Origin: Pseudomonadota bacterium
GTDB taxonomy: Bacteria > Desulfobacterota > Desulfuromonadia > Geobacterales > Pseudopelobacteraceae
NCBI GenBank assembly: GCA_019352135.1
Contig: JABBNX010000018.1
Span: 1-35,278, forward strand
Direction of reading: 5' to 3'
Length of the DNA: 35,278 nucleotides
Positions 1 to 35,278 of the stretch are shown piece by piece (the first letter of the stretch is position 1; every line of letters starts with the position of its first letter). The notes beneath the pieces are model-generated. The model had not been told where the DNA came from, did not search any database, and worked only from the letters and a program-made list of their open reading frames with translations. A program made the position numbers and the translations under genes.

Positions 1-383
1 TACCTGCCCTCCGAATTTGAATTCGTGACTGCATGAACTTTTTGCGAGCGCATCACTTATGATATAAATCCTGATGTTTACCCTATACGTTGGTCCAGTT
101 TTAGGGGAGAAGGTCAGCCGGTCAGCGATTATGGGGGCTTTGCATGAGATATCTGACCAAAATGTCGCAGTGATTCATTGCAAGAACAATAACGGAACTA
201 TCTGTCAATCGGCTTTGAATTTTGACTCACCCCAGGCAGTAGTTTTCAGTACACACCCTCAGACCGTCTAACGGTCAGATCCTAAGATCCCCAGGCTGGT
301 ACAGAGCACCGTTGTTTACATTTTTTAGCACTTGTCTTATTGCCAGAATCGAGCGTAACGGATTTTTGAATTGCAAACGCGAA
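1..383. other. Left-edge stretch without a recognisable gene
   Basis: I see no convincing gene between the window edge and the ssb terminator. A 65-codon plus-strand frame (74-271) has no clear Shine-Dalgarno sequence and matches no family I recognise. A short hairpin (GACCGT-CTA-ACGGTC, 262-276) has no T-run after it. Confidence 0.5.
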
Positions 384-413
384 CAGGCCGGAAATCAGAG
401 GATTTCCGGCCTG
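384..413 (-). terminator. Terminator hairpin downstream of ssb
   Basis: A perfect 13-bp inverted repeat (CAGGCCGGAAATC at 384-396, its complement at 401-413) encloses an AGAG loop, about 28 bases past the ssb stop codon on the minus strand. There is no strong T-run on either side, so it could also stabilise the mRNA 3' end. Its position and strength make it the likely end of the ssb transcript. Confidence 0.75.
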
Positions 414-441
414 TAGTTTACACTTTCCAATCATACCTACG

Positions 442-867
442 CTAAAACGGAATATCATCATCCTGGAACGGCGGCTCTTCGTAAGTTGCGCCACCGGTTT
501 TGGCAGTTGATGAAGTGTCGCCGCCGCTGCGTTCCCCTTTGGCGGAAAGCATCTGCATCTTGTCTCCGACTATATCGGTTGTGTAACGGTCATTACCGCT
601 CTTGTCCTGCCACTTGCGGGTTTGCAGACGCCCCTCGACATAGATCGTCTTCCCTTTGGAAAGGTACTCACCGGCTATTTCGGCCAGCTTGCCCCAGAGT
701 GTGATGTTGTGCCACTCAGTACGTTCTTCCCATTCTCCCGTCTTTCCCTTGAACTTTTCACTTGTCGCAAGGGAAAAACTTGCTACTGCTTGGCCGGATG
801 CGGTGAAACGCACTTCCGGGTCTTTGCCCAGATTTCCGATCAGCATAACCTTGTTAAGACTAGCCAT
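442..867 (-). CDS. ssb: Single-stranded DNA-binding protein
   Basis: SSB of 141 residues. It coats single-stranded DNA in replication, recombination and repair and recruits partners through its C-terminal tip. The N-terminal OB fold (about residues 1-105) starts with [14 protein letters not shown] and contains the family pattern [21 protein letters not shown] and the [11 protein letters not shown] strand. A short Gly/Ser/Thr-rich linker then leads to the acidic tail ending DDDIPF, the usual docking tip, so the protein looks complete. The start is supported by a GGAG Shine-Dalgarno sequence (AAAGGAGT) 7-8 bases upstream. It appears monocistronic: the terminator hairpin follows it, and an unusual direct-repeat array lies just upstream of its start. 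Whether it is the main chromosomal ssb or an extra copy cannot be told from this window. Confidence 0.95.
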
Positions 868-881
868 GATGTGACTCCTTT

Positions 882-952
882 GTTAGTGTGAAATATTAAA
901 AGTTATTGTCACTCTGTAATAGTTATTGTCATTGTACAAAAGTTGCTGTCAC
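882..952. repeat. Direct-repeat array with a 20-bp period
   Basis: The motif AGTTATTGTCA occurs at 901, 921 and (as AGTTGCTGTCA) 941, exactly 20 bp apart and in one orientation. A degenerate fourth copy (GTTAGTGTGA) sits in phase at 882. TGTACA (933-938) lies between copies two and three. Read on the minus strand this gives TGTACAATGACAATAACT followed by further TGACAATAACT units. That layout resembles the multiple transposase-binding repeats at the ends of IS21-, Tn5053/Tn7-like or CAST elements. No transposase or opposite end is present here. The array lies 15-85 bp upstream of the ssb start, so an operator role is the alternative. Confidence 0.75.
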
Positions 953-960
953 CAAATGAA

Positions 961-1300
961 ATGAGGCATTTTCAGGTGCTGCATTCTATCCAAAAAGTCC
1001 CCCCCAGTAAAGCTAATGTTTGACTGTGCTCCTTCGTGCCAAGTTTAGCCCTTAACGCATTACAGATGAATTGTACCTAACACCACAACGCTGTCTGAGC
1101 ATACGCAGCAATTTGAATGAGCAGGCTCCCGTCATGGGAACCTGTACGATCAATTTTAGGGGGACTCGCTCATGTATTTTGGATGGATTGTAACGGGTGC
1201 GTAAAACACTGTAAGCTAAATTTTACAGTTGTGTCTAACCAGCTTACAAAATCAAACTTCCGAGCAGGTAGCTACGTAATAAGTCTTGTTAATTCAGTCT
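961..1300. other. Intergenic region with several inverted repeats, no gene seen
   Basis: No plausible coding frame was found. The stretch holds a hairpin (CAGGcTCCC at 1122-1130 with GGGAaCCTG at 1136-1144) bracketed by ATGAGC (1117) and GCTCAT (1168). Further right are two mutually exclusive pairings: ACTGTAA (1208-1214) with TTACAGT (1223-1229), and TGTAAGCT (1210-1217) with AGCTTACA (1241-1248). The second set lies 60-100 bp upstream of the sigma-54-like promoter and could be an activator site. Confidence 0.45.
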
Positions 1301-1309
1301 GTTGTGAGT

Positions 1310-1325
1310 TGGAATATTTTTTGCT
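1310..1325 (+). promoter_or_regulatory. Candidate sigma-54 (-24/-12) promoter of the csbD-like gene
   Basis: TGGAATATTTTTTGCT has GG (1311-1312) and GC (1323-1324) at the 12-bp separation required between the -24 and -12 elements. The -24 box lacks the favoured CAC after TGG. It lies about 70 bp upstream of the CsbD-like start codon, with inverted repeats at 1208-1248 in the usual range for an enhancer-binding protein. Read by eye only. Confidence 0.45.
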
Positions 1326-1395
1326 TATAAATACTATTGGAGCGGTAACGAAATTATTCTCTACAAAAAAACGCTTACTAAAAGGGGGAAATATC

Positions 1396-1575
1396 ATGAA
1401 ACCCGGGACGAAGGACAAGGGTGAAGGAAAGCTTCACGAAGTGAAGGGTAAAGTTAAGGAGGTCGCCGGGAAACTAAGCGATAAACCAGAGTTGGAAGCT
1501 GAAGGCATCGGTGAAAAGATTGCCGGCAAACTCCAGGGAAAGATCGGCCAGGCCAAGAAGGTCGTGGGGAAGTAG
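1396..1575 (+). CDS. CsbD-family stress protein
   Basis: A 59-residue, Lys/Gly/Glu-rich, Cys-free protein. It carries the CsbD-family pattern: KDKGEGKLHEVKGKVKEVAGK in the first half and GIGEKIAGKLQGKIGQAKK in the second. CsbD-like proteins are small hydrophilic proteins induced by general stress in many bacteria; their molecular role is not established. The ATG at 1396 is chosen because AAAGGGGGAA lies immediately upstream at 1380-1390 and the family match begins there. The reading frame stays open far upstream (to 1117), but that extension has no family match or ribosome site. A sigma-54-like promoter lies 70 bp upstream and a hairpin follows the stop codon. Confidence 0.9.
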   Translation: MKPGTKDKGEGKLHEVKGKVKEVAGKLSDKPELEAEGIGEKIAGKLQGKIGQAKKVVGK

Positions 1576-1590
1576 CCAGGGCGGCAGAGC

Positions 1591-1631
1591 ATGCAACCGG
1601 CGTCTCCTTATTCTGCCGACTCCGGTTGCAT
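1591..1631 (+). terminator. Hairpin downstream of the CsbD-like gene
   Basis: ATGCAACCGG (1591-1600) pairs perfectly with CCGGTTGCAT (1622-1631) around a 21-base loop, 15 bases after the stop codon. An alternative pairing, CGGCAG (1582) with CTGCCG (1613), shares this region. No T-run follows, so this may be a weak terminator or mRNA-stabilising element. Confidence 0.5.
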
Positions 1632-1713
1632 GACCCAGCACAACCAGGCATCGGAACGAAATAACCAATTCCGAGCAAAAATGTTCAACGACAAATTGCA
1701 AAAAGGAAAGTAG

Positions 1714-1812
1714 ATGGGAACAATGCTTGATAGTAATTCCTTGGGAAAATCTGAATGGATTAACCGCAGTGGATCGTGGAGGGCAAGGGAGTGTGGATTG
1801 TGGCAAAGATAG
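1714..1812 (+). CDS. Possible 32-residue small protein
   Basis: A short frame beginning MGTMLDSNSLGKSEWINRSG with a good Shine-Dalgarno sequence (AAAAGGAAAG, 1701-1710) close to its ATG. It is Trp/Arg-rich toward the end and matches no family I recognise. It could be a real small protein between two stress genes or the start of a decayed gene. Confidence is low because length alone carries little evidence. Confidence 0.25.
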   Translation: MGTMLDSNSLGKSEWINRSGSWRARECGLWQR

Positions 1813-1889
1813 CCGAAAACGGTAACTTCAAGAGTGAAATTAACAGTACCCTCAAAAGAGGCGTGAATAAAACAGGTGGAGGTTAAGAC

Positions 1890-2558
1890 ATGGCTAAAAA
1901 TATAGCGGTTTATGGGATCTACCGGACCCGAACAATGGTTGAACGGACGGTCGAAGAATTGAAAAATGCAGGCTTTCGCAACGCGGACATTTCGGTACTG
2001 TTGCCAGAGAGCGGGGGAACCAAAGAATTCGCGATCGAGAGGGAAACCAAGGCGCCTGAGGGGGCAGCGACAGGAGCCGGAACCGGTGCGGTCATCGGCG
2101 GCGCTTTGGGATGGCTGGCGGGTATAGGCTTACTTGCCATCCCTGGTATTGGCCCTTTCATTGCAGCAGGCCCCATCATGGCAGCTCTTGCCGGAGTCGG
2201 TGCGGGAGGATTGGTCGGCGGGATAGCCGGAGTGCTGATCGGCATGGGTATTCCCGAGTATGAAGCTAACCTGTATGAAGGACATATCAAGAAGGGGGGT
2301 ATTCTCCTTTCTATCCACGCCGACGATAACGATTGGAAAAACAAGGGGAAGGAGATACTGGGGCGTACAGGGGCTGAAGATATCGGTTACAAGGGAGAAT
2401 CCCACGCAGACTATGATGTAAGCGACAGACCTGGGTCCGGCGCTCCCCCGCGGACAGGTTTTGGCGGCCCAGTCGAGCCAAGAACCGGCGAGCCTGTCGG
2501 GCCAAGTACCAGTGACCCTCTTATTTCAAATTCAAGAGATCACATAAGTGACAAGTGA
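1890..2558 (+). CDS. YflT/general-stress-like protein with glycine-zipper membrane segments
   Basis: A 222-residue protein in three parts. Residues 1-55 resemble the N-terminal alpha/beta fold of the general stress protein 17M (YflT) type (IAVYGIYRTRTMVERTVEEL, then NADISVLLP). Residues about 60-125 are two Gly/Ala-rich hydrophobic stretches with glycine-zipper spacing, likely membrane-inserted hairpins. A segment around 130-160 (YEGHIKKGGILLSIHADD) again resembles the soluble fold. The last 50 residues are a Pro/Gly/Arg-rich, probably disordered tail. A GGTGGAGGT ribosome site precedes the ATG. Its biochemical role is unknown; proteins with this arrangement are usually annotated as stress-related. 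Sitting next to the CsbD-like gene supports a shared stress role, but that is inference. Confidence 0.75.
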   Translation: MAKNIAVYGIYRTRTMVERTVEELKNAGFRNADISVLLPESGGTKEFAIERETKAPEGAATGAGTGAVIGGALGWLAGIGLLAIPGIGPFIAAGPIMAALAGVGAGGLVGGIAGVLIGMGIPEYEANLYEGHIKKGGILLSIHADDNDWKNKGKEILGRTGAEDIGYKGESHADYDVSDRPGSGAPPRTGFGGPVEPRTGEPVGPSTSDPLISNSRDHISDK

Positions 2559-2578
2559 TGAGTTAGAGGCTTAATAGA

Positions 2579-2815
2579 ATGAAATCAATAGTCATTTTTG
2601 GAGCTGGCATAGCCGGATTAAGTGCTGCCCATGAATTAGCCCAATTAGGATATAATGTTTCGGTGTATGAAGTTACTGATCAGCCGGGTGGTTTTTTTAG
2701 AAGTTCACGACTGAGTCAAAACAACATGCCGACGGAGTATTATCGATTCTTTTTTTATTTATTTCTCAGTGCATGTGGGTATCCTCCACCCTCTAAATCG
2801 GTGTTACCAGCCTGA
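2579..2815 (+). pseudogene. Truncated FAD/NAD(P)-dependent oxidoreductase (N-terminal fragment)
   Basis: The first 55 codons encode a clear Rossmann dinucleotide-binding start: MKSIVIFGAGIAGLSAAHEL with GxGxxG, the acidic end of strand two (VYE), and QPGGFFRSSRL, as in amine-oxidase or phytoene-desaturase-like FAD enzymes. After MPTEYY the sequence turns into an unrelated Phe/Leu/Pro-rich stretch and stops at codon 79. Full-length relatives run several hundred residues and include a substrate domain, so this fragment cannot be an active enzyme. A weak ribosome site (AGAGG) remains. The break is followed by a promoter and riboswitch for the next gene, so a deletion or insertion may have joined the two. 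Confidence 0.8.
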
Positions 2816-2855
2816 CCAAAAGTCACTTTTTCATTTTTTAACAAAACTGGCTGAG

Positions 2856-2883
2856 TTGACATCCGGTTTTTTTGTGAAATAAT
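2856..2883 (+). promoter_or_regulatory. Sigma-70-type promoter upstream of the riboswitch
   Basis: TTGACA (2856-2861) is followed after 16 bp by AATAAT (2878-2883), five of six matches to the -10 consensus. Transcription would start near 2890, about 30 bases before the GEMM aptamer, giving a 5' leader of roughly 180 bases. Confidence 0.65.
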
Positions 2884-2921
2884 GGAAAGTAAAAGGATAC
2901 ACAGCGGGTCATCCCCAGAGA

Positions 2922-2996
2922 ATAGAATGCCAACACATTCGCGAGGATGAGATGGAAAGCCTAACTGGTCTCACCGAGACTGCCGGGTTGGCAAAA
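2922..2996 (+). ncRNA. GEMM-I (GEMM-Ib-like) cyclic dinucleotide riboswitch aptamer
   Basis: The element has the GEMM layout. A closing helix GCCAAC (2929-2934)/GTTGGC (2987-2992) encloses a first hairpin CATTC-GCGA-GGATG (2936-2949) with a GNRA tetraloop. The conserved joining segment GGAAAGCCTAA (2954-2964) follows, then a second hairpin GTCTC-ACC-GAGAC (2968-2980), then TGCCGGG. GEMM-I RNAs bind c-di-GMP. The Geobacter subgroup (GEMM-Ib) binds 3',3'-cGAMP or both, and this element closely resembles Geobacter examples as I remember them. I could not align by eye the base that sets ligand preference. The promoter lies upstream and the collagen-like lipoprotein gene downstream, so it should control that gene. 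No clear terminator switch is visible between 2997 and 3060. Confidence 0.88.
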
Positions 2997-3070
2997 TAGC
3001 ATGGATATCTTCTCTCAGATTTTTTGTTTTGTGGAAGCCACAAAGACTCATTCAAAGGAGGTAATAGGTT

Positions 3071-3349
3071 ATGGAAAGAAAGACATTAACGTGTATTATT
3101 TCAACGATGTTCATCATGGCGTTAGCGCTGAGCGCGTGCGAAAAAACCGAAAAAACAACTACCGTGACTCCCGGGCCGGCAGGCGCCCCGGGCGCACCAG
3201 GTGCGACAGGCACCACTGGTGCGACAGGATTTTCTGGGCATAGCGGCGCAAGCGGGGCCACGGGAAATACCGGGGCTTCTGGTGAGCGCGGGAAAACCGG
3301 CGACTCCATAGTAGTTGTTCCGGCTCCACCTCCCGAGAAATCAAGATAA
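3071..3349 (+). CDS. Collagen-like lipoprotein under riboswitch control
   Basis: A 92-residue protein. Residues 1-23 are a lipoprotein signal peptide ending in the lipobox LSAC (Cys23). A short Thr/Lys/Glu spacer follows. Residues 35-79 are 15 unbroken Gly-X-Y triplets (starting GPAGAPGAPGATG), which could form a short collagen-type triple helix. The tail is IVVVPAPPP plus a charged end. Bacterial collagen-like proteins usually act at the cell surface as rods or adhesins; here the lipid anchor would place it on the periplasmic or outer face. The start is supported by AAGGAGG (3056-3062). Expression probably depends on the promoter at 2856 and the GEMM riboswitch, and a strong terminator follows at once, so the gene is monocistronic. 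The exact function is unknown. Confidence 0.85.
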   Translation: MERKTLTCIISTMFIMALALSACEKTEKTTTVTPGPAGAPGAPGATGTTGATGFSGHSGASGATGNTGASGERGKTGDSIVVVPAPPPEKSR

Positions 3350-3352
3350 GAA

Positions 3353-3385
3353 AAATCCCCTGAAGCGTGTTGCTTCAGGGGATTT
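3353..3385 (+). terminator. Strong terminator hairpin after the collagen-like gene
   Basis: A perfect 14-bp stem, AAATCCCCTGAAGC (3353-3366) with GCTTCAGGGGATTT (3372-3385), and a GTGTT loop begin four bases after the stop codon. It ends in TTT and the A-rich 5' arm is typical of intrinsic terminators. Confidence 0.85.
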
Positions 3386-3707
3386 CGCATGTAAAAAGGT
3401 CAAACCTACGCATTTGTCAGATTCAGCCGATTTGTCCACTCCGAACTTGTTAGCTGAAAGTATTCTCCTATTTCACCGAGTTTCGCACCGCGATAACAGT
3501 GGAGGATATGAATTGCCGGCTTCCTGCAATTCCATCACTGCGCCGTGGGACAATGCGATTACTTCGGCCGAATCGTGCCTGCCAGGCAAGCGACAACATT
3601 ACTGATCCAAACTACAACGTAACCATAGTTGATCCGTATCGAATCTAGTTTTTTAGCTGTGCACGTTTAAGCCGGATTTATGTCAAAAATGATCAAGGGA
3701 GGTTTGA
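3386..3707 (+). other. Intergenic region, no intact gene
   Basis: No convincing gene or promoter was found. A frame at about 3571-3648 reads ASDNITDPNYNVTIVDP before a stop codon. That resembles the end of a repeat from secreted beta-rich proteins (MBG-type repeats), so it may be a decayed remnant. The match is too short to call. The last bases carry the ribosome site of the next gene. Confidence 0.35.
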
Positions 3708-4592
3708 ATGGACAGACGTACATTCATAAAAGCCACTGGAACCGCTATATTGCTGGCTCCAACGTTGATTAAGGAAGTTCTAGCAGCTCGCGAACAATCG
3801 CTGGTCGCAGTGGCAGAGGGTACCGATTATGCCGCTATAACCAGAAAAGCCATCAATACTGTAGGCGGTATGAAGCGGTTTGTTAAACCTGGTGATGTGG
3901 TAGTTGTTAAACCCAACATGGGGTGGGACCGCTCAGTCAAGTTTGCTGCCAATACCCATCCCCTGGTGGTACGGGCGGTTGTGGAGGAGTGCCTGGCTGC
4001 AGGGGCTAAAAAAGTCAAAGTGTTTGATAATACCTGCAACGATCCTCGCCGCTGTTATGTTAGCAGCGGAATTGAGGCGGCCTTGAAAGGGATGAAAGGG
4101 GTCGAGTGCAAGCATATTGAAACGGAGCGCTTCAGGAAAGTCACTTTGAACGGTACGTTTCTGAAAGAATGGGAGTTGTACGACGAAGTTCTCTCCGCCA
4201 ATGTTTATATCAATGTGCCGGTAGCCAAACATCACGGGCTTTCAAAGCTGACGCTCGGCTTGAAAAATGTCATGGGGATCATGGGTGGTAACCGTGGTTA
4301 CATCCACCGCAATCTGGATGCAGCCCTGGCGGATGTCAACGCGCATGTGAAGAGCCACCTCACCATTATCGATGCAACCCGAATCCTCACAGCCCACGGG
4401 CCACAGGGGGGTAATATTGCCGATGTCAGGGTGCTTAACAAAGTGATCGCTTCGACCGATATTGTTGCTGCTGACGCTTATGCCACAACATTATTCGGCA
4501 TGAGGCCGGCCGATATTCCGGTGACAGTTACCGCTTACAAGCGTGGCCTGGGAGAGATGAATCTGGACAAGATCAAGGTAGTAAAGGCGTAG
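3708..4592 (+). CDS. Tat-exported DUF362-domain protein
   Basis: A 294-residue DUF362-family protein. The N-terminus has a twin-arginine signal (MDRRTFIKATGTAILLAP, cleavage near residue 27), so the protein should fold in the cytoplasm and be exported. The DUF362 core follows: VKPGDVVVVKPNMGW (about 62-76), a Cys-containing FDNTCNDPRRCY segment (about 106-117), NVYINVPVAKHHGLSKLTLGLKN (about 166-188) and the DIVAADAYATTLFG region near the end. It has no ferredoxin cluster of its own, although many DUF362 proteins do. AGGGAGG precedes the ATG. The polyferredoxin gene starts four bases after its stop codon, so the two are surely co-transcribed and the protein may be a periplasmic partner of that membrane iron-sulfur protein. 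The biochemical function of DUF362 is not settled. Confidence 0.85.
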   Translation: MDRRTFIKATGTAILLAPTLIKEVLAAREQSLVAVAEGTDYAAITRKAINTVGGMKRFVKPGDVVVVKPNMGWDRSVKFAANTHPLVVRAVVEECLAAGAKKVKVFDNTCNDPRRCYVSSGIEAALKGMKGVECKHIETERFRKVTLNGTFLKEWELYDEVLSANVYINVPVAKHHGLSKLTLGLKNVMGIMGGNRGYIHRNLDAALADVNAHVKSHLTIIDATRILTAHGPQGGNIADVRVLNKVIASTDIVAADAYATTLFGMRPADIPVTVTAYKRGLGEMNLDKIKVVKA

Positions 4593-4596
4593 TGAC

Positions 4597-6147
4597 ATGA
4601 AGTTAACCACTGCCCGCATCTGCCAGCTTATCTTCCTGGTTCTGTTCCTGATACTGTTCGTTCAGACTGAATACCGTGGCCGTGATGATATTAATGCCGC
4701 AGTTAATTCCTTTTTCAGGGCCGATCCGCTGGTGCTGTTCAGCTATCTGTTTGCCGCAAAGTCATGGAGCTGGCTGCTGTTTCCAGCCGTGCTTATGACC
4801 GTGGCGACGCTGGTTCTTGGACGCTTTTTCTGTGGATGGATCTGCCCTCTGGGTACTATCCTCGATCTGGTGACTTCAAAGATCCGCAAGAGTACTCCGA
4901 TCAAGGCGCTCAAGGGGAATTTTAAATACTGGCTGCTGCTGCCGCTGCTATCGGCATCGCTGTTCAATATCAATCTGAGTGGCCTGCTGGACCCGATTGC
5001 CATTCTGCTGCGTGCTATGACTTTTCTGCTTTACCCGGTTCTTGGTCTTGTGAGCAGAGAAGGATGGGTCGGACTGTACCGTATGATCGGTGAACGACGT
5101 GATGCTCTTGCACCTGCTTACAGCCTTATTCGTGACAATCTGCTGCCGTTCCGCGACACGCTATACCCGTTGGCGCTCCTTTCGGCAGCCATTTTGCTTG
5201 GCATTATCGCACTGGAGCGGTTTGAAACGCGCAACTGGTGCCGGAATATCTGCCCGCTCGGGACGTTGCTCGGTTGGCTGGCGCGCTTTTCCCCCTTCAG
5301 CAGAGTTCCTCAGGTATTGTGCGGCGACTGCGGACAGAGTCGCCAGATGTGCCCCACCAGCTTTGACAAGAATATGCTGCGCAAGGAAGAGTGCATCCTT
5401 TGTATGGAATGCCTGCAGGGCTGCCCGCATGAAAGGATTTCATTTCGTCCTTCTCTGAAACTGAAGGGGTGTGGTCCGCTGTTACCGGAGCGGCGTGTGC
5501 TTCTGGGCGGGATGGCTGGTGGTCTGCTGCTGGCGCTACCGATTCGTTTCCGCTATCCTGAAAAGCAGTCACGTCTGCTACGTCCACCTGGTGTACGGAG
5601 TGAAGATGATTTTCTGAAGAAATGTGTCCGCTGTGGTGAATGTATGAAAGTCTGCCTGAAGAATGCCCTGTATCCGTCGGCATATCAAGCCGGACTAGAG
5701 GGCATATATACCCCGCTGCTTATCCCCCGACTGGGATACTGCGAATATAATTGCACTCTGTGTGGCCAGGTTTGTCCGACCGGGGCAATTCCGCCTCTTC
5801 CTGTTGAAACCAAGCGGTGCGAAGTGATCGGCAAGGCGGTCTTCGATAAAAACCATTGTCTGCCGTTTGCCCGCAAAATCGACTGTATTGTCTGTGAAGA
5901 GCATTGTCCGATTCCAGAGAAAGCCATCCGTTCACGTGACGTGCAGGTCATGGGACTGGACGGCCTTATCAGAACAATCAAGGAGCCGTATATAGTTGAG
6001 GAAATCTGCAATGGCTGCGGCATTTGCGAGAATGTCTGTCCGCTGGAGACGAAGGCGGGCATTGAGGTGTTTGCGGTAAAGAACCGTACGCCGATTTCTC
6101 CGTTATCGGTCGGGCAGGAAGCAAAGCCATCTGGTTTATATCCCTGA
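4597..6147 (+). CDS. Membrane polyferredoxin (NapH/MauN-type 4Fe-4S protein)
   Basis: A 516-residue integral membrane iron-sulfur protein. Predicted membrane segments lie near residues 8-24, 58-76, 105-150 and 190-208, plus a fifth near 305-320. Two CxxxCP motifs (FFCGWICPLGT about 77-87, NWCRNICPLGT about 213-223) match the NapH/RdxA Fer4_5 pattern. Cysteine clusters follow: LCGDCGQSRQMCP, CILCMECLQGCP, and after the last membrane segment CVRCGECMKVC, CEYNCTLCGQVCP, CIVCEEHCP and CNGCGICENVCP. Together they suggest about five or six 4Fe-4S centres. Such proteins carry electrons from the quinone pool to exported partners. The partner here is probably the Tat-exported DUF362 protein encoded just upstream. 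The electron acceptor is unknown. Confidence 0.88.
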   Translation: MKLTTARICQLIFLVLFLILFVQTEYRGRDDINAAVNSFFRADPLVLFSYLFAAKSWSWLLFPAVLMTVATLVLGRFFCGWICPLGTILDLVTSKIRKSTPIKALKGNFKYWLLLPLLSASLFNINLSGLLDPIAILLRAMTFLLYPVLGLVSREGWVGLYRMIGERRDALAPAYSLIRDNLLPFRDTLYPLALLSAAILLGIIALERFETRNWCRNICPLGTLLGWLARFSPFSRVPQVLCGDCGQSRQMCPTSFDKNMLRKEECILCMECLQGCPHERISFRPSLKLKGCGPLLPERRVLLGGMAGGLLLALPIRFRYPEKQSRLLRPPGVRSEDDFLKKCVRCGECMKVCLKNALYPSAYQAGLEGIYTPLLIPRLGYCEYNCTLCGQVCPTGAIPPLPVETKRCEVIGKAVFDKNHCLPFARKIDCIVCEEHCPIPEKAIRSRDVQVMGLDGLIRTIKEPYIVEEICNGCGICENVCPLETKAGIEVFAVKNRTPISPLSVGQEAKPSGLYP

Positions 6148-6149
6148 GA

Positions 6150-6316
6150 TTGGGCAGCGAGATCGAGACCTTGGCCATCCTGACCACCTCGGCCAACAGT
6201 CTCATTCAACCGCTCCATGACCGGATGCTCCGGTCGATAAAATGATGCTCCATGGTGTATCCAACCTGGTCAAAAATTCCCGCTTCGATTCCCCGGTCTG
6301 TATCGTCCAGGGCTGA
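6150..6316 (+). pseudogene. Remnant of an SOS response-associated peptidase (SRAP/YedK)
   Basis: Two fragments in different frames match the C-terminal half of SRAP proteins. From about 6150 to 6230 the frame reads LAILTTSANSLIQPLHDRM, which corresponds to the conserved ILTT-AN-PIHDRMP block with its histidine, and then runs into a stop. From 6245 to 6316 a second frame reads VSNLVKNSRFDSPVCIVQG and stops, matching the family's VS-VN-NDSPECI C-terminus. The 40-50 residues normally between them are missing and the N-terminal catalytic cysteine region is absent. This is a decayed remnant, not a working DNA-protein crosslink enzyme. Its first bases overlap the end of the polyferredoxin gene. Confidence 0.7.
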
Positions 6317-6399
6317 TAATCCCGCTTGACGTGCCCGTCACGGCCGAACTGGCTTGTGTAAAGCAGCCTCTACAAGATCTGTATTTGTGAGTTTGCAAA

Positions 6400-6588
6400 A
6401 TGGTTATCCAGCATAATCAAAGCGCTCTCACAGTTCATGACAAGGACATGCGGTATATCTATCTGAGCCAACGCTATCTTGACGACTACAAAGTTAAGTA
6501 TGCAGACATCATCGGTAACATCACTATGAGACGGGGCGTACATAACACATCTGCCTCTGCAAAGGTGGTTAATTATGAAAAACAGTAG
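6400..6588 (+). pseudogene. PAS-domain remnant
   Basis: The frame reads HNQSALTVHDKDMRYIYLSQ, then RYLDDYKVKYADIIGN, typical of a PAS sensor domain (the VHD-D-R-IY start and the DII-G turn). After IIGNIT the match is lost, and the frame ends as an unrelated tail overlapping the start of the msrB gene. There is no output domain and no convincing upstream part. It looks like a piece of a former sensor kinase or diguanylate cyclase gene. Confidence 0.55.
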
Positions 6589-7165
6589 AGTACATGCGGT
6601 TTTTATTGCTGTAGTCCTGGTCTTGTCCGGTACTATTCTGGGATGTGCAAACAAGGGAGATTCACCAGCTCTGGCTCAAAACAGGGGGCCGATAAAAGTA
6701 TATTCGTTCGAAAAGAGGGGATTTATCATGAGTGAGAAAATTGTCAAGACTGAAGCGGAATGGGAAAAACAGTTAACGCCCGAGCAGTTCCACATTTTGC
6801 GGGAGAAAGGTACCGAGCAGGCCGGCACGGGTAAGTACGCATATTCTCACGAACATGGCATCTATCGCTGTGCAGGATGCGGCTTGGATCTGTTTCGTTC
6901 GGAAGACAAATATGAGTCCGGCACAGGCTGGCCGAGTTTTTTTGCTCCGATTTCTCCGGACAATATTACCACGGCTGCAGATAACAGCCTCTTCTCACGG
7001 CGAACAGAGGTGCTGTGCCGTCGCTGTGGCGGACATCTTGGCCATGTTTTCAATGACGGGCCACCGCCGACCGGGTTGCGCTACTGCATGAACTCTGCCG
7101 CCCTGGATTTTGTCGCTTTCAAAAAAAAGAACTCTGGGGCAGCGCTGCCGGCCACTGAACAGTAA
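6575..7165 (+). CDS. msrB: Peptide-methionine (R)-S-oxide reductase, exported form
   Basis: A 196-residue MsrB, which reduces the R-sulfoxide of methionine in damaged proteins. Residues 1-25 form a hydrophobic signal peptide ending in ILGC, a plausible though not ideal lipobox, so the enzyme is probably anchored in the envelope. The catalytic domain (about 52-185) has both zinc-binding CxxC pairs (CAGC and CRRC), the GTGWPSF substrate loop and the active-site Cys in RYCMNSAAL. AAAGGTGG precedes the ATG at 6575. A second start at 6728 (MSEKIVKTEAEWEKQL) also has a good ribosome site (GAGGGG) and would give a cytoplasmic enzyme of 145 residues. The gene is preceded by pseudogene debris and followed by the flagellar operon. 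Confidence 0.92.
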   Translation: MKNSRVHAVFIAVVLVLSGTILGCANKGDSPALAQNRGPIKVYSFEKRGFIMSEKIVKTEAEWEKQLTPEQFHILREKGTEQAGTGKYAYSHEHGIYRCAGCGLDLFRSEDKYESGTGWPSFFAPISPDNITTAADNSLFSRRTEVLCRRCGGHLGHVFNDGPPPTGLRYCMNSAALDFVAFKKKNSGAALPATEQ

Positions 7166-7527
7166 ACGAAACTCTTTCGATAGTCACTTTTCAGCGGGTG
7201 TTTTTGATTAGTATGCGAGAATAGGTTTCTGTGGTATCTTGCAGGGTATTTTTCAACTTTATTCACATATGATGGTTTTCCTTGTCATGCTTTTTGATGC
7301 ACAGCCCAGCCATCAAGCGGGACAAAGTCAACAGTTTGACGTTTTCAATAATTTGACACTTGTGGGCAACCTGCATCTCGTCCGTTGTAACAGCAACAAC
7401 GCCGGCATCTGTCGGCTTAACCGTTTTTGCGACGAAATCCAGGCAAAACGGGTGCTTGCGGCATGAAAAATGCAACAAAATGTGGTTCAATACTTCGATC
7501 AACAAGGCGGCGGATAGATACCTTTTT
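7166..7527. other. Intergenic region upstream of flhA
   Basis: No intact gene was recognised. A minus-strand frame (about 7450 down to 7263) reads like a protein C-terminus (TVKPTDAGVVAVTTDEMQVA, then AHKCQIIENVKLLTLSRLM) and may be a remnant, but I cannot name a family. TTGACA at 7353-7358 has no good -10 box at the right distance. I found no convincing sigma-54 or sigma-28 promoter for the flagellar operon here. Confidence 0.4.
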
Positions 7528-9612
7528 ATGGCTAATGGTTCCGTAGAAGCAATAGAGTTACGCGGTTTTCGCAAAAACTCAGACATCTATGTCGCCGTGG
7601 GGTTGATCGGTATCCTGGCGCTGATGATTATTCCTCTCCCGGCGTTCATCCTTGACATCTTTCTGGCCGCCAACATAACGATAGCCTTGTCCATTCTGCT
7701 GATTTGTCTTTATACGGTCCAACCACTTGATTTTTCAGTTTTCCCCTCGGTACTGCTGGTCACAACCCTCTTCCGGCTGGCGCTGAATATCGCCTCGACC
7801 CGATTGATACTGTTGCACGGCAGTGAGGGAGGTGATGCGGCGGGAGCTGTAATCAAGGCGTTCGGGCAGTTCGTCGTCGGCGGCAATTACATCGTCGGCG
7901 CAGTGCTGTTCCTGATTCTCGTTGTCATAAACTTTGTGGTTATCACGAAAGGCGCCGGACGCGTTGCCGAGGTTGCCGCACGCTTTACGCTGGATGCCAT
8001 GCCGGGTAAGCAGATGGCGATTGATGCCGACCTTTCTGCCGGCCTGCTGACGGATAAAGAAGCGAAGTTGCGGCGCATGAAAATATCCCGCGAGGCCGAT
8101 TTCTACGGTTCCATGGATGGTGCGAGCAAGTTTGTGCGCGGAGATGCCGTTGCAGGAATCATGATTGTCCTGATAAATATCTTCGGCGGCTTGATTATCG
8201 GGGTTTGGCAGCAGGGCATGCCGCTGATGAACGCCCTTTCAAACTATACGCTGCTGACAATTGGCGAGGGACTGGTCGCCCAGATCCCTGCCCTTGTTAT
8301 TTCCACGGCAGCCGGCATCCTTGTTACCCGCTCCGCCGATGAGAACAGTTTTGGCCAGGAACTCACCGGGCAGTTTATGAATTACCCGAAGGCTTTTTTT
8401 GTTGCTTCAGGTGTCATGTTTTTGTTTGCGCTCATTCCAGGACTGCCGCATTTTGCTTTTTTACTGCTGTCGGGCGTTACCTTCCTGATTGGCAAGATGG
8501 CTCGCGAGAAGGCAGAGGTTATTGAAGAATCGGCCACGACTGAAGCAACCGCCGGTGAGGAGTCGATTGATCAGGCGTCGAATATACGGCCTCTGGATGT
8601 CCTGGAGCTGGAAGTCGGGTATGGGTTGGTGCCAATGGTTGACGCCGCCCAGAACGGTGAATTGCTGGAACGCATCCGTTCTATCCGCCGCCAGACCGCG
8701 CAGAAAATGGGCTTCGTCGTCCCGCCAATTCACATTCACGACAACCTGCAGCTCAAACCGTATGAGTACAATTTGCTGATTCGCGGTGCACGTGTGGGAG
8801 GAAGTGAGTTGACCGGCCAGTATCTGGCCATGGATTCCGGCGCCGTAACAGCCAGCCTGCCCGGCAAGGCGACCAAAGAGCCGGTGTTCGGCTTGCCGGC
8901 TGTCTGGATCCGGAGCGAAGATCGCGACCAGGCCCAGATCAACGGCTATACGATTGTAGACAGCACCACCGTTGTCGCCACCCATATCAGCGAAATTATC
9001 AAGCGTTATTCACATGAACTGCTTGGCCGGCAGGAACTGCAGCAACTGCTGGATAATGTTGCTGTCACGGCCCCCAAGGTGATTGATGAACTGATTCCGA
9101 ATCTGCTGAACCTGGGAACGGTGTTGCGGGTCGTCAAGAGCCTGCTCAAAGAAGGGGTTTCAATACGCGATATGCGCACGATTCTGGAAAGTCTCGCCGA
9201 TTACGCCTCGCTTACCAAGGACCCTGATGTGTTAACCGAGTTTGTCCGGCAAGGGCTCGGAAGATTCATCGTGGATCAGTATAAGCTTGAAGATGAGACA
9301 CTTTTTCTGGTAACGATTGACCGGGAAATAGAGGATATGATTGCGGATGCGATCCAGCCATCCGATCAAGGGAGCTATCTGGCAATAGAGCCGGCGATAG
9401 CCCAGCAGATCATTGCGTCTATCCGGAGCGTATCCGAACGATTTGGAGCCAGTGGTGCCCAGCCGCTGCTTCTGGCTTCTCCATCAATCCGCCGTCACGT
9501 CAGGAAATTGATTGAGCGCTTTGTCCCGCATATGGCAGTACTGTCACACAACGAGATACCTCAGAATGTCAAAATCCAGTCACTAGGGGTGGTAAGTTTA
9601 CATGCTGGTTAA
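7528..9612 (+). CDS. flhA: Flagellar biosynthesis protein FlhA
   Basis: A 694-residue FlhA, the large gate and docking subunit of the flagellar type III export apparatus in the inner membrane. About eight hydrophobic segments fill residues 20-320, with the family signatures FPSVLLVTTLFRLALNIAST, the cytoplasmic loop GAGRVAEVAARFTLDAMPGK and QMAIDADLSAG. The soluble C-terminal domain (about 350-694) binds chaperone-substrate complexes. The frame is open from 7360, but the family match begins at MANGSVEA, so the ATG at 7528 is chosen; its ribosome site is weak (GGCGG placed far upstream). It heads a 13-gene operon and overlaps flhF by 11 bases. flhB, usually its neighbour, is not here. Confidence 0.95.
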   Translation: MANGSVEAIELRGFRKNSDIYVAVGLIGILALMIIPLPAFILDIFLAANITIALSILLICLYTVQPLDFSVFPSVLLVTTLFRLALNIASTRLILLHGSEGGDAAGAVIKAFGQFVVGGNYIVGAVLFLILVVINFVVITKGAGRVAEVAARFTLDAMPGKQMAIDADLSAGLLTDKEAKLRRMKISREADFYGSMDGASKFVRGDAVAGIMIVLINIFGGLIIGVWQQGMPLMNALSNYTLLTIGEGLVAQIPALVISTAAGILVTRSADENSFGQELTGQFMNYPKAFFVASGVMFLFALIPGLPHFAFLLLSGVTFLIGKMAREKAEVIEESATTEATAGEESIDQASNIRPLDVLELEVGYGLVPMVDAAQNGELLERIRSIRRQTAQKMGFVVPPIHIHDNLQLKPYEYNLLIRGARVGGSELTGQYLAMDSGAVTASLPGKATKEPVFGLPAVWIRSEDRDQAQINGYTIVDSTTVVATHISEIIKRYSHELLGRQELQQLLDNVAVTAPKVIDELIPNLLNLGTVLRVVKSLLKEGVSIRDMRTILESLADYASLTKDPDVLTEFVRQGLGRFIVDQYKLEDETLFLVTIDREIEDMIADAIQPSDQGSYLAIEPAIAQQIIASIRSVSERFGASGAQPLLLASPSIRRHVRKLIERFVPHMAVLSHNEIPQNVKIQSLGVVSLHAG

Positions 9613-10945
9613 AACATTTCAAGCGGCGAGCATGCCGGAAGCGCTGCGCATGGTGAAAGCTGAACTCGGGCCTGATGCCATGATTCTCTCGACAAAAAAA
9701 GAGACCACTGGCGGTTTTCTCGGATTTTTCAGCAAACAGGTCTACCGTGTAACGGCGGCGATCGACCCTGCTCACAAATCGGCTCCCCGCCAGACTGCTC
9801 CTTCTCCGGCTCCGGCTGTGTATCGAGAGGCGCCGCCACGCGAGAGAACGGCTCGCGAGGAGATGGAAAGCTCAATGCTGGCCCCTCTGGCGCGAGAGCT
9901 GAAGGATCTGCGCGAAAAGGTTGAGTCGCTTACACGCAAGGAAGAGGAATCCCGCGTGGAAGCAAAGTCTGCTGATGAAGAGGCCGACAGAGCGGATGGC
10001 GGGATAAACCTTAAAAACATTCCCCGCTCCGATCTCGAGGAGATTAAAAAGTTACTCCTTGCGACGCTGGCAAAAAGCCATGAAGGGGACGCCAAGGACG
10101 TTCAATGGCCGGCAATGGACGCCGGCGCCTCAACAGGGGCGGGGCAGTCGGGTGCGGACCTTCTCCCCGAGGACTCTCCCCTGGCCAGGGAACTGGCAGC
10201 CAGCGGAGTTTCTACCGGCTTGATCAGAACGATTGTCGATACACTCAACGCGCTGCCGCTGGAAAGCGGCAACCAGACAGTAAAGGGGCGGCTCGGCGAA
10301 ACACTGGGGCGGTTGATCAAGTTTGCCGGTACGCTCAAGCTAAAAAAGAACTCTCCCCGCATTATTGCCCTGGTCGGGCCGACCGGCGTTGGCAAAACCA
10401 CGACAACCGCCAAGCTGGCCGCCATGTACGCCCTCAATCGAGGCAACAAAGTAGCGCTGATTACCATGGATATTTTCAGGGTGGGGGCGGTTGAACAGCT
10501 CAAAACCTACTCCCGCATCATGGGAATTCCGCTTGAAGTCGCTTCGACCCCCAAAGAGCTTGAAAAGGCGGTCGAAAAACATTCTGCCTGTGATCTGATT
10601 TTTATCGATACCGCCGGACGCAGCCATAAGGATAAAGAAAAACTTGATGAGATGAAGCACTTCCTCGAGGATAAGATTCCGATGGAAGTCTATCTCTGCC
10701 TTTCAGCAACCACCAAGGATCGTGAACTGGAGGAGATTCTGAATCGTTTCCGGATTTTTCAGGTCAGTAAGGTTGTATTCACAAAAATAGATGAATGTGA
10801 AAGTTTTGGAAACATGGTCAACCTGCTGATGAAGGATAATTTGCAGATTGCATATTTTACAACCGGTCAGCGGGTACCCGAAGACATTGAAATTGCAACA
10901 CCAGCCAAACTGGCTGATATGATTTACCGTGAGGGGGCAGAATGA
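9602..10945 (+). CDS. flhF: Flagellar biosynthesis GTPase FlhF
   Basis: FlhF, 447 residues, a GTPase of the signal recognition particle family that fixes the site and polarity of flagellar assembly. The N-terminal part (1-200) is variable, charged and partly coiled-coil (LKDLREKVESLTRKEEESR). The NG domain follows: the four-helix N region, the P-loop GPTGVGKTTT (about 260), DIFRVGAVEQL, and DTAGRSHKDKEK (about 335). The nucleotide-specificity TKID motif lies near residue 395. Its start lies inside the end of flhA, and its end overlaps fleN by four bases (ATGA), so translation is probably coupled along the operon. It probably acts with the FleN encoded next. Confidence 0.95.
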   Translation: MLVKTFQAASMPEALRMVKAELGPDAMILSTKKETTGGFLGFFSKQVYRVTAAIDPAHKSAPRQTAPSPAPAVYREAPPRERTAREEMESSMLAPLARELKDLREKVESLTRKEEESRVEAKSADEEADRADGGINLKNIPRSDLEEIKKLLLATLAKSHEGDAKDVQWPAMDAGASTGAGQSGADLLPEDSPLARELAASGVSTGLIRTIVDTLNALPLESGNQTVKGRLGETLGRLIKFAGTLKLKKNSPRIIALVGPTGVGKTTTTAKLAAMYALNRGNKVALITMDIFRVGAVEQLKTYSRIMGIPLEVASTPKELEKAVEKHSACDLIFIDTAGRSHKDKEKLDEMKHFLEDKIPMEVYLCLSATTKDRELEEILNRFRIFQVSKVVFTKIDECESFGNMVNLLMKDNLQIAYFTTGQRVPEDIEIATPAKLADMIYREGAE

Positions 10946-11868
10946 GCACCGTACCAGGGACGGGCGACCAGGCTGATACTCTCCGCCAAATGGCTCGCAC
11001 AGCAAAAAAAAATCAGCAGGCCGATTCCTCTTCAGGCAGCGGCTTGGCCGATCAGCAGGGCATACGGGTTATTTCGGTTACCAGCGGCAAAGGCGGCGTC
11101 GGCAAGAGCAATGTCGTCTCCAACCTCGCTATAGCCCTTTCGGCTCAGGGGAAAAAAGTACTGCTGATCGATGCAGACCTTGGACTCGGGAATCTCGATG
11201 TGCTGCTGGGACTATCACCGGTCTACAACCTCAATCATGTTCTGAACGGCGAAAAAGGGTTAATGGATATCCTTATCGACGGACCGGCCGGCATCAAAAT
11301 TATTCCTGCCGGCTCAGGTGTCCAGGAATTAACCAGCCTGGGGCAGCATGAAAAATTGAAGCTGCTGGACGAACTGGACATGCTGGAGGAGCAGTTCGAC
11401 TTTTTGATCGTCGATACCGAGGCGGGCATATCGGAAAACGTCACGTATTTTATCGTCGCCGCCCAGGAAATTTTCGTCGTCGTCACACCCGAACCAACTT
11501 CGATTACCGATGTTTATGCCCTTATCAAGCTTCTGGCGACACGATATTCCGAACATCACTTCAAAGTTCTGGTCAATATGGCCAAGGACAGTGAAGAGGC
11601 GCTGGAGGTCTTTCGCAAATTGGCCAACGTAGCCGGCCGTTTTCTTGATATCTCGCTGGATTACCTGGGCTGCGTCGTCAAAGATGATAAGGTCGTCGAA
11701 GCGGTTAAACGTCAAAAAGCCGTCACTGAACTTTTCCCCGATTCTGAAGCGGCCCAGTGCTTTACCACGCTGGCAAAACGGGTTATTGAAAACAAGCGCC
11801 AGAGCCGGGTTAAAGGTAACATCCAGTTTTTTTTCCGAAGAATGCTCGATTGTGCGGGAGGGAACTAA
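10942..11868 (+). CDS. fleN: MinD-like ATPase FleN/FlhG (flagellar number control)
   Basis: A 308-residue ParA/MinD-type ATPase that limits flagellar number and acts together with FlhF. After a polar N-terminus (residues 1-33) comes the deviant Walker A motif SGKGGVGKSN (about 48-57), then LLIDADLGLGNLDVLLG (about 75-91) and the Walker B-like DFLIVDTEAGIS (about 152-163). It ends in basic residues that may bind the membrane (RQSRVKGNIQFFFRRML), like the C-terminal amphipathic helix of MinD relatives. It overlaps flhF by four bases and fliA starts four bases after its stop codon. The symbol flhG or ylxH is used in other organisms. Confidence 0.93.
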   Translation: MSTVPGTGDQADTLRQMARTAKKNQQADSSSGSGLADQQGIRVISVTSGKGGVGKSNVVSNLAIALSAQGKKVLLIDADLGLGNLDVLLGLSPVYNLNHVLNGEKGLMDILIDGPAGIKIIPAGSGVQELTSLGQHEKLKLLDELDMLEEQFDFLIVDTEAGISENVTYFIVAAQEIFVVVTPEPTSITDVYALIKLLATRYSEHHFKVLVNMAKDSEEALEVFRKLANVAGRFLDISLDYLGCVVKDDKVVEAVKRQKAVTELFPDSEAAQCFTTLAKRVIENKRQSRVKGNIQFFFRRMLDCAGGN

Positions 11869-11872
11869 AGCA

Positions 11873-12619
11873 ATGGCCAAGACGGGCGGTCCAGGTACCG
11901 ATCTATGTCAAACTGCTGACCGTGAACAGTTGATTGTGGAGCATATTCCATTGGTACGCTATCTTGTCGGCAGAATTTCGGCCAAACTCCCTCCGCACCT
12001 CGATTTGCAGGACCTGACAAGTTCAGCCATGATTGGCTTGATAAATGCAGCTGATCGTTTTGACTCCTCACGGGGGGTGCTCTTTAAAACTTTTGCCGAA
12101 CAGCATATCCGGGGGACGATACTGGATGAGCTCCGGTCATATGATGTACTCAGCCGCTCCATGCGTGACAAGTACAAGCGGGTGGAACGGGAACTGCGGC
12201 AGCTTGAGCACCTGCTTGGACGCAACCCTACCAGCGAAGAAATGGCCGATGCATTGCAGATCAGCCTTGACGACTATTTTGAGCTTCTAGACGACGTACA
12301 CGTATTCACCTTCATCAGCCTGGATGACAGCTGGGATGGTGATGACGGCAGCCCGCTCTGTCTTGCGGACGTGCTCTGTGAAGCCGAAGCAAAGAGTCCC
12401 CAGCAGCAGGTTATGAGCATGCAGCTCGCCGAGGCACTTGGACAAGCCATTGACTCTTTACCCGAGAAGGAACGGCTGGCTGTAACGCTTTATTACAACG
12501 AAGATTTCAATCTCAAGGAGATTGGAGAAGCGCTTGGACTAACCGAATCACGCATTTCACAGATTATCAGTCAGGCGATGGTCAGATTGCGTTTGCGTCT
12601 CAGGCTGCACCGGAACTAA
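11873..12619 (+). CDS. fliA: Flagellar sigma factor FliA (sigma-28)
   Basis: A 248-residue FliA/WhiG-family sigma factor that directs RNA polymerase to late flagellar promoters. Region 2 (about 20-95) includes LVRYLVGRISAKLP, DLTSSAMIGLINAADRFD and FKTFAEQHIRGTILDELRSYD. Region 3 follows with RNPTSEEMADAL, and region 4 (about 190-245) carries the helix-turn-helix NLKEIGEALGLTESRISQI. The open frame extends upstream into fleN, but the ATG at 11873 is chosen because GGGAGGG lies just before it and the family match starts soon after. It sits in the middle of the flagellar operon. No flgM for its anti-sigma factor is found next to flgJ or flgN. Confidence 0.94.
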   Translation: MAKTGGPGTDLCQTADREQLIVEHIPLVRYLVGRISAKLPPHLDLQDLTSSAMIGLINAADRFDSSRGVLFKTFAEQHIRGTILDELRSYDVLSRSMRDKYKRVERELRQLEHLLGRNPTSEEMADALQISLDDYFELLDDVHVFTFISLDDSWDGDDGSPLCLADVLCEAEAKSPQQQVMSMQLAEALGQAIDSLPEKERLAVTLYYNEDFNLKEIGEALGLTESRISQIISQAMVRLRLRLRLHRN

Positions 12620-12636
12620 CACAAGGAGAAACTGAT

Positions 12637-13374
12637 ATGAACAGTGGTATGTACGCAGCCGTGTCGGGGAGTCTCGCCGCCATGCAGCGCATGGACTTGA
12701 TCAGCAATAACCTGGCAAACATAAACACCCCCGGCTATAAAAAGGATCAGATGTCATTTGAAAGCTTGCTGGCCGGCACGGCCACCCCACCGGCTGTGCC
12801 ACTGGGTTCAACCGCTGATCCCATTCTGCAGAAGGAAAATATTTATATAGACTATGCCAACGGGCCAATCAGCCAGAGTAGTAATCCACTTGATCTGGCG
12901 CTTGACGGCGAGGGTTTTTTTGCTGTAACCACCCCGGAAGGGACCGCGTACACCCGTCAAGGCAACTTTCGCACTTCAGCCGACGGGACGCTGGTCACCG
13001 TGGATGGTTTTCCGGTACAGGGCACCGGCGGGACTGCAATCAACATCCAGGGGAGCCAGGTGGAAATCGATACGAAAGGCGTCGTTACGGTTGACGGCAC
13101 ACCGGCCGGTGAAATAGCGGTGGTGGATTTTAACAAACCATACTCTCTGACCAAGAAAGGTAACGCCATGTTTGTGCCGGCAAACCCGCAGGCTCCTCTT
13201 CAGGCAGGCACAGCCAAGATCCAGCAGGGGTATATCGAAGGTTCTAACGTCGAAAGCATTTCGGAAATGGTGGAAATGATCGAAACGAACCGCTATTATG
13301 AGGCGTGTACAAAGGTTATAACAGGTTTTAATGACATGACCACAAAAGCTGCCAATGATCTGGGCAGGGTCTAA
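12637..13374 (+). CDS. flgF: Flagellar rod protein FlgF
   Basis: FlgF-type rod protein, 245 residues, exported through the flagellar apparatus to form the proximal part of the distal rod. It has the N-terminal rod motif MQRMDLISNNLANINTPGYKKD, the hook-basal body repeat LALDGEGFFAV, and the C-terminal block NVESISEMVEMIETNRYYEA. It is shorter and more divergent than the following FlgG paralogue, which supports FlgF rather than FlgG. AAGGAGA precedes the ATG. It follows fliA by 17 bases in the operon. Confidence 0.88.
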   Translation: MNSGMYAAVSGSLAAMQRMDLISNNLANINTPGYKKDQMSFESLLAGTATPPAVPLGSTADPILQKENIYIDYANGPISQSSNPLDLALDGEGFFAVTTPEGTAYTRQGNFRTSADGTLVTVDGFPVQGTGGTAINIQGSQVEIDTKGVVTVDGTPAGEIAVVDFNKPYSLTKKGNAMFVPANPQAPLQAGTAKIQQGYIEGSNVESISEMVEMIETNRYYEACTKVITGFNDMTTKAANDLGRV

Positions 13375-13407
13375 TAATTTCACCTACTTTATATAAGGAG
13401 CTACACT

Positions 13408-14196
13408 ATGATTCGTTCACTCTGGACCGCTGCGTCCGGCATGCAGAGCCAGCAAAAGAGCATTGATGTAATCGCCAACAACCTTGCCAATGTAAACACA
13501 ACCGGTTTCAAGAAAAGCCGGGCCGATTTCCAGGACCTTATGTACCAGAACCTGAAAACGACCGGTTCGCCCGCGACAAGCACTACCCAAGTCCCGACCG
13601 GGATCCAGATAGGTTTGGGAAGTCGCCTGGCTGCTGTTACAAAGATTTTCACGCCGGGAGATTTTACCCAGACCGGCAACGAATTGGACGTTGCCATTGA
13701 AGGGGATGGTTTTTTCCCCATTACACTCCCTGACGGCACCACCGGCTATTCCAGGGCCGGCGCATTCAAGCGGGACAGCAACGGGCAGATTGTCACATCA
13801 GATGGCAACCCTCTTTCTCCTTCGATCACCATACCGAGCAATGCCACCAAGATAAATATCGGCAGCGATGGCACCGTCTCCGTCCAGCAGGCAGGACAAA
13901 GCGCCACTACCACTGTAGGAACCATCCAGCTGGCGTCTTTTTCCAACCCGTCCGGTCTTTCCAGCCAGGGAAAAAATATCTACCTTCCCACAGATGCCTC
14001 CGGAACGGCGACAACCGGTACTCCGGGACAGAATGGTACCGGCACTATCGCCCAGGGTCTTCTGGAGATGAGCAACGTTAACGTTGCGGAAGAGATGGTC
14101 AATATGATTGTCGGCCAGCGTGCCTACGAGATCAACTCCAAGGCGGTCACCACTTCGGATGAGATGCTGCAGACAGCCAATAATCTGAAACGCTAG
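13408..14196 (+). CDS. flgG: Flagellar distal rod protein FlgG
   Basis: FlgG, 262 residues, the main distal rod subunit. It starts [20 protein letters not shown] with the rod motif [18 protein letters not shown], includes the FlgG-type stretch [20 protein letters not shown], which FlgF lacks, then [13 protein letters not shown], and ends with the conserved [20 protein letters not shown]. The length is exactly typical of FlgG. AAGGAG lies seven to eight bases before the ATG, 33 bases after flgF. Confidence 0.95.
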
Positions 14197-14214
14197 AAAC
14201 GGATCCGACTCCTC

Positions 14215-14928
14215 ATGAATCGCCTATATCATCATATTTTATTATTTCTCCTCATTGCGTTAATCATCTGCCCACGCCAGGCCCTGTCGGCAACTGATCG
14301 GGATCAGGAAGTCCGTAAGGCAGTCGCCGCATTCGTTACAAACCGCACTGCAGGTATGGGATGGGACGTGCACCTGCGCCGGATAACCATCTCTGACGCC
14401 TTGAAGCTCCCGGAAGGGCCCACCGACTACGAGATTGTTGCTCCGCAGCAATGGGAAGGATGGGGGACCGTCAGTATATCTGTCTATGCCCGACAAAAAG
14501 GTAAGGTGGTGCGCAATATTCCTGTACGCATTGAAGTGGCGGCACTGGTTGATACGGTTGTTGCTCTTCGAGAGATAGAATATGGCGCCAGTATCCTGCC
14601 TTCCGATGTGATTCTGCAAAAACGGGAGATTACCTATAATTCCCAACTTGCAGCCCGAACACTTGATGAAGTGATCGGGAAAAGAGCGCGCCTGATCATC
14701 AGGGCCAATCAACCGGTGCGCACGGATCAGGTTGAACGGGTACCGCTGATCAAGTCCGGGCAGATAGTGACCATTGTTGCGGAAAATGAAGTGCTGAAGG
14801 TTTCCGTATCCGGCAAAGCCCGCAGTTCAGGTGCCGAGGGAGACATCATCAGAGTACAAAACCTGACGTCTCTTAAGGAAATACCAGCCAAGGTTATTGA
14901 TGCATCGACTGTTCAGGTAGCATTTTAA
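14215..14928 (+). CDS. flgA: Flagellar P-ring assembly chaperone FlgA
   Basis: FlgA, 237 residues, a periplasmic chaperone needed for P-ring formation by FlgI. Residues 1-26 form a Sec signal peptide ending near ALSA. The C-terminal half (about 115-237) is the SAF/ChapFlgA domain with the family patterns LREIEYGASILPSDVILQKR, RARLIIRANQPVRTDQVE and SGQIVTIVAENEVLKVSVSG. It lies between flgG and flgH, as in other Geobacter-like operons. Its ribosome site is weak (the GGATCC region). A 122-base gap with a small hairpin separates it from flgH. Confidence 0.92.
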   Translation: MNRLYHHILLFLLIALIICPRQALSATDRDQEVRKAVAAFVTNRTAGMGWDVHLRRITISDALKLPEGPTDYEIVAPQQWEGWGTVSISVYARQKGKVVRNIPVRIEVAALVDTVVALREIEYGASILPSDVILQKREITYNSQLAARTLDEVIGKRARLIIRANQPVRTDQVERVPLIKSGQIVTIVAENEVLKVSVSGKARSSGAEGDIIRVQNLTSLKEIPAKVIDASTVQVAF

Positions 14929-15050
14929 ACATTCTGCTCTACGGCAGCCGTTATTTTTTACACTGAACTTTATTTTTCAGTGCGGTTGACAGAAAATATC
15001 GTTGTTAACGAGAGCGCCCAGTTTATCATGGTGCAGTAAAAGGAAGAGGT
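14929..15050 (+). other. flgA-flgH gap with a small hairpin
   Basis: CACTGAA (14961-14967) pairs with TTCAGTG (14976-14982) around a T-rich loop, and TTGACA lies at 14986-14991 without a good -10 box at 16-18 bp. This is the largest gap inside the flagellar operon and could hold a weak internal terminator or promoter. Confidence 0.35.
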
Positions 15051-15725
15051 ATGAAAAGATTTTTATTACTGGCAGTAGCAATAGCAGTGGGCGGATGTGC
15101 TGTGCAGAAGACCGATGTCAAGACCAGCGGACTTGACGAGCAACTGCCGCGGCCGGCAGCCGACTATACCAGTGGTTCCATTTGGCAGGCGAACTCAGGT
15201 AGCCTTACGGACGACTTCAAGGCACGGCGGCGCGGTGATATTGTTACGATCGTCATCACCGAAACGGCAAGTGCCTCGAAGGAGGCCAAGACCGATACCT
15301 CACGGGGCTCCACGGTCAATGCCGGTATTCCCAATTTCCTGGGGCTTGAAAATGTCGGCCTGTTAAAAAACAATATCGGCGATCTTTCCAAGTTGATCAA
15401 TGCCAGCGTGGATTCATCATTTAAGGGCTCCGGGTCAACCTCGCGGCAGGAAAATTTGAATGCCACCATCACGGCGCGTATCATCAATGTATTGCCCAAC
15501 GGCAATCTGATGATTGAGGGACGGCGCAACATCAAGGTCAACAATGAAGATCAGGAAATCATGCTTGAGGGGACCATCCGTCCGCGCGATATCGGCCCAA
15601 ACAATACGGTAAATTCGATTTACGTTGCCGATGCGCGAATCAGCTATTCCGGGCGGGGTATCATATCCGACCGTCAAAGCCCGGGATGGTTAATGAACAT
15701 CGTCGACAAACTCTGGCCATTCTAA
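15051..15725 (+). CDS. flgH: Flagellar L-ring lipoprotein FlgH
   Basis: FlgH, 224 residues, the outer-membrane L-ring subunit. The signal peptide ends in VGGCAV, a lipobox whose Cys16 would be lipidated. The mature protein shows the family blocks SIWQANSGSLTDDFKARRRGD, IVTIVITETASASK, GSGSTSRQENLNATITARI, NGNLMIEGRRNIKVNNEDQ and the C-terminal ADARISYSGRGIISDRQSPGW. The length is typical. AGGAAGAGG precedes the ATG. Next to flgI it completes the L-ring/P-ring gene pair. Confidence 0.96.
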   Translation: MKRFLLLAVAIAVGGCAVQKTDVKTSGLDEQLPRPAADYTSGSIWQANSGSLTDDFKARRRGDIVTIVITETASASKEAKTDTSRGSTVNAGIPNFLGLENVGLLKNNIGDLSKLINASVDSSFKGSGSTSRQENLNATITARIINVLPNGNLMIEGRRNIKVNNEDQEIMLEGTIRPRDIGPNNTVNSIYVADARISYSGRGIISDRQSPGWLMNIVDKLWPF

Positions 15726-15764
15726 CTGCTTCTATTCGGTATATATTGCAATAAAGGTGTCACA

Positions 15765-16865
15765 ATGAAAATCATCACGACGGCCATACTCTGTACATTC
15801 ATACTGTGCTTTACAAATTCGGCACACGCTATTCGTATCAAGGATATTGTCACTTTCGAAGGAGTCCGGGATAATCAGCTGATCGGCTATGGCCTGGTGG
15901 TGGGACTGAACGGATCCGGGGACAGCGACCAAGCCAGGATTCAGACCCAGTCTGTCGTGAATATGCTTGAACGGATGGGGATTACTACATCCGTCAATGA
16001 GATCAAAATTAAAAACGTTGCCGCTGTCATGGTAACGGCAGACCTTCCCCCGTTTGCAAAACAGGGCAATCGCCTGGATGTTCTTGTGTCATCTATTGGA
16101 GATGCCAAAAGTATTGCCGGTGGCACACTGTTGATGGCGCCTCTGAGAGGGGCTGACAACCAGGTCTATGCTGTTGCCCAAGGATCGGTCCTGACCAATT
16201 CGTTTGCCTTTGGCGGCCAGGGTGCCACAGCCCAGAAAAACCACCCGACCGCCGGACGGGTACCAAACGGTGCGCTGGTAGAGCGGGAACTTCCCAACAC
16301 TCTGACAGGCAAGTCAACATTAAATATGAATTTGAATAGCGCTGATTTCACCACCGCTTCACGTATTGTCACTGCGATTAATAACAAGTTCAAGAGCGAT
16401 GTTGCCTTCAGCAGCGATCCGGGATCAGTAACCTTGACGATCCCGGGCGCCTATGCGGCCAACACTGTTTCATTTGTGGCTGCGTTGGAGCGGCTTGAAG
16501 TTACACCGGACCTGCCGGCCAAGGTTGTGCTGAACGAGCGCACCGGCACGGTAGTCATGGGAGAAAACGTACGAATTTCCACCGTGGCAATCACTCAAGG
16601 CAGTCTGTCGCTGGTTATCAAGGAGACACCTCAGGTATCGCAACCGGCGCCGTTCAGCGCCACCGGAGAGACAAAGGTTGTCCCGCGCACCGATTTGAAA
16701 GTTACCGAGGATAAACGACGTCTGATGGTGTTGCAGGAAGGCGCCAGCATCGGTGACGTTGTACGGGCGCTGAATTTGCTGGGTGTCACTCCACGCGACT
16801 TGATCAGCATCATTCAGGCGGTTAAGTCGGCAGGAGCGTTGCAAGCCGAGCTTACCATAATTTAG
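15765..16865 (+). CDS. flgI: Flagellar P-ring protein FlgI
   Basis: FlgI, 366 residues, forms the periplasmic P-ring around the rod. Residues 1-22 are a Sec signal peptide ending in AHA. The core has RIKDIVTFEGVRDNQLIGYG, LVVGLNGSGDSD, the VAAVMVTADLPPFAKQGNRL stretch, then GGTLLMAPLRGADNQVYAVAQG. It ends with LVRALNLLGVTPRDLISI-type residues. These are the standard FlgI signatures and the length is typical. AAAGGTG precedes the ATG. It needs FlgA, encoded upstream, for ring assembly. Confidence 0.96.
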   Translation: MKIITTAILCTFILCFTNSAHAIRIKDIVTFEGVRDNQLIGYGLVVGLNGSGDSDQARIQTQSVVNMLERMGITTSVNEIKIKNVAAVMVTADLPPFAKQGNRLDVLVSSIGDAKSIAGGTLLMAPLRGADNQVYAVAQGSVLTNSFAFGGQGATAQKNHPTAGRVPNGALVERELPNTLTGKSTLNMNLNSADFTTASRIVTAINNKFKSDVAFSSDPGSVTLTIPGAYAANTVSFVAALERLEVTPDLPAKVVLNERTGTVVMGENVRISTVAITQGSLSLVIKETPQVSQPAPFSATGETKVVPRTDLKVTEDKRRLMVLQEGASIGDVVRALNLLGVTPRDLISIIQAVKSAGALQAELTII

Positions 16866-16903
16866 TTCTCAACTACCGGGCAGATAAGGACGATAAGAGC
16901 TTC

Positions 16904-17281
16904 ATGGATATAAACATTACCACAACAGCACCGGATCCATCCGAAAACATGGCGGATAAGGCACGCCTGCTCCAACGCACGCTGCCAAAGGACGGTGGGG
17001 CGCTGACCGAAAAACAGCGACAGCAGGCCAAAAAAGTTTCTCAAGATTTTGAAGCGCTGTTCGTCGGGATGATGATGAAGTCGATGCGCGCAACCGTCGG
17101 AAAAGATACGCTGACCGGTGGCGGCCACGGCGACGAAGTCTACCGTTCGATGCTGGATCAGGAATACGCCAATGCCGCGGTGAAACAGGGTGGCGGGTTG
17201 GGGATCGCCAAAATAATTGAAAAAGATATTATTCGACAAGAAAGCAGAAAGATTGTAAGTACTGTTAATACGAAAGAATAG
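16904..17281 (+). CDS. flgJ: Rod-binding protein FlgJ, N-terminal domain only
   Basis: A 125-residue protein made only of the FlgJ N-terminal rod-binding domain. It has AKKVSQDFEALFVGMMMKSMRATV (about 46-69) and GGHGDEVYRSMLDQEYANAAVKQGGGLGIA. The muramidase domain found in enterobacterial FlgJ is absent, as in many other bacteria, so peptidoglycan opening must come from another enzyme. It probably caps the growing rod. It follows flgI by 38 bases. No strong ribosome site is visible (GGACGAT region). Confidence 0.9.
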   Translation: MDINITTTAPDPSENMADKARLLQRTLPKDGGALTEKQRQQAKKVSQDFEALFVGMMMKSMRATVGKDTLTGGGHGDEVYRSMLDQEYANAAVKQGGGLGIAKIIEKDIIRQESRKIVSTVNTKE

Positions 17282-17320
17282 TTTTTTAACCGAAGTCTCC
17301 CATATAGATTGGATTTATAC

Positions 17321-17806
17321 ATGAAACGTCTGATAACAGCTCTTGAGTTACAATTGTCAATGCTAGAGGAACTTTATAGCTTGCTGAAACAGGAAACGAG
17401 CGAGCTTTCCGATATTCATCTTGCTGCTATGGCCGATATAACCATACGGAAGGAGACTGTTTCGTCGCGAATCGAGTCCCATACAAAGGCTCTTATGACT
17501 GAAATAGAACAGGCCGTTTCACGAGAAGGATTGCCACCTAAAACAAGCTTGGGAGAACTGGCAGCCAGGTTCAACTTGAAGGGGAACCGTGATCTATCAA
17601 ATTTGCATGCACAGCTGAACAACATTGCCAGGCAGGTAAAACAGCTACTTGCACTCAATAAGGAGATAGCTGAACGCTTTGCCGCCTCGATAGGCAGCTC
17701 GCTTAACCTTTTATCACGAGTTATAAACCAATCAAATGTCTACGGTGCTTCCGGCGGCTATCAACAACGGCCGACAGGTGCGGTTATTATCAACAGGGAG
17801 GCATGA
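17321..17806 (+). CDS. flgN: FlgN-family chaperone for hook-filament junction proteins
   Basis: A 161-residue, mostly helical protein of the FlgN type. It has long amphipathic helices (ALELQLSMLEELYSLLKQET, then AQLNNIARQVKQLLALNKE) and the family's C-terminal LLSRVINQSNVYGASGGY-type tail. FlgN binds unexported FlgK and FlgL and delivers them to the export apparatus; both genes follow. The ATG at 17321 is used. A TTG at 17309 would add four residues, and neither has a clear ribosome site. Its stop codon directly abuts flgK. flgM, often found between flgJ and flgN, is absent. Confidence 0.82.
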   Translation: MKRLITALELQLSMLEELYSLLKQETSELSDIHLAAMADITIRKETVSSRIESHTKALMTEIEQAVSREGLPPKTSLGELAARFNLKGNRDLSNLHAQLNNIARQVKQLLALNKEIAERFAASIGSSLNLLSRVINQSNVYGASGGYQQRPTGAVIINREA

Positions 17807-19207
17807 ATGGGACTGAGCGCAGCAATGGAGATCGGTAAGAATGGTCTCAACATATATAGCGTCGCCACTGAAGTAACCAGCGAGAATATTGCCAATGTCA
17901 ATACTCCCGGTTACTCACGCCAACGTGTTGTTCTGGAATCAGCACCTCCGACCACGGCAAACGGCTTTCCCTTGGGTACCGGTGTCAAGATTTCCTCAGT
18001 GGAGCGCTATTACGACGGATTATTGCAAAAACAGCTGGTCAATGCGCAAACAACGCAGGGTTACGATACGACCAAGTCTACCGTGCTGCAGCAGATCGAA
18101 CCGACTTTCAACGAAGTAAGCAATGATGGTCTGGGCGCCGCAATTTCCAATTTCTTCGGGGCCTGGCAGGACTTGACCCTCAATCCGGCCGGCTCTGCCG
18201 AACGACAGGCGGTGTTGAGCCGCACCCAGATATTGACGGACAATTTCAAAGCCGTCAGTACAACCCTCACGGATTCCATCAACACGCAGAATGATTCTCT
18301 GGTCCCGCTGACAGATAGTATCAACGCCACCCTGAAAAACATCGCCCAGCTCAACGGACAGATTAAAACCACTGAATTGGTGAGCGGCAATGCCAATGAG
18401 ATCCGGGACCAGCGAGATCAACTGATCCGGGACCTTTCCCAGCAGATTGGTATAACTGCAACGGAAAACAGCGATGGCACGACGGATGTCACATATGCCG
18501 ACGGTGGTGCGGCTCTGGTTACAGGTGCGACGGCAGGATCATTTTCTCTCGATAAAACAGCCCCTACCAAGTTTGCCATCTCATTGACAGATACCAGCGG
18601 TGCTGTGACGACGCCAACTCCCTCGACCGGTCAGTTGGGGGCAACCGTGGCACTGCGCGACACCATTATTCCCGGCTACCGGGACAAGGTAGATGCGCTG
18701 GCATCCACGATTGCCACCACGGTAAATGATCAACACAAGCTTGGATTCGACCAGAGTGGTTCTGCCGGGGGGAACTTTTTCACCGGAACCACGGCTGCGA
18801 CAATTTCTCTTAATTACTCCCCGGGCCCACCTCCTACAGGTATCACCGGCACGGATAAAATCGCGGCATCGGGCAGTGCCGGTCTGCTTGGCGATAACAA
18901 CAATGCTCTTGCCCTGGCGCAACTACAGAATCAAAAGGTCATGTCCGGAAATACAGCAAGTTTCGGCAGCTATTTTACCGGCCTGGTGAGTTCGGTCGGC
19001 CTGGATGTCCAGTCGGCCAAGAGCACCGAAACGCAGGATATTGCCTTTACCAACCAATTGTCAACACTGCGTGAGTCCAATTCCGGCGTTTCACTGGATG
19101 AAGAATTAACCAATCTGATCAAATATCAGCGCTCCTATCAGGCTTCCTCCAAGCTGATTACCACCGCAACCGAGATGATGGATACGGTCATCGCCATGAT
19201 ACGTTAG
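17807..19207 (+). CDS. flgK: Hook-filament junction protein FlgK (HAP1)
   Basis: FlgK, 466 residues, the first hook-associated protein between hook and filament. The N-terminal D0/D1 region has MGLSAAMEIGKNGLNIYSVA, then SENIANVNTPGYSRQRVVLE. A long helical D1 follows (DGLGAAISNFFGAWQDLTLNP). The middle (about 210-340) is a variable beta-rich region. The end has the typical NSGVSLDEELTNLIKYQRSY and ASSKLITTATEMMDTVIAMI. GGGAGGC precedes the ATG, which directly follows the flgN stop codon. The length is on the short side for FlgK. Confidence 0.95.
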   Translation: MGLSAAMEIGKNGLNIYSVATEVTSENIANVNTPGYSRQRVVLESAPPTTANGFPLGTGVKISSVERYYDGLLQKQLVNAQTTQGYDTTKSTVLQQIEPTFNEVSNDGLGAAISNFFGAWQDLTLNPAGSAERQAVLSRTQILTDNFKAVSTTLTDSINTQNDSLVPLTDSINATLKNIAQLNGQIKTTELVSGNANEIRDQRDQLIRDLSQQIGITATENSDGTTDVTYADGGAALVTGATAGSFSLDKTAPTKFAISLTDTSGAVTTPTPSTGQLGATVALRDTIIPGYRDKVDALASTIATTVNDQHKLGFDQSGSAGGNFFTGTTAATISLNYSPGPPPTGITGTDKIAASGSAGLLGDNNNALALAQLQNQKVMSGNTASFGSYFTGLVSSVGLDVQSAKSTETQDIAFTNQLSTLRESNSGVSLDEELTNLIKYQRSYQASSKLITTATEMMDTVIAMIR

Positions 19208-19226
19208 AACAAAGGGGATAATTAAT

Positions 19227-20336
19227 ATGCGCATTACAGCCAATATAACCTCGGATAATTCACTGTATAATATCCAGCAGGGACGCGCCAAGCTGGATAA
19301 AATAAATGAGCTGATCTCTACAGGGAGCAACGTCAACCGTCCCAGTGACGATCCGATCAATACCCGGCTGCTGTTGGATATTGGCGACAAGGTCAGTGCC
19401 GGTGACCAGTACCTCAGTAATATCCAAAAGGCATCCACCTTGCAGCAAATCACCAATACAGCCCTGACCGGAATGTCAGACACCATGCAGCTTGCCAAGA
19501 CGCTGGTAGCCTCCATAACCAACGGCAGCAGTGATGCGACAGTGCGTCAAAACGCTGTCTCGCAACTTCAGGCATTAAAACAACAGATGGTCGATATGGG
19601 CAATATGCAAAATGGTGAACAGTATATTTTTGGCGGCGCCAGTAACACTACGCCACCATTTATATCCAAATCAGGCGATCTGACCAGCGGTGACTCGAAA
19701 GTATTGAATGCCAATGTGACAGGGTTGAAGCCCGGCATGCAGGTTTCAGGAACCGGCATCCCTGCCGGCACCGTGATCGGGACTATTAATAACACGGTGC
19801 CCACTTCCTTTACGCTGGTTGACTCCTCTACTCCGCCGGTATCGGTAACTGCTACCGCCACAATTGCCGGATCTTCGCTTAATATTTATGCCGGCGACAG
19901 TACCCAATCCTCAGTCGAAATAGCTCAGGGCTCTAAGCAGGCGTTGAATGTAACCGGGGACCGACTTCTCAAAGGCACCGGAGCGAATCCCAGTTATGGT
20001 GCAACAGATATCTTCAAAGCCTTCGATGACCTGATCACTGCGGTAACTGCTAACGATGTTCCCGGTATTCAAGCGGGGGCACAGGCGCTCGGGGCTGGGG
20101 CCAACCAAATCAACACCGCCCAGAGCGATGTATCGGCGCGCGTGGCGCGACTCGACAGTATGACTAAACTTAACCAAAACACAAGGAATACCTTGATGAC
20201 AGTCTACAGCAATACGCAGAACGTGGATCTTGCCAAAATGGCTGTAGGGCTAACTCAACAACAAACAGCCTTCCAAGCCTCCCTGCAAGCCACGGCAAAA
20301 GTTTCACAATTGTCGCTGCTTGATTACCTGACTTGA
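19227..20336 (+). CDS. flgL: Hook-filament junction protein FlgL (HAP3) with a central insertion
   Basis: FlgL, 369 residues, the junction protein that joins FlgK to flagellin. The flagellin-like N-terminal helices (MRITANITSDNSLYNIQQGR, NRPSDDPINTRLLLDIGDKV) and the C-terminal end (LAKMAVGLTQQQTAFQASLQ) are clear. Between QYIFGGASNTTPPF and YAGDSTQSSVEIAQG, at about residues 148-220, lies an extra 70-residue beta-type segment (VTGLKPGMQVSGTGIPAGTV). Most FlgL proteins of about 300 residues lack this segment, and it resembles domains in adhesins and flagellin variable regions. It probably forms a surface-exposed domain. The gene ends 13 bp from the convergent GH13 gene. Confidence 0.92.
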   Translation: MRITANITSDNSLYNIQQGRAKLDKINELISTGSNVNRPSDDPINTRLLLDIGDKVSAGDQYLSNIQKASTLQQITNTALTGMSDTMQLAKTLVASITNGSSDATVRQNAVSQLQALKQQMVDMGNMQNGEQYIFGGASNTTPPFISKSGDLTSGDSKVLNANVTGLKPGMQVSGTGIPAGTVIGTINNTVPTSFTLVDSSTPPVSVTATATIAGSSLNIYAGDSTQSSVEIAQGSKQALNVTGDRLLKGTGANPSYGATDIFKAFDDLITAVTANDVPGIQAGAQALGAGANQINTAQSDVSARVARLDSMTKLNQNTRNTLMTVYSNTQNVDLAKMAVGLTQQQTAFQASLQATAKVSQLSLLDYLT

Positions 20337-20349
20337 CCCCGCTACCAGC

Positions 20350-23300
20350 CTAGTGTTTCTGTGGTTGCGTAGCGCGCTGGCGGAAAGCCCTCTCCGGCAG
20401 TTCAGAAAACAGGTGGCGGCGATAGCCGACTTCATGAGCCAGCGAGGCGCTCAGGCGCAGAGAGCGTTCTGCCTCGCCCATCATCGTTGAAACAACCCTG
20501 GCAGAGAGCGGCAGCTTGTACCGCTCCATCAGACTCAATACCGCTATCCACTCGCCCAGTTCCTCAAAGCGTTCCTTGTTAAACCACTCGGTCCCGCCGC
20601 TTTCATGAATCAATACATATTTTCGGCATGCTTCGAGTTCAAAAAGACTCTGCAGCAGTTTCAGGTCAAGTTTATCCGCAGCGCGACCGCGCGCATGCAA
20701 CCACTCTAGCAACGCCGCCACCAGTTCGACGGTACGGCTGCCGAACGCGGGGTCTCCCTCCCGCTGGACAAACTTCAGCAGAGTATAGTCAAGCCCGCAG
20801 CTGAGCAGATCCAATGAAGTCTCTCGGAGAATCAACACGGCCAGCAGGAGGATTTCGGCCGCCTGATCTGAAAAACCGGCCTTCAGCCGGGATTTGAACA
20901 GGCTGGCATCACTTGCTGTCGTTCTGTGCGTTTTAAGCGCCGTAAAACGGGAGAAAAACTCCACAGCATTACTTTTGTGCCGGAGAGTCTTCACTTTAGG
21001 TTTGGCGGCGGATAGGCGAGGTTTGACTGAGCGAGTAGCAACAGGCCCGACCGTACCGGCTACCGCAAGAAACGTATCTACCGCCTGCACCAACGGTGCA
21101 TTGTCCAGAAGAGGTGCTGCCTCCGTAAACAGCTTAAAGATGTTGAAAAATGCAGCGTTCAATTCGCCATATTGCAACTGTTTGCGCTGATCTTCCAGCG
21201 AGGTGACCCCTGAACCGTTCAGTTCTGTATGCAGCAGCAGCCATGAACGGTCCCGGTCATCGCGGATTTCCCGGAAATCCATGAATACATGGAACTGATA
21301 CTCTTTAAGCTCGACATACAGACCTTGTTCGCGCAGTTCGCGTGTTGAACGGAGATATTCAAGCCCCTCGGTTTGATCACGGAACGCCAGGTAGCACTCG
21401 TCCTCATCAGGTGCTGCAAGTGCTTCGGCAAGAGATGTTCTGTCCAAGCCAGCCCCTTCACCACCACCGCGATCGGCAAAAGCAGCCGATTCCCTGATCC
21501 AGCCGGAGGTCACCGCATGGCGGTTATGATAGAGTACCAGCGCCCGGTGTTCACCGGCCCGGTTGGAATAGGCAAAGACGTTTTCATCAACTGCATCACC
21601 GGCATGAAAGTCATACAGGACAAAATTCTCAGATCCCGAGAAGAGCCAGCGGCGGCGTAACAGCGGGAATATCCACATTTCATGGCCACGTACCAGCCCT
21701 TCGTCCACCTGCTCATCCCAGTAGGCACGTTTGTATTCCATGCCGTATTTCTCGTGGAAACCCTCAATCTGGCCATGTCCGAACATCGGTAAACCGGGCA
21801 TGGTTGCCAGCAATACACACGCGCCAAAATATTTACCCTGCGAACCAAACTGGGCTACCGCCGTTTTTTCATCCGGATTGTTCATGAAATTGACAAAACG
21901 CTTGAGGATCTCGTGATTAAATTCCAGCACATTTTTGATGGTTGTGCGGTATTTGGTATTCTCTTCAGTTTTAAGCATGTTCATAAAGGCGCTGTTATAC
22001 ACACGATGCATGCCGAGCGTCCTGACGAAATACCCCTCCATCATCCAGAAGGCTTCTGCCAGCAGCAGCGTGCCGGGCGCTTCAACCGCCACGCGGTCGA
22101 CGACCTCGCGCCAGAACTCTACCGGAAAGACGGAATCAAATTCCTCCTTACTCATGCCATGTTCAGCACGGGACGGAACACCTCCGCCAAGGCCGCGTAA
22201 CGGAAACCAAAGACGCTGATAATGCTTCTTGGCCAGTGTCATGGCAGCATCGAAGCGAATGATCGGGAAATTGCGCGCTACATGCAAGATGGTCTGGATG
22301 ACCGCCTCGCGCAGTTCGGGGAGCAGATAATTGAGCTGGGCGGTATCGTTCCATGGGATGCTCGTACCATCATTACCGTGGTAGATGTAGCGGGTGCGGC
22401 CACTGGTACGATCATAATGTTTGAATACTACGGCGGCATCGCTCTTGTTCCAGTAACCATCTTCCACCTGGATGCAGACATTGCTGTCGTGAGAAAGATC
22501 TTCACCGGTAAATTGGTAGGTCGGAAACGGGGGGTAATCGGTCTGAACGAACCAGTCCGGGTGCTGTATCACCCAGCGCGAATAGATCCCGGTGTGATTC
22601 GGTACCATATCGCTGGCCATCCGAATACCACGACGGCCGGCACGTTCCCGCAAATTTGCCAGTGCTTCCCAGCCGCCAATATCGGCGGCCACTTCGTAGT
22701 CGTACAACGAATAGGCCGAAGCAATTGCCTCCGGATTACCGCAAATCTGCTTGATCCGCTGCGATGCGGGAGAACGCTCCCAGAGACCGATCAGCCAGAG
22801 CCCCGTGAACCCACGGGCAGCCATCTGGTCAAGTTCGCTGTCCGGCACCTGGTCGAGGCGGGTGATCGGGTACCCGTAGGTACGGCTGAGCTGATCGAGC
22901 CAGATATACACCATCTTGGCCATCAGAACGACATGCGACATCCAGCCGGCATCAGATGAAAATGCCTCATATGCTGGGTAATCAAAACCATGGAATACAG
23001 CATTGGTCCCAGATTGGCCGGAAGTATTGCCAGATGGTGCAGCGGCCGGCCGGAATTCCAGCACCGGGGCCGGTCCCGGTCCACCACCACCGCGCTCTCG
23101 CTGCTCTTCCTGCAGGATATCAAGAGCGGCCTCCACATCATGGAGCAACTCCAGTGGCAAGACATCCTGCCACTGCTGGCGGAGATAGGCAACCTGGCCG
23201 ACCAGGGAGTCGGGAGAAGCAGTGATCGCTGCCATGAGGGCTTCGATCAGGGTACACCCTTTTTCGGCAAGTAGCGGTCCTTCCTTCAGAGAGCGGCCAA

Positions 23301-23871
23301 AAGCCTGAATGATGTTCGAGTAGTGGGACGACGCGGCCAGAGCCCGATCATCGACGAGCTCCCGGAAACTTTCGATAGCCGGGTTGGCGGCCGCCACGCT
23401 CAGCAGCAGCAGTTCCCGAAGTATCTGATGCGTGTGTCGTGGACTTTTCAGACTGTTATCCAGCCAGTGACCCGGCGTGGCGTCGCCCTGTAGAACCGGT
23501 GCAGGCGGAAACAATTCGACGAAACGCCGGGCAGTCGTGCGCAGATTTTCACCAGACGTGTCAAATCCCTCCGCTTCCAGCGCCTTGATCAGAAGGGAGG
23601 ATGAAGGAGCGTGCGCGACACCATCGATAAGATAGCGCAACGTTTTCTGAAGAGATGCATACAGGTTGAGTTCACCCGCATGCACAACGGCAGACCCGGG
23701 CGGGCGGGTGTGGTTCAGTTTGAGAGCTAGTTGCCGGAAAAATTGTATCCTGGGAAGGCCACGTTCTTTAATGCTGTCTGAAAGCGTCCCCAAACCGAGG
23801 GAGCGCCAGTGATGGAAGGATATCTGGATGTCAAAGGGAAAATAGGAATCTGTACTGCTCGGAGCTGTCAT
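20350..23871 (-). CDS. Large GH13 alpha-amylase-family protein
   Basis: A 1173-residue protein with a GH13 (alpha/beta)8-barrel in its middle (about 320-760). Region I is DMVPNHTG (about 420). Region II, IIRFDAAM (about 539), carries the nucleophile Asp. Region III, LLAEAFW (about 605), carries the acid/base Glu. Region IV is FMNNPDE (about 664), where the usual His before the Asp is replaced by Pro. MPGLPMFGHGQIEG follows. The first 300 and last 350 residues are mostly helical and match no domain I recognise. No signal peptide is seen, so it should act on cytoplasmic glucans (glycogen-type or maltosyl chains), but the substrate cannot be set from sequence. Its ribosome site is weak (GGAAAT). 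It lies 69 bases after the TPR gene on the same strand and may be co-transcribed with it. Confidence 0.88.
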   Translation of the reverse strand: MTAPSSTDSYFPFDIQISFHHWRSLGLGTLSDSIKERGLPRIQFFRQLALKLNHTRPPGSAVVHAGELNLYASLQKTLRYLIDGVAHAPSSSLLIKALEAEGFDTSGENLRTTARRFVELFPPAPVLQGDATPGHWLDNSLKSPRHTHQILRELLLLSVAAANPAIESFRELVDDRALAASSHYSNIIQAFGRSLKEGPLLAEKGCTLIEALMAAITASPDSLVGQVAYLRQQWQDVLPLELLHDVEAALDILQEEQRERGGGGPGPAPVLEFRPAAAPSGNTSGQSGTNAVFHGFDYPAYEAFSSDAGWMSHVVLMAKMVYIWLDQLSRTYGYPITRLDQVPDSELDQMAARGFTGLWLIGLWERSPASQRIKQICGNPEAIASAYSLYDYEVAADIGGWEALANLRERAGRRGIRMASDMVPNHTGIYSRWVIQHPDWFVQTDYPPFPTYQFTGEDLSHDSNVCIQVEDGYWNKSDAAVVFKHYDRTSGRTRYIYHGNDGTSIPWNDTAQLNYLLPELREAVIQTILHVARNFPIIRFDAAMTLAKKHYQRLWFPLRGLGGGVPSRAEHGMSKEEFDSVFPVEFWREVVDRVAVEAPGTLLLAEAFWMMEGYFVRTLGMHRVYNSAFMNMLKTEENTKYRTTIKNVLEFNHEILKRFVNFMNNPDEKTAVAQFGSQGKYFGACVLLATMPGLPMFGHGQIEGFHEKYGMEYKRAYWDEQVDEGLVRGHEMWIFPLLRRRWLFSGSENFVLYDFHAGDAVDENVFAYSNRAGEHRALVLYHNRHAVTSGWIRESAAFADRGGGEGAGLDRTSLAEALAAPDEDECYLAFRDQTEGLEYLRSTRELREQGLYVELKEYQFHVFMDFREIRDDRDRSWLLLHTELNGSGVTSLEDQRKQLQYGELNAAFFNIFKLFTEAAPLLDNAPLVQAVDTFLAVAGTVGPVATRSVKPRLSAAKPKVKTLRHKSNAVEFFSRFTALKTHRTTASDASLFKSRLKAGFSDQAAEILLLAVLILRETSLDLLSCGLDYTLLKFVQREGDPAFGSRTVELVAALLEWLHARGRAADKLDLKLLQSLFELEACRKYVLIHESGGTEWFNKERFEELGEWIAVLSLMERYKLPLSARVVSTMMGEAERSLRLSASLAHEVGYRRHLFSELPERAFRQRATQPQKH

Positions 23872-23940
23872 TATATTTCCAGTCGCGGGATGCCGGGATG
23901 TAGAAATTATTCGTACGTCTATGCCTCCGTCAGCGAGCCA

Positions 23941-25821
23941 CTATTTTTTTGTGGCTTTTTTGGCCCTTGCACGAACAGCCTTACCGGATTTCCGCTTTTT
24001 TGTCTTTTTTAAACTTTTCTTGTGTTTGTGACTCTTCCCTTTTTTCATTTTAACGATTTTATGGGGTACAGGGTTAAACTCGTCGCGAATGTTATTAAGC
24101 AAAACAGCAGTTTCTTCCATGGTTGGATCTGCTTTTTTGGCCGCTTCTAGTGTCTCTTTAGCCTCACTCAGGCGTCCGGTTTTCATATACAGCCGTCCAA
24201 GAGCATTGAGCGCCCTCGCATAATCAGGCTTCAGCTCTATCGCTTTTTTGTACGCAGCAATTGCATTGTCATACTCTTTTTTAAAATCATAAATCAGCCC
24301 CAGTTTATAGTGATTGAGCGGATCATCGGGGCCGATCTCGACCGCCTCCTTAAGCAAGGCCGTTATTTCATCGTACTGCTTGTTTTTCACATAAATGGAT
24401 ATGAGAGCAGTACGCACCTCGTTGTCATCCTTATGAACGGCAAGCGCTTTTTTATAATGCTCAATGGCTTTTTCGTTGTCTCCTTTTTGAGCGTACAGGG
24501 CGGCAATCTCCCTGTTGGCGTCACCATCATTCGGGCTGTAAGAGAGCACGGAATTGTACGAAGAAAGAGCTAGTCCGGTTTCTTTGATTTTTACAAAAAT
24601 CCGGGCCAGCTTAAGGTGGATATCCGGGCTTGCAGGGCGCAGTTTGAGGAATTCGGAATACTGCTCGACAGCCTCCTGGTACAGGCCACGGGAGAAGCGG
24701 AGATCACCCAGCCGCAAATGCGCTTCGGCATTGCCCGGATTAACCTTGACTGCTCGTTTGTAGGCGACAGCCGCCTCATCAATCTGGGACTTTTTCTCGA
24801 GCAGGATTCCCAGATTAAGGTATACATCACTGTTCGTACTGTTGAGATGTGCCGCTTCACGATAGGCCTGGATAGCCTCCGCATCTTTTCCTGCCGCCTG
24901 GTAGAGATGGCCGAGCTTTTCGTACGAAAGCACATCTTCCGGATGATCCTTGATAGCATTCCTCAGGCTTTCGATATCCTTGGTAGTGCTGTTCGCGTCG
25001 GTCTGCTCGGCAGTTTTTTTGACAGTCTGCGTGAGATTGCCTTTGCCCCCGAGCAACAACTGGTAGTCGGCCTGTTTGATATCGCCCTTCTTTTTGTAAA
25101 TTCCCGCAAGCATCAGGTGAATGTCACGATTCTGCGGTTCTGAGACCTCACCCCGCTTCAGCTCTTCAAGTGCCTTATCAGTCTCGCCCCGCTGCAGATT
25201 GATCGAAGCAATACCCAGATGCGCACGTGTTGAACCGGGATCAGCAGCCAAAGCCTTTCGATAATCTTCCAGCGCTTTATCAGGCTGGTTTAACGCAGAG
25301 TAGATCTCAGCAAGGCCGATAAATATGGAAGCATCACCGGTCAACTCACGACTCGCCTCATTGTAATGATATGCGGCCAGTGGATAGACTTTTTGCGCCG
25401 CAAGAATTTTTGCCAGTGCCTTATGGTAGAAAGGATTCGGAATAGAAGCGAGCCCGCGTTCCAGTTCAACCGATGCTTCATCATTCATTCCCTTCTGGGC
25501 ATACAGCAGTCCCAGATTTCCGCTGGCTCGCGCAAAAGCAGGAGCGAGCTTCAGGGTGCGGCGGTACTCTTCTATAGCGCCATCAAAGTTGCCAACCCGC
25601 TCCTGCTGGAGTGCGTTGACAAAATGGGCGGCGGCACCATCCGGACACTGGGCAATAATATCAGCCTCCGTTTGCCGCACGTGAGCCTCGTCGCGAATGG
25701 TGTCAAGAGTACCGGCAGTTTCAAGCGCTTTTTTGCAGGGATCAGCGCCGAATCCCCAACTGAAGCCAGTTAAAAGAAGTGCTGCAGTCAGCAGCAACAG
25801 GTATGTTAGCAGGATCTTCAT
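23941..25821 (-). CDS. Exported TPR-repeat protein
   Basis: A 626-residue protein made almost entirely of tetratricopeptide repeats, about 13-14 of them (for example GAIEEYRRTLKLAPAFARA and EYDNAIAAYKKAIELKPDYA). A repeat-free spacer rich in Thr and Lys lies near residues 255-290. The N-terminus from MKILLTYLLLLTAALLL is a signal peptide, so the ATG at 25821 is preferred over the upstream in-frame ATG at 25869. GAGGA lies 10 bases before it and a good sigma-70 promoter is in place. The last 35 residues are extremely Lys-rich (KKGKSHKHKKSLKKTKKRK). The partner is unknown. It precedes the GH13 gene on the same strand. Confidence 0.85.
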   Translation of the reverse strand: MKILLTYLLLLTAALLLTGFSWGFGADPCKKALETAGTLDTIRDEAHVRQTEADIIAQCPDGAAAHFVNALQQERVGNFDGAIEEYRRTLKLAPAFARASGNLGLLYAQKGMNDEASVELERGLASIPNPFYHKALAKILAAQKVYPLAAYHYNEASRELTGDASIFIGLAEIYSALNQPDKALEDYRKALAADPGSTRAHLGIASINLQRGETDKALEELKRGEVSEPQNRDIHLMLAGIYKKKGDIKQADYQLLLGGKGNLTQTVKKTAEQTDANSTTKDIESLRNAIKDHPEDVLSYEKLGHLYQAAGKDAEAIQAYREAAHLNSTNSDVYLNLGILLEKKSQIDEAAVAYKRAVKVNPGNAEAHLRLGDLRFSRGLYQEAVEQYSEFLKLRPASPDIHLKLARIFVKIKETGLALSSYNSVLSYSPNDGDANREIAALYAQKGDNEKAIEHYKKALAVHKDDNEVRTALISIYVKNKQYDEITALLKEAVEIGPDDPLNHYKLGLIYDFKKEYDNAIAAYKKAIELKPDYARALNALGRLYMKTGRLSEAKETLEAAKKADPTMEETAVLLNNIRDEFNPVPHKIVKMKKGKSHKHKKSLKKTKKRKSGKAVRARAKKATKK

Positions 25822-25860
25822 AGCGGCAGGGTCCTCAATTTCTCTTGGTAGTGCGGCGGG

Positions 25861-25889
25861 ATTATACACATCATCTGATACTATTTCAA
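25861..25889 (-). promoter_or_regulatory. Sigma-70 promoter of the TPR gene
   Basis: Read on the minus strand, TTGAAA (25889-25884) and TATAAT (25866-25861) are separated by 17 bp, a near-consensus promoter. Transcription would start near 25854, giving a leader of about 33 bases to the ATG at 25821. This supports the shorter start of the TPR protein, because the longer start at 25869 would lie upstream of the transcript start. Confidence 0.7.
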
Positions 25890-26130
25890 TAATTTAGGCT
25901 ATATTGACCTCCTAAAGCAACTAACCACCTGATGATCGGGCTGTTTTCTCCACTTCCACTGATTGTGATACAGAGCAGTCATCCACCATGAAGACAGGGT
26001 CCAAGGACGGAGAATGATGAACGCCGGACGGCTAAATACTTGATTATTTATCTCAACTTGTGGATAATGGCTCATTTATTTTATATTACAACTGCAGGTG
26101 CATCAGAAACATGTGCTGACTAAGGAAACG

Positions 26131-26979
26131 ATGAACAGAGAATTGGAAATAATGATCATGACCGCCAGCGACCTCCCGACTATTCCGGTTGTCGCAACCA
26201 AAGTCATGCAGCTTATCGAGAGTGAAACAGCTACTGCTGAAGAGCTGGCGAAAATCGTTGCCTCTGACCCGGCTGTTGCCGCTCGCGTGCTAAAGATATC
26301 AAACTCCTCCTTCTACGGTTGTCAGCGTCAGATCCAGACACTGTCCCATGCAATTGTCGTTCTGGGCTTTGGCACGTTAAAAAGTCTGGTGGTAGCGGCA
26401 TCCGTCAAACAGGTTTACCAGCCGTATGGACTGACCGAAAAAATGCTGTGGGAGCACTCCTTCGGAGCCGGATTGGCGTCACGCATGATTGCCAAGGAGA
26501 CCCGCCTGGTGAGTGAAGAAGAGGCTTTTCTTGGCGGGCTTTTCCACGACATCGGCAAAATCATCATGAATACCATGAACAAACAGCAGTTTCAGGAAGT
26601 CATGCAGCGCTGTTACAATGACGGGATTTCCTTTGAAGAAGCGGAGCAACGGGTTTATCCATATACCCATTCAGAAGTTGGCGGACTGGTCATCAAAAAA
26701 TGGAATTTCCCTGACATGCTGATGCATGCCGTACTGGATCATCATACATTTAATTTCCCGGGAGATGGAGATCCCTGCCAGATAAACCTGACCTGTGTTG
26801 TCGGACTATCCGACCTGTTTTGCCACAAAGTGGGAATCGGCATGCGTGAACCGGATACCGGCCTGGATCTTCTGCAAACAATACCGGCACAGAGGCTGGG
26901 CCTGGATGAACAGCGCATAGAGACTCTTCTGGCTGCTTTCACAGAAGCGTATGAAAAGGATAAGGGATTTTTCAATTGA
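26131..26979 (+). CDS. HDOD-domain protein
   Basis: A 282-residue protein consisting of one HDOD domain. It has LPTIPVVATKVMQLIE near the start, then IVASDPAVAARVLKISNSSFYG, HAIVVLGFGTLKSLVVA, and the HD-like FLGGLFHDIGKIIMNT with later HSEVGG and LDHHTF histidines. HDOD proteins are signalling modules related to HD phosphohydrolases and often linked to motility or c-di-GMP signalling; most lack proven catalysis. The ATG at 26131 is chosen because AAGGA lies just upstream; a GTG at 26098 would add 11 residues. It has no receiver or GGDEF domain. It lies six kilobases from the flagellar operon. Confidence 0.85.
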   Translation: MNRELEIMIMTASDLPTIPVVATKVMQLIESETATAEELAKIVASDPAVAARVLKISNSSFYGCQRQIQTLSHAIVVLGFGTLKSLVVAASVKQVYQPYGLTEKMLWEHSFGAGLASRMIAKETRLVSEEEAFLGGLFHDIGKIIMNTMNKQQFQEVMQRCYNDGISFEEAEQRVYPYTHSEVGGLVIKKWNFPDMLMHAVLDHHTFNFPGDGDPCQINLTCVVGLSDLFCHKVGIGMREPDTGLDLLQTIPAQRLGLDEQRIETLLAAFTEAYEKDKGFFN

Positions 26980-27009
26980 TGTCAGAATATGCCGTGCGGC
27001 ACCGCCGGA

Positions 27010-27219
27010 TTACCCAAACAGCTTTTTCAGATACTCCAGAATGCTCTTTTTTGTAGTGCCGTGTGAACGATCCCGGGCATCCTGGGATATCTCGATGAGA
27101 TCGATTTGCGGCGCAAGCGCCTCCTTTTTTTTATGATGCCCCGAAAAGCTGCCTCCGCTGTAACTCCCCCCTGCAGAAGTAGCCTGAGTTCCGCTGATTT
27201 CCTTGATCGGATCCGTCAT
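27010..27219 (-). CDS. Small protein of unknown function
   Basis: A 69-residue protein starting MTDPIKEISGTQATSAGGSY. It has a Gly/Ser-rich disordered start, a basic patch (HHKKK), the stretch PQIDLIEISQDARDRS and a helical C-terminus KKSILEYLKKLFG. I do not recognise a family. The DLIEIS-x2-AR stretch recalls the D-V-IS-EA region of FlgM anti-sigma factors, but the C-terminal sigma-binding helices are not evident. The ATG at 27219 is chosen because GAGGTG lies five bases upstream; an upstream in-frame GTG has no such site. It is convergent with the HDOD gene and divergent from def. Confidence 0.6.
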   Translation of the reverse strand: MTDPIKEISGTQATSAGGSYSGGSFSGHHKKKEALAPQIDLIEISQDARDRSHGTTKKSILEYLKKLFG

Positions 27220-27252
27220 ACCCGCACCTCGTGTGTGCACTTCAAGATGGAA

Positions 27253-27281
27253 TTGATTTTATCGCTGTAAAATAGTATCGT
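27253..27281 (+). promoter_or_regulatory. Possible sigma-70 promoter of the def operon
   Basis: TTGATT (27253-27258) and TATCGT (27276-27281) are 17 bp apart, 34 bp before the def start codon. Both boxes match only four of six positions at best, so this is tentative. Confidence 0.3.
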
Positions 27282-27314
27282 TACATGATTTATATCATCA
27301 ATGAAGGATATACA

Positions 27315-27821
27315 ATGATTCGCCCTATTCTTACCTATCCGAACCCCGAGCTCAAGAAAAAATCCGCCGCGGTTACAATTATTACTGATTCGGTCCGAGG
27401 GCTTGTCCAGGATATGGCTGAAACTATGTATGCTGCGCCGGGAGTTGGTCTGGCAGCGCCTCAAATCGGCGTCCACCAGCGTGTTGTTGTTATCGATATC
27501 TCGGGTAAAAATGAACCGCCGGATCTTATTGTCGCCATTAACCCGACTATTGTCCATGCCGAAGGCGAAACCTACGAAGAGGAAGGATGCCTTTCGGTGC
27601 CGGACTATGCCGCCAATGTCAGACGCCATGCCCGGGTGATCGTCAAAGCGCTCGACATTGATGGCATCGAGCGTACCTGGAAAACGGAAGACCTGCTCGC
27701 TATCGCATTCCAGCATGAGATTGACCATCTTGACGGCATCTTGTTTGTCGACCACCTCTCGACGCTCAAACGTGAACTATTTCAGCGCAAAGCCCGCAAA
27801 GCGGCAGAGGATAAGCGATGA
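27315..27821 (+). CDS. def: Peptide deformylase
   Basis: Peptide deformylase, 168 residues, removes the N-formyl group from new proteins in the cytoplasm. All three motifs are present: GVGLAAPQIG (motif 1), EEGCLSVP with the metal-binding Cys (motif 2) and QHEIDHLDGILFVD with the two metal His and catalytic Glu (motif 3). The ATG at 27315 (MIRPILTYPN) is chosen because GAAGGA lies six bases upstream and the family starts there; an upstream in-frame ATG at 27285 has no ribosome site. It overlaps fmt by four bases (ATGA), so the formylation and deformylation enzymes are co-translated. Confidence 0.96.
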   Translation: MIRPILTYPNPELKKKSAAVTIITDSVRGLVQDMAETMYAAPGVGLAAPQIGVHQRVVVIDISGKNEPPDLIVAINPTIVHAEGETYEEEGCLSVPDYAANVRRHARVIVKALDIDGIERTWKTEDLLAIAFQHEIDHLDGILFVDHLSTLKRELFQRKARKAAEDKR

Positions 27822-28777
27822 CCGGGTGGCGAATTATTTTCATGGGAACACCAGATTTTGCCTGTCCGACCCTGTTGAAACTGATTGAACGCGAAGAGAA
27901 TATAGTGGCAGTCGTTACACAGCCCGATCGGCCTAAAGGGCGTGGACAGAAAATGATGCCTCCACCGGTCAAGGAGTTAGCCCGGAAATATGATATTCCG
28001 GTATTCCAGCCGTTAAAAGTCCGTGATCCGGGCTTTGTTGACATCATCCGCGAGCTCAAACCTGATGTTATCGTTGTCGTCGCCTTTGGCCAGATTCTTC
28101 CCAAGACGTTACTGGACATCCCGCCACATGGCTGCATCAATGTCCACGCCTCGCTGTTGCCCCGCTACCGTGGTGCCGCGCCGCTCAACTGGTGCATTAT
28201 ACATGGGGAGACGGAAACCGGGGTTACCACCATGCTGATGGATGTCGGTCTTGACACCGGAGATATGCTGCTGACAAAAAAAACACCTCTGGATGAAGAC
28301 GAAGATATCCTGTCACTGCATGACCGCATGGCGAACATGGGGGCTGAGCTGCTGGCAGAAACGCTCGACAGGCTTGCGGCAGGCGACCTTGTCCCGCAGC
28401 CACAGAATAATGCCGACAGCTGCTATGCCCCCATGCTGAAAAAAGAGGACGGTGTCATCAACTGGCATGCTGACGCCCGCACCATTCACAATCAGGTACG
28501 CGGTCTGGCGGTCTGGCCGGGTGCCTGTACGAGCATCGACGGTCAGATGCTGAAAATTTTCCGCACCCGCGTCGGTTGTGGTTCGGGGGAACCAGGCACC
28601 GTGGTGCAGGCCGCGAAAGGGAATTTTGAAGTGGCCTGCCAATCAGGCAGTCTTTATTTACATGAGCTGCAACTGGCCGGTAAGAAACGCCTCGACTGCG
28701 CCAGCTTTCTGGCCGGTTACCCCGTTTCTGAAGGGACTCTGCTTGGAGACACGCAACCTGAAGGGTCATCATTATGA
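27818..28777 (+). CDS. fmt: Methionyl-tRNA formyltransferase
   Basis: Fmt, 319 residues, transfers a formyl group from 10-formyltetrahydrofolate to initiator Met-tRNA. It starts RIIFMGTPDFACPTLLKLI and contains the catalytic core CINVHASLLPRYRGAAPLNW (about 105-125) with the Asn and His of the active site, and MDVGLDTGDML with the catalytic Asp (about 142-152). The C-terminal tRNA-binding domain has INWHADARTIHNQVRGLAVWPGA. It overlaps def and the DUF116 gene by four bases at each end, so the three genes form one tightly coupled operon. Confidence 0.96.
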   Translation: MTGWRIIFMGTPDFACPTLLKLIEREENIVAVVTQPDRPKGRGQKMMPPPVKELARKYDIPVFQPLKVRDPGFVDIIRELKPDVIVVVAFGQILPKTLLDIPPHGCINVHASLLPRYRGAAPLNWCIIHGETETGVTTMLMDVGLDTGDMLLTKKTPLDEDEDILSLHDRMANMGAELLAETLDRLAAGDLVPQPQNNADSCYAPMLKKEDGVINWHADARTIHNQVRGLAVWPGACTSIDGQMLKIFRTRVGCGSGEPGTVVQAAKGNFEVACQSGSLYLHELQLAGKKRLDCASFLAGYPVSEGTLLGDTQPEGSSL

Positions 28778-29574
28778 CAACTACTCCGGAAGCAGTAACC
28801 ACGCCGCCACGCAAACGGCTTTTTGTCACCCTCATGGGTGTAACCTGTCTGATTGTGGTTGCAGTCATCTTCCTCATCTGGTGGATCCCAAACCGCGGGC
28901 TGGCCAACATTAACCCCAATCTGCCGCATCTCGTCGGCATTATCATGGTTGTGCTCTCCGGCGTTGCAATTCTCGGCACCGGCTTGCTGGTGCTGACCAC
29001 CGCACTGGGCAAGGACATTTTTCTGACCCGCTTCATGCGCCTGGTCGTCATCAAGTTTTTATTGCCGGTTATCGAATTTGTGGGGAGGGTAATGGGGCTG
29101 GACAAGGACAGTATCCGGCAATCTTTTATTGCCATGAACAACAGCCTCGTGATGTCTCAGCGAATGAAAGTAAAACCGGATCGGATCCTGGTGCTGCTGC
29201 CTCACTGTATCCAGCTTTCCGATTGCGAAATCAAAGTTACCGGTAACATCCATAAATGCGTAAAATGCGGACGCTGCTGCGTCAAGGGCCTGGTCGAGAT
29301 CGGACGAAAGTATTCTGTCGATATTTCGGTTGCCACCGGCGGCACCCTGGCTCGCAAGGTCATTGTGGAAAAACGGCCGAAACTGGTGCTGGCAGTAGCC
29401 TGTGAGCGGGATCTGACCTCAGGAATAAAAGACTGCTATCCGTTGCCGGTTATCGGCATCCTTAATGAGCGCCCTTTTGGCCCCTGTTTTAATACCGTTG
29501 TTGATGTATCTAAAATTGATGCGGCATTATGCCAGGTGCTGGATTACGAAAAACCGGCTGATTCTACCAATTGA
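28774..29574 (+). CDS. DUF116 membrane protein
   Basis: A 266-residue DUF116-family protein. Two membrane segments (about residues 14-37 and 50-72) lead to a cytoplasmic domain with cysteines typical of the family: LLPHCIQLSDCEIK, CVKCGRCCVKG, ACERDLTSGIKDC and the ending RPFGPC. The Cys pattern suggests a metal or iron-sulfur site, but the role is unknown. The family is often found beside def and fmt in Geobacter-like genomes, and here it overlaps fmt by four bases. It converges on glnE with a 19-base gap and no clear terminator. Confidence 0.85.
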   Translation: MTTTPEAVTTPPRKRLFVTLMGVTCLIVVAVIFLIWWIPNRGLANINPNLPHLVGIIMVVLSGVAILGTGLLVLTTALGKDIFLTRFMRLVVIKFLLPVIEFVGRVMGLDKDSIRQSFIAMNNSLVMSQRMKVKPDRILVLLPHCIQLSDCEIKVTGNIHKCVKCGRCCVKGLVEIGRKYSVDISVATGGTLARKVIVEKRPKLVLAVACERDLTSGIKDCYPLPVIGILNERPFGPCFNTVVDVSKIDAALCQVLDYEKPADSTN

Positions 29575-29593
29575 AAGCTGGCCCCATCGCAAT

Positions 29594-32500
29594 TTATTCT
29601 CCTTCAAACAACCGGTCAAACACTTCCCGGATTTTACCCGTTATCTCCTCATAATCGCAAATCAACGCGGCACCCGGCTTCTTCAGTTTGGGGTCATAGC
29701 CGAGGCGCCGCGCCAGTTTGTTCAGATACATTTTTGACCCGGAGAGATCATTGACCGAATAGTCATGGATAATCCGCAGGCGGTTTTCGAGTTTGCGCAG
29801 AAATTTGTATCCGGACAGGAGCGTTTGGGCGCTGTCATTGGGCAACAGCCCGAGCGTGCTGATTTCCTTGAGCGCAACAAGCGTGCTGGGAGTACGTAAT
29901 TCCGGAGAACGGCGCCCTTCCCGCAGCTGCAGGTACTGAACCGCAAACTCCACATCCACCATCCCGCCCCGTCCGGTTTTAATATTGTAACTGCCGTTCT
30001 TCTCGCGGGCCAGTTCATTTTCCATCCTCATCCGCAGGCGGCGGATCTCCTGACGCCCCTCATTATCTATGCTTGTGCCGTAAATCGTATGGCGGATAAT
30101 GTCGTACAGTTGCCCTGCCAGCTTATCGTCGCCCAGTACGACGCGAGCCTTGGTAAGCGCCTGACGCTCCCATACCTGGGCTTCCGTTCGATGGTAGTTG
30201 AGAAAAGAATCCAGTGACGTCACCAGCGGACCGGCATTTCCGGAGGGGCGAAGCCGTGTGTCGATCTTGTAGACATACCCCTCACGAGTCTGCAAGGTCA
30301 GGATCGATATGATCTTCTGGGCCAGTTTGGCAAAATATTCGTGGTTCGAGATCTGTTTTTCGCCGTCTGTTTGCCCCTGGTGATCGTACACAAAGATGAT
30401 ATCCAGATCGGAATGGTAGTTAAGCTCCTCGCCGCCCAGCTTCCCCATGGCAATAATCGCCAGGTTCGCCTCGGTAGCGTGCCCCTCGCGCTGCCAGATG
30501 GGGTGACCGAAACGCTGCAAATCCGTAACAGCAAGCTGGAACGCCGTGGCCAGGCAGACTTCTCCCAGCAGGCTGAGTTGCGAAGTGACCTCCCCCTGCA
30601 GTAGGCGGCCATGAATATCATTCAGCCCAATGCGCAGGAATTCCTCGTTGCGATAGCGACGCAGTATGTCCAGGTGATCCTCAAAATAGTCACTCCGTTC
30701 AAGAAGAGACGCCAGCTCTGCCTGCATCAATTCCTTTGTCTTGATAACGGAGGAACCGCTCCGGGCGACCAGGCTGTCAAGCAGCTCCGGATGGCTGATC
30801 AGGATCTTGGAAAGAAATTCTGACATGCCAAACAACGACACCAGCAACTTGATCGTATGCCGATTTTCCGCCAGCAGAGCATAATAGGAGGACCTGGTGG
30901 CAACTACCGCCAGGAAGCGTTCCAGGTTGGTCAGAGCCAGATCAGGATCGGGCGATTCGAAAATTTCATGGATCATCAGCGGCGTGATTTTTTGCAGAAG
31001 ACGGCGGCTCCGCTCGGTCAGGTTGATTTTTACCGGCCCCCTCCGCAAAGAGATCAGATTATCATAGGCGCGCTCAATATCCTCAAAATGATGTTCCATC
31101 AGCATATCCTTGACCAGATCGGAATCAGCCTTGGGATCGAGAAGAAATAAAATGTGCGGATGGACTTCCTGCTCAAGTTTTTCGTCGCTCGAATGGAAAA
31201 GTGTGCCATAGATGACGGAAACATGGCCGCGATGTTCTTCCAGCACCTCGCAAAAACGCGCCAGCCCGGTGGGGCGCAGATACCCGCTCCGCCTTGCCAG
31301 AGCAAGCATCTCTTCCTCTTTGGCCGGCAAATTGTGGGTCTGGCGTTCCTGCACCACCTGGATCCGGTGTTCGACCGACCGAAGGAAACGATATGCCTCC
31401 TTCAATTTGTGATGATCATCTTCGCCAAGCAATTGTGCCGCCAGAAGCGTATCCAGTGCAGAGAGCGAATTGCGTTCCCGCAGTTTCGGATTTTTACCCG
31501 CATACACCAACTGAAGCGCCTGAATAAAAAATTCGATTTCACGGATGCCGCCGCGACCGAGCTTGAGATTGATTTCCCCTTCCCGAGAACGGGCCAGCGA
31601 GGCATCAATTTTCTGCTTCATCAGCTTCATATCCTCGATCAGGTTGTAATCGAGATATTTGCGGTAGATGAACGGCTGCAGGGTTTTAAGCAGTTGTTCA
31701 CCCACCGCCAGCGAACCGGCCACCGGCCTGGCTTTCAACATGGCGGTGCGTTCCCAGGACTGCCCCCAGGATTCATAATAGATCTCCGCCGAACGGAGAG
31801 AAATCGCCATATCGCCCGATTTTCCTTCAGGGCGAAGGCCAACATCCACCCGAAATACGAAGCCATCTTCCGTCACCTGTGAGAGTGCCCGACTGATCAT
31901 CTCCCCCAGCTTGTTAAAAAAGACATGGAGCGAGATGCCACCTTTCCTCCCCCCGGGTCCGTTCTCGACTCCGGCGGTCTCACCTCTGTCCGACTCATAG
32001 AAGAAGATGATGTCAATATCGGAAGAAAAATTCAGTTCCCGGCCACCCAGCTTGCCCATGCCGATGACGGTCATCTCCGCTTCGCGCGCATCACCCGTAT
32101 CTTCTGTCAGCAACGGAACGCCATGGTCGCGAATAAGGCAGCGCCGACAAACCTCATACGCAACCTGAAGCATTGACGATGCAAGATCGGCAAGCTCCCT
32201 CATCACCTCTTCAAGCGGGGCCAGCTCACACAGGTCACGAGCGGCAATCCGCACAATTTCACTGCGTTTGAAACAACGCAGCGCTTTCTGCAGGGCAGTG
32301 AAATCGGTTGACTCCCCGACAGTATCATGAACAGCAGCCTGCATCTCTTCGGCAGAGCGGGAAAGATCGATACCGTCCTCCAGAAAAAGCCAGCTCACGA
32401 TATCAGGGGATTTGTACATCAGATTCACCAGGAATGGTGATGAGCCGCAGAGCAGAACATATTGGGACAGCCGCTTCTTTCGCTGCGCCAGTGTGGTCAG

Positions 32501-32764
32501 ATTTTCCGGAGCTACGACTCCGGCCAACCGTTCGAACGAATTTAATGCCTGGTCAGGTGAAGGGGTTCTGAGAGCTTTGATGACAATACGGTACAACGCC
32601 TCAACGGTGAATAGCGGCCGGAGCAGCAGTATATTTTCGGCAGAGCGGGTGCCGTACTGAAAACCGTGCATTTCAAGAAATGCGGCCAGATCCGATCCCT
32701 GTCTGGCAGGGTCAGAAACCGCAATGATCCGACGAAACTCCGTGGATAAATGTTCTCTGTGCAT
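29594..32764 (-). CDS. glnE: Bifunctional glutamine synthetase adenylyltransferase/deadenylylase
   Basis: GlnE, 1056 residues, adds AMP to or removes AMP from glutamine synthetase in response to nitrogen status, under PII control. Two nucleotidyltransferase domains are present. The N-terminal adenylyl-removing one has GMGKLGGRELNFSSDIDIIF (about 240-260), with RGGIREIEFFIQAL further on. The C-terminal adenylylating one has AMGKLGGEELNYHSDLDIIF (about 770-790), with RGGMVDVEFAVQYL after it. The GSxxD-type DxD metal residues are intact in both. The start MHREHLSTEF is chosen because it lies one base after the mtnA stop codon (TGA-C-ATG), which implies translational coupling; an upstream start would overlap mtnA. 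The length is somewhat above the usual 950-1000. Confidence 0.95.
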   Translation of the reverse strand: MHREHLSTEFRRIIAVSDPARQGSDLAAFLEMHGFQYGTRSAENILLLRPLFTVEALYRIVIKALRTPSPDQALNSFERLAGVVAPENLTTLAQRKKRLSQYVLLCGSSPFLVNLMYKSPDIVSWLFLEDGIDLSRSAEEMQAAVHDTVGESTDFTALQKALRCFKRSEIVRIAARDLCELAPLEEVMRELADLASSMLQVAYEVCRRCLIRDHGVPLLTEDTGDAREAEMTVIGMGKLGGRELNFSSDIDIIFFYESDRGETAGVENGPGGRKGGISLHVFFNKLGEMISRALSQVTEDGFVFRVDVGLRPEGKSGDMAISLRSAEIYYESWGQSWERTAMLKARPVAGSLAVGEQLLKTLQPFIYRKYLDYNLIEDMKLMKQKIDASLARSREGEINLKLGRGGIREIEFFIQALQLVYAGKNPKLRERNSLSALDTLLAAQLLGEDDHHKLKEAYRFLRSVEHRIQVVQERQTHNLPAKEEEMLALARRSGYLRPTGLARFCEVLEEHRGHVSVIYGTLFHSSDEKLEQEVHPHILFLLDPKADSDLVKDMLMEHHFEDIERAYDNLISLRRGPVKINLTERSRRLLQKITPLMIHEIFESPDPDLALTNLERFLAVVATRSSYYALLAENRHTIKLLVSLFGMSEFLSKILISHPELLDSLVARSGSSVIKTKELMQAELASLLERSDYFEDHLDILRRYRNEEFLRIGLNDIHGRLLQGEVTSQLSLLGEVCLATAFQLAVTDLQRFGHPIWQREGHATEANLAIIAMGKLGGEELNYHSDLDIIFVYDHQGQTDGEKQISNHEYFAKLAQKIISILTLQTREGYVYKIDTRLRPSGNAGPLVTSLDSFLNYHRTEAQVWERQALTKARVVLGDDKLAGQLYDIIRHTIYGTSIDNEGRQEIRRLRMRMENELAREKNGSYNIKTGRGGMVDVEFAVQYLQLREGRRSPELRTPSTLVALKEISTLGLLPNDSAQTLLSGYKFLRKLENRLRIIHDYSVNDLSGSKMYLNKLARRLGYDPKLKKPGAALICDYEEITGKIREVFDRLFEGE

Positions 32765-32765
32765 G

Positions 32766-33806
32766 TCAGAGGCTCGCAGCCTTACGCAGGCCGGCACGGT
32801 AATCACCGGTGACAATCCCGTTTTCAGTGATGATCGCGGAAATATAGCGGGCTGGAGTCACATCAAAGGCCGGATTGCGGACCCGGATCCCTTCCGGCGC
32901 AATGGCAACACCCTTGATGTGTGTTACTTCGCTGGAGGGGCGCTCCTCAATCGGAATTTTGCTCCCATCGGAAAGGGTCAGATCCAGCGTCGAAACCGGA
33001 GCGGCAACGTAAAAAGGAATGTTGTTCTCTTTGGCCAGCACCGCCACAGAATAGGTGCCGATCTTGTTGGCAGTATCGCCGTTGGCGGCGATCCGGTCGG
33101 CTCCGACCACGCAGCAGGTGATCTCGCCGCGATTCATAAAAAAGCCGGCCATATTGTCGGAAATCAGTGTCGCTGGAATGCCCTCTTTCATCAGCTCCCA
33201 GGCGGTCAGGCGCGCTCCCTGCAGCCAGGGGCGGGTTTCGTCGGCAAAGACCTGGATCTTCTTGCCCGCTTCATGAGCGGCACGGATTACACCCAGAGCG
33301 GTGCCGTAACCGGCCGTTGCCAACCCCCCGGCATTGCAGTGGGTCAGAATCGTGGCACCCTCCGGAATAAGCGTAGCGCCCCACTTGCCGATATTTTTAC
33401 AGATGGTCAGATCCTCCTGCTCAATCCGGATCGCCTCTTTTTTGAGCGCCTCGCGAATTGCATCAAGGCTCTTGCTCCGGTTGGCCTCTGCGACCCGCTT
33501 CATCCGCTCCAGCCCCCAGAAAAGGTTCACCGCCGTCGGACGGGTTCGCGCCAATACGTCACAGACGTTCTCCAGCTGGCGGAAAAAGGATTCGTGGGTA
33601 TCGGCGATAATCGCCCGGGCCCCCAAAGCAACTCCCATGGCCGCTGCCACACCGATCGCCGGGGCTCCCCGGATTATCATCCCCTTAATTGCTTCTGCAA
33701 CCGACTGAAAATCGCTATAGGTGTTGTAGATCTCTTCGCCCGGCAGGCGGGTCTGATCGATCATGATAACGGCATCATCAAGCCATTCAATAGTGCGAAA
33801 CGACAT
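32766..33806 (-). CDS. mtnA: S-methyl-5-thioribose-1-phosphate isomerase
   Basis: MtnA, 346 residues, converts methylthioribose-1-phosphate to methylthioribulose-1-phosphate in methionine salvage. It carries the eIF2B-like fold with [20 protein letters not shown], the catalytic Cys in [17 protein letters not shown] (about 155), and the catalytic Asp in [18 protein letters not shown] (about 237). The C-terminal [20 protein letters not shown] is typical. The ATG at 33806 ([10 protein letters not shown]) is chosen because GGAG lies seven bases upstream; the longer frame to 33896 has no ribosome site and no family match. No other salvage genes are nearby. It is followed by glnE after one base and is divergent from the chromate transporter genes. 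Confidence 0.95.
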
Positions 33807-33932
33807 GGCTGAACTCCTTGGTCGTTGATTTAATTGCATCTTGTTATGTGTACCATGGCATGCCGGTTCAGGCAATATGTTCTCCGGCATTTTCACTTGC
33901 TGCCGATTCTCACTTCCTGCTATAACTCCGTC

Positions 33933-34490
33933 ATGAAATCAGATGCATACAAAATCAGCCTGACCGAAATTTTCCTGACATTTGCCAAGATCGGCATTAC
34001 CGGCTTTGGCGGTGGCATGGCCATTGTCGCGATGGTTGAACGGGTATGCGTTCATGAGAAAAACTGGATTACGTCCGAAGAGTTTATGCATGGTCTCGCC
34101 TTCGGGCAAATACTGGGACCGTTTTCGCTCAATGTCTGTACATTCACCGGTCACCACCTGCGCGGAATACGTGGCGGAATACTTGCTGCAGCAGGCTTTC
34201 TGCTTCCCTCTTTTCTGCTGGTAAGCCTCCTCTCCTGGGTCTACTTCACCTATAACAAGCTGCCCCAACTGCAGGCTGCCCTCAAAGGAACCAACCCGGT
34301 CATTATCGGTTTGATCGTTGTCGTTGCCATCGATATGGGCCGCAAACAGATCAAAGGAAGCAACGGCGCCTTGATGGCGGCGGTCGCTTTCTGCGCGGCG
34401 GTTTTTTTCAAACTCAACGCCGCCTGGATTCTCTTGGGAGCTGCGCTCTGGTCGCTCTGCAGCAGTTATTACCGCCGGAGGTTCACCTGA
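33933..34490 (+). CDS. chrA1: Chromate transporter, first half
   Basis: A 185-residue protein of the short-chain CHR (ChrA) family. It has about five hydrophobic segments and the conserved [20 protein letters not shown] near residues 16-35, plus the repeat signature [20 protein letters not shown] about 57-76. ChrA proteins couple export of chromate, a sulfate analogue, to the ion gradient; members without chromate activity are also known. The ATG at 33933 (MKSDAYKIS) is chosen because the family match begins there; its ribosome site is poor. Its stop codon overlaps the next gene's ATG by one base (TGATG), so the halves are co-translated. Confidence 0.85.
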
Positions 34491-35008
34491 TGGCCTCGCT
34501 GCTTATGATTGCATGGACCTTCTTCCGCATTGGCCTGATTTTTGTCGGCGGTGGGTACGTGCTGATTCCGCTCCTCAATCATATCATGGTCGAACAGTAC
34601 CATTGGCTGACCCTGCGACAGTTTCTCGACGGTCTGGCCCTCTCGCAGTTAACGCCCGGTCCGCTTGCGATTCTGGCAACCTTTACCGGTTTCCGGGCCG
34701 GTGGTTTTCCCGGTGCTCTGGTCGCCACCATCTGCATATTCCTCCCCTGTATTACCCTGATGCTGATCGTCGGACGCAATTACGACCGTCTGAAAAAAAT
34801 TGATATTATCGGCTCCACCCTTGACGGGCTGCTCCCGGCGGTGGTCGGCCTGGTAGCTGCTGCGGCCTGGCAGTTGGGGGTGTCATCACTCTCGGGGCTC
34901 AAGGATTTTTTGATCCTCGCAATCGGCTTTGCCATCTTCAAATGGACAAAGACCACTCCGATGGTGGTTATTCTTGGAGCGGGAATAATCGGATTCTTTA
35001 TCAACTGA
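34490..35008 (+). CDS. chrA2: Chromate transporter, second half
   Basis: A 172-residue short-chain CHR protein, homologous in layout to the gene before it. It begins with TFFRIGLIFVGGGYVLIPLL and carries the strong ChrA signature GLALSQLTPGPLAILATFTG (about 48-67), followed by GFPGALVATICIFLPC. Four to five membrane segments are visible. Paired short proteins probably combine as a heterodimer with opposite membrane orientation, matching the two halves of long ChrA. A terminator hairpin follows 27 bases after the stop codon. Confidence 0.87.
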   Translation: MASLLMIAWTFFRIGLIFVGGGYVLIPLLNHIMVEQYHWLTLRQFLDGLALSQLTPGPLAILATFTGFRAGGFPGALVATICIFLPCITLMLIVGRNYDRLKKIDIIGSTLDGLLPAVVGLVAAAAWQLGVSSLSGLKDFLILAIGFAIFKWTKTTPMVVILGAGIIGFFIN

Positions 35009-35035
35009 CAACTTCACGCCAAATATACCGTTTTA

Positions 35036-35068
35036 AAGAAGGCATCAGGTTTCCCCGGTGCCTTTTTT
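35036..35068 (+). terminator. Intrinsic terminator after the chromate transporter genes
   Basis: AAGGCATC (35039-35046) pairs with GGTGCCTT (35057-35064, one G-U pair) around a short loop, and the run TTTTTT follows (35063-35068). This is a typical rho-independent terminator. Confidence 0.8.
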
Positions 35069-35097
35069 CGTGCAGTATGCTATGGTGTTAAACTTCT

Positions 35098-35278
35098 ATG
35101 GAAACTCATTTCACCTCCGATTGCTGCGCCCTCATGCGCCATGAAATCTCCCAGGCACAGGGCAACGAAGTTTTTTTCATCGGCCGCACCAACGTCGATG
35201 GCATTGTCTACGAAACTGAGGCAATTGCCCGCGGCACCAAGGTGGCCGTTCCCGCTATCATCACCCGTGCATCAAGTG
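35098..35278 (+). CDS. Start of a probable DinG-like helicase with N-terminal JAB-like domain (partial)
   Basis: The window ends 60 codons into this frame. It reads METHFTSDCCALMRHEISQA, then GNEVFFIGRTNVDGIVYETE and AIARGTKVAVPAIITRAS. As I recall, this matches the first strands of the JAB/RadC-like domain found at the start of DinG-type (COG1199) ATP-dependent helicases in Geobacter relatives, where an HNHPSG motif follows at about residue 75. The helicase motifs lie beyond the window, so the assignment is provisional. No strong ribosome site is visible before the ATG. Confidence 0.5.
   Translation, partial: METHFTSDCCALMRHEISQAQGNEVFFIGRTNVDGIVYETEAIARGTKVAVPAIITRASS

Follow-up and report, generated by a model that had tools for sequence, protein, structure and literature searches.

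Does a cyclic dinucleotide control the gene of a tiny collagen-like lipoprotein in this member of the Geobacterales? The question arises from a stretch of 35,278 nucleotides (the window), one contig of a source genome of 3.8 Mb in 275 contigs, in which a GEMM-like RNA precedes the lipoprotein gene. A sequence-only reading had proposed that the RNA puts this gene, and with it a collagen-like surface rod, under second-messenger control. The present analysis does not support such control: the P1 helix, several pocket positions and the expression platform show decay, and the pairing of RNA and gene does not recur in the other loci scanned. The leader of the lipoprotein gene is probably a decayed relic of a GEMM-Ib riboswitch for cGAMP, from whose control the gene would have been freed. 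The comparisons set out below give good support for placing the lipoprotein gene behind a switch that was once of the GEMM-Ib type.

Layout of the locus

Along the window, a YflT-domain gene (1890–2558) is followed by the start of an oxidoreductase gene, a promoter-like site, the GEMM-like RNA, the lipoprotein gene and a DUF362 gene (3708–4592). A CsbD-like gene also lies upstream of the unit. Around the RNA, the following features were located:

2579–2741, plus strand: start of a gene for an NAD(P)/FAD-binding oxidoreductase, truncated and left as a remnant upstream of the unit (Pfam NAD_binding_8, 40.6 bits)
2856–2883, plus strand: sigma-70-like promoter, TTGACA-16-AATAAT (11 of 12 consensus letters)
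3054–3062, plus strand: Shine-Dalgarno sequence AAAGGAGGT (read from the sequence)
3071–3349, plus strand: tiny collagen-like lipoprotein of 92 amino acids with lipobox LSAC (ORF translation; Pfam)
3352–3386, minus strand: dyad of 15 pairs, an intrinsic terminator by its minus-strand T-run, perhaps two-way (terminator scan)

The consensus-like promoter and the ribosome site described by the sequence-only reading were both recovered, the former as one of two sites with at least 11 of 12 letters on both strands of the whole window. At a looser threshold of 9 of 12, the scan returned 2 sites in the region against 1.9 expected; since this count is at chance level, only the quality of the 2856–2883 site supports a promoter, and transcription would start there. 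The strong terminator that had been claimed downstream of the gene fared less well, because the T-run of the dyad belongs to the minus strand. Read on the plus strand, the stem ends in ...GGGGATTT and continues with CGCATG, so that it looks like a better terminator for the minus strand; the scan gave 1 terminator-like site compared with 1.6 expected in shuffles.

The oxidoreductase fragment is 82% identical to locus L178 and 85% to L037 over exactly 2579–2741, and the match of related oxidoreductase copies ends at 2741. Among the loci compared, the upstream block matches genome G028 at 92% as far as 2568, while the downstream block matches G006 (90%) and G027 (89%) from 3608 and G013 (95%) from 3666. 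Between these flanking blocks, the oxidoreductase fragment alone was matched (L178, L037 and L038). Apart from this fragment and the GEMM part, 2569–3607 was unmatched in 11 neighbouring loci of relatives, and 2560–3420 was unmatched in a DNA search of 39 genomes of the genus. As the rest of the stretch has no match in these relatives, the unit occupies a private, rearranged stretch.

GEMM-Ib ancestry of the leader

2919–3000, plus strand: GEMM-Ib (c-di-GMP-I clan) aptamer, probably decayed (RF01051, 31.3 bits; model R1, 51.8 bits)

A search with the Rfam GEMM-I model, named earlier as a check, gave a divided outcome: the RF01051 match to 2919–2995 is significant (E 3.2e-4 in 641 bases), and its 31.3 bits miss the curated gathering score of 35. 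A non-significant covariance score, named by the sequence-only reading as refuting it, is therefore what the curated Rfam threshold gives, but the E-value does not. The source genome contains 18 RF01051 matches at E ≤1, of which 16 reach the cut-off, and that at 2919–2995 is the weakest. Another ten belong to GEMM-Ib and resemble one another closely, and from these siblings a covariance model, R1, was built. R1 matches 2919–3000 with 51.8 bits and E 5.2e-13; in the same genome the ten siblings score 92.7–109.1 bits and other GEMM groups at most 35.8. A DNA profile of aptamer plus platform reaches E 7.6e-19 over 2925–3029, and DNA identity to genuine GEMM copies rises to 86% over about 62 bases. 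These values, far beyond chance, establish 2919–3000 as genuinely related to the GEMM-Ib (3',3'-cGAMP) riboswitches, and its ancestry is secure; to this extent the GEMM-Ib-like aptamer of the sequence-only reading stands. Among the GEMM-Ib copies of the source genome, the window copy is an outlier.

Changes in the sensor

The extent of the divergence was measured on an alignment of 43 rows fitted to R1 (A2), from which the window, three duplicate rows and five non-Ib rows (L002, L004, L014, L016 and L017) were set aside. The remaining reference comprises 34 distinct Ib copies from the source genome and 17 loci of relatives. At 14 columns the window carries letters or gaps absent from all siblings, and 10 of these fall among the 42 invariant columns; when each of the 34 siblings was left out in turn, none broke more than two. 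Conserved pocket and tertiary positions of GEMM-I, including C92, a Watson-Crick contact of the ligand, were taken from the published list in Vc2 numbering and placed on the window RNA in the present analysis (PMC3764141). G20, A47, A48 and A49 are kept among the positions tested; A25, C44 and C92 are changed. The relevant features are:

2929, plus strand: selectivity position, Vc2 G20, here G (A in 32 of 34 distinct siblings in A2)
2934, plus strand: Vc2 A25, here C (A in 34 of 34 Ib copies and 40 of 40 further GEMM-I matches sampled)
2953, plus strand: Vc2 C44, here T, U in the RNA (C in 34 of 34 Ib copies and 40 of 40 further matches sampled)
2991, plus strand: Vc2 C92, here G (C in 33 of 34 Ib copies and 31 of 40 further matches)
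2935–2950, plus strand: P2 hairpin with GCGA tetraloop, retained save for an A.A at its base (Rfam alignment; fold comparison)
2967–2981, plus strand: inner P3 hairpin, retained (Rfam alignment; coordinates)

The 40 further GEMM-I matches of the genus are a non-random sample, made up of the first 20 rows of the list and 20 lower, hand-picked rows. An A at position 20 defines the GEMM-Ib (cGAMP) subclass, and G is the letter of c-di-GMP binders. The window, with G at 2929, lacks the defining letter; both siblings that share its G lie in locus L040, and G is the commoner letter (29 of 40) in the sample. The position has been termed a selectivity factor (PMC9262584). As for C44, it pairs with G83 between the helices (PMC3764141).

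The exchange at position 92 was considered as proof of riboswitch death and withdrawn, as the sampled matches carry C in 31, G in 6 and T in 3 of 40 cases. Because copies with good scores, forming a conserved group, also carry this G, C92G alone proves little, and the case for decay rests on A25, C44, P1 and the platform.

Both hairpins and a closing helix had been described for this RNA. P2 and the inner P3 are indeed present, together with the junction AAA and the tetraloop, whereas three of the four pairs of the GEMM P1 closing helix are broken in an ungapped comparison with a sibling-type sequence. Counted as pairs of the model alignment, the damage is modest, with 5 of 23 broken in the window copy against 0–4 in siblings; this measure, taken alone, puts it only just outside the sibling range. 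The energy of the GEMM fold is −2.3 kcal/mol (ungapped) or +1.4 kcal/mol (model alignment) in the window, compared with −18.6 to −4.8 kcal/mol in the 34 siblings, and the leader has a best fold that is 14 kcal/mol more stable. About 13 of the 18 differences from the sibling-type sequence are outside the P2 and P3 stems, as counted by eye; together with the kept hairpins, AAA and tetraloop, this is a pattern not particularly expected of plain neutral decay.

Other unusual GEMM-I copies

Several copies elsewhere depart from the usual letters. A group with G for C at the ligand-pairing position 92 includes L002 (source genome, C40:10902–10993), L200, L205, L206, L207, L215 and L216. It has the pattern TTTCCGAAG...GTTGGCGA, accounts for 6 of the 40 sampled matches plus L002, and scores 57–60 bits with RF01051; its ligand contact is possibly shifted or altered. 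Five of the 40 sampled matches (L184, L191, L193, L197 and L211) carry C at the selectivity position 20. The tandem GEMM-Ib copies of L040 (G024:C1, at 1350–1431 and 1494–1575) have G at position 20, and one of them has A at 92; these are other candidates for altered specificity or decay.

Loss of the expression platform

3001–3029, plus strand: eroded platform, with a loop remnant and the T-run 3020–3025 of the former overlapping terminator (profile alignment; terminator scan)

In 27 of the 34 siblings, a terminator scan detected a hairpin of −18 to −36 kcal/mol built on the 3' half of the aptamer and ending at a T-run. The scan was silent in the other seven, and it evidently misses some, as a strand resembling a terminator can be seen by eye in one scan-negative copy, in L040. 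Applied to the window, the same scan found no such terminator, the best candidate being a stretch of −9.1 kcal/mol that forms no hairpin next to the T-run. The aptamer-plus-platform profile aligns as far as 3029: the loop and the T-run 3020–3025 survive and the GC-rich terminator strand is gone, a pattern that is what a fossil terminator would look like. The terminator overlapping the aptamer 3' half, which marks a GEMM-Ib ON switch, is thus missing from the window, and the unit can no longer be called complete, as it had been.

The consequences of such a loss can be gauged from G. sulfurreducens, in which pgcA stayed highly expressed in the absence of gacA when its riboswitch carried an insertion whose predicted effect is a less stable terminator (PMC6456294). 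Since that insertion freed expression from cGAMP, the expected effect in the window would be transcription without a switch. Before its decay the unit presumably operated in the way its siblings seem to, with RNA polymerase starting at the promoter just upstream and the aptamer folding behind it. Without ligand, the 3' half of the aptamer would have re-paired with the downstream strand into a terminator; with 3',3'-cGAMP, the aptamer would have been held together and transcription would have continued. At present, transcription from 2856–2883 would run into the lipoprotein gene at any ligand level, because the terminator strand is eroded and P1 and pocket positions are changed. The RNA would no longer respond to ligand and transcription would be constitutive, its product being a lipid-anchored protein of 92 amino acids with a short collagen-like stretch, encoded by an intact gene.

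A new closing helix and alternative readings

2928–2934, plus strand: TGCCAAC, 5' arm of a closing helix of 7 bp that is foreign to GEMM (most stable fold of the 82-nt element)
2987–2993, plus strand: 3' arm of the same helix, GTTGGCA (lowest-energy fold of the 82-nt element)

The closing helix of the sequence-only reading was probably this pairing, which differs from GEMM P1 and uses the strands of the ligand pocket. As the strands of positions 20 and 92 pair together in it, TGCCAAC/GTTGGCA excludes the GEMM fold. An alternative to decay is that selection, by changes on both strands, remodelled the aptamer into a locked three-way junction closed by this helix, which might act as a constitutive leader (for example through mRNA stability) or as another sensor. 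When the 82-nt element is folded alone, its most stable structure (−20.4 kcal/mol) is closed by this helix, and the hairpins are kept. When random letters were placed in the same 18 differing columns, a helix of at least 7 bp arose in 0.14% of 50,000 trials, and with random columns in 0.55%; these figures were obtained after the fact and from one sibling-type start, and fewer changes would suffice if the ancestor, like L014, already had G20 and C22. In growing transcripts, the mean pairing of the helix is 0.70 at end 3000, 0.34–0.47 at 3010–3073, and drops to 0.24 at 3110. It is absent from the lowest-energy fold of the leader 2890–3090, though only 0.7 kcal/mol above that fold, and it is known from a single sequence. 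The rarity of the helix, after the fact as it is, is suggestive of something new that chance would seldom produce. It is compatible with an RNA that was rebuilt and did not simply decay, a reading that we nevertheless consider unlikely.

That the RNA still switches in response to c-di-GMP or cGAMP through an atypical platform, for instance a translational one acting through 3010–3016, is likewise regarded as unlikely. The G at position 20 is the commoner letter of the sample and G at C92 occurs in conserved copies, both of which would suit such a switch. However, A25 and C44 are each invariant in the 34 + 40 other copies and changed here, P1 is broken, and the GEMM fold has the energetic cost given above. 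The UUCUCUC of 3010–3016 can pair with the Shine-Dalgarno sequence or with 2916–2924 at mean values of 0.23 and 0.27, and a translational platform was rejected because both pairings are weak.

Chance resemblance without kinship to GEMM, with which the sub-threshold Rfam score, the lack of any Rfam match at gathering level in the whole window and the ordinary lone-strand fold of the leader (z −1.2) would agree, is ruled out by R1, the aptamer-plus-platform profile and the DNA identity to genuine copies, and its probability is negligible. The preferred reading remains a decayed GEMM-Ib riboswitch.

The lipoprotein family and its association with GEMM elements

The lipoprotein with 15 Gly-X-Y triplets that had been reported here is confirmed by the intact ORF 3071–3349 with its lipobox LSAC and by a Pfam Collagen (PF01391) match of 36.3 bits against a cut-off of 27.2. 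Counted on the translation, the triplets occupy residues 35–79, and VVP lies near the C-terminus. In an alignment of eight sequences, the window's included (A3), the lipobox Cys, PGPxG (the start of the Gly-X-Y stretch), VVP and a terminal R are invariant. A triple helix may form, although 15 triplets are few, and a location at the surface is predicted.

Of 141 genomes belonging to the order, 15 (the source genome included) contain family matches at E ≤1e-5, the weakest of which may be unrelated repeats. Such matches also occur at 56 loci of named genomes, most of them presumably Betaproteobacteria. This widespread family of tiny lipoproteins is represented by L086–L141, L020–L023, L025, L026, L033 and L080. 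NCBIfam models gave no match above cut-off for the window's member and one Betaproteobacterial member, the best score being 31.2 against 325. In several relatives the neighbours of the lipoprotein gene are what we take to be stress-type proteins (small BON, lmo0937-type, helix-hairpin-helix and CsbD-like).

R1 was run over 42 collagen-type and 72 lipoprotein-search loci (overlapping sets) and returned only the window's own element (L068, L150) at E<0.1; this model misses typical c-di-GMP members (L001 and L003 are unlisted), and most of the 56 named-genome loci were scanned with it alone. Rfam at relaxed E gave no other GEMM before collagen-like genes in sets of 15, 13 and 20 loci. From the opposite direction, a survey of genes downstream of GEMM elements, proposed earlier, found Gly-X-Y runs of at least six triplets in none of 42 rows besides L018, the window's own; these rows are part of several hundred GEMM matches of the genus, some share a gene, and some stretches end at contig ends. 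Because no scanned family locus save the window's own has a GEMM element, the link between GEMM and lipoprotein looks private to the window's lineage. A lipoprotein target is nonetheless in character, since 13 of the 17 other GEMM rows of the source genome (L002, L005 and L007–L017, some sharing a gene) precede an exported protein or lipoprotein, as judged by eye.

A literature search that covered few subscription journals returned, among the matches listed, no case of GEMM before a collagen-like gene. No paper in it joined a collagen-like protein, a riboswitch and cyclic di-GMP, and the one match for Geobacter with collagen triple helix repeat concerned corrosion by a methanogen.

Relation to known systems

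The closest known systems are the Geobacter GEMM-Ib (cGAMP) riboswitches, for example those of pgcA (GSU1761) and pilM, with which the window copy shares ancestry, hairpins, junction core and a position between a promoter and an exported-protein gene (PMC6456294; PMC9262584). In contrast to these, it lacks the terminator, P1 and several pocket positions, and has G for A at the selectivity position; its siblings in the source genome possess the overlapping terminator with which an ON switch would be expected to work, and the window copy does not. The pgcA riboswitch mutants of G. sulfurreducens resemble it in predicted terminator loss and expression freed from cGAMP, the latter being expected for the window, although those are selected or laboratory mutations and the window is a natural, far more diverged copy (PMC6456294).

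Two class I GEMM-I copies of Clostridioides difficile, Cdi-1-4 and Cdi-1-5, have been called nonfunctional and appear to be duplications missing from most genomes (PMC6200980). The window copy differs from them in being unlike all the siblings compared and in having an intact gene behind it. The Bc2 c-di-GMP riboswitch of Bacillus thuringiensis precedes the gene of the collagen adhesion protein Cap, a surface protein, and is alike in being of GEMM type; Cap is named for adhesion to collagen, and Gly-X-Y repeats are not mentioned in the abstract part of that source (PMC4933901). With bacterial collagen-like proteins (PF01391; NCBIfam Scl, Lcl), the window protein has the Gly-X-Y repeat in common. 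It differs from them in being tiny and lipid-anchored, in its conserved VVP end and in falling far below the NCBIfam cut-offs.

Significance

Decayed riboswitches tend to drop below search cut-offs, as the window copy does, and few papers on them were found. Here undamaged sibling copies, from the source genome and from others of the genus, serve as a ruler for what the window copy has lost, namely terminator, P1 and pocket. The case also calls for caution, as a GEMM-like leader before a gene is not proof of control by a cyclic dinucleotide. Should the lipoprotein gene nevertheless prove to be controlled, the cGAMP regulon would gain a collagen-like surface protein. If instead the RNA was rebuilt, a riboswitch would have turned into a constitutive structured leader or another sensor, and the lipoprotein gene would have left the cGAMP regulon.
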